Below are positions 1-64,000 of a stretch of 64,000 nt of DNA, one piece after another. The notes below the pieces were generated by a model, which was not told where the DNA came from, made no database searches, and saw nothing but the letters and a program-made list of their open reading frames with translations. Source of the DNA: Rhodothermia bacterium (GTDB taxonomy: Bacteria; Bacteroidota; Rhodothermia; Balneolales; Balneolaceae). Both the position numbers and the translations under genes were made by a program. The DNA is taken from positions 1 through 64,000 of the forward strand of contig JAUICM010000008.1 in assembly GCA_030427885.1 (NCBI GenBank), written 5' to 3'. Positions within the stretch are counted from its first letter, which is position 1; every line of letters begins with the position of its first letter.

Positions 1-99
1 ACCGATGTAAAAAGTGAAATACTCAATTATTTCCAGTGTAAGAAGAACCCCTCCAAGTACTTCAAACAATGCTATGATTCGAAAGGAATTATTTTTCAA
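1..99 (-). CDS. Partial membrane protein, cut by left edge
   Basis: The minus strand is open from a TTG at 99 to base 1, giving 33 residues that begin MKNNSFRIIALFEVLGG and continue as a hydrophobic segment (GGVLLTLEII) typical of a first transmembrane helix. The gene runs off the window, so its length and family cannot be seen. The start sits 16 bases after a GCTAAC/GTTAGC-ended 41-bp module (115-155) that recurs in front of another small membrane-protein gene at 12881, so it looks like another cassette-style gene. TTG is a weak start; no ATG is available in this frame, and no clear ribosome binding site is seen. Confidence 0.45.
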   Translation of the reverse strand, partial: MKNNSFRIIALFEVLGGVLLTLEIIEYFTFYIG

Positions 100-114
100 A
101 GTGTATTTAATTCG

Positions 115-155
115 GCTAACATACTATTATGCGACATCATCGTCGTATAAACTCC
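115..155 (-). repeat. 41-bp cassette-boundary module, copy 1
   Basis: This 41-bp element matches 12901-12941 at both ends. Both begin GCTAACATACTATTA and end GTATAAACTCC on the plus strand, and both lie just upstream of a minus-strand gene. The centre forms a small hairpin, CGAC(6-nt loop)GTCG here against CGAA(6-nt loop)TTCG in the other copy. One stem pair has changed on both sides and the whole loop differs. The end reading GTTAGC on the coding strand resembles an integron core site, but no full attC partner half is evident here. Confidence 0.5.
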
Positions 156-227
156 AGATCGGAATGTATTGTGACAACATCGCGTTTCCGAGCAGAGATT
201 AACCCATCCCACCCAAACTTCCAAACA

Positions 228-262
228 AAGAAAAAGCAGGCACTTCCGTGCCCGCTTTAGCT
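228..262 (-). terminator. Rho-independent terminator, minus strand
   Basis: Read on the minus strand, GCGGGCAC-GGAA-GTGCCTGC forms a GC-rich stem of about eight pairs with a GGAA tetraloop and is followed by TTTTTCTTT. This is a convincing intrinsic terminator for minus-strand transcription coming from the small gene at 360-623. Confidence 0.75.
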
Positions 263-359
263 CTCGTTATCTATCTGTACCCCGGGAGATCATATCGGAG
301 TGTTAACCGCTATGATGTGCCAACGACACTACTATTTCACTACTACTGTGTATTCACTA

Positions 360-623
360 TTACATTCCTGTTGAATAGAGAGGAAGAAAACTCTGATCCC
401 AGGCTGCCCATTTGTCGAGGGCTGCTTTACCAGGTTCATCGATCTGTTCGGGATGGCGTATTGAGCTGAATAGAAGATCCTTTTGCTTCACACCTATCGG
501 GAGTACGACTAACAAGGCTTTTTCTCCGAATCGCTGAATCAGCCGGCCGTTGTAGAGCAGGAGCTCAACATAAGCCAGAGAAAAGTTATCCGTAAACAGC
601 AGGTAGGTTCTTTCTTCGTTCAT
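360..623 (-). CDS. Small hypothetical protein, 87 aa
   Basis: I do not recognise this family. The product starts MNEERTYLLFTDNFS, has a hydrophobic, beta-rich middle (LAYVELLLYNG, ALLVVLPIG) and a more polar, Trp-containing C-terminus (KWAAWDQSF). No signal peptide or convincing membrane helix is present. An in-frame ATG at 644 would add seven residues; the 623 start is preferred because it begins the compositionally normal part, though neither has a strong ribosome binding site. A terminator at 228-262 on the same strand supports transcription in this direction. Confidence 0.45.
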   Translation of the reverse strand: MNEERTYLLFTDNFSLAYVELLLYNGRLIQRFGEKALLVVLPIGVKQKDLLFSSIRHPEQIDEPGKAALDKWAAWDQSFLPLYSTGM

Positions 624-644
624 TGTTTTCGATTTCCAGTTCAT

Positions 645-989
645 ATTCTTGTTTAAAGAACCGCATGGCGACTAAACCATACGGCACGGGAAGGACATTT
701 GGGAGTTCTGGGCTCCCGCACGCCTCTATTCGCGTGTATGTACAAGGTCTTTGTCGCTATCAGTAAGGAGAAATACTCCTGTTTAAATAGACTTACAGAA
801 TTGTTTTTAAAACGCGAATAGATATTTGTTTTCATAGCTACCGGGCATTATGTTTGCATCAATAACTCGCCCCTAAGATGGCTGTACCGGGCAAGAAAAA
901 AATCACAAGAAAGGATGTATCTGTATACCACTTTTGTGGTATTCGGAGTGCATAAATCGTCAACTGTCTCTAATTAAGCTTAATTCACC
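645..989. other. Intergenic stretch, no convincing gene
   Basis: A 60-codon minus-strand frame at 653-835 has an unconvincing, Arg/Ser/Lys-rich composition and was not called. The only structure seen is a perfect 7-bp inverted repeat ATACCAC-TTTT-GTGGTAT at 925-942, 48 bases before the start at 990. It could be an operator or a weak hairpin, but there is no evidence to choose. Confidence 0.4.
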
Positions 990-1385
990 ATGAGTAATTT
1001 AACCCCCGATTTCGATCTGGAAGTATTAACACCGTACATCCGTGTAACAAAAAAAGGAAATTCATATACCCTTTGGATCATCGTTCCGCTTCCGATGAAC
1101 TATTACATTCCACTGGTAAATAATCCTCAACTGGATATCAACGAGGCTCAAAACATTGTTCAGGTAAATGTGGATGTGGAGGGCCCTGAAAAATCACCCG
1201 CTGATCAGTGGTATCCGGCTACACTTAAAGTTGATCTTCCATCACCGAATGGTAACCAGTTCGGGGTAAATCAGGAAACGACGATCCGGGTTTCGGTGCT
1301 GGTGGACGATCCGGCTGATACAGGTGACACCTCGACCCAATACAAAGACGCTTCAGAAGAACCGGATGGACAACAAACCGCGTAA
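990..1385 (+). CDS. Hypothetical protein, 131 aa, upstream of kinase
   Basis: A soluble, acidic protein without signal peptide. Residues 1-110 read like a small beta-sandwich (alternating polar and hydrophobic residues, many Pro/Asn turns) and the last 20 residues are a polar, probably disordered tail (DTGDTSTQYKDASEEPDGQQ). No family is recognised. Its stop codon lies only 9 bases before the GTG start of the TPR histidine kinase, so the two are probably co-transcribed, and it could be an accessory or output protein of that system; this is inference from position only. Confidence 0.6.
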   Translation: MSNLTPDFDLEVLTPYIRVTKKGNSYTLWIIVPLPMNYYIPLVNNPQLDINEAQNIVQVNVDVEGPEKSPADQWYPATLKVDLPSPNGNQFGVNQETTIRVSVLVDDPADTGDTSTQYKDASEEPDGQQTA

Positions 1386-1394
1386 GGTTTTGAT

Positions 1395-3755
1395 GTGAAT
1401 ATATCTTCGATAGTAATAACTCTGTGGCTGATCCTCCTGGTTTTAGTACCGGGAGACGCCATGGCGTTCCGGCAGGAGCAGAATCTTGAAGCTCTTGCAG
1501 AACAGGCAGAAGCATACTATCCGGGAAATCCCGATTCAAGTATCATTCTGGCAGATCAGGTGATCAGTATCATTCGTGAAAAGGGGTTAGTCTCCCCGCT
1601 GGAGGAAGATATGCTCGATCAGAAAGGCTGGTCGTTGCGAAGAAAAAGAGAGTACGAGCAGGCAGAACAATTTCTGCTGGAAAGTATCGCCCTTAGTGAA
1701 AAGAGGAATAATCAGGAACAGCTGGGATCAACATATCTGCGACTGGGATTTATGTACCGTGGGATTGGTCGGTTTGAAGAGGCCCTGGAAGCGTATAAAA
1801 AAAGTGAACACATTCATATTGAACTGAAGGATGATCGTGGTCTGGCTTCGGTTCTGAATAATATGGGAATTTTGTACAGGGCTATGGGAGATCAGGAGAA
1901 AGCCTTTGAGAGTTATACCAGAAGTATCGAGATACGGGAGAAGTTGGGGGACCAGGAGTTTTTATCCAGTGCCGTTATGAATCTTGGGGTTTGGATGGCT
2001 ATCGAGCGCAGATTTGATGAAGCACTGACATATTTTGAGCGTTATAAATTGATACAGGAAGAGTTAAAAGATACCTCGAACCTGGTTATGGTAACCACCA
2101 ATATCGGGAATGTATACAGCGATCAGGGTATTTATGAAAAGGCGTTGGAGTATTATCATCAGTCAGTTGACCTTCTGGAACAAAGCACTGAGAAAGATGA
2201 GGGGAACAGAGCCCAGATCCTGTTTAATATTGGCTACTTGTATGGGAAACGTGAATATTATGAACAAGCGATCGGCAGTACAAAAGAGGCTCTTGAGATA
2301 TACCGGAAATTCCAGGGCAGGGATGATATAGCTCAGTCGTATAAAAATATTGGTCAGTTTTTTGATGAGCTCGGGAAAGCGGATTCAGCTCTTTGGTATT
2401 ACGACCGTTCTCTGGAACTGTATCGCGAGCTTGGGAATCAGAACGAGATTGCCAGTGTGGTCATGAATATCGGGGTGATCTACAATAAAGAGGAGGCACC
2501 GGAGCTGGCTCTTAATTATTTTCAGGAAGCAGAACGGATACTTGCTGAAACAAAAAGAGAGCTTAGTTTACCGGGACTATATAACAATATAGGAGCAAGT
2601 TATTTCAGGCTGAGACAGTACCAGACTGCCATCGATTATTATAAACGATGTCTTGAATATGCTATTCAAGCTTCAGATCTGGAGGTACAAAAGCAGGCAA
2701 GTTTTGATCTGGCTGAGGTTTACGGAGTGATCCGCGATTATGAGAATGCTTACAAATATCAGCTCAAATATGATACCTATAAAGATAGTCTGTACAATAT
2801 GGAGCGTACTCAGGCTATTGAAGAATTGATCACTGAATATGAGACCGATAAAAAAGAAGCTGAGATCAAAATACTTACTGCAGAACAGGCAGAGAATGAA
2901 GCGCTGATCAAACAACGAAATGCAGAAAACAAGACTTTGTTGATCGGGGTTGTTTCACTGATTGCGGCAGTTCTTGGAATCTCAGGATGGTATGTATACA
3001 GTGACAGAAAGAAGAAGGAGATCGCAGCTCAGAAAGAAGAACTATATAAAAGCGAAGTTGATTCCTTGCTCGAAAAACAACAGGTGGAATCGGTGACGGC
3101 CATGTTGGAAGGACAGGAAAAAGAGCGGAAACGACTGGCCGCTGAACTGCATGATCGGCTGGGCAGTGTGATGTCGCTGGTGAAACTATATTTCAGTTCA
3201 CTGGATGAGGATATCAAAGAAACAAAACCGGAATTGTATCAGTCGTTTACAGAAGGAAATAAATTTCTGGATGATGCTTTTGCAGAAGTGAGGGCACTCA
3301 TCACAGAAATGAAAGAAGGGAAGTCATCTGGTCTCGGACTTCAGCAGGATCTGGAACAATTATTAGCCAAGATCGAGAAAGTGGGAGTGAGTGTGAACAG
3401 CCGGATCGAATTGGATAAATCGCTGGATGCCCTTGTCGAGATGAATGTCTATCGTATTATTCAGGAAGCACTCAGTAATGCGCTTAAGTATTCCAAGGCA
3501 ACCAATATAGAGCTGGATCTCGTTAGCAATGGCAGCCTGAAATTAAAGATCAGCGATAACGGGGTTGGCTTTGATCCTGCAGCAGTGAGTGAAAGAACAA
3601 AAGATCGTGAAGGCTATGGTCTGGGTAATATGGAGAACCGTGTTAAAGTGCTGGGAGGCAGCTTTAAAATAGACGCTAAAGCAGGGAATGGTGTGATGAT
3701 CCATATAGATATTCCCACTGAAGAGCTGAACACGGAATCGGAGGCTTCTGTATGA
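1395..3755 (+). CDS. TPR-containing sensor histidine kinase (NarL/HisKA_3 type)
   Basis: A membrane sensor kinase. It has an N-terminal signal peptide, then roughly nine tetratricopeptide-like repeats over residues 60-460 (recurrent YxxAlxYyxrsLel patterns), a coiled-coil, one transmembrane helix near 514-536 (LLIGVVSLIAAVLGISGWYV), then HisKA_3 with phospho-acceptor His586 in ERKRLAAELHDRLG, and a HATPase_c domain with N-box (QEALSNALKY) and G1-box (DNGVGF). In this family the periplasmic TPR domain probably senses a protein or peptide signal. The GTG start has AAGG just upstream, and the stop overlaps the response regulator start by 4 bp (ATGA), so the two form a translationally coupled two-component pair. 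Confidence 0.93.
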   Translation: MNISSIVITLWLILLVLVPGDAMAFRQEQNLEALAEQAEAYYPGNPDSSIILADQVISIIREKGLVSPLEEDMLDQKGWSLRRKREYEQAEQFLLESIALSEKRNNQEQLGSTYLRLGFMYRGIGRFEEALEAYKKSEHIHIELKDDRGLASVLNNMGILYRAMGDQEKAFESYTRSIEIREKLGDQEFLSSAVMNLGVWMAIERRFDEALTYFERYKLIQEELKDTSNLVMVTTNIGNVYSDQGIYEKALEYYHQSVDLLEQSTEKDEGNRAQILFNIGYLYGKREYYEQAIGSTKEALEIYRKFQGRDDIAQSYKNIGQFFDELGKADSALWYYDRSLELYRELGNQNEIASVVMNIGVIYNKEEAPELALNYFQEAERILAETKRELSLPGLYNNIGASYFRLRQYQTAIDYYKRCLEYAIQASDLEVQKQASFDLAEVYGVIRDYENAYKYQLKYDTYKDSLYNMERTQAIEELITEYETDKKEAEIKILTAEQAENEALIKQRNAENKTLLIGVVSLIAAVLGISGWYVYSDRKKKEIAAQKEELYKSEVDSLLEKQQVESVTAMLEGQEKERKRLAAELHDRLGSVMSLVKLYFSSLDEDIKETKPELYQSFTEGNKFLDDAFAEVRALITEMKEGKSSGLGLQQDLEQLLAKIEKVGVSVNSRIELDKSLDALVEMNVYRIIQEALSNALKYSKATNIELDLVSNGSLKLKISDNGVGFDPAAVSERTKDREGYGLGNMENRVKVLGGSFKIDAKAGNGVMIHIDIPTEELNTESEASV

Positions 3756-4405
3756 TAAAACTGGTATTAGTGGACGATCATCAGGTGTTTGTGCAGGGGG
3801 TAGAAGCATTGCTTTCCAGAGCTGAGGATATAACTGTGACGAATACTTTTACGAATGCCCTCGATCTGATGCGCTTTCTTCAGGAAGGGGAGCTGCCCGA
3901 TGTTATTTTACTGGATATTGAGATGGGAGCCGATAATGGAGTGGATGTAGCCGAGAATGTACTTCATCAATATCCTTCGGTTAAAGTGGTGATGCTGAGT
4001 ACTTACTTCAATGAGGAGTTTGTTAGTCAGTTGATGGAAAGCGGTATTTCCGGATATCTGCTCAAGAATACCGGATATAAGGAACTTCAGGAGGCGGTGA
4101 GAAAAGTATCGGGCGGAAGCTTTGCATTCAGTCCCGAAATAATGCAGGTGATCGTAAAAGGATTTAATCAGGGAGGGACTACAATTACCAACCAGGGAGA
4201 AGAGAAAAGCGGACCCTTATCGGAACGGGAGATCGAGATCGTTCAGCTTATTGCTGATGAACTCACTATGAAAGAGATCGCGGAAAAGGTTTTTCTAAGT
4301 GAACACACCGTTAAGACCCACCGTAAGAACATCATGGCTAAGCTGGATGTAAAGAACACTGCCGGCCTTATCAAAAAAGCGTTTGTACTTGGGTTGATAC
4401 GGTGA
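3752..4405 (+). CDS. NarL/LuxR-family response regulator
   Basis: The cognate DNA-binding partner of the preceding kinase. The receiver domain (residues 1-120) keeps the acidic pair D8/D9, phospho-acceptor D55 (VILLDIEM), S83 and K105. A linker leads to a C-terminal LuxR-type helix-turn-helix (LSEREIEIVQLIADELTMKEIA ... SEHTVKTHRKNIMAKL). The 217-residue length is standard. Translation is coupled through the ATGA overlap with the kinase gene. Targets are not evident from the sequence. A long palindromic repeat follows the gene and may also terminate its transcript. Confidence 0.95.
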   Translation: MIKLVLVDDHQVFVQGVEALLSRAEDITVTNTFTNALDLMRFLQEGELPDVILLDIEMGADNGVDVAENVLHQYPSVKVVMLSTYFNEEFVSQLMESGISGYLLKNTGYKELQEAVRKVSGGSFAFSPEIMQVIVKGFNQGGTTITNQGEEKSGPLSEREIEIVQLIADELTMKEIAEKVFLSEHTVKTHRKNIMAKLDVKNTAGLIKKAFVLGLIR

Positions 4406-4414
4406 ATATCCTTA

Positions 4415-4498
4415 GTCATCCTGAGGATACTTCCGAAGGATCTTATCGGAGTAAAAGCTATTTCTTCGATAAGGTCCTTCGCTTCCGCTCAGGATGAC
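4415..4498. repeat. REP-like palindrome, GTCATCCTGAG family
   Basis: An 84-bp imperfect palindrome: the left arm GTCATCCTGAG...AAGGATCTTATCG and the right arm CGATAAGGTCCTTCG...CTCAGGATGAC are near-complementary around a short AT-rich loop. It lies between two convergent genes, where it could act as a bidirectional terminator or mRNA stabiliser. Related arms occur at 5136-5190, 8528-8555 and 16747-16890. Confidence 0.8.
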
Positions 4499-4522
4499 GT
4501 ATAATAGAGTATTGAAAATATC

Positions 4523-5104
4523 CTACCTGAACCCGTTCGGAACAATCCCCTTTGAAGTGGAATCAATGATTGCTTCGATGCGTTTAGTTCGGGTTTCCTC
4601 CCTTTTTGCAAATACCAGCCAGGCAAGGATCTGTTTCTTTATGGATTTGCTTAAGCCTTCATAGAAGTCTTTTGCATTGTTGTTTTTTAGGAAGGCAGTT
4701 TCCAGATCGGGAGGAAGGATAAGGGCTTCAACTTCATCGAGTATATTCCATGAACCGTTTCCCTTAGCAATGCGTATCAATTCAAGCCCAGCTTGGGTCA
4801 TTCGACCATCCTTAATGAGTTGCTCTACCTTTTCTTTATTGATCTTCGACCAGGTTCCGTTTGGTTTGCGTTTACTGAAGTATTGTTTGAATTTTTCATC
4901 ATCAATGGCTCTCCGGGTGCTGTCGATCCAGCCAAAACAAAGTGCCTCATCCACCAGGTCACTCCATGCCAAAGAAGGTTTATCTGAATTCTTTTTATAG
5001 CAGATCACCCAGATTGATTGTTCTTTATCATGATTCTCAGATAACCAGTTTCTCCATTCATCCAGACTTTCAGGATAATATAATTCAGCTTCCTTTTGAC
5101 TCAT
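4523..5104 (-). CDS. YdeI/OmpD-associated family protein
   Basis: A 193-residue cytosolic protein of the YdeI/OmpD-associated family. Visible family features are the N-terminal SLDEWRNWLSENHDKEQSIWVICYKK block, LVDEALCFGWIDS, the FKQYFSKRKPNGTWSKINKEKV segment and a C-terminal bundle ending LAWLVFAKREETRTKRI. Members of this family have been linked to resistance to polymyxin-type peptides and bacteriocins, but the biochemical activity is unknown. An ATG at 5140 would add 12 residues lying next to a REP-like repeat; the internal ATG at 5104 was preferred, with moderate certainty. Confidence 0.85.
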   Translation of the reverse strand: MSQKEAELYYPESLDEWRNWLSENHDKEQSIWVICYKKNSDKPSLAWSDLVDEALCFGWIDSTRRAIDDEKFKQYFSKRKPNGTWSKINKEKVEQLIKDGRMTQAGLELIRIAKGNGSWNILDEVEALILPPDLETAFLKNNNAKDFYEGLSKSIKKQILAWLVFAKREETRTKRIEAIIDSTSKGIVPNGFR

Positions 5105-5300
5105 GATTCGGGTGTTAGTTGATGATATAGGATAAGTCATCCTGATCCGCCAACTGGCGGAGAAGGATCTTGTTGGATTTCAGGATAATATAGTTCACTA
5201 AACTGACAACCCTATGTCAGTTTGCTTTTCAGAATTTTAAACCGGATAACCCTCTCCTTCGTTGATGAAGAGTAGGCGATCAACGAACGTCCTCTCCAAC

Positions 5301-5331
5301 GGAGGGGATTAAGGGGTGGGTTACAGGATTA
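5301..5331. repeat. GGAGGGGATTAAGGGG element, copy 1
   Basis: This 31-base element (GGAGGGGATT, AAGGGGTGGG, TTACAGGATT, A) matches 9646-9676 with a single A/G difference. A CTCC-rich left arm directly upstream (TCCTCTCCAAC) makes it a potential hairpin. A looser relative with CCCCACC/GGGGAGGGGC arms is at 10060-10106. Confidence 0.7.
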
Positions 5332-5376
5332 AATGTAGAGCCGTAATAGAATTCAAGGGTTCATAATGCCACCGCT

Positions 5377-5435
5377 CAGGGTTAAACCCCCTTGCTTGTT
5401 AAACTGAAGAGGTATCAGGCAAAAAGGGGATAAAT
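5377..5435. repeat. 60-bp palindromic repeat family, copy 1
   Basis: One of three dispersed copies (others 8583-8644 and 11098-11157) built on the pattern GGTTnAAACCCCnnnCTTGTTAAA ... GAGGTAT ... AAGGGGATnAAT. The two ends can pair with each other and the inner AATAC/GTATT forms the top of the hairpin in the best-preserved copy. This copy is the most diverged. Confidence 0.6.
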
Positions 5436-5482
5436 AGTTATTTCAATGTAGTCTGACAGTCGGTAGACAGGCAGGAGTGAGA

Positions 5483-6451
5483 TCAGTTTGTTGCCAGAAT
5501 CTTCCGGAAAAACTGAGTCGAATATTGCTGAAGGGCTTTACGATCATGTCCTATTCCATCCACCAGCAGAAACTCAGCATTGGCACCGGCTTGTTGGCAC
5601 AGCATTTGAATATCATCCCAACGGGAGAGTGGATCTGTGCCGAAAAGAGTATCAACCACAGCAGCGTGTTCCTTTTCCCAGCCGTCAGTGAAATCAAGAG
5701 AGTCGTTATCATCAAGTTTTCCCATGTAGATAAGTTGCTGCACCTGATTCCATGCTTCTTTATTAAAGGGCTCTCCTGTAAGCTCTTCCAGGTCTGCGAT
5801 ACCGGCGGGATAGGTGAGGACGGAATCATTATAGCTTATAACCGGTGCTATGGGCCACCCTCCGGGTGATCCGGCAGCTACCGCCAGCACTTTATCCGGA
5901 TGCAGCACAGTAAAACGATTCGCAAACATACCACTGGCTGAATACCCCTGAATCAGGACCTTCTCACGGGTCTCAATTCTTTCTTTCTCAAGTTTATTTC
6001 GTGCTGATTCGATCATAGCCAGTAACTGAAGATCGAGGCGTGCAAGGTCTTCTCGATCGGTAGTCAACACATCACGGTCGAGGGCATGAGTGTAGATTTC
6101 CCAATCCTGAGCAGGACGAACAAAAGCAGGTATGAGCAACACCACTCCAAGGTCATCAGCCAGATAATGTCTACCAAAGGACATCCACCAGGCATCTTTT
6201 CGATGAACTTCGGGGTCATCAGAATTGGTGCCCGAATTATTGGGTTGGATCAGGAAAGTGACAGTATGCCCCTGCTCAGAAGCACTTTTGGCTTTCGGTG
6301 ATACATACACAAAGAATCCCGCATGATATCCTTCCGAAGGATTTGGCTCAAAATACTGTACGCGATACCAGAATGGGCCCAAAAAGATGGCCGGAACCAG
6401 GATCACTAGCAGGAGGAGGGAGAACAGGAAATACTTGAAGAATTTTTTCAT
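5483..6451 (-). CDS. Membrane-anchored alpha/beta-hydrolase
   Basis: A 322-residue hydrolase with an N-terminal anchor or signal helix (MKKFFKYFLFSLLLLVILVPAI) and an alpha/beta-hydrolase domain facing the periplasm. The nucleophile elbow is GYSASG with the likely catalytic serine at residue 171, and a C-terminal GIGHD supplies the candidate histidine. The fold resembles the esterase/PHB-depolymerase group, but the substrate cannot be assigned. The ATG at 6451 is chosen because it gives a proper signal sequence; an ATG at 6484 would add 11 polar residues in front. A second hydrolase gene follows upstream on the same strand. Confidence 0.75.
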   Translation of the reverse strand: MKKFFKYFLFSLLLLVILVPAIFLGPFWYRVQYFEPNPSEGYHAGFFVYVSPKAKSASEQGHTVTFLIQPNNSGTNSDDPEVHRKDAWWMSFGRHYLADDLGVVLLIPAFVRPAQDWEIYTHALDRDVLTTDREDLARLDLQLLAMIESARNKLEKERIETREKVLIQGYSASGMFANRFTVLHPDKVLAVAAGSPGGWPIAPVISYNDSVLTYPAGIADLEELTGEPFNKEAWNQVQQLIYMGKLDDNDSLDFTDGWEKEHAAVVDTLFGTDPLSRWDDIQMLCQQAGANAEFLLVDGIGHDRKALQQYSTQFFRKILATN

Positions 6452-6507
6452 GCGATCAACAGAACTTGTTAATAAAACACACACTCACACGGAAAAAGAA
6501 CCTAAAA

Positions 6508-6535
6508 GTTCGATGTTCAACGTTCAACGTTCGAT
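6508..6535. repeat. Short tandem GTTCAAC repeat
   Basis: The heptamer GTTCAAC occurs twice in tandem inside TTCGATGTTCAACGTTCAACGTTCGA, which is also nearly self-complementary. It overlaps the last codons of the lipase gene, suggesting that the C-terminal residues (KAVSNVER) were created by repeat expansion. Confidence 0.6.
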
Positions 6536-7236
6536 ACTGCTTTCCGTTCAAATTCCCCATTCTCTAAAAAATGAATAACCTCCTCAATAACCTTCTTCTT
6601 TCTGAGCAGGAAGGTATGGGAATAAGGCACCTCAATATGATCACTCATTCCATCCAGCTTTGTGCTTTCAACGGATACTTTTCCGTCATCAGGATTGGGG
6701 AGCATGGTGGAGAGGATGGGGTTAACCGTTTTGGTTCCGGCAATAATCCCAAGCTCAAAATCAGCGTTACCAAGTTGGTTTGGAGTGCTGAGAGAATCGG
6801 TTCCAAGTTCAAGTCCGGCAGGACCGTTGATGGTTTTATAGAACCAGTTGTTCTTTAGTTTATCTGTGATCTCGCTACCATGATTGGGAGGAGCAAGCAT
6901 AACCACTCTGCCGGGATGTACCAGACTATCCGTTTCGAAAAATTGTCTGACCAGTATTCCACCCAGCGAGTGAGTTACAAAATGTATCCGGCTGTTCTCC
7001 GGACATTCTTTAATGGATTCCGGAATGATCTCTTCTGTGAGGGTTTTAATGTCATGCTTAGTGGATGGATAAGATCTGTTGATCACCACATATCCGCTAT
7101 CTTTCAGTGCACGTTCCATTTTAGAGAAAGAATGACTGGAACGAGCCAGACCATGAACAAGAACCACACAGTCCGAAGCCTCAGAAGTACTGGTTGAGAA
7201 AGTAAGAAACAGTATGATCAGTGAAAGTATCTTCAT
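6517..7236 (-). CDS. Secreted lipase/esterase of the alpha/beta-hydrolase fold
   Basis: A 239-residue exported hydrolase. It has a signal peptide (MKILSLIILFLTFSTSTSEAS), the oxyanion motif VLVHGLARSS near residues 25-33, the nucleophile elbow THSLGG (Ser89) and a PPNHGS block typical of triacylglycerol-lipase-like proteins. The likely catalytic His lies in the SHTFLL segment near residue 210. The ATG at 7236 has GGGAC just upstream; an in-frame TTG at 7245 would add only three residues. The extreme C-terminus is encoded by a short tandem repeat. Substrate is unknown. Confidence 0.8.
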   Translation of the reverse strand: MKILSLIILFLTFSTSTSEASDCVVLVHGLARSSHSFSKMERALKDSGYVVINRSYPSTKHDIKTLTEEIIPESIKECPENSRIHFVTHSLGGILVRQFFETDSLVHPGRVVMLAPPNHGSEITDKLKNNWFYKTINGPAGLELGTDSLSTPNQLGNADFELGIIAGTKTVNPILSTMLPNPDDGKVSVESTKLDGMSDHIEVPYSHTFLLRKKKVIEEVIHFLENGEFERKAVSNVER

Positions 7237-7366
7237 GTGTCCCAATTTAATGGGAACCCGTACGGATGTTATCAGAAGATGTTATGATGTACGAAGTTCG
7301 AGTGACCGATTTACGATAGACCAATCTGATCATTCAAATCTTGGTCCATTGATCTATCGCGAATCA

Positions 7367-7642
7367 CTATACGGGTTCAGTCTCTGTAAACTGAAGAAAT
7401 TGCTCAATCAGAGGTTTACCCAATGAGATCGCTTTTTGCACTTCCGGGAGTGAAAGTGATGCCTTATGGCTGGCCTGATCATCCCAAACTTCGGTCACCC
7501 AAATGATGTCTTCTTCTGATTTGTCTTTGGCTACCACATAACTATGACAGCCGGGCATATTGGATGAACCGGAACTCAGAATTTCGATCAGAGTGTCGCG
7601 TTGTCCTGGTTTTGCTTGTATTTTCCCAATGAGTCCATACAT
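7367..7642 (-). CDS. ABM/YgiN-type quinol monooxygenase-like protein
   Basis: A 91-residue protein with the antibiotic-biosynthesis-monooxygenase (ABM) ferredoxin-like fold pattern: MYGLIGKIQAKPGQRDTLIEIL, then a GCHSYVVAKD strand, IIWVTEVWDD and a C-terminal helix ending PLIEQFLQF. Members act on quinone-like or polyketide substrates or have unknown roles, and usually form homodimers. It lies 1 base downstream of the DUF1080 lipoprotein gene, so the two are probably co-transcribed. Confidence 0.82.
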   Translation of the reverse strand: MYGLIGKIQAKPGQRDTLIEILSSGSSNMPGCHSYVVAKDKSEEDIIWVTEVWDDQASHKASLSLPEVQKAISLGKPLIEQFLQFTETEPV

Positions 7643-7643
7643 A

Positions 7644-8378
7644 TTATAACTCTCTGATCTTAATGTTTTTAAAGGCTACAAAATCACCATGGTTTTGCAG
7701 GCCGATATGCCCTTCTTTAAAAGTGGCCCAATCCGGATAATTCACCCATTTGCTGTTTGCTTTGGCGGCATTCCATGCATCACTTCCTTCCTCAAACTCG
7801 AGCACTTTGGTGCCATTCAACCAATGCTCCACATGACCGTTATTGTAGATCAGTTTAACCGAATTCCACTCGCCGGGTGGATTCAGGGTTTTAACGGTAG
7901 TGTCGGGAGCAAAAATGTCATAATTGGCAGCAGTCATACGATGGGGGAGTGATTCAGTGGGTGAATCCACATCGTCAAGCAACTGGAATTCTGGTCCGGT
8001 GAAATAATCGGAAGTATAGGCCGTGTCTTCTTTTACATGATACAGGATTCCGCTGTTACCGCCGGGTGACATTTTGTACTCCAGCTGTAGTTCAAAATTT
8101 CCAAATGTGGCCTCAGTAATGATCGACCGGCCAAAGCCAGTGTTTTTATCGATCGCATCTCCATCACGGGAAACGATGATCATACCATCCTGAACTTCCC
8201 ACTTGGGATTGATGCTATCAGAGTTGTACTCCTTCCAGCCATCAAAATTCTCCCCGTTGAAGAGGGTGAGCCATTCTGAGCTTTCAGTGGGTTCTTTTTT
8301 TTCAGCAGAAGAACAGGAGGCTGTGGCACCAAATACAAGCACCGAGAGGCAAAGAGTGGAAAGTGTATTGAATTTCAT
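7644..8378 (-). CDS. DUF1080 (3-keto-disaccharide hydrolase-type) lipoprotein
   Basis: A 244-residue exported lipoprotein with a lipobox at GATASC (Cys21). The mature protein carries the concanavalin-like DUF1080 domain, seen from EWLTLFNGENFDGWKEY through GNFELQLEYKMSPGGNSGILYHV, NPPGEWNSVKLIYNNGHVEHWLNG and the C-terminal GHIGLQNHGDFVAFKNIKI. Family members bind or cleave oxidised sugars in glycan metabolism and are common in Bacteroidota. Together with the GH43, GH51 and CE2-like genes it fits a polysaccharide-degrading lifestyle. The next gene, 1 base away, is an ABM monooxygenase-like protein. Confidence 0.9.
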   Translation of the reverse strand: MKFNTLSTLCLSVLVFGATASCSSAEKKEPTESSEWLTLFNGENFDGWKEYNSDSINPKWEVQDGMIIVSRDGDAIDKNTGFGRSIITEATFGNFELQLEYKMSPGGNSGILYHVKEDTAYTSDYFTGPEFQLLDDVDSPTESLPHRMTAANYDIFAPDTTVKTLNPPGEWNSVKLIYNNGHVEHWLNGTKVLEFEEGSDAWNAAKANSKWVNYPDWATFKEGHIGLQNHGDFVAFKNIKIREL

Positions 8379-8390
8379 GGGTTTGGATCG

Positions 8391-8435
8391 GATTTAGTTT
8401 GCACAGAAAATAACAGAATAAATCAGATAGGGAAA
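8391..8435. repeat. 45-bp exact direct repeat, copy 1
   Basis: The 45 bases beginning GATTTAGTTTGCACAGAAAA and ending CAGATAGGGAAA are identical at 9547-9591 in the same orientation. Similarity stops abruptly on both sides, so this is a short recent duplication located upstream of the DUF1080 gene. Confidence 0.9.
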
Positions 8436-8582
8436 AGAGGAAATTCGATGTACGATGGACCGATTTGGGAATCCCGAATTAGAATAAGGTCTGTGGTGTT
8501 TATTTAGGCCCAGATCCCGGAACAAGCCTGCCTGCCTGCAGACAGGTCCGGGATGACGAACAGGGGGATTGTATTGGTGTTC

Positions 8583-8644
8583 GGGGTTGAAACCCCTCAC
8601 TTGTTAAAATACTGAGGTATTACACAAGAAGGGGATTTATCCCC
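8583..8644. repeat. 60-bp palindromic repeat family, copy 2
   Basis: The best-preserved copy. The outer arms GGGGTTGAAACCCCT and AAGGGGATTTATCCCC and the inner arms ACTTGTTAAAATAC and GTATTACACAAG pair around a TGAG loop, giving a nearly full-length hairpin. Each outer arm is itself a small inverted repeat (GGGG...CCCC). Other copies lie at 5377-5435 and 11098-11157. Confidence 0.8.
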
Positions 8645-8722
8645 GCCAGCTGCTATAAGAAGATATATTATGCCGATTATAGTTTTCGATGAAGATCGTT
8701 CTAAAATAAAAATCAAAGCCAT

Positions 8723-9100
8723 TTAGTAGGTTAGGTTTTCATGAATTGATAGAACCTTGATGGCAGTACAGGTGGCGACTTTTCTTGAGCCTTCAACGAA
8801 AAACCCCTTAACACCTTCCTTGATTCTTGTTGCATGAATTCCTCTTCGTCCCGTGTCGAGAATAAACATCAATGCGTAAGCATTATCGGGAATAGGCCCT
8901 TCCGGAAAGGGTTCTCCTTTTTCATCAATAGCTTCGGGATGTATCATACTGACTATAGCTGGGTCATCCCCATCATAGAGCCAATCCCACCGAATATGCT
9001 GGAAAGGAGGGGTTTTTCTACCACCTTCACTTGCAGGAATTAACTTGTAACTAACCAAGAAATCTGGTTTGAGTCCGCTTAGTTTCTCATAATTATCCAT
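8723..9100 (-). CDS. Hypothetical protein, 125 aa
   Basis: A soluble protein of unknown function starting MDNYEKLSGLKPDFLVSYKL. The middle is beta-rich with several Pro/Gly turns (GGRKTPPFQHIRWDW, EPFPEGPIPDNAYALMFIL) and the end contains a GRRGIHATRIKEGVKGFF segment. There is no signal peptide or membrane helix. Short size, isolation and repeat-rich surroundings resemble accessory or immunity-type genes, but no assignment is justified. Confidence 0.55.
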   Translation of the reverse strand: MDNYEKLSGLKPDFLVSYKLIPASEGGRKTPPFQHIRWDWLYDGDDPAIVSMIHPEAIDEKGEPFPEGPIPDNAYALMFILDTGRRGIHATRIKEGVKGFFVEGSRKVATCTAIKVLSIHENLTY

Positions 9101-9226
9101 GTTATTCCGAATATGATCTTATGTTGAAATTAAGGTTCCTTAGTTTCTATAAACTACCCATGATAAGTTCGAAGACTGAAGTATGAACTAGGATCAGTAT
9201 GAAACATTTTTTATGAAAATCAATAA

Positions 9227-9478
9227 TCAGATTATTGATTGATCCAATATGATCAATACCAGTATTGACAAAATAGTTAAAACAACAAACCCAATAAAAA
9301 TATTCAACAATCCGGTGACCGGGCCACCACTTAAACTATCAATTTTTGGTCGTTCATAAAATTCATTGAACGGGATGATTTTTTTATTACTTAAAACCCA
9401 GAGAAGACAAAAGAACAGCCATTTGGAAAATCCACCAAACAATTCCAGAATAATTAAGGGGAAGGTATTTCTAAACAT
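9227..9478 (-). CDS. Small membrane protein, 83 aa
   Basis: A hypothetical protein with two predicted membrane helices: residues 8-30 (LIILELFGGFSKWLFFCLLWVL) and 57-82 (GLLNIFIGFVVLTILSILVLIIL), separated by a polar loop with PKIDSLSGGP. No family is recognised. It stands alone on the minus strand in a repeat-rich region. Confidence 0.5.
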   Translation of the reverse strand: MFRNTFPLIILELFGGFSKWLFFCLLWVLSNKKIIPFNEFYERPKIDSLSGGPVTGLLNIFIGFVVLTILSILVLIILDQSII

Positions 9479-9546
9479 TGGTGGTATTACATTGGTTGAA
9501 CAACACTAGTTTTGTGATACGATTTCAATTTCATCAATCAGAGTCT

Positions 9547-9591
9547 GATTTAGTTTGCACAGAAAATAACAGAATAAATCAGATAGGGAAA
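9547..9591. repeat. 45-bp exact direct repeat, copy 2
   Basis: Identical over 45 bases to 8391-8435 in direct orientation. This copy has no gene start next to it, whereas the other precedes the DUF1080 gene by 12 bases, so this is probably the derived copy. Confidence 0.9.
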
Positions 9592-9645
9592 TGGAGAGAT
9601 TGTATTTCGATCTATATTTGCGATGTAGAAGTCTTCCCCTCCTTA

Positions 9646-9676
9646 GGAGGGGATTGAGGGGTGGGTTACAGGATTA
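9646..9676. repeat. GGAGGGGATTGAGGGG element, copy 2
   Basis: Matches 5301-5331 in 30 of 31 positions. Here the left arm is intact: CCCCTCC-TTA-GGAGGGG forms a 7-bp hairpin (9637-9653). Confidence 0.75.
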
Positions 9677-9710
9677 TGCGAAGTTTTTAAAAGCTTTTGT
9701 TAGATTTGTT

Positions 9711-9734
9711 GTTCTTTTGTGCCGACAAAAGAAC
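9711..9734. repeat. Inverted repeat GTTCTTTTGT/ACAAAAGAAC
   Basis: A perfect 10-bp inverted repeat around a GCCG loop, followed by CAAAAACTC. It resembles a common Bacteroidota intergenic palindrome; no function is known from the sequence. Confidence 0.6.
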
Positions 9735-10110
9735 CAAAAACTCCCGACTACGAATTCTTCACGGTATTGATTTCATTCAAGCTAAAAGTTTAAGAAACTT
9801 TTTTAACGCCTTCATTCCATCAATCTTTTTCCGCGAACAATTCTAAGGCCGGAAATTAAGGAAGCTCTACAAAGTCAATAAAAGAGGGTAGCTAAGAAAT
9901 ATGTTGATCTGATTACGAAGGTCTTCCTTCGTAATCCAATCCAGAAGCTCCAGCTTCTTGTAAAGTAAAGTGGAAGCAGGAGCTTCCGGGCTGCATTCCC
10001 AAGCGGAGCTAGGGAACGAGTTCAAGAAAATAGAAGAGGATGACTAAGAAAATCAAAAGCCCCACCTTCATTTCTTCCCCAGAAGCGGATTAAGGGGAGG
10101 GGCATCTTAA

Positions 10111-10983
10111 CTATGTATTCCTGACAGGTATCCACAATTCACAAGTTACCTCAGGCTGTGTCAGATCCTTATCTTTTATACTCAGTATCTCGGGCCCTTC
10201 AGACAGTTCATAATTTACAGATGGAAACCACTCGGAGTAAATACGTCCCCAGGTCTTCTGTAAGGTTTCAGGAAACGGGCCAACTATATTAAAGATCGCC
10301 CATGAAGTGGCGTTTACTTTTAAATGATCCCAATCCTCTGAGACTTCTTTGGTAGTGGCTACTGCGAGATAGTGATCAAGCATTCCTTTTTCTGACATTC
10401 GGTCTTCATCGAAATTTATGGATGCCTGAATAATACCCGATGGTTCAGAATCAGAGAGCTCTATTAGCTCAAAGATCTTTTCTTCATCCAGATGATCCCA
10501 CATTTTCTCGATCTCTGGGTTTACTCCCTCAAATTGAATAGGGACTCTTTTTCTTACGCCTGCAATATTAAATGAATCTTTTTCTTCGATACGATAGTCC
10601 ATTTCTGTTCCTCCTTGTATGGATAGATAAAAGGTCATCCGTGGCCAGCTTTTCAGAAAATGCTTGCCTTCTTTAACCTGAGAAGGATTTATACCATGCA
10701 TGGATTGAAACGCTCTTGAAAAAGCATCAGAAGAACTATAGCCGTAGATACGTGCTATTTCTTCAATCGTATTCTCAGGTTTCTGAAGTTGCTGAGCAGC
10801 CAGAGTTAATCTTCTTCTGCGGATGTATTCCGAAACAGGAACACCCGCGATAAAAGAAAACATCCTGCGAAAATGATATTCCGAACAGTGGGTCAAACGG
10901 GCAGCTTCCAGGATATCAATACTACCAGTGAGGTTATCTTCGATATACCTCATGGCAGAATTCATCTTTTCATGCCAGTCCAT
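10111..10983 (-). CDS. AraC-family regulator with GyrI-like effector domain
   Basis: A 290-residue transcription factor. The N-terminal AraC-type double helix-turn-helix (residues 1-105) shows LEAARLTHCSEYHFRRMFSFIAGVPVSEYIRRRRL and IEEIARIYGYSSSDAFSRAFQSMHGINPSQ. Residues 130-290 form a GyrI-like/AraC effector-binding domain (YRIEEKDSFNIAGVRKRVP ... VTCELWIPV). Such proteins, like Rob/SoxS relatives, sense small hydrophobic ligands and often control drug-efflux or stress genes. The ATG at 10983 is preferred because AAAGGAAAT lies about 8 bases upstream; a frame open to 11046 lacks this. No adjacent target gene is obvious. Confidence 0.9.
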   Translation of the reverse strand: MDWHEKMNSAMRYIEDNLTGSIDILEAARLTHCSEYHFRRMFSFIAGVPVSEYIRRRRLTLAAQQLQKPENTIEEIARIYGYSSSDAFSRAFQSMHGINPSQVKEGKHFLKSWPRMTFYLSIQGGTEMDYRIEEKDSFNIAGVRKRVPIQFEGVNPEIEKMWDHLDEEKIFELIELSDSEPSGIIQASINFDEDRMSEKGMLDHYLAVATTKEVSEDWDHLKVNATSWAIFNIVGPFPETLQKTWGRIYSEWFPSVNYELSEGPEILSIKDKDLTQPEVTCELWIPVRNT

Positions 10984-11097
10984 ACGGATTTCCTTTTGGT
11001 GATTATTTGGAGAACAAAAATAGGGGAATTGCACCCTGCAACTCATGCACCATAATATCGGATAGGAGGGAAAAATGCGGGGCTAAATCTGGTTTTT

Positions 11098-11157
11098 GGG
11101 TTGAAACCATTCACTTGTAAAAATGATGAGGTATTAAGCAAGGAGGGAATTTATCCC
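11098..11157. repeat. 60-bp palindromic repeat family, copy 3
   Basis: Contains GGGTTGAAACC, CACTTGTAAAAATGATGAGGTATT and AGGAGGGAATTTATCCC, matching the copies at 5377-5435 and 8583-8644. It lies directly downstream of the small membrane-protein gene at 11177-11530, where it may also serve as a transcript end. Confidence 0.75.
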
Positions 11158-11176
11158 AGCAAAGCTACATCAAAAG

Positions 11177-11530
11177 TTAGTTTGAAGTGCTTGTTGGTTT
11201 CATCTTTTCAAACTTGACTAAATACATAGATGAAACAATTGGAATAATGAGAAAGAATAGTCTGAATTTATACAGTAACTCTTCACTAATGCTGACTAAG
11301 TCCGGAAGAAAAATGTACAAAGTAGCCAATATCAATACAGTTAATCCAAGTCCCCATTTCCTTAAAAAAATAAGTACAACACCCTCAATTATTACACTGA
11401 TGCCCCACAAGGCGAATATTATAGAAACGAAAGCATTAACACTTGTCTCATTTGTTTCAAAACTAACTATAAAAAGAGTAAGTGTAAGAGTAATGTATCC
11501 AAGAATTACTTTTTTTCTAGGTAAGTTCAT
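11177..11530 (-). CDS. Cassette-like small membrane protein, 117 aa
   Basis: A hypothetical integral membrane protein with four predicted helices (about residues 8-25, 32-54, 58-76 and 88-104) and a polar, Ser/Thr-rich C-terminal tail. No family is recognised. Its ATG lies 9 bases after the GTT of an attC-like element (11534-11650), an arrangement typical of integron gene cassettes. It is the first of three small minus-strand genes with this layout; their lower GC than neighbouring genes is consistent with transfer. Confidence 0.6.
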   Translation of the reverse strand: MNLPRKKVILGYITLTLTLFIVSFETNETSVNAFVSIIFALWGISVIIEGVVLIFLRKWGLGLTVLILATLYIFLPDLVSISEELLYKFRLFFLIIPIVSSMYLVKFEKMKPTSTSN

Positions 11531-11533
11531 ATT

Positions 11534-11650
11534 GCAACTAACGACCCGGCGTTTAATTGGCGAGTCTTGAGGTTAAAATTAAGGCACCGAACCCCTCGTC
11601 CGAAGCCTGCGCTGAACTCGATTCAGTATCCGCTTGAGATGCTTGATAGT
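11534..11650 (-). other. attC-like recombination site A
   Basis: On the minus strand the element runs from ATCAAGCATCTCAAGCGG to AAACGCCGGGTCGTTAGTTGC. The right end shares an exact 18-bp block (plus strand TAACGACCCGGCGTTTAA, 11539-11556) with the element at 12084-12213. An inner CGAGT/ACTCG stem and the CAAG motif fit an imperfect attC-style hairpin, but the left end is degenerate. It separates two small cassette-like genes. Confidence 0.45.
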
Positions 11651-11654
11651 AGTA

Positions 11655-12077
11655 TTATTCTTCTCTTCTCCAGCGATAATCGCATTTTGAACAATGGTAA
11701 ATATACTTACCCACCGAAAAAGGAACTCCAAGAGTAATTATAAATATTAGTCCAAGGATTATAGATTTTTCTTGAAAGATATTTGGACTTTCACATCTAG
11801 GACAAACTAAATCAGAAGTATCATTTTCGATATCAAAGATCTTATCAACGTCTGCCTCATTATTAATGTCATATGAGATGACTTCAGATCCTTTTTCAAA
11901 ATCATCTTTATGAATGAAGATTTTGATTCCACCTACAGCTAAGGCATAATGTGGCATAAGGTTAGACATGTTGCTATCTCGCATGTAAACACGAAGCTCT
12001 TCATCTTGTAATCTAGCAAGGTCGATTTCAGCATCGATAGGGTTATTGTAAGTTCTAAGAATGGTAAAATTTTCCAA
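11655..12077 (-). CDS. DUF2007-type protein with zinc-ribbon and membrane helix
   Basis: About 140 residues. The N-terminal part (ENFTILRTYNNPIDAEIDLARLQDEEL ... YALAVGGIKIFIHKDDFEKG) matches the DUF2007 putative signal-transducing domain. It is followed by a zinc-ribbon half CPRCESP, a membrane helix (SIILGLIFIITLGVPFSVG) and a second Cys pair CSKCDYRW, so the ribbon is split by the helix. The frame is open upstream to 12161, but that part is the translated attC-like site and does not resemble the family. The TTG at 12077, 12 bases after its GTT, is therefore preferred. It is the second cassette-like gene. Confidence 0.65.
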   Translation of the reverse strand: MENFTILRTYNNPIDAEIDLARLQDEELRVYMRDSNMSNLMPHYALAVGGIKIFIHKDDFEKGSEVISYDINNEADVDKIFDIENDTSDLVCPRCESPNIFQEKSIILGLIFIITLGVPFSVGKYIYHCSKCDYRWRREE

Positions 12078-12083
12078 GTAAAT

Positions 12084-12213
12084 GCTATTAACGACCCGGC
12101 GTTTAAGCGGCGCAGGTTCTCGGTTTTTGTTGAAGTAACTGAATAATTTTATTGCTAACAAGCTTTCCAGCGAACCCTACCTGCGTCAGCCTTGAAACGC
12201 TTATTAGCAGTAC
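12084..12213 (-). other. attC-like recombination site B
   Basis: The clearest site. On the minus strand the left end is GCTAATAAGCGTTTCAAGG followed by CTGACGCAGG; the right end is CCTGCGCCGCTTAAACGC followed by CGGGTCGTTAATAGC. The ends pair into an imperfect hairpin, GCGTTT(C)AAG...CGCAGG against CCTGCG...AAACGC, with unpaired bases on one side as in integron attC sites. The roughly 130-bp length fits the upper attC range. It lies between two small minus-strand genes and its right end is 6 bases from a likely start codon. Confidence 0.55.
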
Positions 12214-12227
12214 AGTTTTGGTTTGAG

Positions 12228-12881
12228 TTACTGTTCTATTTTTAAAGTATCTGTCCAAAATTCAGTTGAATCTTTGAATTGGTCAATTGTACTTAAATAA
12301 AATTCTTTTTTGTCGCTATTGAATTCAACATCAAGCCTATTTTTATAAACTGCTCGGCCAAAATATTCTTTCGTTTCTACTTCCCATTCCAATATTGGCA
12401 GCCAAGGAAGGGTTTTGCTTATCTCGACTCTTTTCCCACGATAATCTGCAATGGCATTACCAAGGGATGTCTCTTTATAAATGAAACCGTTATCAAACCA
12501 AGTTTCCGTATCAGTTTGATATTCTCCGATTGTCAGCCCAATTCCTAAAATCCCTACAGTCCCTAATAGATAGCCTAAGCCAAAAATTAAAACCATTCCG
12601 AATACTGCCAAAGACTTGAATGCTTTGGTGTTATTATAAAATACCCACCAAAGAAAAATTGAAATTAGGAGATATGGAATCGTAAAGAATAGCCAGTCTA
12701 ATTCTGTTGAGGTAGTAGAGACATTAACTAAATAACCAATGACTGCAGTGATGGAGATTCCAGTTACAGTGCCTATAATTCTATTTCTGATAACCTCATT
12801 AGGCTTTGTAAATCGGAAAAGTAGGAACCCAAGAATTGGATATGTCCAAATAGCGACAAGAATTATTATGAATTCAGACAT
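12228..12881 (-). CDS. Cassette-like membrane protein, 217 aa
   Basis: A hypothetical protein with four to five predicted membrane helices in residues 1-125 (FIIILVAIWTYPILGFLLF, ISITAVIGYLV, WLFFTIPYLLISIFLWWVF, LAVFGMVLIFGLGYLLGTVGILGIGL) and a soluble C-terminal beta-rich domain of about 90 residues (TETWFDNGFIYKETSLGN ... EFYLSTIDQFKDSTEFW). No family is recognised. The ATG at 12881 follows the GTTAGC end of the 41-bp module at 12901-12941, and attC-like site B starts right after its stop, so it has boundary elements on both sides. Confidence 0.6.
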   Translation of the reverse strand: MSEFIIILVAIWTYPILGFLLFRFTKPNEVIRNRIIGTVTGISITAVIGYLVNVSTTSTELDWLFFTIPYLLISIFLWWVFYNNTKAFKSLAVFGMVLIFGLGYLLGTVGILGIGLTIGEYQTDTETWFDNGFIYKETSLGNAIADYRGKRVEISKTLPWLPILEWEVETKEYFGRAVYKNRLDVEFNSDKKEFYLSTIDQFKDSTEFWTDTLKIEQ

Positions 12882-12900
12882 ATTTCAGGTTTTAAGTACT

Positions 12901-12941
12901 GCTAACATACTATTAGGCGAACGAGTATTCGTATAAACTCC
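12901..12941 (-). repeat. 41-bp cassette-boundary module, copy 2
   Basis: The partner of 115-155. Flanks GCTAACATACTATTA and GTATAAACTCC are identical, and the centre is CGAA-(6 nt)-TTCG. It ends about 20 bases upstream of the start at 12881, the same arrangement as at the left edge of the window. Confidence 0.55.
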
Positions 12942-13015
12942 CATGTGAGGTATTATCCGAACAAGTCTGGTGTTTTCAGAGAGTAAGGGCTTGAGAGTAA
13001 AACAGCAATACTAAA

Positions 13016-13119
13016 GTCATTGTGAGGAGCAAAAGGTTATTGAATGAGAAATAATAGCATTCGACGAAGCAATCTCGAGAATAGGTGAGGGGCGTTGTTA
13101 ATGAGATCACGTCGTCGAT
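13016..13119. repeat. GTCATTGTGAG/CGAAGCAATCTC repeat, copy 1
   Basis: Starts GTCATTGTGAGGAGCAAAAG and includes TTGAATGAGAAATAATAG and TTCGACGAAGCAATCTC. It is alignable along its length with 13206-13312. GTCATTGCGAG...GAAGCAATCTC is a common bacterial intergenic REP-like pattern. Confidence 0.75.
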
Positions 13120-13205
13120 GAATAAAGAAGCAAGTACCAACCCAAGCCTCCTCGTGATGACGAAGTTCTTTATTTGAAGATATCATACCATACCTCATTA
13201 ATATG

Positions 13206-13312
13206 GTCATTGCGAGAAGCAAAAGGTTTTTGAATGAGAAATGGTAGTATTCGACGAAGCAATCTCAGGGAATAGGTGTGGAGCCTTATTTGGGAAATCA
13301 CATCGTGTTGGA
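13206..13312. repeat. GTCATTGCGAG/CGAAGCAATCTC repeat, copy 2
   Basis: The same unit as 13016-13119 in direct orientation. The first 70 bases are highly similar and the remainder (AAATCACATCGTGTTGG) is more diverged. Confidence 0.75.
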
Positions 13313-13334
13313 CGGAAAGTACTAAAGAAAAATG

Positions 13335-13398
13335 CGATGTACGATGGACCGAAATGCAATGGACCGAATTGGTCGGCCGGTCCATCGAACACCGGTCA
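13335..13398. repeat. GATGGACCGA / CGGTCCATCG palindromic block
   Basis: Contains the exact 18-mer CGATGTACGATGGACCGA also found at 8446-8463, a second ATGGACCGAATTGG, then CGGCCGGTCCATCGAACACCGG. The GGACCG and CGGTCC units can pair. The same CGGTCCAT octamer forms a tandem array at 49449-49488. Confidence 0.7.
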
Positions 13399-13406
13399 TT
13401 CGTGTT

Positions 13407-14066
13407 TCAACCTGGCCGTGCAACTACCACCAGAAACTCTGAGGCAAAAGACTCTCCCAGTATCTCAACTTTCTGCTGCTCTGTTACTTCAATACATTTC
13501 AACACTTGAAATTGATTCTTCTCCAGCAACATGGTCAGATCTTCCCGTTCATAATGGGTGAAGTTGTATTTCGTAGTGGGATATTTCTTCAGGCAATGTC
13601 CGGGCCGTATTGTAATGACCAGCTTACCATCCGGCTTCAATACTTTCATGAATTCACTCAGCGTGGTTGAAGGATCATCCCAGAAGTAAAGGGTGTTTAC
13701 GGTGAAGAGGGTGTCAATGGAGTGAAATTCAAAGGGAAGCTCATCAGCAGTAGTTTTCACAAACCGGGCATTGCCTTTAGTGACGAATTCAGCGTTCAGT
13801 GTTGAGGCTGCATTCACCATGTCTTCGGAGTAATCACATCCGGTGTAATTCACGTTTTCAGCCCGGGATAAGATCTCTTTCACAAAAAAGCCATTGCCCA
13901 TCCCGATTTCTACGATCTGCTGATGGTCCTGAATGTCAAGGGCATCGATGGTAGCCATGTTCATCTCCCGGTTGCCTTCGTTCATACGGGTTGCGACGTC
14001 AGCGCCCATTTCGCCGTTCGGCTTTCGTAATTGTGCGGCTATTTCTTTTAAAAGGTCTTCTTCCAT
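13407..14066 (-). CDS. Class I SAM-dependent methyltransferase
   Basis: A 219-residue Rossmann-fold methyltransferase. Motif I is VEIGMGNGFFV (residues 49-59), an acidic motif II lies in YTGCDYSEDMV, motif IV is DTLFTVNTLYFW and post-motif LKPDGKLVITIRPG is clear. It resembles UbiE/COQ5-like small-molecule methyltransferases, but the substrate is unknown. The start ATG overlaps the stop of the upstream esterase gene (TAATG), indicating translational coupling; an in-frame TTG at 14072 is less likely. Confidence 0.88.
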   Translation of the reverse strand: MEEDLLKEIAAQLRKPNGEMGADVATRMNEGNREMNMATIDALDIQDHQQIVEIGMGNGFFVKEILSRAENVNYTGCDYSEDMVNAASTLNAEFVTKGNARFVKTTADELPFEFHSIDTLFTVNTLYFWDDPSTTLSEFMKVLKPDGKLVITIRPGHCLKKYPTTKYNFTHYEREDLTMLLEKNQFQVLKCIEVTEQQKVEILGESFASEFLVVVARPG

Positions 14067-15151
14067 TACCAACCCATTTTTTCTTCAATGAAGGGGATCA
14101 GATTTTCTGCGATCTCGACCTGCTCCTCAACTTTTGGATGACCAGGCGTATCTTTGAACGGAGTAAACTTATAGTATATGTTATCGTCATTCAAGGATTC
14201 CACGGCTGCAATAACATAACCGGGCCACTCAGAACCTTCGCGGGTAATATCCATATTTCCAAGGGTGCTGATGATCGTGGCATCAGGGTACACCGAGCGG
14301 ACATTTTTCAGAAAATCACTGTAGGCACTGATGATCTCATCTTTCGCAGGCTTGGTTGTTCCAAAAAAGTGTTTGAAAGAAGGGTGATCCGGCAAATTCA
14401 CCAGCCATGAGTCGTTCTGAAATAAATTCACGATAACGAGATCGGGCTGATACTGATCAAAATCCCAGGTACTGGTGGAATCCAAAGGATCGGTGTTGTC
14501 CCAGATGTCCGGCATAATGGTGGGGAACCAGCTGATGGTGATCCCGATGCCGCTTTTACAGGTGCAGTGTTGTTCAGCATCAAAATGATCGGAGATCAGA
14601 TTGGCATACGATTCATAGTAGTTGGTGTAAATGCTGTCAGAGCGGTCACCATTGTAGTCATTGGTGGAGTAACCAGCGGTGATAGAATCTCCAAAGTACT
14701 CGATCTTGCGTGTTTTCTTTGGTGAGGGAGTAAGGGGCGTTCCACCGGGATCGAGGTCAAAGCCATAAAACCAGGAATAGCCACGATCATATTCGGTGCG
14801 TTTGAATAGTTGTATCGTGTGTTTTCCTTCAGCCAGGCCGGAAGCCAATTCATACAATGCTGCAACAGTATCAGGCCTGATCATTCCACTTAGTTCACCA
14901 TCAACGATCACATTGTAATAGTTATCTCCACGTTCTTCTTTCATTTTGGCACTAATTCCGGTCCCTTCAAAATTGAGGGTGATGGTAGTGCCCGACCAAT
15001 ACAACTCAGCCCGTTCAGAGCTTGCGGTATCGATACGACCTTCATACATGATGGAGGTTGAATTGAATGGTATAAAGGTTTCCGCAGTAGTTTTACACCC
15101 GGATATAATGAAGGCAGCGAAGAGGCTCAGAAACAAGAAATATCGTGACAT
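14066..15151 (-). CDS. CE2-type SGNH esterase lipoprotein
   Basis: A 361-residue lipoprotein (lipobox IISGC, Cys19). An N-terminal beta-sandwich (residues 35-140, with the SGTTITLNFEGTGISA strand region) precedes an SGNH hydrolase domain starting at IEYFGDSITAGY (block I serine) and ending with a GHPKVEEQ block carrying the catalytic His. This two-domain order is that of carbohydrate esterase family 2, which deacetylates xylan or mannan side groups. It is coupled to a methyltransferase gene by a TAATG overlap. Role in plant or algal polysaccharide degradation is inferred from the family and from GH43/GH51 elsewhere in the window. Confidence 0.87.
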   Translation of the reverse strand: MSRYFLFLSLFAAFIISGCKTTAETFIPFNSTSIMYEGRIDTASSERAELYWSGTTITLNFEGTGISAKMKEERGDNYYNVIVDGELSGMIRPDTVAALYELASGLAEGKHTIQLFKRTEYDRGYSWFYGFDLDPGGTPLTPSPKKTRKIEYFGDSITAGYSTNDYNGDRSDSIYTNYYESYANLISDHFDAEQHCTCKSGIGITISWFPTIMPDIWDNTDPLDSTSTWDFDQYQPDLVIVNLFQNDSWLVNLPDHPSFKHFFGTTKPAKDEIISAYSDFLKNVRSVYPDATIISTLGNMDITREGSEWPGYVIAAVESLNDDNIYYKFTPFKDTPGHPKVEEQVEIAENLIPFIEEKMGW

Positions 15152-15268
15152 AGATTGATTGATTATTTAGAGTGTCAATCTAAAAATTTAAAAGTACTTT
15201 CGGAGGTTGTGTTTTCGAATAAAAAACTCTTCATTTGTGATAACCATAACCTAAATCAAAAGGCTGTC

Positions 15269-15637
15269 ATGAAAAGATTATTCCTTGCGCCGCTTATGTT
15301 TGTACTGTTTATTGCGGCATCAAATTATCACCATACGATCGATGGAACCTGGAAAGGTGAATTTTCCGGGCCTCAGGGTTCGATGGAGATCACATTCGTA
15401 TTTAAGACCGATGGAGAAACTCTTACCGGGACATCAAACGCTGGAATGGGTGAGTATGAAATTCAAAATGGAAAAGTTAATGAGGATGGAGAAAGCTTCT
15501 CATTTGATGTAAGTGTTCAACAAATGACGATCACTCACAAGGGAAAGCTAAATGAGGACGGTACCATTACTCTTACTGTATCAATAATGGATCAGGAGAA
15601 TAGTATGACACTTACAAAAGAAGGAGAGGATCATTAA
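15269..15637 (+). CDS. Small exported protein, tandem paralogue 1
   Basis: A 122-residue secreted protein with signal peptide (MKRLFLAPLMFVLFIAAS). The mature part has TIDGTWKGEFSGPQG, FKTDGETLTGT, GKVNEDGESFSF, GKLNEDGTITL and a TLTKEGEDH C-terminus, i.e. repeated beta-strands as in a lipocalin-like or beta-sandwich fold. The next gene encodes a close relative with the same block order. Function is unknown. The ATG at 15269 has AAAGG upstream; the frame is open from 15155 but the extra 38 residues do not look like a leader. Confidence 0.75.
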   Translation: MKRLFLAPLMFVLFIAASNYHHTIDGTWKGEFSGPQGSMEITFVFKTDGETLTGTSNAGMGEYEIQNGKVNEDGESFSFDVSVQQMTITHKGKLNEDGTITLTVSIMDQENSMTLTKEGEDH

Positions 15638-15674
15638 GATTCCTTTGAATTAAAACAATAAAAACTGAGATGGA

Positions 15675-16046
15675 ATGAAGAAATTACTTTTGTTACCTGT
15701 TTTATTAATGCTGTTCATCGCTGCAACGAATTATGACAATACCATTGATGGAACCTGGAAAGGGGATTTTTATAGTCCTGAAGGTCCGATGAGCCTTACC
15801 TATACTTTTAAGACTGATGATGATACTCTTACCGGAACCGTAAGTACCGGGCTTGATCTAATAGAACTTGAAGATGGTAAGGTGGAAGCAGACGGGGAGA
15901 ATTTTTCATTCCTCGTGATGTACGGTGACCTGCCTGTGCCACATTCAGGTACCTTAAATGAAGATGGTACAGTAACAATGAGGATCACTGTAAACGGACA
16001 GGTGAGCCCCATCAAACTGACCAAAGAAGAAGAGGAAGATCACTAG
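15675..16046 (+). CDS. Small exported protein, tandem paralogue 2
   Basis: A 123-residue relative of the preceding gene product: signal peptide MKKLLLLPVLLMLFIAATN, then TIDGTWKGDFYSPEG, FKTDDDTLTGT, GKVEADGENFSF, GTLNEDGTVTM and LTKEEEEDH. The two genes are 37 bases apart and clearly arose by tandem duplication. An intrinsic terminator follows at 16069-16102. No function is assigned; the conserved DGTWKG and EDGT blocks could guide a family search. Confidence 0.75.
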   Translation: MKKLLLLPVLLMLFIAATNYDNTIDGTWKGDFYSPEGPMSLTYTFKTDDDTLTGTVSTGLDLIELEDGKVEADGENFSFLVMYGDLPVPHSGTLNEDGTVTMRITVNGQVSPIKLTKEEEEDH

Positions 16047-16068
16047 TCTGATCTTTTCAGAATATCTT

Positions 16069-16102
16069 AAGTCACTCTTGGTTTCCGGGAGTGACTTTTT
16101 TA
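16069..16102 (+). terminator. Rho-independent terminator
   Basis: AAGTCACTC and GAGTGACTT pair into a perfect 9-bp stem around an 11-base loop, followed by a T tract (TTTTTTATT). It ends the transcript of the paralogue pair. Confidence 0.85.
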
Positions 16103-16112
16103 TTGTCCTGAT

Positions 16113-16718
16113 ATGAGTTTTTCAATCAATGACATAACACCGGATCAGCTGAAGGGAATGCAGACTTATGGAGTCTGGAGGGATGGTTGCCCTGTGCCTG
16201 TTTCAAGACTTCGCTCGCTAGAGCTGGAATTCCTCGGTTTTGATGGAGAGCTGCATTCTGGTACGATCATAGTACTTGATGATGTCGCTAATGCTGTGAT
16301 CCAGATCTTTAAAGAACTTCTTGAGCGTAAGTTTCCACTCGAAAGAGTACAACCAGCGGAAGAATTTGGCGGGGATGATGTAGCCATGATGGAGGCCAAT
16401 AACTCATCCGGATTCAATGGGCGAATGATCATGAATACGGATCGTTGGTCGAGCCACGCTTATGGTGTAGCTATTGATATCAATCCGGGGATGAATCCAT
16501 ACATGTTGCCCGACAAAGAAACCTCAACTGTGAAGGTGTATCCACCTCAGGCCATTGACTACGTCAACCGGGGAGTTAAGAAACCAGGTATGACTGAAGA
16601 GATCGTGGATATATTTGCAGCTCATGGATTTACAGAATGGGGAGGAAACTGGCCCGATCGCCCGGATTACCACCACTTCCAACTCCCATGGGATAAGATC
16701 CGGGAGATGTTTGGGTAA
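16113..16718 (+). CDS. M15-family peptidase (endolysin/VanY-like)
   Basis: A 201-residue predicted zinc metallopeptidase. The M15 motif SSHAYGVAID provides zinc ligands His115 and Asp122, and the C-terminal DYHHFQLPW provides the third ligand (His188). The ...GFTEWGGNW... segment matches the M15C/CwlK-like group. Such enzymes cleave peptidoglycan peptides, usually L-Ala-D-Glu or D-Ala-D-Ala bonds. No signal peptide is visible, so it either acts in the cytosol on muropeptides or uses another route out. Confidence 0.82.
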   Translation: MSFSINDITPDQLKGMQTYGVWRDGCPVPVSRLRSLELEFLGFDGELHSGTIIVLDDVANAVIQIFKELLERKFPLERVQPAEEFGGDDVAMMEANNSSGFNGRMIMNTDRWSSHAYGVAIDINPGMNPYMLPDKETSTVKVYPPQAIDYVNRGVKKPGMTEEIVDIFAAHGFTEWGGNWPDRPDYHHFQLPWDKIREMFG

Positions 16719-16746
16719 GCGCCTTACACATTATAATTCTATCAAA

Positions 16747-16890
16747 GTCATCCTACTCTCGGTGGAGGATCTAATCGATGAAAGGGAAACAGAAGTCGAT
16801 CAAAGTTTAATTATTTGACAGAAACCTAGGTGCTACTACGATAAGGTACTTCGCTTTCGCCTGTCTGCCGACAGGCAGGCTCAGGATGAC
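16747..16890. repeat. REP-like inverted pair, GTCATCCT family
   Basis: The left arm GTCATCCTACTCTCGGTGGAGGATCTAATCG and the right arm CGATAAGGTACTTCG ... CAGGATGAC flank about 60 bases. The right arm contains the self-complementary CCTGTCTGCCGACAGGCAGG. It lies between convergent genes, like the relative at 4415-4498. Confidence 0.7.
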
Positions 16891-16900
16891 TCAAAAAAAA

Positions 16901-18793
16901 CTATCTCTTCCACTCCGTATGGTGTGAAGGTCCGTCCGGATCATCGGTTCTTTTGTAGCTATGGGCCCCAAAGTAATCGCGCTGAGCCTGGATGATATTT
17001 GCACTGCTTGTGATAGAGCTATATCCATTCAGAAAATTAGCGGCTGCTGTGAAACAGGGAGAATCCAATCCGGCTTTAAAGGATTCAATCACAAATTCAT
17101 CCAGATGAGGTCTGGAATCTGATACGGCTTTTTGAGTCCGTTCATCAAATAAAATACGATCTGTTTCTTGCAGGATGAAGACCAGATATTCCATAAGCTG
17201 AGAACGAATAATGCATCCGTTGGTCCAGATACGAGCCAGTTCGGGCAGGTTCAGATCCCAGCCATATTCTTTAGATGCAGTACTGATCAAATGTATTCCC
17301 TGATGATGATTCACCACGCGTGCCAGTTGATAAGCCTTGCCAATATCTTCCGGGGATATCGCTCCTGGTATGGGAACTTTGCCTTCATACATAAAGCTGG
17401 CAATGGTTCTTTCTTCTTTGAAAGCAGACAGGTAGCGGGCGAACAGGGCAGAGGAGATCATGGTAGCGGGCACTCCTAATTCAGCTGCTGCAACAGTAGT
17501 CCAGCTTCCGGTACCTTTATTTCCGGCTTTATCCAGTATATAGTCGATGAGGTATTCCTTCCCTTCTTTTTTTCGGAGTATATCGACCGTGATCTCCAGC
17601 AGATAGCTGTCCAGGTCTCCATCACGCCACCCCTCCAGAATATCGGCGATCTCACCGGGATTCAATCCGGCTGCAAAACGCAGGAATTGATACACTTCAG
17701 CCAGAAGCTGCATTTCAGCGTATTCAATTCCATTATGCACCATTTTGACGAAATGGCCCGCTCCGCCATTTCCAACAAAACTACAGCAAGGTTTGTTATA
17801 GGTATCATTTGCGGCAATGGCTTCCAGGTAGACACTTACAAGCTCGTACGCTTCTTTTTTACCTCCGGGCATTATTGAGGGGCCATTTAAAGCACCTTCT
17901 TCACCCCCCGAAACTCCACATCCTAAAAAGTGAATATCATATTCGGACAGTTTTTTAACCCTTCGTTCGGTGTCTTTGTAATTTGAATTTCCTCCATCAA
18001 TAAGAACATCTCCTTTATTCAGGTACGGCACTAATTCATCAATAACCTGATCTGTGATGGAACCAGCCTGAACCATCAGAAAGATCTTTCGGGGTGTGGA
18101 TAATGAATCCACAAATTCCTGAACATCCTGAAACCCTTTGGCCGAACTCAATTCTTTATATTCAGAGATAAATACCGTTGCTACATTTTCCTCAGATCCC
18201 TTTACATAACGATTGAAAAGAGAAAGGGAGAAACCATTCCTGGCCAGGTTTCGGCTGAGACTCTTACCCATTACCCCGAGGCCATATAATCCAAATTCTG
18301 ATGTACTCATTAGTTTAGTTTTGATGGTCCGTACAATTTCTTTGGGTTCCTGATCAATATCAACATGAAGTCCGTAAGCTGGCTCTTCCAGTGCTTCAAA
18401 CTGGGATCTGAGCAGGGAAGGAGGCATATACTCATGATCACGGGAACCAAGGCGCTCTTCAATAAGTTCGAAACTGCCTTTCAGGTATACCCAGCTTACC
18501 TGAGCAAGATCTTTGGAGAGGATCTGCCGGTATTTTTCTTTTAGCGCAGAAGAAACAATAATAGCTCCTTCATTTTCCAACTCTTTCAAAGCAAGGGTAT
18601 TCAGGCGCTCCAGCCATCCCTTACGATCCGCATCATTCAATGGCTGACCGGATTCCATCTTCGCTTTATTTGCCTGGGGATGGAAATCATCGCCATCGAA
18701 ATAAGGTATCCCTGTTTCCTCAGAAAGCAGAGAGGCTATCGTACTTTTACCGGAACCTGAAACCCCCATGATGTAGATGATCAGGCCACTCAT
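16901..18793 (-). CDS. Gluconokinase / 6-phosphogluconate dehydrogenase fusion
   Basis: A 630-residue two-enzyme protein. Residues 1-160 are a GntK-type gluconokinase with P-loop GVSGSGKST (10-18), FDGDDFHP and SRDHEYMPPSLL. From Met162 a complete 6-phosphogluconate dehydrogenase follows: NADP-binding GLGVMGKSLSRNLARNG, GGNSNYKDTERR, the GVSGGEEGALNGPSIMPGG signature and KMVHNGIEY. Together they convert gluconate to 6-phosphogluconate and then to ribulose 5-phosphate with NADPH, CO2 being lost. There is almost no linker. It ends a minus-strand operon, overlapping the OstA-like gene by 4 bp. Confidence 0.95.
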   Translation of the reverse strand: MSGLIIYIMGVSGSGKSTIASLLSEETGIPYFDGDDFHPQANKAKMESGQPLNDADRKGWLERLNTLALKELENEGAIIVSSALKEKYRQILSKDLAQVSWVYLKGSFELIEERLGSRDHEYMPPSLLRSQFEALEEPAYGLHVDIDQEPKEIVRTIKTKLMSTSEFGLYGLGVMGKSLSRNLARNGFSLSLFNRYVKGSEENVATVFISEYKELSSAKGFQDVQEFVDSLSTPRKIFLMVQAGSITDQVIDELVPYLNKGDVLIDGGNSNYKDTERRVKKLSEYDIHFLGCGVSGGEEGALNGPSIMPGGKKEAYELVSVYLEAIAANDTYNKPCCSFVGNGGAGHFVKMVHNGIEYAEMQLLAEVYQFLRFAAGLNPGEIADILEGWRDGDLDSYLLEITVDILRKKEGKEYLIDYILDKAGNKGTGSWTTVAAAELGVPATMISSALFARYLSAFKEERTIASFMYEGKVPIPGAISPEDIGKAYQLARVVNHHQGIHLISTASKEYGWDLNLPELARIWTNGCIIRSQLMEYLVFILQETDRILFDERTQKAVSDSRPHLDEFVIESFKAGLDSPCFTAAANFLNGYSSITSSANIIQAQRDYFGAHSYKRTDDPDGPSHHTEWKR

Positions 18794-20205
18794 TCTTTCA
18801 GCGACTCAAGGAATTTGATGTAGCGGGAGGGAAGCTCAAAAGGCCGTTCTTCCGGAACCGGATCCCATTTAAGAATCGGGGAAAGTTCAGGTTTATCAGG
18901 TCTTAGATCGGGATCCCATTGGAACCCATCTAGTCGTCGGTTCACAAGGTCAGTATATTCAGGGAGAAAAAGCCCGGTATTCTGACCCATCTTGGCACGC
19001 ATAAGTTCACCGTTCTCGAAAATAAGAATGGTTATAGGGGAGGCGTTCTCCATAGCTCCATCGGGTTCATCAGCTTCATTTTTGGTGTGATACAGGATCT
19101 CACTGTTTGGATATAATCTGATCTCAGAGATATCACCCTGATCAAAATAGGCAACCAGGGTATCTCCTTTAAGCTGGTTCAGCCGAAGGGTTGCAGAATC
19201 TTCCTGAACGGCAAAGGCTCCAACAAAAGATTTGAGTTCCTTTACCTCACTGCTATCCATCTGCACAGCGATATAGGGTCCGGTAAGCTGGATGTTTTTA
19301 TGCCAGGCCTTAGGTCTGCCCCGGAGCTGAAATAACTCTGTATCTGATTCATAGTTTAAGGAATCGGAAAGAGATGAAAATTTAGCGGCCCAGACAGATA
19401 CATCCTTATACGCAAAAATCGAAGAAGTAGAATCCCGGTCGAAGAGCAGGATCTCATTGGCAAAGATATGAGTGGTATCGGCAGAAGCAGATGTTGAGTC
19501 TGTATCGATCTTGCGGGTATAAGCATTCCCGAGAACATAACGTCTTCCTGTGGAATCGGCTTCCAGATAATCACCGGTAAGCAGCCCGTTATTGGTACTG
19601 TCATACACAAAAATATTGCTAAAGAGCTCCAGGTATTCCCGTTGCCGGTTAATGAAAAGACTGTCACCCTCAGCATATTGAGCAGAATCTTGAAGTTGAA
19701 CCTGATTTCTGAAAATAGCGCTGTCCTGATTTTGAAAATAAGTTCCACTTAAAGCAGTCAGAGTTCCATCAGAATCCTCCAGACGAATACCTTCCCTGAA
19801 ATAAGCGACTTTGGTGAGGAAATTGTAATCTACTTTAGTGCCAAAAAGTGTGGTGCTGTCCTGATGAATAACCACACGTCCACGAAGCCAGCTCAGGTCC
19901 TTATTATTGAAATAGTAAAGGGTGTCGGTCCAGATGTTTTCAGTATCGGTATCGATCTGAATATTACCATAAGCCCTCATTTCACCTTTTCCGATGAACT
20001 GCCATGCACTGTCGCATACCATGGTAACATTACCCATTTTAAAGCGGGCATCGTAGATCTTTCGTACCTGCTCACCATCAATGCTGAGCTCTCTGGCCGA
20101 GCTGAAGCGTTCAATGGTAACAACATTCTGGGCAAGTGTCCCGGTTGTAGCGGAACCTGCACTGATCAGGATAAAAACCAGAATATGTAGGAGTCTCTTT
20201 TTCAA
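18790..20205 (-). CDS. OstA-like LPS transport protein
   Basis: A 471-residue exported protein with a signal peptide (MKKRLLHILVFILISAGSATTG) and a long OstA/LptA-like repetitive beta-structure, visible as successive lines such as MVCDSAWQFIGKGEMRAYGNIQID, ENIWTDTLYYFNNKDLSWLRG, VVIHQDSTTLFGTKVDYNFLT and YAEGDSLFINRQREYLELFSN. In Bacteroidota such proteins take the LptA role, bridging LPS from the inner to the outer membrane. It overlaps the LptC-like gene upstream by 4 bp (ATGA-type), fitting the LptC-LptA order. Confidence 0.87.
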   Translation of the reverse strand: MKKRLLHILVFILISAGSATTGTLAQNVVTIERFSSARELSIDGEQVRKIYDARFKMGNVTMVCDSAWQFIGKGEMRAYGNIQIDTDTENIWTDTLYYFNNKDLSWLRGRVVIHQDSTTLFGTKVDYNFLTKVAYFREGIRLEDSDGTLTALSGTYFQNQDSAIFRNQVQLQDSAQYAEGDSLFINRQREYLELFSNIFVYDSTNNGLLTGDYLEADSTGRRYVLGNAYTRKIDTDSTSASADTTHIFANEILLFDRDSTSSIFAYKDVSVWAAKFSSLSDSLNYESDTELFQLRGRPKAWHKNIQLTGPYIAVQMDSSEVKELKSFVGAFAVQEDSATLRLNQLKGDTLVAYFDQGDISEIRLYPNSEILYHTKNEADEPDGAMENASPITILIFENGELMRAKMGQNTGLFLPEYTDLVNRRLDGFQWDPDLRPDKPELSPILKWDPVPEERPFELPSRYIKFLESLKE

Positions 20206-20753
20206 TCGATCACGGCCCTGCCGCCACCTTCATTAAGGGTGTAATTCGTGAGGTCCGAGTTTCCGAAAAATCCATTGGCTGCAATGCTGTCTGGTGGGGA
20301 GATAAAGATCACAAACTCAGGGGTGCTCACTTCATCTTTATCCTTCTGCCATTTGAGATATTCGGAGCGTAATTCCTTTCCGGAAGTAGTTTCAACAAGT
20401 ACATTCCCAAATAATTCAAAAAGACCAATATCGGGGCGGTAACTGGCGCTGTCTGAGTTAACCCAGGTGTCCAGAATACCTTTTTCATTGAATATTTCAA
20501 TATTTACCGGGCCGGTTATATTCATGATGTTTGTCTTCTCATCTTTGATATTCAGAGAATGACTTCCTTTTAATATGAGCTTGGTACGACCTTCTTCCAT
20601 GATGCTCATGTTCACCCCCCACACTTCAGTGGTGTTTTTGAGTGAATCACCGAGAGCTTTACGGATCTGCTGATTATCGTATTCCGACAGTTCACTACAG
20701 CAGAATAACACAAAAAGGGGAAGTAAGAGAAGGTATGGTTTAAAGCGTACCAA
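20202..20753 (-). CDS. lptC: LptC-like LPS export lipoprotein
   Basis: About 183 residues. A hydrophobic leader ends in a lipobox-like VLFCC, then the LptC/KdsC-associated beta-jellyroll: WGVNMSIMEEGRTKLILKGSHS, ITGPVNIEIFNEKG, WVNSDSASYRPDIGLFELFGNVLVET and ELRSEYLKWQKDKDEV. LptC hands LPS from the LptBFG transporter to LptA, here the OstA-like product of the next gene. No ATG gives a sensible leader; the TTG at 20753, with GGAG 12 bases upstream and a 14-bp overlap with upp, is preferred over the ATG at 20804. Confidence 0.8.
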   Translation of the reverse strand: MVRFKPYLLLLPLFVLFCCSELSEYDNQQIRKALGDSLKNTTEVWGVNMSIMEEGRTKLILKGSHSLNIKDEKTNIMNITGPVNIEIFNEKGILDTWVNSDSASYRPDIGLFELFGNVLVETTSGKELRSEYLKWQKDKDEVSTPEFVIFISPPDSIAANGFFGNSDLTNYTLNEGGGRAVID

Positions 20754-21366
20754 AATATCGGTCTCCTGCGTCTCCAAGCCCGGGAACGATATAAGCATTT
20801 TCATTCAAACGCTCATCAATAGCAGCAGTAATGACTGGAACATCAGGGTGATCTTTCCGGAGTCGTTCTATTCCCTCGGGAGCAGCTATAAGGCACACAA
20901 ACTTGATATTTGTAGCACCATTTTCTTTAAGGAATTTGATAGCATGACTTCCGCTGCCTCCGGTAGCCAGCATTGGGTCTACAACAATATTGTAAGCGTC
21001 TTCGATGCCTTCGGGGAGGTTGTCATAATAATTGACAGGCTGGTGTGTCTCCTCATTTCGATACACACCCACATGTCCTACTTTCGCTTCCGGCATAAAG
21101 TTTACGATGCCATCAACGAGACTTAAACCCGCTCTTAGAATGGGAATAACAACCACTTCCGTAGCAGGTTTATAGCCTGTCGTTTTTTGAATCGGTGTTT
21201 CGATCTCGATCTCTGACAATGGGAAATCATTCAGAGCATGGTATGCCAGAATGATACCAATATTCGACATAGCCCTGCGAAACAGGGCCGTATTTGTCGA
21301 TTTATCTCTCAGATAGGTTAGGTACCTGTGAATAATGGGATGATCAATTACCGAAACATTTTCCAT
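20740..21366 (-). CDS. upp: Uracil phosphoribosyltransferase
   Basis: A 208-residue enzyme of pyrimidine salvage, making UMP from uracil and PRPP. The PRPP-binding loop is VDPMLATGGSGSHAI, with the family-typical FRRAMSNIGIILAYHAL, VPILRAGLSLVDG and C-terminal GLGDAGDRYFGT (uracil-binding) blocks. Length is standard. It sits 2 bases after the AGCS symporter gene and overlaps lptC, so it is embedded in a mixed operon. Confidence 0.96.
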   Translation of the reverse strand: MENVSVIDHPIIHRYLTYLRDKSTNTALFRRAMSNIGIILAYHALNDFPLSEIEIETPIQKTTGYKPATEVVVIPILRAGLSLVDGIVNFMPEAKVGHVGVYRNEETHQPVNYYDNLPEGIEDAYNIVVDPMLATGGSGSHAIKFLKENGATNIKFVCLIAAPEGIERLRKDHPDVPVITAAIDERLNENAYIVPGLGDAGDRYFGTL

Positions 21367-21368
21367 GA

Positions 21369-23249
21369 TCAGGATTCAGATTCAAGTTCTTTCATTTTTG
21401 CAAAGTAGGTCTTACTTGCCGTAGCAACTACACCAGATAATGCAAAAAGAGCAATGATATTAGGGAAGGTCATGAGTCCCAATGCGATATCACCAATAGC
21501 CCAAACTGTTTCCAGGGTCAATATTGCACCAACAAAATGCATGACCACATACACAAGTTTGTAGTACATGATAGATTTATCGCCGGCCAGATACTGAATA
21601 GAACGGTCACCATAATAACTCCAGCTTATAGCTGTCGAAACACCAAAGAGTATCACACAAATGGTAACAATGTATTTACCCCCCGCAAAAGGAAGTCCGG
21701 CCTCGAAAGCCATAGCAGTAAGGGGCGCTCCGTTCTCAAGAGTCTGAGTATGGAGGGATTTCACTTCGGCACCTTCGGTGTCAATGATGGTGTATGATCC
21801 ACCTCTTAATTCAATAGTACCAGTGAAAGTCTTTGAATTAGCTTCATCAACATAGAAAAGACCGGTTTCAGAATCGTTACGGATAATATTTCCATTAACA
21901 GGGCTTCCATCTTTTATATCTAAAGCTGTTAACTCAAAGTCAAATGGGGCGGCTGTAATTATCGCTACATCTGTATTATTCGTATAAATAGTATTTATTG
22001 ATGAGTCAGGATAAACAACAATTGATGAAATAGTATCACTTGGTACACCACTTATGGGGTGTTTTTTAAAAATAATTTTCCCATTAAAAGTGGTTGTTTT
22101 TCCTTCGTCTAAATAAAATTGATCATATAAAACCCCATCTTGTTCAAACTTGGATTTAATAATTTCACCATCAATGAATTCAATTTCTGATACAGCATAA
22201 GTATTCTCTTTACTGTTGGCGAAAAACTCAACATCATGCTTCTGTTGCCAAACCCCGGTGGATACGATCACAAGACCAGTCATGGTACAAACAACCAGTG
22301 TATCAATAAATGGCTCCAGAAGAGCTACCACACCTTCACGCACAGGCTCTTTGGTTTTAGCAGCACCGTGGGCAATAGGGGCCGAACCCTGTCCCGCTTC
22401 ATTGGAGAATAATCCTCGTTTAATACCCCAGACAAGGGTGGTAAGGAAAGCACCTGTCACAACACCGTATGCACCGGCTTGTGGATTGAATGCATTCGTA
22501 ACAATTGTTTTAAATGCAGGAATTACATCCTGGAAATTAATAAGCAGAATGATAAGCGCTCCCAATATGTAGATAACAGCCATGAGTGGCATCAGGCGGG
22601 CAGTCACATTACCAATTCTCTTGATACCACCAATAATAACCACACCAACAAGTGTAGCAGTTACCAGACCAGTTACCCAGCCCGGGATAGAGAAAGTGGA
22701 GTATAAAGTATCAGAAACAGTGTTAGCCTGAACAGCATTACCTGTAAGGAAAGAACAGATAACAGCCATAACAGCGAAGAATACTGCAAGCCATTTCCAG
22801 TTCTGACCTAGGCCTTTTTCGATGTAATACATAGGTCCTCCGGAAACGGAACCGTCTTCGTTCTGGACACGGTATTTAACAGCCAGTGTACATTCCGTAT
22901 ATTTAACCGCCATTCCAAAAAATGCAGTCACCCACATCCAGAACAGAGCACCAGGACCACCATAGTGAATAGCGATAGCCACACCAGCAATATTACCAAT
23001 ACCGACAGTAGCTGAGAGGGCAGTTGTTAAAGCCTGGAAGTGGTTCACGTCGCCAACAGCATCAGGATGATCGAATTTACCCATAACGGATAAGATCCCA
23101 TGTTTGAATTTACGAACCTGTACAAAGCCTAATCTTAATGTGATAAAGATCCCGAAACTAAGCAGAACAGCAACCATGAACGGGAAGAAAGAGGGAGTAC
23201 TCCACACTAGGTCATTTAGAGTACCGACGACATTTTCAAATGTTTCCAT
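21369..23249 (-). CDS. AGCS-family sodium:alanine/glycine symporter with inserted domain
   Basis: A 626-residue sodium-coupled amino-acid transporter. AGCS signatures include GFVQVRKFKHGI, QALTTALSATVGIGNIAGVA, FGMAVKYTECTLAVKYR, GLFSNEAGQGSAPIAHGAAKT and the C-terminal SWSYYGDRS. Family members are usually about 450-500 residues; here a beta-rich insertion of roughly 170 residues (about 334-507) interrupts a loop between two helices. The insertion holds two similar halves around QFYLDEGKTTTFNGKI and LFYVDEANSKTFTGTI. It is the first gene of the minus-strand operon leading to upp, lptC and the OstA-like gene. Confidence 0.92.
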   Translation of the reverse strand: METFENVVGTLNDLVWSTPSFFPFMVAVLLSFGIFITLRLGFVQVRKFKHGILSVMGKFDHPDAVGDVNHFQALTTALSATVGIGNIAGVAIAIHYGGPGALFWMWVTAFFGMAVKYTECTLAVKYRVQNEDGSVSGGPMYYIEKGLGQNWKWLAVFFAVMAVICSFLTGNAVQANTVSDTLYSTFSIPGWVTGLVTATLVGVVIIGGIKRIGNVTARLMPLMAVIYILGALIILLINFQDVIPAFKTIVTNAFNPQAGAYGVVTGAFLTTLVWGIKRGLFSNEAGQGSAPIAHGAAKTKEPVREGVVALLEPFIDTLVVCTMTGLVIVSTGVWQQKHDVEFFANSKENTYAVSEIEFIDGEIIKSKFEQDGVLYDQFYLDEGKTTTFNGKIIFKKHPISGVPSDTISSIVVYPDSSINTIYTNNTDVAIITAAPFDFELTALDIKDGSPVNGNIIRNDSETGLFYVDEANSKTFTGTIELRGGSYTIIDTEGAEVKSLHTQTLENGAPLTAMAFEAGLPFAGGKYIVTICVILFGVSTAISWSYYGDRSIQYLAGDKSIMYYKLVYVVMHFVGAILTLETVWAIGDIALGLMTFPNIIALFALSGVVATASKTYFAKMKELESES

Positions 23250-23382
23250 GCAATAACTTTAATTTGTTTTCGAATTTAATCCGCGCAAAGTAAAAAACAT
23301 TTAGGAAAGATTATGAGCGCATTACGGATTAATTGCCAAATTAAAAAGACTGCATCTAAATGAACGATTTATTAATGTTAAG

Positions 23383-23411
23383 TTGTTGGGCTGGAAAACA
23401 TTGAGTATATA
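23383..23411 (+). promoter_or_regulatory. Candidate promoter of the HU gene
   Basis: TTGTTG (23383-23388) and TATATA (23406-23411) are separated by 17 bases, about 27 bases upstream of the HU start codon. This resembles a classical sigma-70 promoter; a Bacteroidota-type TAnnTTTG box is not present here. Weak evidence from pattern only. Confidence 0.35.
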
Positions 23412-23437
23412 AATGTTAAAAAAACAGGTATTGAATT

Positions 23438-23731
23438 ATGACAAAAGCAGATATAGTAGATATTATTTCATCGTCAGTAGGTTTAACCAAGGTTGAGACT
23501 GAAGCAGTAGTGAATGGATTTATGGAGACAGTAATCGATGCAATGAAACGCGGAGAGAATATTGAACTCAGAGGTTTTGGTAGTTTTAAAGTGGTAAAAA
23601 GAGCTCAAAGAGTAGCAAGAAACCCCAAAACCAATGTTGAAGTGATCGTTCCGGAACAATTTGCACCGGTCTTAAAAGTGTCGAAAGACTTTAAGGAAGC
23701 AGTGAATTCATCCATGTCAGCTAAAAATTGA
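23438..23731 (+). CDS. HU/IHF-family DNA-binding protein
   Basis: A 97-residue histone-like protein. It has the dimerising N-terminal helices (ADIVDIISSSVGLTKVETEAVVNGFMETVIDAMKRGENIELRGFGSFKV) and the DNA-embracing beta-arm with RVARNPKTNVEVIVPEQ. The FGSF and RNP motifs are diagnostic. It bends and compacts DNA. ACAGG about 11 bases upstream is a moderate ribosome binding site. A small COX24-like gene follows in the same direction. Confidence 0.95.
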   Translation: MTKADIVDIISSSVGLTKVETEAVVNGFMETVIDAMKRGENIELRGFGSFKVVKRAQRVARNPKTNVEVIVPEQFAPVLKVSKDFKEAVNSSMSAKN

Positions 23732-23812
23732 TTTAGAAAACGGATAAAAAGTTCTTATTTTATCGACTGTTCGAACAGAAAAAATAATACTAAGATTTTA
23801 AGGTGAGTATTT

Positions 23813-23905
23813 ATGCCAAGCGGTAAAAAAAGAAAGCGCGCAAAAATTGCAAAGCATAAGCGTAAGAAGCGCCTGAGAAAAAACAGGCATAAGAAGAAAA
23901 AGTAA
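23813..23905 (+). CDS. COX24/AURKAIP1-type small basic protein, 30 aa
   Basis: A very small gene encoding MPSGKKRKRAKIAKHKRKKR followed by LRKNRHKKKK. This extremely Lys/Arg-rich pattern is that of the AURKAIP1/COX24-domain family, which is widespread in Bacteroidota and related to mitochondrial ribosomal protein mS38, so it is probably ribosome-associated. AAGGTGAG 8 bases upstream is a strong ribosome binding site and an intrinsic terminator follows. Confidence 0.88.
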   Translation: MPSGKKRKRAKIAKHKRKKRLRKNRHKKKK

Positions 23906-23911
23906 TTTTCA

Positions 23912-23945
23912 GGCTCCGTTATTTCATATCGGAGCCTTTTTTTTG
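23912..23945 (+). terminator. Rho-independent terminator
   Basis: GGCTCCG and CGGAGCC pair around a loop of about ten bases and are followed by eight or more T residues. It ends the HU/COX24-like transcript. Confidence 0.92.
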
Positions 23946-23966
23946 TTCAATTTTGAAGTTTGGTAT

Positions 23967-24620
23967 TTAAGCTGCAACAGTAGCTTTCAGAATATCATCA
24001 CATTTAAAAATTACCCTGCTTGCTTTAAGTAGCAGTTCATGTAATCTCCTGTTTACAAAATTCTGAACTTCAACCAGATTTTTTGGAGTGTTGATCTCAT
24101 ACTGAAAGTAGGAGATCAGGTTTATGGCCGACAGATATTTACCGGTTTCATCGCCTTCGATCTCAATATGCCAGCGGGTGATAATGTTTTCACTCTTTAA
24201 AAGAGTATTGATTTGCTTACTAATGGATTCCATCCATTTACTTGCATTTTCAATTCGATAGTTCCCTGATCTTCCGGGTAACTCGGGCTGGCAGTTATCA
24301 ATGTCAAACAACCACGACATTTCAATATCAATAGTCGGATGAACATGGGCTTTGGTAAGTTTCTCCACTTTAAGGAAAGGATGTTTTTCCATTCCCTGAA
24401 GTTTGGATGCCATGGATGTTTCACGAAAACTATCCCAATCAAAATTGATTGAAAGGGAATCCATGAACTGTGAAGTATTTTCAAGGTCGATAATAAGTTC
24501 TAAGCCAATCGCATTAATCTTATTATCTTCCCAGGTCTTGAATTTCCTGGTTTGTAGCCCTCGTTTATCCAGTTGAGTGTTAACTGTATTAACGATAGAA
24601 TTAAATATAGGATAGTGCAT
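23967..24620 (-). CDS. Hypothetical protein, 217 aa
   Basis: A soluble protein with no family that I recognise. It begins MHYPIFNSIVNTVNTQLDKRG, has an amphipathic middle (LELIIDLENTSQFMDSLSINFDWDSF, HPTIDIEMSWLFDIDNCQPELPG) and a helical C-terminus rich in Leu/Asn/Arg. No signal peptide, cofactor motif or catalytic signature is seen. It is transcribed away from the RqcH gene, with 39 bases between the two starts. Confidence 0.75.
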   Translation of the reverse strand: MHYPIFNSIVNTVNTQLDKRGLQTRKFKTWEDNKINAIGLELIIDLENTSQFMDSLSINFDWDSFRETSMASKLQGMEKHPFLKVEKLTKAHVHPTIDIEMSWLFDIDNCQPELPGRSGNYRIENASKWMESISKQINTLLKSENIITRWHIEIEGDETGKYLSAINLISYFQYEINTPKNLVEVQNFVNRRLHELLLKASRVIFKCDDILKATVAA

Positions 24621-24659
24621 AGTTAATAATGTATAACTTTCACTCTCTCAGATAGCCGA

Positions 24660-26237
24660 ATGAATTATTACGAAATAATATATCTAAAGAAAGAGCTTAA
24701 AAACAAATTGACATCTTCAGTTTTGGAGTTGGCGATCACTCCATATCGGAATTTGCTTGAGCTTTTTATGTCGGGAGAGAAAGAAAGTTTCAGACTAATT
24801 TTCAGCACCGCACCTGGAAATATTGCGCTGTTTGCTGATACCTACCGGCCAGCTAAGAAATCGAACACGCTTCAGTTTTTTGAAGAAGTGTATCAGGTTC
24901 CGATAACTGAGGTAGAAGTCACCAAGAATGACCGTCTGTTATTCATATCCTTCGAGAACGGGTATACATTGTGGTTCCGGATGTTCAGTAACAAGGCAAA
25001 TGCCGTGCTGACAAAAGACGGGGTGGTGACAGAAGCGTTCAAATCTCAGGATGAGGTGGGAAGCCCTGAACCCAGTCCAAAGCCCAAAGAATTATTTCCG
25101 GATTCAATTTCAGGAAATAATGCAAAAGAGATCATGATCAGATCGAATGGACTACTTCCACGATCGGAACTGGATTTTCTGATCAAACATAATGGACTTG
25201 AAAATGGCTCTGAACCGGAAATCATTGAATTCACCAAGAAGCTTACCACACAGCTGCATGAACGGCCAAAATTCAGGAAACTGAAAAACGGAACTATTAC
25301 GCTGATCGATCATGAGTTTCTTCCGGTTGAGACCGGAAAAGAATTTACGTCAGCAAATGATCTGATCTCTTATCGATTCAAAAGCTATTCTCATGATCAA
25401 AGGCTGAAACAGCAAAAAAGCTCCTTTGTAAAAGCTCTGAAGAGACAGATCAAAAGAGATAATTCAGCATTGCGAAATCTGGAGCAGGCAGACAAAGGAA
25501 TCGAAAAGGCAGACAGTTATGAAAAATATGGCCACCTGCTGATGGCGAATGCCCATCTCGGAAAGCCCACATCCAAAAAGATCGCAGTTGATGATCTTTA
25601 TGATGAAGGAAATGAGATCGAGATAGGAGTGGATGAACAGCTGTCGATAGCAGAAAATGCAGAGCTATATTACAAGAAGTCCGCGAGTGCATTAAGGTCT
25701 TATGAAGAAGCGCTTGAACGTATTCCGGTTATCAAAAAAAAGAAAGAAAGGATCGAAAAGATGCTCGAAGAGATCTCTGAGATCAATGACCTCAGAGATC
25801 TGGAAGAATGGAAGAAGAAGTATAGAAAGCAGCTGGATGATCTCGGGTTTGGTAAGAAACAAAAGGAGGAAACCAATTTGCCATTTCATACTCTCAGAAT
25901 AGGCGATTACCAGGTCTGGATCGGAAAAAATGCTAAAAGTAATGACAAACTGGTTCAATTCTCACATAAGGAAGATATTTGGATGCATGCCCGTGGCGTA
26001 CCTGGCTCGCATTTAGTGATACGGATGGCAAATGATAAAAATATGCCTCAGAAGAATATCATAGAGGAAGCTGCTTCATACGCTGCATATAATTCCAAGG
26101 CAAAAGGTGCTGAGTTAGTACCTGTTATATTCACCAAGAAGAAGTATGTAAGGAAACCAAAAGGGGCTGCACCAGGCGCAGTAATAGTACAAAAGGAAGA
26201 AGTGGAACTGGTAAAACCAAAGAAACCGGCTATATGA
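24660..26237 (+). CDS. RqcH/NFACT-family ribosome quality control protein
   Basis: A 525-residue NFACT protein. The N-terminal NFACT-N domain carries the conserved DR pair (KNDRLLFISFENG, Asp91-Arg92), a coiled-coil HhH/CC region spans residues 240-390, and the C-terminal NFACT-R domain shows VWIGKNAKSNDKL and the WMHARGVPGSHLVIR signature. In bacteria RqcH binds stalled 50S subunits carrying peptidyl-tRNA and recruits tRNA-Ala to add alanine tails for proteolysis. Its stop codon overlaps the aroK start by 4 bp. Confidence 0.92.
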   Translation: MNYYEIIYLKKELKNKLTSSVLELAITPYRNLLELFMSGEKESFRLIFSTAPGNIALFADTYRPAKKSNTLQFFEEVYQVPITEVEVTKNDRLLFISFENGYTLWFRMFSNKANAVLTKDGVVTEAFKSQDEVGSPEPSPKPKELFPDSISGNNAKEIMIRSNGLLPRSELDFLIKHNGLENGSEPEIIEFTKKLTTQLHERPKFRKLKNGTITLIDHEFLPVETGKEFTSANDLISYRFKSYSHDQRLKQQKSSFVKALKRQIKRDNSALRNLEQADKGIEKADSYEKYGHLLMANAHLGKPTSKKIAVDDLYDEGNEIEIGVDEQLSIAENAELYYKKSASALRSYEEALERIPVIKKKKERIEKMLEEISEINDLRDLEEWKKKYRKQLDDLGFGKKQKEETNLPFHTLRIGDYQVWIGKNAKSNDKLVQFSHKEDIWMHARGVPGSHLVIRMANDKNMPQKNIIEEAASYAAYNSKAKGAELVPVIFTKKKYVRKPKGAAPGAVIVQKEEVELVKPKKPAI

Positions 26238-26797
26238 ATCAATACAGGCTAGAACGATTTGAAGGGATTATTTTTCTTTGTGGATTTATGGGGACTGGAA
26301 AAAGTACCATTGGGAGAATACTGGCCGGGAAACTGGATCGTCATTTTATTGATCTGGATAAACTGATTGAAAAAAGTGAAGGCAGAACTATCAAATCAAT
26401 GTTTGAAAATGAAGGGGAATCCTACTTCAGGATGAAAGAGTGGGAATATCTGCGGGATCTTACCAAAGGCTTTAAAGGAGTGATAGCACTGGGAGGAGGA
26501 GCTCTGCATAATCAGCAGGTGGTTGATCACCTTAAACTGCATGGTTTGATCGTTTTTATTGACACCCCCATGCAGGTAATAGTGGAACGGGTAATGAGAA
26601 ATAAGAAACGCCCGATAGTGCTGGATAAAGAAGGAAAAATAAAATCCAGAGAAACTCTCTTTACAGAGCTTAAAAGCTTATATTCAACTCGTGAAGCTCT
26701 TTACGAGCAGGCTCAGGTAAAAATAAGGACAGACGGAAAAGGTAAAAAAGAGGATGTGGTCAGTGAACTGATCACCAAGCTAAGCAGACATGTATAA
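26234..26797 (+). CDS. aroK: Shikimate kinase
   Basis: A 187-residue P-loop kinase that phosphorylates shikimate in the pathway to chorismate and aromatic amino acids. The Walker A is GFMGTGKST, followed by the shikimate-binding FIDLDKLIE, the YFRMKEWEYL (Arg) block, the GGGALHN loop and a lid with RNKKRPIVL. It overlaps the RqcH gene by 4 bp and aroB by 8 bp, so the aro genes are translationally coupled. Confidence 0.95.
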   Translation: MNQYRLERFEGIIFLCGFMGTGKSTIGRILAGKLDRHFIDLDKLIEKSEGRTIKSMFENEGESYFRMKEWEYLRDLTKGFKGVIALGGGALHNQQVVDHLKLHGLIVFIDTPMQVIVERVMRNKKRPIVLDKEGKIKSRETLFTELKSLYSTREALYEQAQVKIRTDGKGKKEDVVSELITKLSRHV

Positions 26798-27884
26798 GAA
26801 GATCCCCGTTCAAACATCTTCTAATGATAACTATGAGATCACGATCGGAAGTGAACTGCTGGATGAGGTATCTCAGTTTATATCTCAGCATTATGGTACA
26901 AATAAGATCTTTCTGGTGATCGATGAACTGGTTCATGAACATCATAAATTTACTATTGAATCAAAGATTGCAGGAACATTTGATAAGGTTGCGAGGTATG
27001 TAGTTCCAAGTGGAGAACGTAGTAAAAGCATTGAACAGTACAATAGTATCGTAGACTTTTTGTTGGAAGACGGCGCAGAACGAGGGACACCTTTGCTAGC
27101 AATTGGGGGAGGAGTGGTCGGAGATCTGGCAGGATTTGTAGCAGCATCAACATTACGTGGCCTCCCGCTGATACATGTTCCGACAACACTACTTGCAATG
27201 GTCGACAGTTCTATTGGCGGAAAGACGGGTATTAATCACAGAACAGGTAAGAACCTGATCGGAGCTTTTTATCAGCCTAAGGCGGTATTTAGTGATGTTA
27301 ATTTCCTGAAAACCTTACCGCGTAAAGAATGGGTAAATGGCTTAAGTGAAATCATAAAATATGGAATGATCGAATCTAAGGATATCCTGGATCAGCTTAA
27401 AACTCTTACAGAAGGTGAAAACTTTGCCAGCCCTGACACATGGGTGGATATCATTACACAAAGTGCATTCATCAAAGCTGATATCGTTTCCAGAGATGTT
27501 AAAGAATCCGGGGTTCGCGAGTTCCTGAATTTCGGACACACTTTTGCTCATGTGATCGAGCGAAAGGGTAATTATGAGCAATATTCACATGGTGAGGCTG
27601 TCTATGCCGGAATGTTAGGTGCAATCAAGGCCTCAAATCATTTGGGTGCCACCATCGATCCTTCCAATTTACTTCACTTTAAGCCGTTGTATGATGTGTC
27701 GCTGAGTGCGATAAATGGAGATGTAAAGGATCTGACAAACTTAATGCTTAGAGATAAAAAGGTTAAAGATCAGACGATAAGACTGGTGTTGCTGAACAAG
27801 CTTGAGGATCCTGTCGTCCGTTCATTTGCAGATACAGCTTTTATTGATCAGAGCTGGGAAGAGGTTATAAAGGAATTTAATTAA
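26790..27884 (+). CDS. aroB: 3-dehydroquinate synthase
   Basis: A 364-residue NAD- and metal-dependent enzyme that cyclises DAHP to 3-dehydroquinate, the second shikimate step. Signatures are VPSGERSKS, the NAD loop GGGVVGDLAGFVAAS, PTTLLAMVDSSIGGKTGIN and the metal-site segments NFGHTFAHVIE and HGEAVYAGM. Length is standard. It overlaps aroK and is followed 5 bases later by the tamB-like gene. Confidence 0.96.
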   Translation: MYKKIPVQTSSNDNYEITIGSELLDEVSQFISQHYGTNKIFLVIDELVHEHHKFTIESKIAGTFDKVARYVVPSGERSKSIEQYNSIVDFLLEDGAERGTPLLAIGGGVVGDLAGFVAASTLRGLPLIHVPTTLLAMVDSSIGGKTGINHRTGKNLIGAFYQPKAVFSDVNFLKTLPRKEWVNGLSEIIKYGMIESKDILDQLKTLTEGENFASPDTWVDIITQSAFIKADIVSRDVKESGVREFLNFGHTFAHVIERKGNYEQYSHGEAVYAGMLGAIKASNHLGATIDPSNLLHFKPLYDVSLSAINGDVKDLTNLMLRDKKVKDQTIRLVLLNKLEDPVVRSFADTAFIDQSWEEVIKEFN

Positions 27885-27889
27885 GATAG

Positions 27890-30800
27890 ATGGCAATACG
27901 CTGGCTTTATAGAACATGGTCGGTTTTCTGGACCCTGATCGGGGTTACAGTGAGTGTAGTGGTACTACTATCGCTAATAGCTTTCGGATTGCTGCAGCTG
28001 CCCACTTCAAAAAATTATATTGCTAAAAAAATAGAGCACAGGTTTAATACCCAACATGAAGGGGTGTTGAGGGTAGGCCACTTAGATGGGATACTTCCAT
28101 TCAATATGACCATCTCATCGGTCAAGCTGTACCCGGATTCAAGTTCAACGGAACCAGTATTCAGATCTGATACGGTGCTTGCCAGTCTCGATGTTTGGTC
28201 GATTCTGCAGAACAAGTTTGTACTCACAGGAATGAGTATAAAAGACCCATACGTTCTTGTGGATGGGGAATCAGGAAATTCGATCATGAGTGCAATCCGT
28301 CGAAAGAAGATAGCTCCGCAAACTGGAGCATTAAGCGATAGTGTTAGCGGGAGTGAGTCCGAACCTTTTCTCGAGATCCTGGCTCCTGATGTTCAGGTAA
28401 GAGGTGGATTTGTGAAGGTTAGAAATGCTTTTGGTGGAACAGATAGTCTTACTTTACAGAATATTGATCTGGCAATGTTTCTTGAATACAAAGAGGATGA
28501 ACGGTTTCTCGATATTGATCATTTAAGGATGGGAATACCGGAGCTGAACATCGAAGAGCTTCGTTTTTTTGGGCAGGTATTCAACGATGAACAATTTCTG
28601 GAGTTCAATTCCATTGATCTTAGAACAGGAGAGTCAGTATTCCGATTTAGTGGTAAAGCTGATGGGGTTGATCTGTTAAAGCCTGATGTCATATCCCAGA
28701 TCAGGCGATCTAAGCTCCAGCTTAATGTGAATGAGCTGAGGGTTACGTCAGAAAATGTGCAAAAATTATATCCTTCATTTCCTGCAACAAGCAATAACCT
28801 TATCGCAGAATTTCAAGGAGAAGGGAATGTGGATTCTTTGTGGTTTGATGACTTTGATTTAACCCTTGGAAATACCGGAATCGCCGGATTTGGTTATATA
28901 GCCTCTCCATTCAAAACAAAGGACATAAGATATTCACTGGAATTTGAAAATATCCTGATAGACACAACAGAGGTTAAAGAACTTTTGCCAAAGCTCACCC
29001 CTCAGCAGGTAGATGCTATATCAGATGCAAGGTATGAAGCTGAGATGACAGGAGATCTACACTCGATCTCAGGAGAGGTGGTATCTACCAGTGAACGAGG
29101 AACAATGAAAGTTAACGGGGATTTTAGTTTTAGAAATCAAAATTCCTTCAGTGCAGCTCTGAGTCTGATTTCTTTCAATGCCGGAGGATTATTAACTGAC
29201 AAGATCTCATCCAGCAGCATAACAGGAGACATCAGGATTAACTCAAGTTCTTTAGATTACAGATCAGCAGCAGGTAAAGCAGATATTAAACTAAGTTCAG
29301 GTTCAGTTAATGAGATCAGTTACGATTCACTGGAAGTTCAAAGTGATTGGAATAATGGGCTGTTCGACCCATACTTTTTCTGGAAAGCGGGTAATTCCTT
29401 TGTTGATGGACGGGGAACAGTTGATGTTACGGGGGAAGTCCCTTCGGTTAATTTCTCCGGAAGTGGCACCAATTTGGATCTGAAAGCACTGGCTCAATCT
29501 GAATCGATGAACAAGGTAATCGCTGATATTGAATATGACCTGTTTTTGTCTGGGACAAGTGCAGATAATTTATACGGTCAGGCGAGTATTGATGTGCCAA
29601 TGGCCAGGGTTGAAAATGACACTCTGCCAAATCACCTGTTTTATATTGATTTCAATGAACCGGGAACAGATAACAGGGTGCTCAGGCTAACCTCCACAGC
29701 TATGGATCTTTCTCTGAGTGGAGAATATTCCACTACAGGACTTACGGACCTGGTACCATACTGGAGACAGTATTTTGAGGAACGATATCAAGAGGAGATC
29801 CTGCTGAATGATATTGAACCCGTGGTTATGGAAGTACCGGATATTGAAGATCAGAATTTTGCTCTGTCTGCTACCCTGAAGGATTTTAGTCTGCTCAATG
29901 CCTATTTCCCGAATTTGCCCCATATCAGTACTCGGATGTTACTCTCGTCAGATTTCAATGCGAATTCGGAGCGAATGTTATTCAATCTCAATCTGAGAGA
30001 TCAGGAGTTCAGATATAATGATGTGAGCATAGATTCCCTGGTGACACAATTAACCGGAAGTTTCCGCAGAAATGAAAAACTTAAAGATTTTGCGGGATTT
30101 CAGCTGGTATCGGAAGCAGCTCATGTTTCCACTGATATGATATCCGGAAAGGGGATCAATTTTTCATTTGATCTGGATGAGGATTCCGTTTCTGTAAGTT
30201 CGTCTGTAACCAGGATCGCCGATGATACAGAGTTTAATTTATCAGCCCATTCGGCGTTATCAGATACATCCATCGTTGTGATAATCGACAATTTCGAGCT
30301 TGGCCAGAATCTTTATAAATGGCGAAACCAGGGGGCTCCGGCCTTCACTTACAACAATTCCGGTAAACTGCGTTTCGAAGAATTCGACTTTGTGAACTTT
30401 GAAGAATTCCTGAGTTTTGATGGGGTTTTCAGTAATCAGGCGACCGATTCTGTGAACTATATTTTGAGAAGTGTAAATCTCTTCAGGATCTCAGAATTAC
30501 TGGATGGCAAGATCTCATTTTCAGGAGTTCTTGATGGTGATTTTACCACCAGAACACTTACCAGAACACCCACCATTCAGGGTGAGCTAACTGTAACCGG
30601 GTTTGCTTTAGATAATAATGTGGTGGGAGATATTGAAGTCAAAAGCCGGTTGAATTCTGAGTTGAACAGGTTTGATACTCAAATAGCGGTAAAAACGGAC
30701 TCAACCATTTATCCTGAATATTTCACCAGAAGCCAGAGGTCCGGACAGAATATTTTATTAGAAGGCTATGTGCTGGCTCCCGAACAAGGTTCGTTTCCTG

Positions 30801-32578
30801 ATGCTGATTCTTTGTTCAAATTCGATCTGAACTTTGAGTCTGTCGATCTTTGGATCATTCCTTTCATCGCTCCAAAAGTGTTTACAGAAATGTCAGGCAG
30901 GGCAAGTGGTAAAGGTATGATCTGGGGTAATGCTGAGACCTATGATTTCTCAGTGAATTATCAGGTAGGGGTGGATGACGCAGTATTCATGAAACCCAGA
31001 TTTATTGATACCCATTATTTTGCACAGGGGAATGTGATCTTTAACCGAACGAGCGGATTGGATTTCAGGGACGTCCTTGTGATCGATCCATCCGGGGGTA
31101 CAGCAATATTAAGCGGAACCCTCGATTTCAATGATTTCAAAGATCCATATTACTTTGATTTGGCTTTGGAAATGGATGAATTTCAGTTCCTTAATAATTC
31201 TTTTGATCCTACAGTTCCATTTTATGGAACGGCATATGGCAGTACTACCGTTAGACTACGAGGAACCAACCTTGAACCAGTAATGTCAACCGATTCGCCA
31301 GTACAGATCACTGATTTTTCGAATATATCCATCCCGCTTTTGGAAGAGACCGACTTTGATGAGAATAATAAGTTCATTCGATTTGTGGATGACTTCTCTT
31401 TCTCAAAAATGAATCAGGATTCTTCCGGAAGTTCAGCTTCTTTCATTTCCCAATCTGATATTGACCAAACTGAGAAGAGTTTCATGGAACGGATCACTAT
31501 GGACTTCAGCTTTGTGGCTACTCAGCCAATGACGGTTCAGCTGATCTTTGATCCGGTTACCGGTGATCAGATCCGTGCAGATGGCACTGGTAGACTTCGC
31601 TTAAGACTTGAGGATGAAGTGGTATCGATGTTCGGTCGATTTGATATTACAGACGGATACTACAATTTTGTGAGTGGAGATATTTTTGCCCGAAGATTTC
31701 AACTCCAGCCCGGTGGGGCCATCATCTGGGAGGGAAGTCCTGCTGATGCACGACTAAATCTAAGTGCAGTGTACGAAGCCCGTCCGGATATAAATACACT
31801 TTCTCAGGCCAGAGCTAATATTGACCGAAATGCATCACAAAGGGTTCCGGTTCAACTTGTTCTGGATGTTGGCGGATCGATCTCTCAAATAGAGAACGAC
31901 TTCTATTTCAGGCTGCCGAATACATTTGAGTCGCGACAGAATACCACCCTGAGTACTCAAATAAATGCACTGAACAGCAATGAGGACGAAAAGTTCATAC
32001 AGGCTACGAGTTTCCTGTTGATGGGTGATTTCATTCCTTCCACTTCAACCGGAAGTAATGCCACGAACTCACTGACCGATAACTTTTCAGGAAGTGGTGC
32101 CGTATTGAATCCATTACTTTCAAGTCAGGTAATAAGTCCGTTACTTTCAAACCAGATAAATTCTTTACTAAGAAGTGACATAGGAAGCCTGGATATCGAT
32201 TTTAATCTTAATACTTATAACAATGTTGACCTTGCGGTCGCACTCAGGCTTTACAACGATAGAATCATACTCAGCAGGGAAGGGCAAATAACAGGCTCAC
32301 AATCCAATATTGGGGATATTGGTGCAACATATAGAATAAATCAAACACTCTCCGTCACTGCATTTCACCGACAGGACCCAACATTCAGTAATTATTCAGT
32401 GTCAGGAGACAATCAACAAGCACAAGATATTAACGGGGTAGGTTTAGAAGCCCAGGTAAGCTTTAACAGCTGGAACGAGTTCTTTAAAAGACTTGGTAAA
32501 CCATTCAGATGGCTCTTTGGAAGAAAAGAGAATAGCGACGAAGAAATGGCTTCAAACAGTACTAATACCCCTTCATAA
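27890..32578 (+). CDS. TamB-like AsmA-family protein (DUF490)
   Basis: A 1562-residue bridge-type envelope protein. It has an N-terminal anchor helix (about residues 10-37) and a very long beta-repetitive body typical of the TamB/YhdP/AsmA superfamily, which forms a hydrophobic groove for phospholipid transport between membranes. The C-terminal 450 residues show the DUF490 pattern: TMDFSFVATQPMTVQLIFDP, DGTGRLRLRLEDEVVSMFGRFDITDGYYNFVSGDIFARRF, GGAIIWEGSPADARLNLSAVYEARP and a final strand-rich part. In other bacteria TamB pairs with an Omp85 protein (TamA); an Omp85-like gene lies two genes downstream. Confidence 0.88.
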   Translation: MAIRWLYRTWSVFWTLIGVTVSVVVLLSLIAFGLLQLPTSKNYIAKKIEHRFNTQHEGVLRVGHLDGILPFNMTISSVKLYPDSSSTEPVFRSDTVLASLDVWSILQNKFVLTGMSIKDPYVLVDGESGNSIMSAIRRKKIAPQTGALSDSVSGSESEPFLEILAPDVQVRGGFVKVRNAFGGTDSLTLQNIDLAMFLEYKEDERFLDIDHLRMGIPELNIEELRFFGQVFNDEQFLEFNSIDLRTGESVFRFSGKADGVDLLKPDVISQIRRSKLQLNVNELRVTSENVQKLYPSFPATSNNLIAEFQGEGNVDSLWFDDFDLTLGNTGIAGFGYIASPFKTKDIRYSLEFENILIDTTEVKELLPKLTPQQVDAISDARYEAEMTGDLHSISGEVVSTSERGTMKVNGDFSFRNQNSFSAALSLISFNAGGLLTDKISSSSITGDIRINSSSLDYRSAAGKADIKLSSGSVNEISYDSLEVQSDWNNGLFDPYFFWKAGNSFVDGRGTVDVTGEVPSVNFSGSGTNLDLKALAQSESMNKVIADIEYDLFLSGTSADNLYGQASIDVPMARVENDTLPNHLFYIDFNEPGTDNRVLRLTSTAMDLSLSGEYSTTGLTDLVPYWRQYFEERYQEEILLNDIEPVVMEVPDIEDQNFALSATLKDFSLLNAYFPNLPHISTRMLLSSDFNANSERMLFNLNLRDQEFRYNDVSIDSLVTQLTGSFRRNEKLKDFAGFQLVSEAAHVSTDMISGKGINFSFDLDEDSVSVSSSVTRIADDTEFNLSAHSALSDTSIVVIIDNFELGQNLYKWRNQGAPAFTYNNSGKLRFEEFDFVNFEEFLSFDGVFSNQATDSVNYILRSVNLFRISELLDGKISFSGVLDGDFTTRTLTRTPTIQGELTVTGFALDNNVVGDIEVKSRLNSELNRFDTQIAVKTDSTIYPEYFTRSQRSGQNILLEGYVLAPEQGSFPDADSLFKFDLNFESVDLWIIPFIAPKVFTEMSGRASGKGMIWGNAETYDFSVNYQVGVDDAVFMKPRFIDTHYFAQGNVIFNRTSGLDFRDVLVIDPSGGTAILSGTLDFNDFKDPYYFDLALEMDEFQFLNNSFDPTVPFYGTAYGSTTVRLRGTNLEPVMSTDSPVQITDFSNISIPLLEETDFDENNKFIRFVDDFSFSKMNQDSSGSSASFISQSDIDQTEKSFMERITMDFSFVATQPMTVQLIFDPVTGDQIRADGTGRLRLRLEDEVVSMFGRFDITDGYYNFVSGDIFARRFQLQPGGAIIWEGSPADARLNLSAVYEARPDINTLSQARANIDRNASQRVPVQLVLDVGGSISQIENDFYFRLPNTFESRQNTTLSTQINALNSNEDEKFIQATSFLLMGDFIPSTSTGSNATNSLTDNFSGSGAVLNPLLSSQVISPLLSNQINSLLRSDIGSLDIDFNLNTYNNVDLAVALRLYNDRIILSREGQITGSQSNIGDIGATYRINQTLSVTAFHRQDPTFSNYSVSGDNQQAQDINGVGLEAQVSFNSWNEFFKRLGKPFRWLFGRKENSDEEMASNSTNTPS

Positions 32579-32587
32579 AAGGAATTA

Positions 32588-34744
32588 ATGAATAGAAATA
32601 GAAGGTTAAGCACATTCGAAGAAATTGTATTAGACCTTGTCAAGAATAGCCCAGGGGCTTATTTGTCAAAAGAGACGATAAAAGAAGTAATGCAACTACA
32701 CAGCAAGAAGGAGGTTAAACGCCTTGATAAGGCGATAAACAGCCTGAGCAGCCAGGGACAATTACGAAAGCAAGGAAATAATATTCACCTTAATAAAGGT
32801 GGAAAACCGTCCGAAAAGCAACGAACAGATATTGTGGAAGGTAAGATCCAGATCACTCAAAGAGGAACTGGATTTGTAATAGTTGAGGGATTGGACGATG
32901 ATATCAGGATCTCCAACAGAGATGTAGGTCTGGCTTTGCCCGACGACATCGTGAAGGTTAAGATCATTGGTTCAAAAAGTAAGTCGAAACAGCCCAAAGG
33001 CCGTATCATTGAGATAGTAAAAAGAGGGAAAGACTTTTATGTCGGGACACTCAAGCGAACAGCGTCTAAGACCTATCTGATAGAGCCAGACGTAAAATCA
33101 GCACACACCGAATTCTTTGTGCTGCCTGAGAAACTGAACGGAGCTACCGAAAACGACAAAGTTATATTTGAACTGGAAAACTGGGTTCACCCTCAGGCTC
33201 TTCCGGAAGCGAGGATAACGTCGATTCTTGGGAAATCAGGAAGTAATGACGCCAATATTCTCTCCATTTTAGCAGAGAATGAACTACATGCAGAGTTTCC
33301 ACCCGAAGTAGAACGGTTTGCCAAAGCCATTCCTGATAAGATCCCGGCAACGGAGATCGAGCGCAGACTGGATATCCGAGACGAAACTGTATTCACGATA
33401 GATCCGCTGGATGCCAAAGATTTTGATGACGCATTAAGTATCAAGTTCCTGGATAATGGGAACTTCTACCTTGGAGTGCATATCGCTGATGTAACCAATT
33501 ATATGCAGCCAGACACTCCATTGGATGTGGAAGCGTACAAACGGGGAACCAGTGTTTATCTGGTGGACCGCGTGATACCTATGTTACCGGAACGGCTAAG
33601 TAATGGTGTTTGCAGCCTTCGGCCACATGAAGATAAACTCACCTATAGCTGTTTTATGGAAATTGATAAGCAGGGAAAGCTGGTCGATTATTCTATTGCA
33701 GAAACAGTTATCCATTCCGATCAGAGATTTACGTATGAGGAAGCACAGGAAATCCTGGATGGAAAAGATCATAAGTACAAGAATGAAGTTCATCTGGCTG
33801 GGAAACTTGCTAAAACCCTGATGGATAAGAGATTCAGAGAAGGAGCCATTGATTTCGATAATCCGGAACCTCGGTTTGTGCTGGATGAAAATGGGAAACC
33901 GCTGGAAGTGATCATCAAAAAGAGAATATTTGCTCACCGCTTGATCGAGGAATGCATGCTCATGGCAAATAAAACCGTGGCATTACATATCGATAAGATC
34001 CGCCAAAGATCAGGTATGAAAAAGTCAAAAAATCTGTTTCCTTTTTTCTATCGTATTCATGATAAACCGGATGACAAAAAGCTGCACGCCGTTGCTGAGC
34101 AGGTGAAACCAATTGGAATAAATTTCGAGCTGGGCAATAAGATCACCCCTAAGAGCATTAATAAGTTGTTGAATGATGTAAAAGGAACCAGCGTTGAGAC
34201 GATCGTGAATGGACTGACACTAAGAGCAATGGCAAAAGCAGAATACAACCCGGATAACATTGGACATTTTGGGTTGGGATTTGCACATTATGCACACTTT
34301 ACCAGTCCAATTCGACGTTACCCCGATGTAATTGTTCATAGATTGCTGAAAAGCTATGCTTCTGGAGCGCAGGCATATAACTATGACTCCCTCAAGAAGA
34401 GTGGCGAACATTGCAGTGAAAGGGAACGGGTTGCCGTAGACGCAGAAAGGGATTCAGTAAAGTTGAAACAAGTTGAATTTCTTAGTGACAAGATCGGCCA
34501 GACATTCCCGGGTGTAATAAGTGGCGTCACAGAAAGAGGTATTTTTGTGAACCTGAATGATATACATTGCGAAGGTATGATCCGAGTTAGCGATCTGAAA
34601 GGAGACTATTACAATTACGACCAAAGAAATCACAGCTTAATAGGGAGATCAAGTAAAAAACAATATCGTTTAGGTGATGAGATATCTATCAAAGTTGACA
34701 GTGTGAATCATCAAAAGCGACAAATTGATTTTATCCCGGCATAA
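32588..34744 (+). CDS. rnr: Ribonuclease R
   Basis: A 718-residue 3'-5' exoribonuclease of the RNB family. In order it has an N-terminal winged-helix-like segment (residues 8-60), cold-shock OB domains (GKIQITQRGTGFVIVEG), the RNB catalytic domain with the acidic active site (IDPLDAKDFDDALSI) and HYAHFTSPIRRYPDVIVHRLL, and a C-terminal S1 domain (FPGVISGVTERGIFVNL). It degrades structured RNA. The gene lies 9 bases after the tamB-like gene and 18 bases before the peptidase-propeller-barrel gene. Confidence 0.95.
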   Translation: MNRNRRLSTFEEIVLDLVKNSPGAYLSKETIKEVMQLHSKKEVKRLDKAINSLSSQGQLRKQGNNIHLNKGGKPSEKQRTDIVEGKIQITQRGTGFVIVEGLDDDIRISNRDVGLALPDDIVKVKIIGSKSKSKQPKGRIIEIVKRGKDFYVGTLKRTASKTYLIEPDVKSAHTEFFVLPEKLNGATENDKVIFELENWVHPQALPEARITSILGKSGSNDANILSILAENELHAEFPPEVERFAKAIPDKIPATEIERRLDIRDETVFTIDPLDAKDFDDALSIKFLDNGNFYLGVHIADVTNYMQPDTPLDVEAYKRGTSVYLVDRVIPMLPERLSNGVCSLRPHEDKLTYSCFMEIDKQGKLVDYSIAETVIHSDQRFTYEEAQEILDGKDHKYKNEVHLAGKLAKTLMDKRFREGAIDFDNPEPRFVLDENGKPLEVIIKKRIFAHRLIEECMLMANKTVALHIDKIRQRSGMKKSKNLFPFFYRIHDKPDDKKLHAVAEQVKPIGINFELGNKITPKSINKLLNDVKGTSVETIVNGLTLRAMAKAEYNPDNIGHFGLGFAHYAHFTSPIRRYPDVIVHRLLKSYASGAQAYNYDSLKKSGEHCSERERVAVDAERDSVKLKQVEFLSDKIGQTFPGVISGVTERGIFVNLNDIHCEGMIRVSDLKGDYYNYDQRNHSLIGRSSKKQYRLGDEISIKVDSVNHQKRQIDFIPA

Positions 34745-34762
34745 CTATTTAAAATAAGTGCT

Positions 34763-37700
34763 ATGAAAAGTAAACTATTAGCCACGCTCGTTTTATTGTT
34801 CGCTATGGGTAGCCTCGAGGTATTTGCCCAGTACACCACGTTTGGAAAGAACAGGGTACAATATCAGGATTTTGAATGGCGATTCATTCAGTCTCAGCAC
34901 TTTGATGTGTACTACTATGGTGAAAAGAACTACGAACTGGCTGAGTTTGCTGCACAAAGTGTTGAATCAGCATATGCACAGCTAAAGGTTGATTTTCAAC
35001 ATGAGATAGTGAACCGAATTTCGGTGATCATATATGATTCACATAACGATTTTTCTCAAACCAATGTGGTTACCCTGCCAATTGATGCTGAAAGTATTGG
35101 TGGTGTTACCGACAAGATGAAAAACCGGATGACCATTCCTTTTGCAGGTGATTACAATGATTTCAGACGAACAATCCATCACGAGCTGGTGCATGCGGTG
35201 TTTAATGATATGTTTTATGGTGGATCGATTCAGTCTATAATCCGGAATAATATTCAGCTGATGTTTCCGCTATGGTTCGAGGAAGGTTTGGCTGAATACA
35301 TGGCACTCGGATGGGATACTAATACAGATATGTTTATCCGTGATGCAGTTATAAACGGGTATCTCGGACCGATTCCATACCTAAATGGATATTATGCGTA
35401 TCGTGGAGGACAGTCGGTATGGAATTATATAGCTGAAGAGTATGGACGTGAGAAGATCGCGGAGATCCTGGGAAGGATCAAAACATCAAGAAGTGTGGAG
35501 TTTGGTTTCAATGACGCATTGGGTCTGTCCACAGAAGAACTATCAGAGCAGTGGGAACAGGCACTGAAAGAACGATATTTCCCTGAAGTAGCGGAACGTG
35601 AAAATGCAAAGGCGGTAGCTACTCAAATGACTAAAAGAGGACAGTATGGTACTTATAACACAAGTCCTGCTATTTCTCCTCAAGGTGATAAGATCGCATT
35701 TATCACTAATAAAAGAGGTTATTTTGATGTTGTAGTGATCGATGCGCTTAACGCGAAACAGCTTAAGACCCTGATCAGAGGGGAAGATGATCCCGAGTTT
35801 GAGGAACTGAACGTTCTAAACCCAAACCTGACCTGGTCACCTGATGGACAGAAAGTAGCTTTTTCTACCAAGACCAAAGGTTTTGATGATATTGCGATTG
35901 TAGATTACCGTTCTGGTAAAGTTGACAAGATCAAGTTTCCTGAAATGGATGCTATTGGTTCTGTGGCTTGGTCTCCTGATGGAAGTAAACTGGCATTTGA
36001 TGGCAATATTGGTCCATATCAGGACATCTTTGTATATGATCTGCAATCTAAAAAGACAACAAATTTGACTTCTGATTTCTTCTCAGACTATCAGCCGTCC
36101 TGGGGTAACAATTCTGAGAAAGTATATTTCACTTCAGACCGTGGTGATAAAGTAGAACTCAATACCTATAAGACTGAGTTTAAACTATTAGCTGATACCT
36201 CAATTTATCAATCTGACATATATAGTGCCCAAATTGGAAGTACTGTAGCGGATCGGATTACGGCCACTCCTGGCTGGAATGAGAAACAACCGCTTATGAC
36301 CTACTCAGGCGTGCTGATCTTCATCTCTGATCAAAATGGTATTCAGAACATTTATGAGTATGATTTTGAAAAAGGTACTGCTTCTCCACTAACAGATCTT
36401 CAAGCCGGTGTTTCACAGATGTCGCTGAGCAGAGATGGAAGCAGGGTTGCCTTGAGCCTGATCAATGAAGGATACCTTGATGTATTCTTGTTGAAATCAC
36501 CATCTATTCGCAAAAAGACCGAACCGTTAAAACCGAATTATTGGGCTAACAGAAGAGATAAGGAGCCTTTGAAGGAAAGAGTTCCTGCTATCATCATAGC
36601 CAAAGAAATGTATGAGAGCGGCATTATTTCCGGGTCTGAAAGAGCAGAACAGGAAGAACAGGAAAAACTGGCTAAAGCGGAGAATGAACCCAAAAATGAA
36701 AATTCCGGTGAGATTGATTTCAGAAATTATGTGTTCTCGGATGATGTGATCGCGGATACAACGATCGAGCTAAAAGACGAACTTTTATTTAAGCCAAGTG
36801 ATAATGTTACTAACGACGGCCGTTTTGTTCCTCGTCCATACCGGCTGAAATTCAGTACAGATATAGCATATAGTCCAACTGTGGTTGCATCTACTTATGG
36901 TACTTATGCATTGGTACAATTCATTGTGAGCGATCTTTTGGGAGACCATCAGCTTTCTTTGGGAACAAATTTTCAAACAGATCTGAGAAACAGTGATTAC
37001 TCTGTGGAATATGGATATCTGAAGAACAGAACAAATCTTTATTTGTCGTATTTCCATTCATCCCGTCAGTATCAGACATTCGGTGGTGATCTTCTCCGAT
37101 TCAGAACGTTTGGAGGTGGGGTCAATATTCAGTATCCATTCGATAAATTTAAAAGGTTAGACTTTTCTACCTCCTACATAAGCTTGATCCGGGACTATGA
37201 TAAAACGTTTACTCTGTGGTCAACTCCAACACTTACAAATCAGTCAAAAAGTATAAAAAGCTCATTTTTGTACCATACCCTTACATTTACCAGAGATGCG
37301 ACACTTCCTGGGCTGATTACTCCGAGAGGAGGAAACAGGATCTCTGTGGAACTATCCGGTAGCCCACAATTAGGATTGGACGCACCTTTATTTGTTTCTC
37401 TGATGGGTGATTTCCGTAAATATTTTAATCTGGGAAGAAATTATACTTTTGCGTTAAGAGGCTCTGGAGGGGCTTCATTAGGTCCCGATTCACAAACGTA
37501 TTTTCTGGGCGGCATGTTAGGTTGGATCAACCAGCGTTGGTCTGATAATGGTATCCCGTTTGAGCGATTAACTGACACCTTTTTCACGATGCCTGCGGTA
37601 CCTCTGAGAGGACATCGGTATAACGAGATATACGGTAGCAGATTTGGTCTTATAAATGCGGAATTCAGATTCCCGTTGTTTGCAGCCCTTGTGCCAGGTG

Positions 37701-38095
37701 CAATTCCAATACTTCCATTCTATAATATCACTGGAGCAGCTTTTGTGGACGTGGGAACTGCGTGGGGATATGATATTACACAATCAATTAGAAATCCTAT
37801 ATCAGGTCAGATCATAAATATAAACCAAAACCCGAAAGAACTTGATTTCAGGTTAGGCCAAACCGAGACTTTGTATTATGATCTTGATCCTGCTGTAAAT
37901 GATTTTGTGGATGGTCCAGGGCCTACCACTCAGGAGTTCAGCTATGTAGATGGCGATATATTAGCAGGCGCGGGATTTGGACTCAGAACTATCGTACTGG
38001 GACTTCCTTTCCGCTATGATGTTGCATGGCCATATACCCGTGGAGGTTTTGAAGGTAAACCGATCCATTATTTCTCTGTTGGAATTGACTTCTAA
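34763..38095 (+). CDS. HExxH peptidase - TolB-like propeller - Omp85-like barrel protein
   Basis: A 1110-residue exported multidomain protein with a signal peptide (MKSKLLATLVLLFAMGSLEVFA). Residues 40-270 resemble an MA-clan peptidase: HELVH (His140, Glu141, His144) and WFEEGLAEY supplying the third zinc ligand. Residues 290-590 hold WD40/PD40 blades of the TolB type (NTSPAISPQGDKIAFITN, LTWSPDGQKVAFSTK, VAWSPDGSKLAFDG, PSWGNNSEKVYFTSD). Residues 690-1110 form an Omp85/BamA-like beta-barrel (GAGFGLRTIVLGLPFRYDVAWPY, C-terminal aromatic). It probably sits in the outer membrane with the peptidase and propeller in the periplasm. It could partner the TamB-like protein. Confidence 0.85.
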   Translation: MKSKLLATLVLLFAMGSLEVFAQYTTFGKNRVQYQDFEWRFIQSQHFDVYYYGEKNYELAEFAAQSVESAYAQLKVDFQHEIVNRISVIIYDSHNDFSQTNVVTLPIDAESIGGVTDKMKNRMTIPFAGDYNDFRRTIHHELVHAVFNDMFYGGSIQSIIRNNIQLMFPLWFEEGLAEYMALGWDTNTDMFIRDAVINGYLGPIPYLNGYYAYRGGQSVWNYIAEEYGREKIAEILGRIKTSRSVEFGFNDALGLSTEELSEQWEQALKERYFPEVAERENAKAVATQMTKRGQYGTYNTSPAISPQGDKIAFITNKRGYFDVVVIDALNAKQLKTLIRGEDDPEFEELNVLNPNLTWSPDGQKVAFSTKTKGFDDIAIVDYRSGKVDKIKFPEMDAIGSVAWSPDGSKLAFDGNIGPYQDIFVYDLQSKKTTNLTSDFFSDYQPSWGNNSEKVYFTSDRGDKVELNTYKTEFKLLADTSIYQSDIYSAQIGSTVADRITATPGWNEKQPLMTYSGVLIFISDQNGIQNIYEYDFEKGTASPLTDLQAGVSQMSLSRDGSRVALSLINEGYLDVFLLKSPSIRKKTEPLKPNYWANRRDKEPLKERVPAIIIAKEMYESGIISGSERAEQEEQEKLAKAENEPKNENSGEIDFRNYVFSDDVIADTTIELKDELLFKPSDNVTNDGRFVPRPYRLKFSTDIAYSPTVVASTYGTYALVQFIVSDLLGDHQLSLGTNFQTDLRNSDYSVEYGYLKNRTNLYLSYFHSSRQYQTFGGDLLRFRTFGGGVNIQYPFDKFKRLDFSTSYISLIRDYDKTFTLWSTPTLTNQSKSIKSSFLYHTLTFTRDATLPGLITPRGGNRISVELSGSPQLGLDAPLFVSLMGDFRKYFNLGRNYTFALRGSGGASLGPDSQTYFLGGMLGWINQRWSDNGIPFERLTDTFFTMPAVPLRGHRYNEIYGSRFGLINAEFRFPLFAALVPGAIPILPFYNITGAAFVDVGTAWGYDITQSIRNPISGQIININQNPKELDFRLGQTETLYYDLDPAVNDFVDGPGPTTQEFSYVDGDILAGAGFGLRTIVLGLPFRYDVAWPYTRGGFEGKPIHYFSVGIDF

Positions 38096-38099
38096 AATT

Positions 38100-39386
38100 T
38101 CATCTTGAGTTTGTTACCCTGATCTTCAGTATACGATCATATTGGTACTGAGGATCCCGGTAATAGATGAATGTGGTATACTCCTGGGCCTGTTTTGTGA
38201 GAGAATCGCTGAGTTTAAAGGAATTGATCTCTCCGTACTCAAGAGTTACATATTTGTAAGAATACACGCCTTCCTTTATCACTGCACTGGTCTGATAAAC
38301 TCCAAGTGAGGGATTATATTTAAGCAAATTTCGATCGGAAATGCTCCATTGGTTAAAATCACCAATAAGATAGATCTCAGACCCGGAAGGGAGACGTCCC
38401 TGATCATTGAATCTAAAAAACACTTCGGCATATTTCGCAGATCGTCCTTTGTTTGGAGATCCATACTCAAGATTAGTAGTATTCGGATTGGAAAGAAAAT
38501 TCAGGAAGTCATCCTTTAAGATTACCCTGGGAGGTATCTCACCAGGCTCATAAGCAATGATATCCGGATTTTGAGTTGAAAGGCTGGAGAGATTAAGTGA
38601 TGCGAAATCGAAGTTTGCCGGGAAGGAGCGATCCCTTGATAAATGGAATTCTGCTAATCCGGTTTTCACATTACTAACCTGATCCACTTTTCTGGCCTTT
38701 CCCCAAAACCGATTTTGCACAAAAGCATAACTCAATTCAAACTGAGGGAATTCTACAAATTTAGGATACTCATACTTTCCAAAAATCTGATCAATTGCAG
38801 AACCATCCTGGCCAGCATTGTAAACGATCTCAGTTTCGGTGGTCAATTCTCCTTCATCTTCGGAAACATAGAAGGGGAGGCTAAAAAGCTCTGTTCCTGA
38901 TTGGAAATCGAGAATGTGTACCATATAATTTCCACTCACCAAAAACCGGAGCCCATTATTTGGCAAGGTAATTTCGTAATGGAAATATCCGGGTTCAGAA
39001 AGCTGATTTTTTTCACCACCATTTAAAGTCATCTCGTTAAAGCCATCGAAAAGCCATGCATCCGGCATCTGACTTTGTTTCCAGTCTTTATCATGATGGG
39101 TAAACTGAATCCTGAATTGTCCGGACAATGAGGTGAGTTCGTCAAATTCCAGGGTAAGCCTGTCATTGCTGTTCAGTTTTATGATCGGTAAGCGGCTTAC
39201 ATTATTTCGGTTATAGAGCTGAATACTTTTGATGGATTGTGGTGCGGGTATTTGCCCGGGTACAAGAAGAAGACTTGGAGCCACTGGTGTTGACGGACTG
39301 CTTCTGCGGGTAGTTGCTTCCTCAGTTACACAAGAAAGTAATACTACGGATAAAAGAATGAGTGATAATAATATGTTAGACTTCAA
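38100..39386 (-). CDS. DUF5103 / T9SS plug-type lipoprotein
   Basis: A 428-residue lipoprotein with lipobox VLLSC. The N-terminal beta-domain (IPAPQSIKSIQLYNRNNVSRLPII, LTLEFDELTSLSGQFRIQFTHHDKDW) and the middle (GSAIDQIFGKYEYPKFVEFPQFELSYAFVQN) match DUF5103, known in gliding Bacteroidota as the plug of the type IX secretion channel. It ends with an early-set carbohydrate-binding-like domain (GDFNQWSISDRNLLKYNPSLGVYQTSAVIKEGVYSYKYV). The TTG at 39386 has AAGGG about 5 bases upstream and is preferred over the ATG at 39404. The gene overlaps dapF. No other T9SS gene is visible here. Confidence 0.85.
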   Translation of the reverse strand: MKSNILLSLILLSVVLLSCVTEEATTRRSSPSTPVAPSLLLVPGQIPAPQSIKSIQLYNRNNVSRLPIIKLNSNDRLTLEFDELTSLSGQFRIQFTHHDKDWKQSQMPDAWLFDGFNEMTLNGGEKNQLSEPGYFHYEITLPNNGLRFLVSGNYMVHILDFQSGTELFSLPFYVSEDEGELTTETEIVYNAGQDGSAIDQIFGKYEYPKFVEFPQFELSYAFVQNRFWGKARKVDQVSNVKTGLAEFHLSRDRSFPANFDFASLNLSSLSTQNPDIIAYEPGEIPPRVILKDDFLNFLSNPNTTNLEYGSPNKGRSAKYAEVFFRFNDQGRLPSGSEIYLIGDFNQWSISDRNLLKYNPSLGVYQTSAVIKEGVYSYKYVTLEYGEINSFKLSDSLTKQAQEYTTFIYYRDPQYQYDRILKIRVTNSR

Positions 39387-40209
39387 TAGTACCCTTAAAT
39401 GCAATGTGTGCCGGACCTGCCAGGATCACGTTGGTGTAAGTGTCTGTTTGGGTATTGTAGCTGAATAATACCTGTAGTTCTCCTCCTTTAACATGAACTG
39501 TGAAAGTGAAATTCCCATCCTTTTTGATCGTTTCAGAATGAGCTGCCATTGCTGAAGCTATAGCCCCGGTTCCGCAAGCAAGGGTCAGGTTCTCAACGCC
39601 TCTCTCATAGGTTTGAAGGTTTATATCATTTTCACTGTTAACATGGACGAAATTGACATTCGTTCCGGGAGGATTCAATGTTGTATGCTGGCGAATTGAA
39701 CGGCCTTCTTTAATGAGCAGATCTTCATTTTTTAATTTCTCGCTGGTTTCAAATAATACGACATGTTCAGTTCCGGAATGTATCTGAAGGATATTTTTAT
39801 TATCGATCCGGATGTGACCAGGACCTTTAACATCAGGGAAATGAACACTTACATTACCCGAGTAAGGATCAGTTTCAGCTAAATACTTTGCATCATGTAC
39901 ATTAAAGTTTAGTATTGTATCCATGCCCAATTTGGTAGCGAGAAGAGAAAGACATCTGCTTCCATTGCCGCACATACCTGCATCACTGCCATCAGCATTT
40001 CTGTAAACCATCGTGAAATCAAGATCGGGGTCAGAACTTGATTCTAATACCATAAGCCCGTCAGCACCGATGCCAAACCTGCGGTCGCAAAGCCGGGGAG
40101 TGATCTCAATAAGTTCTTCAAGACTAAAACCTGAGGCCCCATTAAGATTGTTGACCACAACGAAATCGTTGCCGGTGCCCTCCATTTTATAAAAATTCAG
40201 TGTTTTCAT
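39376..40209 (-). CDS. dapF: Diaminopimelate epimerase
   Basis: A 277-residue cofactor-independent racemase that converts LL- to meso-diaminopimelate for lysine and peptidoglycan synthesis. Both active-site cysteines are present (CGNGSRCL and ACGTGAIASAMAA), together with the N-terminal YKMEGTGNDFVVVNN. Its start overlaps the DNA polymerase III delta-prime gene by 4 bp and its end overlaps the plug lipoprotein gene by about 10 bp. Confidence 0.96.
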   Translation of the reverse strand: MKTLNFYKMEGTGNDFVVVNNLNGASGFSLEELIEITPRLCDRRFGIGADGLMVLESSSDPDLDFTMVYRNADGSDAGMCGNGSRCLSLLATKLGMDTILNFNVHDAKYLAETDPYSGNVSVHFPDVKGPGHIRIDNKNILQIHSGTEHVVLFETSEKLKNEDLLIKEGRSIRQHTTLNPPGTNVNFVHVNSENDINLQTYERGVENLTLACGTGAIASAMAAHSETIKKDGNFTFTVHVKGGELQVLFSYNTQTDTYTNVILAGPAHIAFKGTIEV

Positions 40210-41390
40210 TCCGCAAAAGCAGGTAAATGCTTCCAGTTTTCATGTTCAGGGATAAATGGATCGGTTCCTCTCATCAGATTTGAGAATCGCAATGCCAATA
40301 CAGTGAATATAAGTTTTGCAGATACATTTTGCCGAAGCATAACACGAATGCTATCGATCTCATTGATCATATCTTCCAGCCGGGCATCATTCAGCGCTGA
40401 TACAAATTTCTTAACAGATTCGAGCTGATCGATATTAACAACCAGTTTTTCATTGCTGGTTTCTTTGAATACAAACAGATCCCTGATGTACATTTCCATC
40501 AGATTAGTTAATGCGATCAAACCCTCAATATTGTTGGAACTCTGCCAATCCTGACACAGTTTCGATAACTCTGCGGCATCCTGGCTGAAGGCAAGTCTCA
40601 GATATTGAACTATCGATTCACGATCTTGTTTCAATCGGCTGACATCAAAGAAACGGGTCATTGCATAATTACCACCCGAAACTCTGGCCAGATAGGAGGC
40701 ATCATCAGCACTCAATCCATCAACATCGATCAAACCATGTTCTACATCTTTTGGTGAGAGAGTGCCTAATGGAATATGCTGACACCGGGATGTGATGGTT
40801 GGAAGCAGGCTTTCATAACTTTCGGTGGTCAGAATGAACATAAGACGGTCTGATGGCTCCTCCAGAAGTTTCAGGAAAGCGTTAGCCGTTTCCTTTCGCA
40901 TCGTTTCAACCTGGGTCATTATAATTACAACCCGATCACCTTCATTAGGCCGGAATCGGGCTGCAGGCCTGATCTCATCTCTGAAATAGTCTACAGGATA
41001 GAAAACCTGAAGGTTTTTAGAAGATCCGTCATCATCGATAGAAGGGCGTTGTGCAAAACTGATGATCTCATAGGGATCCTGAGATAAAAGCTCTAATCGC
41101 TGCCGTATTTCATCAATACCTGCAGAAGTAGGTTTCGGGATGAAAACGTGAATATCAGGATGCGGAAACCAGGAAGATTTCTTGCTTTTTGTGTATTCAC
41201 CAAGCTCGCTAAGATGGTCTATACCATTGATAGCTTCAGCCAGGGCAAGAGCAAAAGCAGTCTTTCCGGAACCCGAAGGCCCTGAAATAAGATATGCATG
41301 CCCGATGCGGTCAGATTCAAGCATTCGCTCAATCTGTTCTTTAGCCCGCTTCTGGCCGATCAGTCTTCTGTTTCCAAATTTAATATTCAA
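40206..41390 (-). CDS. holB: DNA polymerase III delta-prime-like clamp loader subunit
   Basis: A 394-residue AAA+ ATPase-like protein. It has a P-loop (SGPSGSGKTAFALALAEAI), a long insertion before EVETMRKETANAFLKLLEEPSDRLMFILTTESYESLLPTI, and the SRC arginine-finger motif (TSRCQHIPL). It belongs to the clamp loader that places the beta sliding clamp on DNA. GSGKT is intact here, whereas many delta-prime subunits have lost it. The zinc-binding Cys cluster of E. coli HolB is not evident. It overlaps dapF by 4 bp. Confidence 0.87.
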   Translation of the reverse strand: MNIKFGNRRLIGQKRAKEQIERMLESDRIGHAYLISGPSGSGKTAFALALAEAINGIDHLSELGEYTKSKKSSWFPHPDIHVFIPKPTSAGIDEIRQRLELLSQDPYEIISFAQRPSIDDDGSSKNLQVFYPVDYFRDEIRPAARFRPNEGDRVVIIMTQVETMRKETANAFLKLLEEPSDRLMFILTTESYESLLPTITSRCQHIPLGTLSPKDVEHGLIDVDGLSADDASYLARVSGGNYAMTRFFDVSRLKQDRESIVQYLRLAFSQDAAELSKLCQDWQSSNNIEGLIALTNLMEMYIRDLFVFKETSNEKLVVNIDQLESVKKFVSALNDARLEDMINEIDSIRVMLRQNVSAKLIFTVLALRFSNLMRGTDPFIPEHENWKHLPAFAE

Positions 41391-41394
41391 TAGC

Positions 41395-42333
41395 TTATGG
41401 AGTTAATTTTTTCTGTAATTCCTGGAATTCACTCTCAGTAATCTTAAAAACAGTACCATGCCTTGTTCCCTCCGGAAAAATAATCTCATTGGTAATATCA
41501 GTCCAGTTTTCGAGGTCGGTTGACCGAACTGCGCCAAATTCATGCCGGGTATAACGGTCGAAATATATAACCCAACCTTTTGAGGTCTCAACGGCGGTCG
41601 GACCTTCAACCCAGTCATCCGTTATTGATTCCGTTGGCTCAGAATATGAATGGGTGAGATACCTACTTCTGGATATCCTAATATTTTTTTCCGCTTCAGG
41701 ATATTTAGTCTCGTTTTTAAGAAACATGATATACTCGCCATTAATTTTGTGGATAGTGGCATCAATCACATTAAATCCATGATCATAAAGTAACCTGGTA
41801 TCCGAAAATGTTTCAAAATCCTTTGTTGTGACATAGTAGATCCTATGGTTGAAATCATTTTGTCCATCGAAATAAGTTTCCGGGAATTTACCGGAAATAG
41901 TGGTGGCCCAATAGATCATATATTGTTTTGATGCTTCATCATAATAGAGCTCAGGAGCCCAGGTATTTTCTGCTTCAGGTTCATGTGCCATAACAGGGAT
42001 GTATTTCTGTTCAGACCAGTTTACAAGGTCATCGGAACTTGCATAACCGATGCCTTCTTCTGTCCAGCCTGCTGTCCATACCATATGAAACTTACCATCA
42101 CCACCTCTGATGATACATGGATCACGCATTAGTTTAGATTTCCCCACAGCAGGGGCCAGTATGGGGGCATTATCATTCAGAGCGGTCCATTGCAATCCGT
42201 CCATGCTGTAAGCAAGGTGCAGTCCATCCTGACCATTATTTTGAAAATAGGAAAACATATAAATATCGGGTTCTTTACATGCGGTCAGGAATATTGTAAA
42301 GAATAACAGTACTAATAATGAATCTCGTTTCAT
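41395..42333 (-). CDS. GH43-type beta-propeller glycosidase lipoprotein
   Basis: A 312-residue lipoprotein (lipobox FLTAC, Cys19) with a five-bladed-propeller glycosidase pattern: LHLAYSMDGLQW, MRDPCIIRGGDGKFHMVW, NTWAPELYYDEASKQYMIYWAT, VIDATIHKINGEYIMFLKNE and VEGPTAVE. The Asp in RDP, Asp in IDA and Glu in EGP are candidates for the GH43 catalytic triad. Related enzymes act on arabinan or xylan side chains. It lies between ccmB and holB on the same strand with short spacers. Function is inferred from family; a non-catalytic propeller cannot be excluded. Confidence 0.82.
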   Translation of the reverse strand: MKRDSLLVLLFFTIFLTACKEPDIYMFSYFQNNGQDGLHLAYSMDGLQWTALNDNAPILAPAVGKSKLMRDPCIIRGGDGKFHMVWTAGWTEEGIGYASSDDLVNWSEQKYIPVMAHEPEAENTWAPELYYDEASKQYMIYWATTISGKFPETYFDGQNDFNHRIYYVTTKDFETFSDTRLLYDHGFNVIDATIHKINGEYIMFLKNETKYPEAEKNIRISRSRYLTHSYSEPTESITDDWVEGPTAVETSKGWVIYFDRYTRHEFGAVRSTDLENWTDITNEIIFPEGTRHGTVFKITESEFQELQKKLTP

Positions 42334-42352
42334 GTTAAAGTCTATGAGTGAT

Positions 42353-43021
42353 TTAATCTTCCCAGATGAAGTCGAAGAGTATGATACCGGCAGTTATTGT
42401 CACTCCAACAAATCCGACTAAAGCCATTAAGTCACTGCCGAAACCCTTTGGGATTCCATCAATGAAAGCGGCTTTGGTTACTCGTGTAAGTAACAGGATC
42501 AAAGGTACAAAAAGAGGAATGGAAAGCACGGAAAAAACAGCTCCTTTTCGGTCAGCCTGAGATACAATCGCAGCGGTCATTGTTGAAACTGACGATAAGC
42601 CAAGTGTGCCAAGTACAAGTAATACAAAAAAAGCTTCCCAGGATGCTATCCGCAGATCCATCAGAAATGAATACAGAAGGAAGGTGGATGCATTAATGAA
42701 AAGAGTAAAAAGGCTGTTATAGAATAATTTCCCAACATACACAGTAGAGCCCTTTGCATAAATGCGGAGTAGATCAAAGGTGTTTTTATCCGTTTCGTAG
42801 ATGAAGCTCCTTCCCAATGCAGATAATGCAGCAAAAAGAATAACGATCCATGCCAAACCGCTTTTTGGGGTTGGGTCAAGCTGATGAGCCCGAAGTGTGA
42901 ACATGATGAGTAGCAATGATGCTACCACGAAAGCCAATACCATATTCACTGCAAACCGTGTGCGAAATTCGATACGGATATCTTTCCTGAAAACAGATAA
43001 TGTGGTTTTGAGCCAAAGCAT
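42353..43021 (-). CDS. ccmB: CcmB-like heme exporter permease
   Basis: A 222-residue inner-membrane protein with six predicted helices and the CcmB pattern (FRKDIRIEFRTRFAVNMVLAF, GLAWIVILFAALSALGRSFIYE, DLLRIYAKGSTVYVGKLFYNSLFTLF). CcmB is a permease of the CcmABC machinery that supplies heme for cytochrome c maturation. No ccmA or ccmC gene is next to it in this window. The ATG at 43021 is preferred to a TTG two codons earlier. Confidence 0.88.
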   Translation of the reverse strand: MLWLKTTLSVFRKDIRIEFRTRFAVNMVLAFVVASLLLIMFTLRAHQLDPTPKSGLAWIVILFAALSALGRSFIYETDKNTFDLLRIYAKGSTVYVGKLFYNSLFTLFINASTFLLYSFLMDLRIASWEAFFVLLVLGTLGLSSVSTMTAAIVSQADRKGAVFSVLSIPLFVPLILLLTRVTKAAFIDGIPKGFGSDLMALVGFVGVTITAGIILFDFIWED

Positions 43022-43078
43022 GGCCAAGTTTACGGATTTTTGAACATTGATTGAGGAGAATAAACGAAAAGGAAGAGA

Positions 43079-45091
43079 TTACTTCAGCTCGAGTGGTAAT
43101 TGTACTTTAAATGAAGTTTTACCTGGTTTCGATTCGACAGTAAGAATGCCTTTATGCTTTTCAACGATGATACCATAACTGGTGCTTAGTCCTAGTCCGG
43201 TTCCTTTACCCAGGTCTTTGGTGGTAAAAAAAGGATCAAATATGCGTGACTGAATTTCCTTTGGAATTCCGGGACCATTGTCCTGTATTTCAACAGTAAC
43301 ATACTGTTCATCACTTAAAGTTCGGATTGTGATCACACCTTTGCCATCCAAAGCGTCAGCGGCATTATCAAGTAAGTTGGTCCATACCTGATTGAGTTCA
43401 CTTCCATATGCAGTGATCTCAGGAAGATCCCCGGAATATTCTTTTTTAACCTCGATACCCTCCTTTATTTTATTCTTCAGGATCACAAGGGTATTATCGA
43501 TTCCTTTATGAAGATCGATCTTCTGAACCGGGGCTTCACCAAGGTAGGAGTAATTTTTCAGAGCTCCGACGATCTCAGTGATTCTTGATGTTGCTTCAAA
43601 AATCTCACCTGTTAATTGGTAAATAGGCACGAGCATTGAGATATAATTTATGATCGCAATCACAGCTTCCTGATTGAGTCCATCTACGGAAGCTGCAATT
43701 TGATTAGCATCTATTCCAATGGCCAGAAGGGAAGGGGCGATGTCCCAGGGTTCGTCTATGCCGTAGTCTTCCAGCCAATCCTCAAGTTCTGTTTCTTTAT
43801 TGAGCGAATCCATCGAACTCAGCTTCTCATCAGAAGGCAGATTTACTTTTTGTGCCAGCATCCGGATGAAATCCATTTCAGACTGAGTCATGTGAACGGC
43901 ATAAAGCTTTTCCCTCACCGGATCTATCTTTGCCAGAAGTTCCCTGAGCTGTTGAGCAGCTCTTTTATTTGCGGCCGCAGGATTATTGATCTCATGAGCA
44001 ACACCAGCGGCAAGGGTACCCAAAGTGGCCATTTTTTCACTTTGCCGGAGCTGAGACTCAGCAAGGCGCTGTAGGGTAATATCCATTCCAAAGACAAATA
44101 CGAAGTTGTTTCGAGTATCTGCCCGGTGTTTGAACATCAGGAATTTATCAACTATCTGTGCTTCAACAGGAACGACTTGTTCTGAACTCAAAATCTGATC
44201 CCAAAGCTCACCAGACACATTAGGACATATATCTCTCCAGCATTTTCCCTTAAGATCTTCTCCGAATAACTCCTTAGCTGCTGAATTGGACAGCAGAATA
44301 TTACCCTGAAAATCAGTTCTCAATACCGGTCCCGGATTCATATCCGGGAAACGAGCAATTTCTTCGATAAGAGCTTTTTGCTCCTCAAGTTTTCGTGCGT
44401 TCTCCTTGTTGATGGTTATATCAGAACCAAATACGAACACCAGTTTGAATTCTGGATCTGTCCTGTGATCGAAGCGAAAGAATTTATCTCCGATGGCACA
44501 TTCCACGTAGCTGATACTTTCGTTACTGATGATATCTGTCCAGATAGCGTTATCCAGATCAGGATTCATTTCAACCCAGTTTTTCCCTTCGAGATCTTTT
44601 CCCAGAATTTTTTGGGCTGCGATGTTACTTAACAGGATCTCTCCGTTAAAATCTACTCTCAGAACCGGGCCCGGGTTCATGTCAGGAAACCGCGCTATCT
44701 CCGCTATTGTTGCTTTCTGTTCTTCAAGCTGACGGGCATTTTGTTTGTTGATGGTGATATCAGTCCCAAATACGAACACCAGTTTATATTCAGGGTCAGT
44801 CCTGTGGTCGAAACGAAAAACCTTTTCGCCGATTTCGCATTCCACATAACTAACACTTTCGTTATGGATGATCTCATTCCAAATATCATTATTAAGATCG
44901 GGATTTATCTCTACCCAGTTCTTACCTTTCAGATCGTCTCCGAGGATGGAGCGGGCGGCGATATTGCTGAGCAGGATCGTGCCATCGAAGTCGACCCGTA
45001 GCACTGGTCCGGGGTTCATATCCGGAAATCTGGCAGCTTGTTCGAGCTCTTTTCTTATTTGATCATTATGAAGATCAGATTCTATACCCAA
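43079..45091 (-). CDS. Histidine kinase with three tandem PAS-like repeats
   Basis: A 670-residue cytosolic sensor kinase. Residues 21-133, 134-246 and 247-359 are three tandem PAS-like repeats of 113 residues, each beginning RFPDMNPGPVLR(V/T)DF and ending near FVFG(T/S/M)DIT. A histidine-kinase core follows with phospho-acceptor His366 (LAAGVAHEINNPAAANKRAA), an unusual insertion of about 130 residues, then HATPase_c with NLLDNAADAL, DNGPGIP and GKGTGLGLSTSYGI. No membrane segment is seen. The annotated TTG start is uncertain; an upstream extension is possible. No response regulator lies next to it. Confidence 0.9.
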   Translation of the reverse strand: MGIESDLHNDQIRKELEQAARFPDMNPGPVLRVDFDGTILLSNIAARSILGDDLKGKNWVEINPDLNNDIWNEIIHNESVSYVECEIGEKVFRFDHRTDPEYKLVFVFGTDITINKQNARQLEEQKATIAEIARFPDMNPGPVLRVDFNGEILLSNIAAQKILGKDLEGKNWVEMNPDLDNAIWTDIISNESISYVECAIGDKFFRFDHRTDPEFKLVFVFGSDITINKENARKLEEQKALIEEIARFPDMNPGPVLRTDFQGNILLSNSAAKELFGEDLKGKCWRDICPNVSGELWDQILSSEQVVPVEAQIVDKFLMFKHRADTRNNFVFVFGMDITLQRLAESQLRQSEKMATLGTLAAGVAHEINNPAAANKRAAQQLRELLAKIDPVREKLYAVHMTQSEMDFIRMLAQKVNLPSDEKLSSMDSLNKETELEDWLEDYGIDEPWDIAPSLLAIGIDANQIAASVDGLNQEAVIAIINYISMLVPIYQLTGEIFEATSRITEIVGALKNYSYLGEAPVQKIDLHKGIDNTLVILKNKIKEGIEVKKEYSGDLPEITAYGSELNQVWTNLLDNAADALDGKGVITIRTLSDEQYVTVEIQDNGPGIPKEIQSRIFDPFFTTKDLGKGTGLGLSTSYGIIVEKHKGILTVESKPGKTSFKVQLPLELK

Positions 45092-45251
45092 AGCATAATC
45101 CGTTAATTGACTGGCAATATGGGTAAAATTGTATAGGAGGCAAAACCTTATTTATTCTTAAAAAACTTCTTTGATTCCATGCTCAATGGGTGTCTATATT
45201 CTTGCTCAGTTTATTTTTCAGATCACTATTTAGTTTGGATATCTTAAGTAC

Positions 45252-45722
45252 ATGAATTTATTTACTCTTCTTAATGAAAACACCATTATTCCAAATCTGG
45301 AAACTGAGAACAAAAAACAGGTGATCAATGCTCTTGTAGACGCCCTCAGTTTTGATATTGATGAGGAAGCTCTGGAGATCGTAAGAGATAAAGTATTCGA
45401 AAGAGAAAGTGTGATGTCAACGGGAGTGGGGAAGGGGTTAGCGATTCCCCATTGTAAGACCAGTGTTGTTTCCGAAAACTATGCCGCCTTTGCTTTGCTC
45501 AATGAGCCACTCGATTTCGACTCTATTGATGGCGAGCCAGTTAAGATGATCTTCCTGCTGGTTGGGCCGGAGTCAAAACACAGTATGCATATCAAGTTAC
45601 TTAGCCGAATATCCAGGTTAATGAATAGTGCTTCCTTCAGAGATAAGATATTGAGCGCTACATCCTCAGAAGAGATTCACAGTGCTTTTCAGGCAGAAGA
45701 AGAAAAATATTTCGTGAGCTGA
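45252..45722 (+). CDS. PTS IIA (PtsN-like) regulatory protein
   Basis: A 156-residue PTS EIIA-type-2 domain with phospho-acceptor His67 in GKGLAIPHCKT and the supporting FLLVGPESKHSMHIKLLSRISRL segment. PtsN-like proteins usually link nitrogen or potassium regulation to the PTS phosphorelay rather than transporting sugar. No EIIBC gene is adjacent, which favours a regulatory role. The next gene starts 3 bases later. Confidence 0.9.
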   Translation: MNLFTLLNENTIIPNLETENKKQVINALVDALSFDIDEEALEIVRDKVFERESVMSTGVGKGLAIPHCKTSVVSENYAAFALLNEPLDFDSIDGEPVKMIFLLVGPESKHSMHIKLLSRISRLMNSASFRDKILSATSSEEIHSAFQAEEEKYFVS

Positions 45723-45725
45723 TCT

Positions 45726-47159
45726 ATGCAGAGACTTCACCAAGGTCTGACACTGCTTCTTTTAACGCTGTTCTCTGCAGGTGTTTTTGCTCAGGACCTT
45801 GCATCTATCATTGAATCAGCACCAAATCAGGAAGCGTTGTGGTCTGTCACTGTAAGAGATGAGAACGGATCGATTGTTGAAAGTTACAATCCCCAAAGTC
45901 TCATTGTACCCGCATCCAATCAAAAATTGTATACCACAGCGGCGGTATTAAATGCGCTTGGAGGTGACTTCCGCTATACAACGAATATATATGGGGATGG
46001 TGTTCTGGTCGATTCTGTATGGGAAGGAAACCTGGTGATCAAAGGTTCGGGGGATCCAAGCATCAGTGGTTTTATGTATGATGGGAACAGATATTTTGTT
46101 TTCAGTAAACTGGCCAGGCAGCTCAAAGATCATGGGATTAAGGAAATTAATGGTAGCCTTATTGCTGATGTGAGTTATTTTAATCCTGAGGTGTATCCAA
46201 AAGGATGGGATTGGGATGATCTCAGTTTTTATTATGGAGTTGAGATATCTCCATTGTCATTCAATAACAATGCGGTTGATCTGACAGTACTTGCAAATGG
46301 AGCAGTGGGCCAGAAACCTGAAATAAGCTGGTTTCCAGGGAATACAAGCTATGTAACCTTCTTAAATTATCAGAAGATAACCCCACCTGATACTGAATAC
46401 GACGAATTTTATCGTCGGGAAATGGGTGATAACCGTATTGTCCTGGGTAGTACATTACCTCAGGGATATATTGAAAAGGAATCTCTTTCTATTTCAGGGG
46501 CTCCAATGTTCTTCCTGCAATCATTTAGAATATTTCTGAATGATAGTGGTATCAAAACGCCTGGAGCATATATGATACAGGATCCTAATCCTGATATTCT
46601 GGGACTTAAAGTGATAGCTTCTCATAGCTCCGAGCCACTTTCAAAACTAGTAGAATGGACCAACAAGGAAAGCGATAATTTTTATGCGGAGATGCTGCTC
46701 AAAACGCTGGATGCTGAGCAAACCGGAGAACCCGGTTCGTTTGAATTCGGTGTTCAGGCAGTTCGTGATTTTTTAGGAGGAATGGAGTTGGATACCACTT
46801 ATGTGATAATGAGAGATGGCTCAGGAATGGCATCAGGTAATTTCACTAAAACGTCAATTTTATCAGAATTTCTGGTGAAGATGCAACACCATCCCGAGTT
46901 TAATAGCTTTTTCAGAAGTATGTCAAATGCTGGAATTGACGGAACATTAGCACATCGAATGAAAGGAACACCTCTGTATAATAACTTTAAAGGTAAATCT
47001 GGTTTTGTATCAGGAGCGCGGACATTGAGTGGCTATTTTACGACTGCATCAGGACAGAAATTGGTGGTGAGTATGGCTGCCAATAACTATATCGGAAAGG
47101 TGAAGCCTATTGATTCCGTACATGAGCAGATTCTTCAATATCTGTATGCTAAATATTAA
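45726..47159 (+). CDS. dacB: PBP4-type D-alanyl-D-alanine carboxypeptidase/endopeptidase
   Basis: A 477-residue exported peptidase of family S13. Signal peptide MQRLHQGLTLLLLTLFSAGVFA is followed by the SxxK active site SNQK (Ser64, Lys67), the SxN-type DGSGMASGNFTK and the KTG-equivalent GKSGFVSGA. It trims or cross-link-cleaves peptidoglycan in the periplasm. All three penicillin-binding motifs are recognisable. Confidence 0.93.
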   Translation: MQRLHQGLTLLLLTLFSAGVFAQDLASIIESAPNQEALWSVTVRDENGSIVESYNPQSLIVPASNQKLYTTAAVLNALGGDFRYTTNIYGDGVLVDSVWEGNLVIKGSGDPSISGFMYDGNRYFVFSKLARQLKDHGIKEINGSLIADVSYFNPEVYPKGWDWDDLSFYYGVEISPLSFNNNAVDLTVLANGAVGQKPEISWFPGNTSYVTFLNYQKITPPDTEYDEFYRREMGDNRIVLGSTLPQGYIEKESLSISGAPMFFLQSFRIFLNDSGIKTPGAYMIQDPNPDILGLKVIASHSSEPLSKLVEWTNKESDNFYAEMLLKTLDAEQTGEPGSFEFGVQAVRDFLGGMELDTTYVIMRDGSGMASGNFTKTSILSEFLVKMQHHPEFNSFFRSMSNAGIDGTLAHRMKGTPLYNNFKGKSGFVSGARTLSGYFTTASGQKLVVSMAANNYIGKVKPIDSVHEQILQYLYAKY

Positions 47160-47171
47160 TTAGTTTAGAGA

Positions 47172-48545
47172 ATGCCTCATAAAACTCCACATATTCTTGT
47201 TACTGACGATGAGCGTGCCATCAGAAATACGCTCAAGGAGATTCTTGAATTTGAGAATTACAAAGTAACCACTGCCGATAGTGGACAGGCTGCACTGGAT
47301 GTAATTGGTAAGGAACGGGTTGACCTGATGTTCCTGGATATCAAAATGCAGGGAATGGATGGAATGGAGACCCTGAAGAAGATCCGGGAGAATGGACATG
47401 AATTTCCTTTGATCATGATATCGGGCCACGGAACCATTGAGATAGCAGTGGAAGCTACTAAGATGGGTGCCTACGATTTTCTGGAAAAACCACCTGACCT
47501 TAATCGATTACTACTTGCAGTTCGAAATGCACTCTCTCAGCAGACCTTAGCCAAAGAGATAAAGCAAATAAGGAAAAAACTCCCTCAAATCCAGGAAATC
47601 ATTGGAGAAAGTTCTGCGATCTCAAAGATAAAGTCTATTATCGAAAAAGTAGCTCCAACGCAGTCAAGAGTACTGATCACCGGAGAGAACGGAACAGGAA
47701 AAGAGCTGGTGGCAAAATGGATCCACGAGAAAAGTCCACGTACATCAGGTCCGTTTATTGAGGTTAATTGTGCTGCCATTCCGTCTGAGTTATTGGAAAG
47801 CGAATTATTTGGCCACGAAAAGGGAGCGTTTACCGGAGCTAATGAGCAAAGGATCGGTAAGTTCGAACAAGCCGATGGTGGCACCCTGTTTCTGGATGAG
47901 ATCGGTGATATGAGTCTGGAAGCCCAGGCAAAGGTTCTGAGGGCTTTACAGGAAAGTAAGATCACAAGAGTGGGTGGAAATAAAAATATTCATGTTGATG
48001 TGCGAATTCTTGCTGCCACCAATAAAGATCTGGAAGAAGAAATTGAAAATGGCAATTTCAGGGAAGATCTGTTTCACCGAATTAGTGTGATCCCGGTAAA
48101 GGTGCCACCGTTAAGAGATCGGAGAGAGGATATTCCACTTATTGCAAAGGCCTGTCTTGAGAAACTCATTGCCAGTGATATCACGTTCTCCTCGGTACGA
48201 TTCTCAGAAGATGGTCTTGAAGCACTTAAAGAAAGAGCATGGTCTGGTAACGTCAGGGAATTACAGAATGCTGTTGAACGCCTGGGAATACTGGCTCCAA
48301 CCGATACCATCGACAAAAGCGCAATAGACTCGGTACTGAAACCACGGAAGAACCAGTCTGAAGGTCTTTCTCGGTTAGCCGATGAAACAGATGATTTTCA
48401 GGATTTCAAGGAAGCTGCAGAACGCGTATTTTTAGTGAAGCAGTTGGAGAAGCACGATTGGAATATTTCTCAGACTGCAGAAGCTGTAGGGATTCAGCGC
48501 AGCCACATCTACAATAAAATGAAAAAATATAATATCGAGCGGTAA
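47172..48545 (+). CDS. NtrC-family sigma-54-dependent response regulator
   Basis: A 457-residue regulator. The receiver domain (phospho-acceptor Asp56 in LMFLDIKM) is followed by a sigma-54 AAA+ domain with Walker A GENGTGKE, the sigma-54-contacting GAFTGA loop and FLDEIGD, and a C-terminal Fis-type helix-turn-helix (NISQTAEAVGIQRSHIYNKMKKY). It activates sigma-54 promoters when phosphorylated. No histidine kinase is immediately adjacent, so its partner is unknown. The folD gene follows 1 base later. Confidence 0.95.
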   Translation: MPHKTPHILVTDDERAIRNTLKEILEFENYKVTTADSGQAALDVIGKERVDLMFLDIKMQGMDGMETLKKIRENGHEFPLIMISGHGTIEIAVEATKMGAYDFLEKPPDLNRLLLAVRNALSQQTLAKEIKQIRKKLPQIQEIIGESSAISKIKSIIEKVAPTQSRVLITGENGTGKELVAKWIHEKSPRTSGPFIEVNCAAIPSELLESELFGHEKGAFTGANEQRIGKFEQADGGTLFLDEIGDMSLEAQAKVLRALQESKITRVGGNKNIHVDVRILAATNKDLEEEIENGNFREDLFHRISVIPVKVPPLRDRREDIPLIAKACLEKLIASDITFSSVRFSEDGLEALKERAWSGNVRELQNAVERLGILAPTDTIDKSAIDSVLKPRKNQSEGLSRLADETDDFQDFKEAAERVFLVKQLEKHDWNISQTAEAVGIQRSHIYNKMKKYNIER

Positions 48546-48546
48546 C

Positions 48547-49437
48547 ATGAGTGCAGAGATCATAGATGGCAGAAAAGTAGCAGAGTTAGTCCGGGCAAGT
48601 GTTCGTGAAGATGTGGATCAATGGGTTGCTAAAGGAAATCGCGCTCCTTTTCTGCAGGTAGTGCTTGTGGGTGATGACCCCGCTTCGATCGTGTACACTG
48701 GGACCAAGACCAAGGCATGTAAAGATGTGGGAATCGACACCAATACGCTGGTTCTTCAGGACACAATCTCTGCCAAAGAACTCAAAGGAATCATAAAGGA
48801 TTTCAACCAGGATGATTCGGTGGATGGTATCCTGGTACAATCTCCGTTACCCTCACATATACCATTGTATGATGTGATCGAGACCATAGATTTTCGGAAA
48901 GATGTAGATGGGTTCCATCCGATGAATGTTGGACGCCTCTCGGTAGATCAGCCATGTTTCAGAAGTTGTACTCCTGCTGGAGTGATGGAGCTCTTTAAAC
49001 ACTATAGTATCCCCGTTAAATCCAAACATGCAGTAGTGGTTGGTGCCAGTAATATTGTGGGTTCCCCGATGGCAGTGATGTTATCAAGGGAGAATTCTTC
49101 CGGGAAAGCTACTACTACCATTTGTCATAAATATACGAGGGACCTGACGCAGCATACTATCAATGCAGATATTCTGGTTGTTGCAGCTGGTCAGCCTCAC
49201 CTGATAAAAGCCGAAATGGTAAAGGAAGGTGTAGTGGTTATTGATGTGGGAATAAACAGGGTTGCAGATGAAACTTCTGAAAAAGGGTATCGCCTGGTCG
49301 GAGATGTGGATTTTGAATCCGTGAGAAAGAAAGCCAGCTGGATCACTCCTGTGCCAGGTGGAGTAGGTCCAATGACAGTAGCCATGCTAATGAAGAATAC
49401 TTTGCTGGCAGCTAAGAAAAGTCTTTACCCGGAATAA
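48547..49437 (+). CDS. folD: Bifunctional methylene-THF dehydrogenase/cyclohydrolase
   Basis: A 296-residue enzyme that interconverts methylene-, methenyl- and formyl-tetrahydrofolate with NADP. Signatures are GDDPASIVYTGTKTKACKDVGI (with the catalytic Lys), DGILVQSPLPSHI, KDVDGFHPMNVGRL, VVGASNIVGSPMAVML and the C-terminal PVPGGVGPMTVAMLMKNT. Length is standard. A perfect tandem octamer array lies immediately after the stop. Confidence 0.96.
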   Translation: MSAEIIDGRKVAELVRASVREDVDQWVAKGNRAPFLQVVLVGDDPASIVYTGTKTKACKDVGIDTNTLVLQDTISAKELKGIIKDFNQDDSVDGILVQSPLPSHIPLYDVIETIDFRKDVDGFHPMNVGRLSVDQPCFRSCTPAGVMELFKHYSIPVKSKHAVVVGASNIVGSPMAVMLSRENSSGKATTTICHKYTRDLTQHTINADILVVAAGQPHLIKAEMVKEGVVVIDVGINRVADETSEKGYRLVGDVDFESVRKKASWITPVPGGVGPMTVAMLMKNTLLAAKKSLYPE

Positions 49438-49448
49438 TTATATTTTAT

Positions 49449-49488
49449 CGGTCCATCGGTCCATCGGTCCATCGGTCCATCGGTCCAT
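49449..49488. repeat. Tandem octamer CGGTCCAT x5
   Basis: Five perfect copies of CGGTCCAT occupy the 57-base gap between the convergent folD and exbD genes. The same unit in inverted form (ATGGACCG) occurs in dispersed repeats at 8446-8463 and 13335-13398. A unit of this type can vary in copy number by replication slippage. Confidence 0.95.
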
Positions 49489-49494
49489 TATTAC

Positions 49495-50031
49495 TCACTC
49501 TTCTACTCCTGTTATAGCTACTCTTTTCGGATACATATCAACGATGTGCTGGCTTTGTGGGGTACCGGGTTTCAGATCATGGAATTCTCTCCCATAATTC
49601 TCAAGAGCCGCTTTGTTTCTGAGTTCTATGTAGCTGGCCATCACTTCATCCAACATATCTATGTAGATCTTGTATGGCGTTTTCCTTTGAGTCTTTAAGT
49701 TGATAATTGCCTTCTCAGGAGATACGGACAGGTTTGGATCAATGCCATGATTGTCAATGAATTCTATCAGGATCGGATTAACCTCTGACAGTTCTACCAG
49801 TTTGTCATCCATAGAGATCTCACCCTTAGCATTCACCAGGATGTTCATCATGTTTCGTTCAAGAACTTCAGGGGTATCATCTGAAGCAGGTGGAGGTAGC
49901 ACGACCCCGATCCCGGTATCTACATTGATCGTGGTGGTTACTAAAAAGAAGATCAATAAGAGAAATGCGATATCTGCCATGGAAGAGCCATTGATCGAAG
50001 CGACTTCCCGTTCTGGTTTGTTGGTAAACAT
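49495..50031 (-). CDS. exbD: ExbD/TolR-family biopolymer transport protein
   Basis: A 178-residue protein with one N-terminal membrane helix (IAFLLLIFFLVTTTI) carrying the ion-conducting Asp of ADIAFLLL, and a periplasmic domain with GVVLPPP. ExbD works with ExbB to power TonB-dependent import or related outer-membrane tasks; no exbB or tonB is adjacent. The ATG at 50031 is strongly supported by AAGGAG seven bases upstream; the frame is open to 50109 but that leader is not family-like. It also has a long C-terminal extension (KTPYKIYIDMLDEVMASYIELRNKAAL). Confidence 0.92.
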   Translation of the reverse strand: MFTNKPEREVASINGSSMADIAFLLLIFFLVTTTINVDTGIGVVLPPPASDDTPEVLERNMMNILVNAKGEISMDDKLVELSEVNPILIEFIDNHGIDPNLSVSPEKAIINLKTQRKTPYKIYIDMLDEVMASYIELRNKAALENYGREFHDLKPGTPQSQHIVDMYPKRVAITGVEE

Positions 50032-50183
50032 AATGTGCTCCTTGACTTTATTATTGAATGCCCTCAGATAAAGATCTAAGAATTGTGGAAAGTTGTATTC
50101 ACATGTCAATGCGAGTTGAATTCATACTAAATTCATAATGAAGCATTTTATTAATCCGGGTTCTCCTTAATTAATGGAGTGCT

Positions 50184-51911
50184 ATGAATACAATGGACAA
50201 AAGGGTTAATAGAGAGATACTCTATCTTTTGATTTTTTTGATCTCAACTTTATCGATCGTGGGGATAACGGGATTTGGTGTGTTCGAAGCAATGAAGAAG
50301 TTGACGAGTTCAGTTGATGATTCACGTTATCCCTTCCAGATCAGTATGGCGGTTCATCAAATCGAATCCCGGCTTGATCTGTTGGAAGATTCCATACAAT
50401 TAGCAGTTTCAGATTCTGATACAGAGTCAGCAAAGGTTAGTTTTTTTGAGCTTGAAGAGTTTTTGAATGGGTTGGATGATAATTTTATTGCTATAAAGAA
50501 TAGCGGAGAAGTAGAACAGGCTTTACTAATAAAACTCGAGCTTGATATAAATGAGCTTAATAATTTTCTGCAAAAGCTACCTGATATGAAACAGGAAAAG
50601 GTTGTAGATACTGAAGCAAATATCCAGATACTTATTTATTCCGGTATTATCGAATCTCAGATCAGGGAGATACTTTCAAAAGTTGCCTATAAAACCAGTT
50701 CACTTATCGATGATGCAACAATTGAATCAAAGGTATTTATCAAAAAAGCTGAACTTTTCTTTATAATTGTTTTTACGATTCTGGTTTTGATGATATCCGC
50801 AGGAGGGGTGATCTCGTTCATCAAGAACAAACACATCTTTAAACAGCAAAATAAAGCAGAAGAAGCGAATAAGAAATTATCTCTTGCTCTTGATGGCACA
50901 AGAGCAGGAATTTGGGATTGGGAGGTTAAAACCGGGAAAATAACCCTTAATGAAAGGTGGGCAGAAATGCTTGGTTATACATTAGAAGAGTTAACACCTG
51001 CATCAATTGATACATGGAGAAAACTGGCATTCGAACCGGATTTGGAAAAATCAAATGCGAAGTTAAAAAAACACTTCTCTGGTGAATCAGAATATTATGA
51101 ATGTGAAATTCGGATGCATCATAAAGATGGGCATTTGGTTTGGATCTGGGACAAGGGAAAAGTGGTTGAATGGGATGAAAAGGGTGAACCAATAAGAATG
51201 ATAGGTACTCATGTAGATATCACGGAAATGATAGAACTACAAGAAAAGCTACGGCAATCTTTGGAGGAAAAAACGTATTTGCTTTCAGAAATTCATCATA
51301 GAGTAAAAAACAATCTTGCGATCATCTCTGGTTTAATGGAGTTGCAATCGTTCTCGAGTAAAGATGAAAAGGTTAAAAAAGCTCTTCAAACCAATTTGAA
51401 AAGAATAAAATCAATGGCTTTGATCCATGAGGACATATATAACTCAGAGAATTTTTCAGAGATATGCTTGTCAAGGGTCATTAAAGAAGAAATGGAGAGC
51501 TTGCTGGCAGATATAAATTATAGTTCAGGGATTAAAGCAGATATATTATATGATATGGAAGTAGTGAAAATAAATATCAATCAGGCCATTCCATTGAGTA
51601 TGTTGATAAATGAGATATTCAATTCAGAATACCTGAATAACACATTCATACCGATACTTCGATCTATAAAAGTTTCACTAAGGGAGCTTGCAGGTATAAG
51701 ACGCTTAACACTTCTTTTTAATAACGCAGTTGCAAATCCCGGAGGAAAAATTCTTAGCCAGAGTGATATCTGGAACGATCTTATTGGAGCTTTCCTGACA
51801 CAAATAAGAGGAACCCTTGTAGTGGAACACTCAACAGAAGGATTTAAATTCATCATAGAATTCAAAGGTGAAAAGGTAAATGGTTCGGCAGGTAATTTGG
51901 TAGCGGTATAA
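50184..51911 (+). CDS. PAS-domain histidine kinase (HisKA_2) with degenerate ATP site
   Basis: A 575-residue membrane sensor. An N-terminal helix (LYLLIFLISTLSIVGITGFGVF), a periplasmic helical domain (about 40-185) and a second helix (LFFIIVFTILVLMISAGGVISF) are followed by a PAS/PAC domain (IWDWEVKTGKITLNERWAEMLGY ... TEM) and a HisKA_2 dimerisation helix with EIHHRVKNNLAIISGLMELQ (His371/372). In the HATPase region the N-box is recognisable, but the G1 motif reads NNAVANP at 513-519 instead of DNGxGxP, so ATP binding may be lost. GGAG lies about 7 bases upstream of the start. Confidence 0.85.
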   Translation: MNTMDKRVNREILYLLIFLISTLSIVGITGFGVFEAMKKLTSSVDDSRYPFQISMAVHQIESRLDLLEDSIQLAVSDSDTESAKVSFFELEEFLNGLDDNFIAIKNSGEVEQALLIKLELDINELNNFLQKLPDMKQEKVVDTEANIQILIYSGIIESQIREILSKVAYKTSSLIDDATIESKVFIKKAELFFIIVFTILVLMISAGGVISFIKNKHIFKQQNKAEEANKKLSLALDGTRAGIWDWEVKTGKITLNERWAEMLGYTLEELTPASIDTWRKLAFEPDLEKSNAKLKKHFSGESEYYECEIRMHHKDGHLVWIWDKGKVVEWDEKGEPIRMIGTHVDITEMIELQEKLRQSLEEKTYLLSEIHHRVKNNLAIISGLMELQSFSSKDEKVKKALQTNLKRIKSMALIHEDIYNSENFSEICLSRVIKEEMESLLADINYSSGIKADILYDMEVVKININQAIPLSMLINEIFNSEYLNNTFIPILRSIKVSLRELAGIRRLTLLFNNAVANPGGKILSQSDIWNDLIGAFLTQIRGTLVVEHSTEGFKFIIEFKGEKVNGSAGNLVAV

Positions 51912-51999
51912 AATGTAAAATAAGGGTGACACTATGTTGTCACTCTGTGTCTTTACCTTGGTTCAGAATCAAAAATCAAAGAACCAAATTCTTAATACA

Positions 52000-52338
52000 A
52001 TGACACCAGCAAATGCACTTACCCAATCAAACCTTAACACTCCTAATCTATTTGTAGCACCACTACTTAAGCGAATCAAAAAAGAAAGCGCTGATGAGTA
52101 TGATGAAATGCAGCAGGCATTCAATCTGATGGGATGGGGAGAACTTCCTGACGAGCTTAAGATCGAGATCTTTAATGATGTTCGCTTTATGGTTGAAGAA
52201 CTTAAAGGCAGGTTTTCTTCCTGTGATGCATATGTACAACGAAGAAGAGATACAGTACATTTCTGGGTGAGCAGTTTCCAGGATGATATCTGTACTTTGG
52301 ATGCGGCAGTTAATGCTCTTAAGATCAAAACATTATAG
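52000..52338 (+). CDS. Hypothetical protein, 112 aa
   Basis: A soluble, mostly alpha-helical small protein beginning MTPANALTQSNLNTPNLFV. It contains RIKKESADEYDEMQQAFNLMGWGELPDELKIEIFNDVRFMVEELKG and a C-terminal SFQDDICTLDAAVNALK. No family is recognised. An ATG at 51934 would add 22 residues that look unrelated, so the 52000 start is chosen; the ribosome binding site is weak for both. Confidence 0.6.
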   Translation: MTPANALTQSNLNTPNLFVAPLLKRIKKESADEYDEMQQAFNLMGWGELPDELKIEIFNDVRFMVEELKGRFSSCDAYVQRRRDTVHFWVSSFQDDICTLDAAVNALKIKTL

Positions 52339-52442
52339 TAAGATCTGTCCTTCAAATTCATTATGCAGGCTGTTTGTCTCTTGTATGTAGAATAAAATAA
52401 TCGTTATTTCTACACTTATTAATTTATAACCAACCTGCAGTC

Positions 52443-53987
52443 ATGAAACGTTTTCTACTTTCGGGTATCCTGATAGCGATACTTACTTTTAATATTGCCA
52501 GTGCGCAGACAAAAATAACAGTTCAAACAGAAGAATCGGCCGGAGTGATCGATCGGCATATTTTTGGCCAGTTTTCCGAGCATCTGGGTCGTGGCATTTA
52601 CCCCGGAATCTGGGTAGGTGAGGATTCAGATATTCCAAATACTGAAGGATATCGAACAGATGTACTTGAAGCACTACAGGATCTCAGTATCCCTAATATC
52701 CGATGGCCGGGCGGTTGTTATGCTGATGATTACAACTGGAGAGATGGTATTGGTCCACGTGATAAAAGGCCGGTTACTTTGAATGTTTTCTGGGGTCAGG
52801 TTCCGGATGAGAATAGCTTTGGAACTCATGAATTTTTGAGGTTCACTGATCTTATAAATGCAGAACCATACCTCTCTGTTAATGTGGGAAGTTCAACTCC
52901 GAAAGAAATGTCTGATTGGGTTGAATACCTAACTTATTCGGGTGAAACTACCCTGACAAAAGAAAGAAGAGCCAATGGTAAAGATGAGCCATGGAAGATC
53001 AAATTTTGGGGCATAGGAAATGAAAGCTGGGGATGCGGTGGCAACATGACCGCTGAGTTCTACGCGGATAAATACAAGCAGTTTGCAACCTATGCCCGCG
53101 ATCTGAGTGGCAATGAACTGTATCGTGTTGCCAGTGGTAAATATAATAATGAATATGCATGGACCGATACCTTGATGAGAAAAGCGGGAGAATTAATGGA
53201 TGCGATCTCATTACATTACTACACGCTTCCTACTGATGACTGGGATGATAAAGGTCCTTCCATTGGTTTCGGAGAAGATCAGTATATCTCAACCTTGAGG
53301 AATGGACTGAAAATGGAAGATTTTGTGATCGGTCATTCCAAAGTGATGGATAAATATGATCCGGATAAAAGAGTGGTACTGGCTGTGGATGAGTGGGGAA
53401 TTTGGACCAATCAGCTGGAAGGAACAACGGGTGGTTTTCTGGAACAGCAGAACACTCTCAGAGATGCATTCCTGGCGTCTACTACTCTGGATATCTTTGC
53501 GAAACATAATGATCGTGTGAAATTGGCTAACATCGCTCAAACTGTGAATGTATTGCAGGCCATGATACTTACTGAAGGGGATAAAATGGTGAAGACCCCA
53601 ACCTATTATGTATTTCAAATGTATAAGGTACATCAGGATGCAACAAGACTGCCATTAGAGCTGGATTCACCGGATTATAGTTTTGGGGATATCACAATAC
53701 CAGCATTAAGCGCAACCGCCTCTAAAGCAGAGGATGGTAGTATTAGTATCACGCTTACCAATGTGGATCCAAAGAGATCACACAAACTGGCTCTATCATT
53801 GGAAGGACTTGGTTCTGCTAAGATCAGTTCTGCACAGATCCTTACTGCTGATAAGTTCAATTCTTATAATACCTACGAGAAGCCAAATACAGTGGTACCG
53901 AAATCTTTTAAAGGGGCTTCGCTAAAAGGGGAGCAGTTAACGGTTGATCTCCCTGCAAAATCACTGGTAGTTCTGACAATAAAATAA
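52443..53987 (+). CDS. GH51 alpha-L-arabinofuranosidase
   Basis: A 514-residue exported glycosidase. The signal peptide (MKRFLLSGILIAILTFNIASA) precedes a TIM barrel with NIRWPGGCYADDYNWRDGIGPRDKRP, acid/base Glu194 in GIGNESWGCGG and nucleophile Glu317 in VDEWGIW, and a C-terminal beta-sandwich. It releases arabinose from arabinoxylan or arabinan side chains. The GH43 gene 10 kb upstream and the CE2-like esterase would act on similar material. Confidence 0.94.
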   Translation: MKRFLLSGILIAILTFNIASAQTKITVQTEESAGVIDRHIFGQFSEHLGRGIYPGIWVGEDSDIPNTEGYRTDVLEALQDLSIPNIRWPGGCYADDYNWRDGIGPRDKRPVTLNVFWGQVPDENSFGTHEFLRFTDLINAEPYLSVNVGSSTPKEMSDWVEYLTYSGETTLTKERRANGKDEPWKIKFWGIGNESWGCGGNMTAEFYADKYKQFATYARDLSGNELYRVASGKYNNEYAWTDTLMRKAGELMDAISLHYYTLPTDDWDDKGPSIGFGEDQYISTLRNGLKMEDFVIGHSKVMDKYDPDKRVVLAVDEWGIWTNQLEGTTGGFLEQQNTLRDAFLASTTLDIFAKHNDRVKLANIAQTVNVLQAMILTEGDKMVKTPTYYVFQMYKVHQDATRLPLELDSPDYSFGDITIPALSATASKAEDGSISITLTNVDPKRSHKLALSLEGLGSAKISSAQILTADKFNSYNTYEKPNTVVPKSFKGASLKGEQLTVDLPAKSLVVLTIK

Positions 53988-53991
53988 TCAG

Positions 53992-54759
53992 TCAGGATTG
54001 TAATTTCGAAGATTTTGATGAGGTGTGTTCAGATTCTGAATACATCTCTTTTTCTTCAATAGTGATTCGATTTTTCTTTGTAGAGGATTTCAATCTGGTT
54101 GTAATGCCACGTGCCAGATCATAAAGCATTTTTTTCTGTTTCTCGAAATGAAATTTCAGAAATACCCGTCCAAATCCGGTTCCAATAATTCCGGCTCCGG
54201 CCGCAAATAACAAGGCCAGACCGTCCGTCAGGTTCATCCCGTCCATGAATATTGAGGTAATGGCAAATGGAACCATAAAAGAGACCATATAAACAATAGG
54301 TTTCATTCCGCTCCAGCCTGAAACCATCTGTAATTTCGTTCTGCCTTCCTGTGGAGTTAGTGATATATGTTTGTAGCCCAGCTCTTTGCGGCGTTGTTCC
54401 CATTCAAAGGAATTACCCACTTTGGTCACTTTACCGATTCCGCCCGTTATTCTTCTTATTTCCTGAATAATTTCTTCCCAGTTTTCATCTGATATTTCCC
54501 CGGGTACTGTATTGATATTCTGGATACGGGAAGTGGCATTGAGCCAGTTGTAACCCTGATCGAACTCAGGATTATCGTAATCATTCAAAGCTTCCAGTAG
54601 TGAAGACTGATCGATACCAACTTCTTTTGCTAGTTGAAGTAATTCCTGCTCTGTTAATCCTTCCTGATCCCCATAAAGATCTTTTTGTGTCTGGATCTCA
54701 GAGGCTCTTTTGAGGACCTTACTGATCTCTTTCTTGGAGAATGTGCGTTGTTCGCTCAT
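53992..54759 (-). CDS. Membrane protein, tandem paralogue 2
   Basis: A 255-residue protein of unknown family. Residues 1-65 carry a helical segment TFSKKEISKVLKRASEIQTQ ... GLTEQELLQLAKEVGIDQSSLLEAL; residues 85-160 are soluble, with WEEIIQEIRRITGGIG; two membrane helices follow (PIVYMVSFMVPFAITSIFM, GLALLFAAGAGIIGTGFGRVFL), and a charged, Ser-rich tail ends it. It is a paralogue of the upstream gene, which has the same order of parts, and overlaps it by 4 bp. Confidence 0.72.
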   Translation of the reverse strand: MSEQRTFSKKEISKVLKRASEIQTQKDLYGDQEGLTEQELLQLAKEVGIDQSSLLEALNDYDNPEFDQGYNWLNATSRIQNINTVPGEISDENWEEIIQEIRRITGGIGKVTKVGNSFEWEQRRKELGYKHISLTPQEGRTKLQMVSGWSGMKPIVYMVSFMVPFAITSIFMDGMNLTDGLALLFAAGAGIIGTGFGRVFLKFHFEKQKKMLYDLARGITTRLKSSTKKNRITIEEKEMYSESEHTSSKSSKLQS

Positions 54760-55520
54760 GAGTTAGTTTTAATACCTGAAATAGTTTCTGAATCAGATTC
54801 AATATCCGTCGAATAAGCATGTTCTTCAATCGTTATCTGAGGAGTATTTTGATGATTCAGTTTTGTTGAAATTATCTTTACGATCTGTGAGATTTTTCTC
54901 TTTTGTGATTTAAAGAGAACCCGGGTAAAACCCAATCCCAGTCCAGCACCAAATATTCCACCAATAGCAGAAAGCAAAAGTGAAAACCCTTTTGCCATGC
55001 CAAGATCTTTTAAGAATACCAGACTGATAATCCCAGAGACTACCCCAAATAGAATAGAAATTAATATTTTCAATGCAGGCCAGTCTTCTGAGTATTCAAA
55101 GCGTGTGGTGCCATCTTTAGGTATCAGGGAGAGACTTTTGTACCCCATCTCGTCTACCACATGATCCATTTCATAAGCTTTACCTGACTTTTTTGCGGTA
55201 CCAACACCGCCCATAGCACCTTTTAGTTCTATTTTAATTTCTTCCCATAAATCATCATTAATTTCACCTTTCAGCATTTGGATGTGGTGAATTCTTGAAA
55301 ACCCAAGAAATTCTGACAATGTATATTTCTCGGGTTCATCACGAAAGTTAAGGAGGGTTTCATGAAGAGCATTTTTATCAAGGCCCGATTCTTCAGCTAT
55401 TTGAAAAAGTTCTTCTTCAGTTAGTCCCGGTTCATCGTTATGGTCTTGCTGCTTCTGACGCTCAAGCGTTTCAGATAGAATACGGCTTACTTCTTTTCGA
55501 GTGTAAGTTTTTTTACTCAT
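54756..55520 (-). CDS. Membrane protein, tandem paralogue 1
   Basis: A 254-residue partner of the following gene. Equivalent blocks are TYTRKEVSRILSETLERQKQ, GLTEEELFQIAEESGLDKNALHETL, WEEIKIELKGAMGGVG, two helices (ALKILISILFGVVSGIISLVFL, GFSLLLSAIGGIFGAGLGLGFTRVLF) and a charged tail. The shared GLTE(E/Q)EL(F/L)Q(I/L)A(E/K)E block and the GG(V/I)G motif make the duplication clear. No function is known; coupled expression suggests the two products act together, perhaps as a heteromer. Confidence 0.72.
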   Translation of the reverse strand: MSKKTYTRKEVSRILSETLERQKQQDHNDEPGLTEEELFQIAEESGLDKNALHETLLNFRDEPEKYTLSEFLGFSRIHHIQMLKGEINDDLWEEIKIELKGAMGGVGTAKKSGKAYEMDHVVDEMGYKSLSLIPKDGTTRFEYSEDWPALKILISILFGVVSGIISLVFLKDLGMAKGFSLLLSAIGGIFGAGLGLGFTRVLFKSQKRKISQIVKIISTKLNHQNTPQITIEEHAYSTDIESDSETISGIKTNS

Positions 55521-55648
55521 AGTGTAAATCTTAAGGGGCTACCCTACGGAGCATATATAAAATTGTTCAAGTGTCACAAGTTTGACGAATTTATTGATAC
55601 CAGCGAAATATTATTAAATATCAGTTCAAAATCCTCTTCAGAAGTTCG

Positions 55649-55656
55649 TATCTTTG
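55649..55656 (+). promoter_or_regulatory. Bacteroidota-type -7 box upstream of guaB
   Basis: TATCTTTG fits the TAnnTTTG -7 consensus of Bacteroidota promoters and sits 38 bases before the ATG at 55695, giving a plausible short leader. The -33 element is only weakly present (TTC in CAGTTCAAA). It argues against the upstream frame extension to 55563. Confidence 0.5.
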
Positions 55657-55694
55657 AAAAACCGCAAGTAAAATCTTCCTGTTTCATGTATAAA

Positions 55695-57170
55695 ATGAAC
55701 GACTCTTCTCCTTTCGAACGCATCACACGTCAAGGGTTAACTTATGATGATGTTCTCCTGGTTCCTAATTACTCCCAGGTTTTACCGCGAGATGTGGACG
55801 TAAGTATACAGCTTACCCCAACCCTGAAATTAAATGTACCTATTTTAAGTGCTGCAATGGATACGGTATCAGAATACCGACTGGCTATTGCGCTCGCAAG
55901 GGAAGGGGGAATTGCTATGCTGCATAAGAATATGACCATTGAGGAGCAGGCAGAGCAGGTTAGACTGGTAAAGAGAAGCGAAAGTGGTATGATCGTAGAC
56001 CCGGTTACTCTCGGGGCAAATGCTACTGTTCAGGATGCCAGAAACCTGATGAGAAAACATAAGATCGGTGGTATCCCAATTGTGGATGAGAAAGGAATTC
56101 TGATAGGAATAGTTACAAACAGGGATCTCAGGTTCGAGTCGCACATGAATAGAAAGCTTGGTGATATCATGACCAAGAAGGATTTAGTAACCGGAGTAGA
56201 AGGAACAAATCTGAAACAGGCCGAAGAGATCCTTCAAAATTATAAAGTAGAAAAACTTCCTATTGTTGATAAGAATAAAAAGCTGGTCGGTCTTATCACC
56301 TTCAAAGACATCGAAAAGAAAATGAATTTCCCGAATGCCTGTATCGATGAGATGGGGCGTTTGAGAGTTGGTGCAGCTGTTGGTGTAACGGCTGATACCA
56401 TTGAGCGAGTTGACGCACTAGTAAATGCGGGAGTGGATATCATTACAGTTGATACAGCTCATGGTCATTCTGAAGGCGTGTTAAAAACAGTAGCTCAGAT
56501 CAAGAAAAAATACAGCGACCTGAATGTGATCGGCGGAAATATTGCCACGAAAGCAGCAGCTGAAGCTTTGGCAGACGCCGGAGCAGATGTGGTTAAAGTG
56601 GGGGTAGGACCAGGTTCTATTTGTACAACCCGTGTGGTAACCGGAGTGGGTGTTCCTCAGCTAAGTGCCATAATGGAGGTGTCTGAATTCTGTAGTCAGA
56701 ATGGTATTGGTTTGGTTGCAGATGGCGGGATCAAACAAACAGGTGATATTCCTAAAGCAATTGCTGGTGGCGCCGATGTGGTTATGATGGGATCTATGTT
56801 TGCGGGAGTGGATGAGAGTCCGGGTGAGACCATTATCTACGAATCACGTAAATACAAATCCTATCGAGGAATGGGAAGTATAGGAGCCATGAAAAAGGGT
56901 TCAAAAGACCGCTATTTCCAGGATGTGGAAGATGATATTAAAAAACTGGTACCGGAAGGAATTGAAGGACGTGTGCCATTCAAAGGATTTCTTGGTGAAG
57001 TGGTTCATCAAATGACAGGAGGCTTACGTGCAGCAATGGGGTATTGCGGAGCTTCAAATATTCAGGAATTGAAAACAGCTGAGTTTGTTCAGATTTCAGC
57101 CGCAGCCTATAAAGAAAGCCACCCTCATACGGTTCAGATCACTAAAGAAGCTCCTAATTATTCAGTCTGA
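55695..57170 (+). CDS. guaB: Inosine-5'-monophosphate dehydrogenase
   Basis: A 491-residue enzyme converting IMP to XMP with NAD, the committed step to guanine nucleotides. It has [11 protein letters not shown], two CBS domains (about 95-215), the catalytic loop [13 protein letters not shown] (Cys310), [12 protein letters not shown] and the flap [14 protein letters not shown]. The frame is open to 55563, but that start lies upstream of a likely promoter and would give an atypical leader, so ATG 55695 is preferred; ATG 55686 is also possible. Confidence 0.95.
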
Positions 57171-57184
57171 TCGCCCAATTAGCG

Positions 57185-58441
57185 ATGAAGAACATCCTGT
57201 TTATCGTCTACTATTTTCCGCCTATGGGCGGGAGTGGAGTACAACGCCCATTGAAGTTTGTGAAATATCTGCGCGAATTTGGATGGAATCCCATTGTGCT
57301 ATGTCCGGAACCGGGCGCCTATCATACCTTTGACGATTCACTGAAAAAGGAACTGGACCAACTGGGAATTGAAGTTCATCGAGTCTCAGGGGGAACCCCT
57401 CTTCATGCTGCAGGAAACAAAAAGATCAGGCTGCCACAAGTTATTGAGACCCTGCTCAGAAAAATATCAACGTTTTTTTGGCTGCCGGACAACAAGAAAG
57501 GCTGGATCAAACCTGGTTTAGAAAAAGCAAAGGAACTTATCCGGGAAAAAAATATAGAGCTGGTATTTTCAACTGCTGCACCATACAGCAATCTGATCAT
57601 GGCTGCCGAATTGAAGAAGTCCACCGGAATTAAAGTAGTTATGGACCTCCGGGATGAATGGCTTGAAAGTCATCTCATAAAATATCCTAGCAGATGGCAT
57701 AAAAGGAAAATGGCTGCCATCGAAAAGAATACCCTTGAACATTCGGATGTCATAACAGTCATCAATGGTGCCTATAAAGATTCATTTTCAGAACGATTTC
57801 CAGATAAAGAGATCAGAGTAATAGAACAAGGATTTGACCCCGAAGATTTTGAAGGGGTTTCTGTTAAGTCTCAAAATGAAAAGTTTAGGTTTCTCTATAG
57901 TGGTCTTTTTTACGGTGAAAGAACCCCGGATCTGTTTTTGAGAGCTGTTTCTGAGATTCTGAATGAAAAGCCCGAACTTCGGGATCAAATAGAATGGTGG
58001 TTCCAGGGCGGACTGAGCGAACCGGTAAAAGATCAAATAAATAAATTGAGGTTGACTGATGTGGTTAATGATCTTGGTTATTTAGAACACAATGAAGCTG
58101 TTAAAAACCTGAATACCGCAGATGTTCTTTGGTTGATGGTAGGCCATCTAAATCAGGCTGATAAAGTGACTGTTGGCAAGATGTTCGAATACTTTGGTAC
58201 CGGGAAACCCATTTTGGCACTTGCCCCGGAAGGAGAAACGCTGAAGTTGCTGAAACAATATGGTGCGTTCTACCGTGCGCATCCAGGCTCATTATCAGAA
58301 ATTAAACAAGTTCTGAAAGGTGTTATTGATGATCATATTAGCAATCGACTTCCAAAGCCAGACCAGAATTTCATAAGCAGATACAACAGAAAGAATATTA
58401 CAAGGGAATTAGCTTCAATATTTAATGTAATTTCTTCGTAA
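57185..58441 (+). CDS. Family 4-like glycosyltransferase
   Basis: A 418-residue GT-B glycosyltransferase. The N-terminal half starts FIVYYFPPMGGSGVQRPLKFVKYLREFGW, with a conserved STAAPYSNLIMAAELK block, MDLRDEW and a donor-binding region after FRFLYSGLFYGERTP, ending with VGKMFEYFGTGKPILALAPEG. Such enzymes build LPS O-antigen or capsule sugars at the cytosolic face. No glycan gene cluster is adjacent. It follows guaB by 14 bases. Confidence 0.88.
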   Translation: MKNILFIVYYFPPMGGSGVQRPLKFVKYLREFGWNPIVLCPEPGAYHTFDDSLKKELDQLGIEVHRVSGGTPLHAAGNKKIRLPQVIETLLRKISTFFWLPDNKKGWIKPGLEKAKELIREKNIELVFSTAAPYSNLIMAAELKKSTGIKVVMDLRDEWLESHLIKYPSRWHKRKMAAIEKNTLEHSDVITVINGAYKDSFSERFPDKEIRVIEQGFDPEDFEGVSVKSQNEKFRFLYSGLFYGERTPDLFLRAVSEILNEKPELRDQIEWWFQGGLSEPVKDQINKLRLTDVVNDLGYLEHNEAVKNLNTADVLWLMVGHLNQADKVTVGKMFEYFGTGKPILALAPEGETLKLLKQYGAFYRAHPGSLSEIKQVLKGVIDDHISNRLPKPDQNFISRYNRKNITRELASIFNVISS

Positions 58442-58472
58442 TTACTGCATCTTGAGTTCAATGGAAGGATAA

Positions 58473-59330
58473 ATGTTTCAATTCATACAAAAGCTTTACG
58501 ATAGCAGACACAGAAACCTGAGAATGATCCTGCTGGACGATACCCGTCCGGGTGAGGACAATTCCTATGCTATCAAACCAAACAGGCTGTTCGCTCTATT
58601 TGCTTTTGTGTGCCTTGTTATCTCTTCGCTCGTAGTACTAATCTTTATGCTCACTCCGCTTGGTTCTCTGTTATATACAACCGAGGATGCGAATATGAGA
58701 GCTCAGGTCGAGGATGTTACCAAGAGAGTGATAGCTTTGCAGGATTCTCTTACAGTACGTGATAATCAGCTCACAGAAATGAAAAATATCATCAAACTTA
58801 GCCTTGATACCACACTCACCATGGATGACAGGTTTACTGCTCTATTCAATGTTCAGGATGATGATGGTGATTTTGTTTCGATCAATCTTGATGAAAGCAG
58901 TACCAGTGATAAGATCGGGAATACAGGTATTGTATTTGCAAATATGTTGAAATCGGCACCGGATTTCCCTGCTTTATATCCGGTAAAAGGGACACTTACA
59001 CGAGAATATGAACCCGATGATCAGCACTTCGGTATTGATGTGGCAACAAAAGAAAATGAAATAATAACTTCCATCGCCGATGGTACAATTGTGAATGCCA
59101 GTTGGACAATTAGCGATGGTTATGTAATATCAATCCAACATGATGGTGGGATATTAAGCTTGTATAAACACTGTTCATCCATTACTAAAAAGAACGGAGA
59201 CATTGTTTTAAAAGGGGATATCATAGGAACTACGGGGGACGTAGGAGTCTCAAGTTCCGGACCACATTTGCATTTTGAGATCTGGAAAGACGGGTTACCG
59301 CAAGATCCAGCTATGTATTTAATTCAATAA
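58473..59330 (+). CDS. M23-family peptidase (LytM-like), membrane-anchored
   Basis: A 285-residue protein with one membrane helix near residues 36-60 (FALFAFVCLVISSLVVLIFML), a periplasmic coiled-coil (about 70-105) and a C-terminal M23 domain with HFGIDVATKENE (His, Asp) and the zinc motif GPHLHFEIWKDG. It cleaves or regulates cleavage of peptidoglycan cross-bridges. It is followed 3 bases later by a bactofilin gene; M23-bactofilin pairs are known to shape cells in other bacteria. Confidence 0.92.
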   Translation: MFQFIQKLYDSRHRNLRMILLDDTRPGEDNSYAIKPNRLFALFAFVCLVISSLVVLIFMLTPLGSLLYTTEDANMRAQVEDVTKRVIALQDSLTVRDNQLTEMKNIIKLSLDTTLTMDDRFTALFNVQDDDGDFVSINLDESSTSDKIGNTGIVFANMLKSAPDFPALYPVKGTLTREYEPDDQHFGIDVATKENEIITSIADGTIVNASWTISDGYVISIQHDGGILSLYKHCSSITKKNGDIVLKGDIIGTTGDVGVSSSGPHLHFEIWKDGLPQDPAMYLIQ

Positions 59331-59333
59331 AAT

Positions 59334-59777
59334 ATGTTCAATTCAAATAAAACTGATAAGACCGTGAGTACAACAACCAACAACACTTCACCAGCAGTTA
59401 ACATTATTAGTGAAGGCACTAAACTCAAAGGCAATCTGAATGCTCAGAATGATGTGAGAATTGGTGGTATCATTGAAGGTGAAGCTCTATCGAAAGGAAA
59501 ATTAATTATAACAGAAAAAGGCAAAGTGATCGGTAACATCAGTTCTGCAGATGCCGATATTGCAGGAAGGGTGGAAGGCGAAGTTAAAGTTCACAACAAA
59601 CTGGTTCTACGACAGGACGCAGTTATTGATGGTAACATATATACAAAGACACTTGTTGTAGAAGAAGGTGCACAGATCAATGGTTCGTGCAGAATGGGAG
59701 AGGGAACTACTAAATTGTCCCAATCAAGTGATGCAGACTTTGAAAAAGGGACTAAGCTGAAAGTATCAGGTAGTTGA
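59334..59777 (+). CDS. Bactofilin-family cytoskeletal protein
   Basis: A 147-residue polymer-forming protein. After a 30-residue disordered Thr/Ser/Asn-rich start, residues 30-125 show the bactofilin right-handed beta-helix: ISEGTKLKGNLNAQNDVRIGGIIEGEALSKGKLIITEKGKVIGNISSADADIAGRVEGEVKV. Bactofilins form filaments at the inner membrane and position cell-wall enzymes, here probably the M23 peptidase encoded just upstream. Its stop overlaps the TTG start of the atpZ-like gene. Confidence 0.93.
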   Translation: MFNSNKTDKTVSTTTNNTSPAVNIISEGTKLKGNLNAQNDVRIGGIIEGEALSKGKLIITEKGKVIGNISSADADIAGRVEGEVKVHNKLVLRQDAVIDGNIYTKTLVVEEGAQINGSCRMGEGTTKLSQSSDADFEKGTKLKVSGS

Positions 59778-59989
59778 GCGGTTCGTTCCTCCCGGAGAAA
59801 TACCGGGAGTATCTTGGACTTGGAGCCGAGATCGCTGTTTCACTGATCATTCCCATTGGTTTGGGCTATGTGGCAGATCAATATTTTGATACAACTCCTT
59901 GGTTGCTCTTGGCCGGGGCCCTGGCCGGTATTGTGATCTTTTTCTTTACGGTGATCAGGATCTCGAACAAAATGAATACCGACAAATAG
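59774..59989 (+). CDS. AtpZ/AtpI-like membrane protein
   Basis: A 71-residue protein with two membrane helices (AEIAVSLIIPIGLGYVADQYF and LLLAGALAGIVIFFFTVIRI) and the AtpZ/AtpI pattern GLGYVADQYFDTTPW. Such proteins help assemble the c-ring or carry magnesium at the head of atp operons. The TTG start overlaps the bactofilin stop as TTGA, so translation is coupled. Confidence 0.82.
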   Translation: MSGSFLPEKYREYLGLGAEIAVSLIIPIGLGYVADQYFDTTPWLLLAGALAGIVIFFFTVIRISNKMNTDK

Positions 59990-60004
59990 TATAAATCTGA
60001 ACTG

Positions 60005-60373
60005 GTGTTTGAAAAGCTTCTTAAAATTAACGGTCTCATCCTGATAATTTTATTATCAGGATTTTTTTTTCTCGCCATAAATCAGGCGATGGGTTTGATC
60101 AGCGGGTTTCTATTGAGCCTGTTATCAGTCCTTGTAAGTTCTTGGATAATAGAACGTTTCTGGGAGGCTGAATTTAATCAATTCAATAAGATTTTCTTTT
60201 TTTCGCTGTTTATACGCTTTATTGTGGTTGTTGGGGTGCTGGCTTTATTGCTTGGAGTGACAAAAATTGATGAAATCTACTTTACAGTTAGTTTCATAAT
60301 TTCCTATCTTTGTCATTCTATTACGGAAATGATTTTTTTCAACAAAATTCTCCAAAAGCAAAGCAGCAAGTAG
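60005..60373 (+). CDS. AtpI-like/unknown membrane protein in atp cluster
   Basis: A 122-residue protein with four predicted helices (about 10-27, 29-47, 64-84 and 90-113), starting from GTG. Position just before atpB and size fit a subunit-I-type accessory protein, though family residues are not decisive. Its first helix is encoded by a strong terminator-like hairpin with a T tract (60040-60070). The stop is 2 bases before the atpB start. Confidence 0.68.
   Translation: MFEKLLKINGLILIILLSGFFFLAINQAMGLISGFLLSLLSVLVSSWIIERFWEAEFNQFNKIFFFSLFIRFIVVVGVLALLLGVTKIDEIYFTVSFIISYLCHSITEMIFFNKILQKQSSK
60040..60070 (+). terminator. Terminator-like hairpin inside atp cluster
   Basis: CCTGATAAT and ATTATCAGG form a perfect 9-bp stem around TTT, followed by ATTTTTTTTT. 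It lies within the coding sequence of the atpI-like gene, about 35 bases after its GTG. It has the shape of an intrinsic terminator or attenuator between the bactofilin/atpZ part and atpB, although AT-rich stem composition weakens it. Confidence 0.5.
60305..60312 (+). promoter_or_regulatory. Possible -7 box for atpB
   Basis: TATCTTTG, identical to the box upstream of guaB, occurs inside the atpI-like gene 64 bases before the atpB ATG. It could start an internal atp transcript downstream of the hairpin at 60040. No good -33 TTG is visible, so support is weak. Confidence 0.3.
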
Positions 60374-60375
60374 TA

Positions 60376-61434
60376 ATGATCCAGACCCTGCGTCGAGTAT
60401 TTCTAACCATACTTTTTTTATCAGTTAGTACCTCAAATATTTTCGCAGCTCCAGCCTCTAGTGAAGAGGGAAAAGAGCCTATTCTTGATGTAATGGGTAC
60501 AGTTGCTGACCACGATTATTTTAACCTGTTTTCTATCCACGTACCTCTGCCTAAGTTGATTGTTTGGAGTGATGCAGAAGGCAATACAAGGTTTGATGCT
60601 GCCCTTAGCACTCACTCCCTGGTAGAAAAAGGAAATTTTGAGGAAGTAGATCATGCAGTACATCCTGTTGATGGCGGGCATATCATCATCGACTTTTCGA
60701 TCACTTCTCACCTTATGTATTTCTGGATATCTATGTTGTTAGCTGTTTGGCTGACTGTATCCATGGCCAGACGATATAAGAAGGGGATTGGTGCTGAAGT
60801 TGCTCCAAAAGGTGTTTTCCAGAATATTTTTGAGACCTTATTTGTATTTATCCGAGACGATGTAGCGCGTGACAATATTGACGATCATAAAGCAGACAAA
60901 TATGTGCCTTACCTGTTTACGGTGTTTATGGGTATCGCCTTTATGAACCTCTTCGGCCTGCTGCCATGGGCAGCTACAGCAACGGCTGATCTGACGGTTA
61001 CTGCAACACTCGCGGTCATTACATTTTTTATAACACAGTTCAGTGGCACAAAAGATTATTGGGGACATATATTCTGGTTCCCGGGGGTGCCAACATGGGT
61101 ACGGGGGATCCTTACACCGGTAGAGATTCTTGGTGTATTTACCAAGCCTTTTGCACTGGCTATTCGTTTATTTGCAAACATGCTTTCCGGTAAGATCATG
61201 ATCATTGCCATACTTGGTTTGATCTTCATCTTTGCTGATATCTTTGGAGCCGGAGCAGGAATTGGAATTAGCGTATTCTCTGTTACTTTAACAGTTATAT
61301 TATATGCATTGAAAGTATTTGTAGGCCTTTTGCAGGCATATATCTTTACTCTTCTCTCAGCTGTATTTATTGGGATGGCAGCCGAAGACCATGACCACGA
61401 AGAAGAGCGTTATCACGCTGAACATATAGCGTAA
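60376..61434 (+). CDS. atpB: F-type ATP synthase subunit a
   Basis: A 352-residue membrane subunit forming the proton half-channels of F0. It has a signal-like N-terminus (IQTLRRVFLTILFLSVSTSNIFAAP), a periplasmic extension of about 90 residues, as is typical of Bacteroidota-group atpB, and then the helix region with the essential Arg264 in AIRLFANMLSGK. A His/Glu/Asp-rich C-terminal tail (DHDHEEERYHAEH) is present. The ATG at 60376 lies 2 bases after the preceding stop; an upstream frame opening at 60310 is less likely. Confidence 0.93.
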   Translation: MIQTLRRVFLTILFLSVSTSNIFAAPASSEEGKEPILDVMGTVADHDYFNLFSIHVPLPKLIVWSDAEGNTRFDAALSTHSLVEKGNFEEVDHAVHPVDGGHIIIDFSITSHLMYFWISMLLAVWLTVSMARRYKKGIGAEVAPKGVFQNIFETLFVFIRDDVARDNIDDHKADKYVPYLFTVFMGIAFMNLFGLLPWAATATADLTVTATLAVITFFITQFSGTKDYWGHIFWFPGVPTWVRGILTPVEILGVFTKPFALAIRLFANMLSGKIMIIAILGLIFIFADIFGAGAGIGISVFSVTLTVILYALKVFVGLLQAYIFTLLSAVFIGMAAEDHDHEEERYHAEHIA

Positions 61435-61478
61435 GAAAAGAACTTTAACACGATAAAAACCCTAACAAACTAAAATAG

Positions 61479-61709
<231 letters not shown>

Positions 61710-61719
61710 GGTTTAGACA

Positions 61720-62238
61720 ATGACTCTTCTTTTAGCAGCAGGCGGAGGCGGAATACTCTCATTTAACCCGGGATTTGCGATCTGGATCCTTATATCCATG
61801 ATCTTTTTCATTCTGGTGATGATGAAGTATGCTGTGCCACCTATAATGGCAGCTTTAGTTGCCCGTGAAGCTAAGATCAAAGATTCTCTGGAATCTGCTG
61901 AAAAGGCTCTGGCCGAAGCAGAAAAGGTTTCAAAGGATAATCAGAAAGCTCTACGGGAAGCAGAAGCAAAAGCACAGCAGATCCGCAAGAAGGCGAAGGA
62001 AGAAGCCGACTTACTCCGTGCTGACCTTATTGCAAAAGCAAAGGATGATGCAAATCAGATCGTAGAGCAGGCAAAAGCCTCTATTGAGCAGGAAAAAAAG
62101 CAAGCCCTAACAGAGCTTCGACAGGAAGTTGCACGCCTTGCTATTAAATCTGCCTCTATGATCATCGATTCAGAGCTCGATAACGATAAAAACAGCAAGC
62201 TGGTCAATAACTTTATTGACGACTTGTCAAAAAATTAA
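61720..62238 (+). CDS. atpF: F-type ATP synthase subunit b
   Basis: A 172-residue peripheral-stalk subunit with one N-terminal membrane helix (FAIWILISMIFFILVMMKYAVPP) and a long charged coiled-coil rich in Ala/Glu/Lys (AEKVSKDNQKALREAEAKAQQIRKKAKEEADLL). It links F0 to F1. The gene starts 10 bases after atpE. Confidence 0.94.
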   Translation: MTLLLAAGGGGILSFNPGFAIWILISMIFFILVMMKYAVPPIMAALVAREAKIKDSLESAEKALAEAEKVSKDNQKALREAEAKAQQIRKKAKEEADLLRADLIAKAKDDANQIVEQAKASIEQEKKQALTELRQEVARLAIKSASMIIDSELDNDKNSKLVNNFIDDLSKN

Positions 62239-62249
62239 CCTGACACTGT

Positions 62250-62804
62250 ATGTTGGTATCTAAAGCAGCGCGACGTTACGCTATAGCCTTACTTGAGATC
62301 GCTCAGGATCAAAAGGCTGTGGAAGACACGCTTAAAGATATCCTGTTTATCAAAAACACGATTGACGATTCAAGGGAACTAATGTTGTTTCTGAAGAGTC
62401 CTGTGATCAAACCACATGATAAACAGAAAGCACTTACTACGATCTTTTCCGAACATGTCGGTGAACTGTTAAACAAGTTCCTGGTATTGATCGCTGAAAA
62501 AGAACGATCCGGTATTCTTCAAAGTATTGCTTCATCATTTGTGGATGAATACAATAAATATGCAGGTATCATTGAAGTGGAAGTGCGCACCGCGAAAGCG
62601 CTCACCGATGCTCAGGTAAATGAATTGAAGTCAGTGCTTGAAAAAAATACTGCCAAAAAAGTGAATCTTGATCTTAAAGAACAAGCAGATCTGAAAGGTG
62701 GTTTATTTGTGAAGATCGCAGATACCGTGATCGATGGAAGTATCAAGCATAAATTAGAGCAGCTTGAAAATACACTCCTCGATAATACCGTGGAATTGAA
62801 TTAG
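62250..62804 (+). CDS. atpH: F-type ATP synthase subunit delta
   Basis: A 184-residue subunit that caps F1 and connects it to the b stalk. It has the family pattern AARRYAIALLEIAQDQKAVE at the N-terminus and VRTAKALTDAQVNELKSVLEKNTAKKVNLDLKEQADLKGGLFVKIADTVIDGSIKHKLEQLENTL at the C-terminus. The gene lies between atpF and atpA with short spacers. Confidence 0.94.
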   Translation: MLVSKAARRYAIALLEIAQDQKAVEDTLKDILFIKNTIDDSRELMLFLKSPVIKPHDKQKALTTIFSEHVGELLNKFLVLIAEKERSGILQSIASSFVDEYNKYAGIIEVEVRTAKALTDAQVNELKSVLEKNTAKKVNLDLKEQADLKGGLFVKIADTVIDGSIKHKLEQLENTLLDNTVELN

Positions 62805-62828
62805 AACAGACTCAGAAAATTAAATACA

Positions 62829-64000
62829 ATGAGCCAAGTCAGACCCGACGAAGTTTCAGCCATATTAAGAAAACAACTTGCAGGCTTTGATACAGAAGCC
62901 GATGTATATGATGTAGGTACCGTACTTGAAGTAGGTGACGGTATTGCACGTGTATATGGCCTATCTAAAGTAGAAGCTGGTGAGCTTGTAACTCTTCCTG
63001 ATTGTAAGGATGAGAACGGCGATCCGGTAACAGGTATGGTACTTAACCTTGAAGAAGATAACGTAGGTATCGTTCTTTTCAGTTCTTCCAGCTCTGTTGC
63101 AGAAGGAAGTACTGTGAAACGTACTAAAGATATCGCTTCTGTTAACATAGGTGACGGCCTTCTGGGACGTGTTATCGATCCTCTTGGTATTCCTGTGGAT
63201 GGTAAAGGCCCGATAGCCGGTGAAACCTTAAGACTACCTATTGAGCGTAAAGCGCCTGGGGTTATCTACCGTGAACCAGTAGCTCAGCCTCTTCAAACAG
63301 GTATCAAAGCTATTGACTCCCTTATCCCTATCGGACGAGGACAGAGAGAGTTGATCATCGGTGACCGCCAGACAGGTAAAACTTCTGTGGCTATTGATAC
63401 TATTCTGAACCAGAAAGCAACACAGGACACTGATAATCCTGTATTTTGTATTTATGTTGCTGTTGGTCAGAAAGCATCTACAGTTGCTGGTATCAAAAAA
63501 GTGTTGGAAGAGAACGGAGCAATGGAATACTCTGTGATCATCAATGCTCCTGCCAGTTCCGCTGCACCTCTTCAGTATATCGCACCATTTACCGGTGCTG
63601 CTGTGGGTGAATACTTCCGCGATACAGGTAGACATGCTCTTGTGATCTATGATGACCTTTCAAAGCAGGCAGTGGCTTACCGTGAACTTTCATTGCTTCT
63701 TAAACGCCCTCCGGGACGTGAAGCATACCCTGGTGACGTATTCTATTTACATAGCCGTCTGCTTGAACGTGCTGCTAAGATCATTAATGATGATAAGGTA
63801 GCTCGTGCTATGAATAACATACCTGATGAACTAAAACCAAAAGTGAAAGGTGGAGGATCATTAACTGCACTTCCGGTTATTGAGACTCAGGCTGGTGACG
63901 TATCTGCATATATCCCAACCAACGTGATTTCTATTACTGATGGACAGATCTTCCTGGATACTGACTTGTTTAACTCAGGTATTCGTCCTGCGATTGATGT
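62829..64000 (+). CDS. atpA: F-type ATP synthase subunit alpha, partial
   Basis: The reading frame starts at 62829 ([20 protein letters not shown]) and is open to the window end, giving about 390 residues of a roughly 520-residue protein. The N-terminal beta-barrel ([24 protein letters not shown]), the P-loop GDRQTGKTS, and [48 protein letters not shown] and the start of the ADP-contacting SITDGQIFL are clear. The end of the gene, and atpG, lie outside the window. Confidence 0.97.

Follow-up and report, generated by a model that had tools for sequence, protein, structure and literature searches.

Three small minus-strand cassette genes and two attC sites lie between positions 11177 and 12906 of the window, by which we mean the whole 64,000-nucleotide stretch analysed (C3:1-64000; the genome comprises 4.15 Mb in 13 contigs). 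The genes were recognised as open reading frames and the sites with a covariance model derived from the genome. A sequence-only reading had put three open reading frames at these places and had described a cassette cluster reaching up to 12941; the frames and the cluster were both recovered, but the upper end of the block now falls at 12906, at a copy of attI.

Thirty-two attC sites were gathered from the genome and aligned, and a covariance model was built from 29 of them with both window sites left out; the scores given here are those of this model of the genome's own sites and not of the published IntegronFinder model. Site B (12086..12209, minus strand) scored 100.9 bits (E 3.6e-25) and the eroded site A (11536..11651, minus strand) 50.7 bits (E 1.7e-11), the third-best match in the window reaching 12.3 bits, which bears out the attC-like sites suspected at these two places from the letters alone. 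The 18-bp block TAACGACCCGGCGTTTAA said to be common to them is indeed exact in each (11539-11556 and 12089-12106), and its recurrence is far beyond chance, since 25 exact copies occur across the genome in tandem series.

The attC sites of this genome follow a plan made of R'' (NNNTAAC), an L'' side (GCGTTT-C-AAG-(T)-CGG-A), an L' side (CCGCTTAAACGC), a 7-base spacer and R' (GTTA). Two bases bulge out of the L'' side, a C and an A, and match the extrahelical bases known from attC sites. In nearly all sites R' is GTTA followed by three variable bases, which vary because they belong to the next cassette. The core sites of the window had been considered noncanonical and possibly the mark of a new attC family, an idea that we rejected: GTTA plus three variable bases is ordinary in this genome, the window sites fit the consensus of its array, and the usual R''/L''/L'/R' plan with bulged bases therefore calls for no new family. 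Site B carries R'' and R' boxes around an L''/L' stem with bulges, and departs from the array consensus by one change in R'' (AAC to AAT) and one in L''. At site A, R' is intact, R'' and the L boxes are damaged, and L' has changed from GCCGCTTAAA to GCCAATTAAA. When the sites were folded, the recombining strand of site B formed a long L stem with bulged bases (z = -1.85) and the bottom strand of site A did not form an attC fold, so that the attC hairpins that had been proposed hold for site B and not for site A. Both window attC sites are eroded. Rfam at gathering scores gave no match in the window; to our knowledge it has no general attC family, and this negative result therefore says little.

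Once a cassette is integrated, its own R'' box is complementary to the bases that directly follow the G/TT crossover (marked here by a slash). Cassette 1, the attI-proximal one (12092..12905, minus strand), has this structure, with a small gene (12228-12881, 217 aa) between a G/TT and its own attC, and its start GTTAGCAGTAC at 12906 pairs with the R'' box of site B (GTACTGCTAAT), 10 of 12 bases being complementary. Cassette 2 (11542..12091, minus strand) has a G/TT at either end and a damaged R''; its gene (11655-12077, 140 aa) most plausibly starts at the TTG at 12077. Cassette 3 (11176..11541, minus strand; gene 11177-11530, 117 aa) starts at a G followed by TTAGTTGCAA. The covariance model found no attC match for it in the window, and its attC is lost save for an R''-like remnant at 11176-11186, where the end of the gene, TTCAAACTAAC, agrees with the expected R'', TTGCAACTAAC, at 9 of 11 bases. 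As to gene content, the DUF2007 type that had been suggested applies at best to the middle gene, which matches this Pfam family weakly (18.3 bits, under the cut-off of 25.7); Pfam gave nothing for the genes at 11177-11530 and 12228-12881.

The three small genes are thus genuine integron gene cassettes, partly decayed, with boundaries that can be placed to the base. With its attC sites and no intI nearby, the block is a small CALIN, i.e. a cluster of attC sites lacking an integron integrase as defined for IntegronFinder (PMC9024848), and it belongs to a sedentary chromosomal integron. It is probably near immobile by now, or largely frozen, since the last cassette no longer has an attC, and of the two remaining sites A is eroded and B shows slight damage.

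Two further features were seen around the block. The minus-strand gene at 10111-11046 encodes an AraC-type regulator with a GyrI-like domain and matches Pfam Cass2 (75.7 bits), a family named from integron cassettes; it was rejected as a cassette, since the GyrI-like family outscores Cass2 (90.3 bits) and no attC lies behind the gene. An interspersed repeat (GAGATTGCTTCGTCGAATGC and its neighbours) has two copies in the window (12925-13310) and further ones beside the C5:568k cassette block and at C5:541064 and C5:541344, the latter two just behind the main cassette array described below.

The cluster had been described as lacking an integrase, which is correct within the window and incorrect for the genome. 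A full-length IntI is encoded at C5:529082-530026 (TIGR02249, 436 bits for a cut-off of 265), the sole match over the cut-off in the genome; none of 14 control genomes gave one. The reading frame is open over 328 aa, and the protein can be aligned along its whole length with the V. cholerae IntI structure 2a3v (278 bits), catalytic motifs included; it is 79% identical to the IntI of Gracilimonas mengyeensis. The gene is followed by attI and 15 attC sites (the main array), so that a complete integron, with intI next to attI and cassettes, is present on C5 and not in the window. Of the 35 attC in the genome, 15 stand next to intI; the other 20 are distributed over seven stray blocks. Fourteen main-array cassettes were tested, and in 11 of them the start is complementary to the cassette's own R'' over 9 to 12 bases; the same complementarity was used to locate the first base of the stray blocks. 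The main-array attI reads ATTCGCATATTAATATG. In the gap between intI and attI (L039 5030-5250, and the attI regions of relatives) we noticed the conserved element CGATG...ATTCCTTACA and the box TATTATCTT; the latter could be the cassette promoter and is retained in several of the attI copies that lack an intI. The C10 cassette block has another tyrosine recombinase encoded some 2 kb upstream of it, at C10:264550-265362 (L040); its frame of 319 aa is about 30% identical to IntI and scores below the IntI cut-off.

Judged by homology, the stray blocks of the genome start at copies of attI without an adjacent intI, provided that C3 at position 117 joins C8:1 as discussed below. In the window, such an orphan copy occupies 12903..12987 (minus strand), with the crossover G at 12906 and the first cassette running from TTAGCAG at 12905. 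Its core, TTCGNNTAATANTATG/TTA, is the same as that of attI beside intI in relatives, and its G/TT crossover sits at the first cassette. The copy is 91% identical over 85 bp to C2:233711-233794, and both head cassettes; the window region 12900-13180 is 78% identical over 262 bp to C5:568216-568477, which heads cassettes as well. The part common to the three copies is about 85 bp long and comprises a GGAGTTTATACGAA element and the TTCGC-TAATA-TATG core. The sequence in front of the first cassette is CTCGTTCGCCTAATAGTATG both in the window and at C2:233k (where the attC is degenerate, 24.5 bits), CTTGTTCGCATAATACTATG at C5:568k, CTTGTTCGTATAATATTATG at C10:262k and CCTGTTCCCCTAATACTATG at C2:670k, and it reads CTTGTTCGCCTAATACTATG at C8:26.8k and CTGTTCGCTTAATACTAAG at C5:323k, the crossover being mutated in these last two. 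The attI-like block starts are thus C3:12.9k, C5:568k, C10:262k, C2:670k, C2:233k, C8:26.8k, C5:323k and C3:117.

The last of these is a second orphan attI copy at the very start of the window (117..135, minus strand; GTCGCATAATAGTATGTTA, one mismatch to the core), which reads GTCGCATAATAGTATG/TTA and heads a cassette of which the contig end leaves only the 5' part (1..120, minus strand). These 120 bp are 100% identical to the main-array cassette at C5:536891, and the identity sets in precisely at the crossover G. The 3' end of that cassette, together with three attC, is found at the left end of contig C8, and C3 (at 117) probably joins C8:1, with the caveat that the C8 attC differs from that of the main-array copy of the cassette. 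The identical cassette pair could be an ordinary duplication.

Ninety-eight genomes were searched as relatives, 57 of them from the same family (Balneolaceae), and 48 of the 98 encode an IntI over the curated cut-off. This family make-up and the closeness of its IntI to that of Gracilimonas mengyeensis mark the host as a Gracilimonas-like marine member of the Balneolaceae. The attI sites found beside intI in Gracilimonas and Balneola records include CTTGTTCGGATAATATTATG, TACGGATAATATTATG and TTCGTCTAATAATATG and resemble the cores of the stray blocks. Over 59 relatives, the attI core with at most one mismatch occurred 42 times, against 8 for a reversed control; an exact 9-base R'' complement followed downstream at 12 of 32 core sites and at none of 116 control GTTA sites from the same loci. 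In five relatives (G016, G021, G023, G031 and G003), the blocks with a placeable start are mostly headed by attI. One start, G021:C15, is not attI-like, and several others were searched for and not located. One of these genomes (G023, 98% complete) has three attI-headed cassette blocks, and no intI was found in it at E 1e-60. An attI-like core at G003:C4:764008 (L150), about 6 kb past the true attI in the cassette direction and followed by an attC, may be an attI copy lying within the main array or at its end.

The sequence-only reading had named a gene order conserved in related genomes without turnover at the boundaries as one of the findings that would speak against it. Such conservation was not seen: the window segment 8379-13406 (about 5 kb, cassettes included) is absent in three relatives (G033, G023 and G005), in which the matches to the flanking methyltransferase (13407) and DUF1080-like (7644) genes are 46 to 82 bp apart. 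A conserved operon was rejected on the grounds that the flanking genes are adjacent there without the intervening segment. None of the three showed a precise empty site, the absent segment holding other genes too. In G033, where no intI was found, a degenerate attC (23.5 bits; L214 10247-10368) lies about 1.3 kb from the DUF1080-like gene.

The reading that we favour, and hold to be rather probable, is that the stray blocks sit on orphan attI docks which stem from integron platforms and are filled in trans by the remaining IntI. An integron integrase would have inserted circular cassettes at the G/TT of the window attI by attC x attI recombination; the orphan attI copies would derive from platforms that lost intI or left it behind; and the C5 IntI (C5:529082-530026) probably still serves these docks in trans. 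The identity of the attC sites, the exact cassette boundaries, the attI homology at the block starts and the intI in the same genome are observed. From sequence comparison we infer that the integrase may act in trans, that the window copy may originate from a full platform and that the block may be immobile at present.

The main rival, clearly less probable and yet to be reckoned with, is that each block is the fossil of a complete integron, whose array was built by an intI in cis that was later deleted, action in trans having never occurred. It draws on the 5' stubs of intI next to orphan attI, both at C2:670k, where the copy still includes the first intI codons (MGKSKLL) before it diverges, and in relatives, where the stubs MAKSKLLEQ and MGKSN adjoin attI copies. 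The eroded window attC sites would suit it as well, and so would the proposal that CALINs are degraded integrons (PMC9024848). Some of the orphan attI copies are indeed what one would expect of platforms that have lost intI; for the window copy such a loss may be supposed, about 85 bp of attI homology being all that remains there, and no intI remnant was found upstream of it (12880-13600), which argues against a fossil at this site. The fossil account would moreover require several independent integrons in one genome, and the recurrence of a main-array cassette at another dock, with 120 bp at 100% identity, suggests that arrays have exchanged cassettes. Fossils and supply in trans may both be true, at different docks.

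Insertion at secondary sites, in which IntI would have placed the cassettes at attG-type sites with only the crossover triplet special, is disfavoured already and looks improbable. Use of such sites by IntI is on record (Loot et al. 2024, cited in PMC11023631), but the block starts have 35 to 260 bp in common with one another, together with the attI core, the window start being attI-like and not an insertion point unlike attI or attC, and the Xanthomonas paper (PMC12444791) describes attG insertions in E. coli as widely scattered across the genome. A counterpoint to our main reading is that the C3:12.9k and C5:568k copies have about 260 bp in common, the interspersed repeat included, with other repeat copies at C5:541k behind the main array; therefore segmental duplication must also be weighed, pieces of the main array with attI being copied by homologous recombination between repeats. 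We consider this quite unlikely too, since the cassettes of the window and of C5:568k share no stretch over 170 bp outside the attI region, the repeat is missing at other docks, and docks with differing flanks and only the attI core in common are partly seen. Chance hairpins between similar small genes, with no integron involved, found nothing in their favour and are refuted by the E-values of the model, the genome-wide array and the IntI in the genome.

Dock-borne blocks of this kind resemble several known systems and coincide with none of them. Like the CALINs of PMC9024848, the window has two attC and three cassette genes with intI only elsewhere; the definition given there is one of attC alone, whereas the window block starts at an attI copy. 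The homogeneous attC, the IntI with its attI and the small genes of mostly unknown function recall the sedentary chromosomal integrons of Vibrio and Xanthomonas. Xanthomonas also has stray CALINs at several fixed loci (PMC12444791); as far as the accessible text of that paper goes, they are not described as attI-headed, whereas every located stray block here is. The attG sites (Loot et al. 2024, as cited in PMC11023631 and PMC12444791) likewise receive cassettes away from attI, but they differ strongly from attI, and the sites here are attI copies. In the delta-attI cassettes of class 1 and 2 integrons (PMC12901181), attI fragments also occur away from intI; there the fragment replaces the cassette-end attC within an array, whereas here it heads separate chromosomal blocks. 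Off-target recombination of IntI1 between attI and attI-like sites (PMC10127599) shows the integrase at work outside an integron, but on short secondary sites giving plasmid inversions and not on attI-homologous cassette docks. The openly accessible literature held no relevant report on orphan or multiple attI, and an earlier description is possible in subscription papers, which lay outside the search.

A literature search found no paper naming integrons together with Gracilimonas or Balneolaceae, and two in which integrons and Balneolaeota are both mentioned; in the accessible text of the IntegronFinder 2 survey (2022) Salinibacter ruber M1 is the sole complete integron named in Bacteroidetes proper (PMC9024848). 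Integrons are common in Balneolaceae and look under-reported there, because 48 of 98 relatives encode an IntI against the lone Salinibacter ruber of the accessible survey text. CALINs may arise by loss of intI, by rearrangement or by insertion at genomic sites. Each stray-block start that could be read here is an attI copy, so that the origin of CALINs and their supply become testable within one genome. We suggest tentatively, at somewhat less than even confidence, that the integrons of Balneolaceae are distributed systems, in which one integrase attends many attI docks and cassettes are stored and expressed at several loci. If IntI does act in trans, the genome could have several first positions from which cassettes are expressed simultaneously, and the picture of sedentary integrons as single arrays would change.
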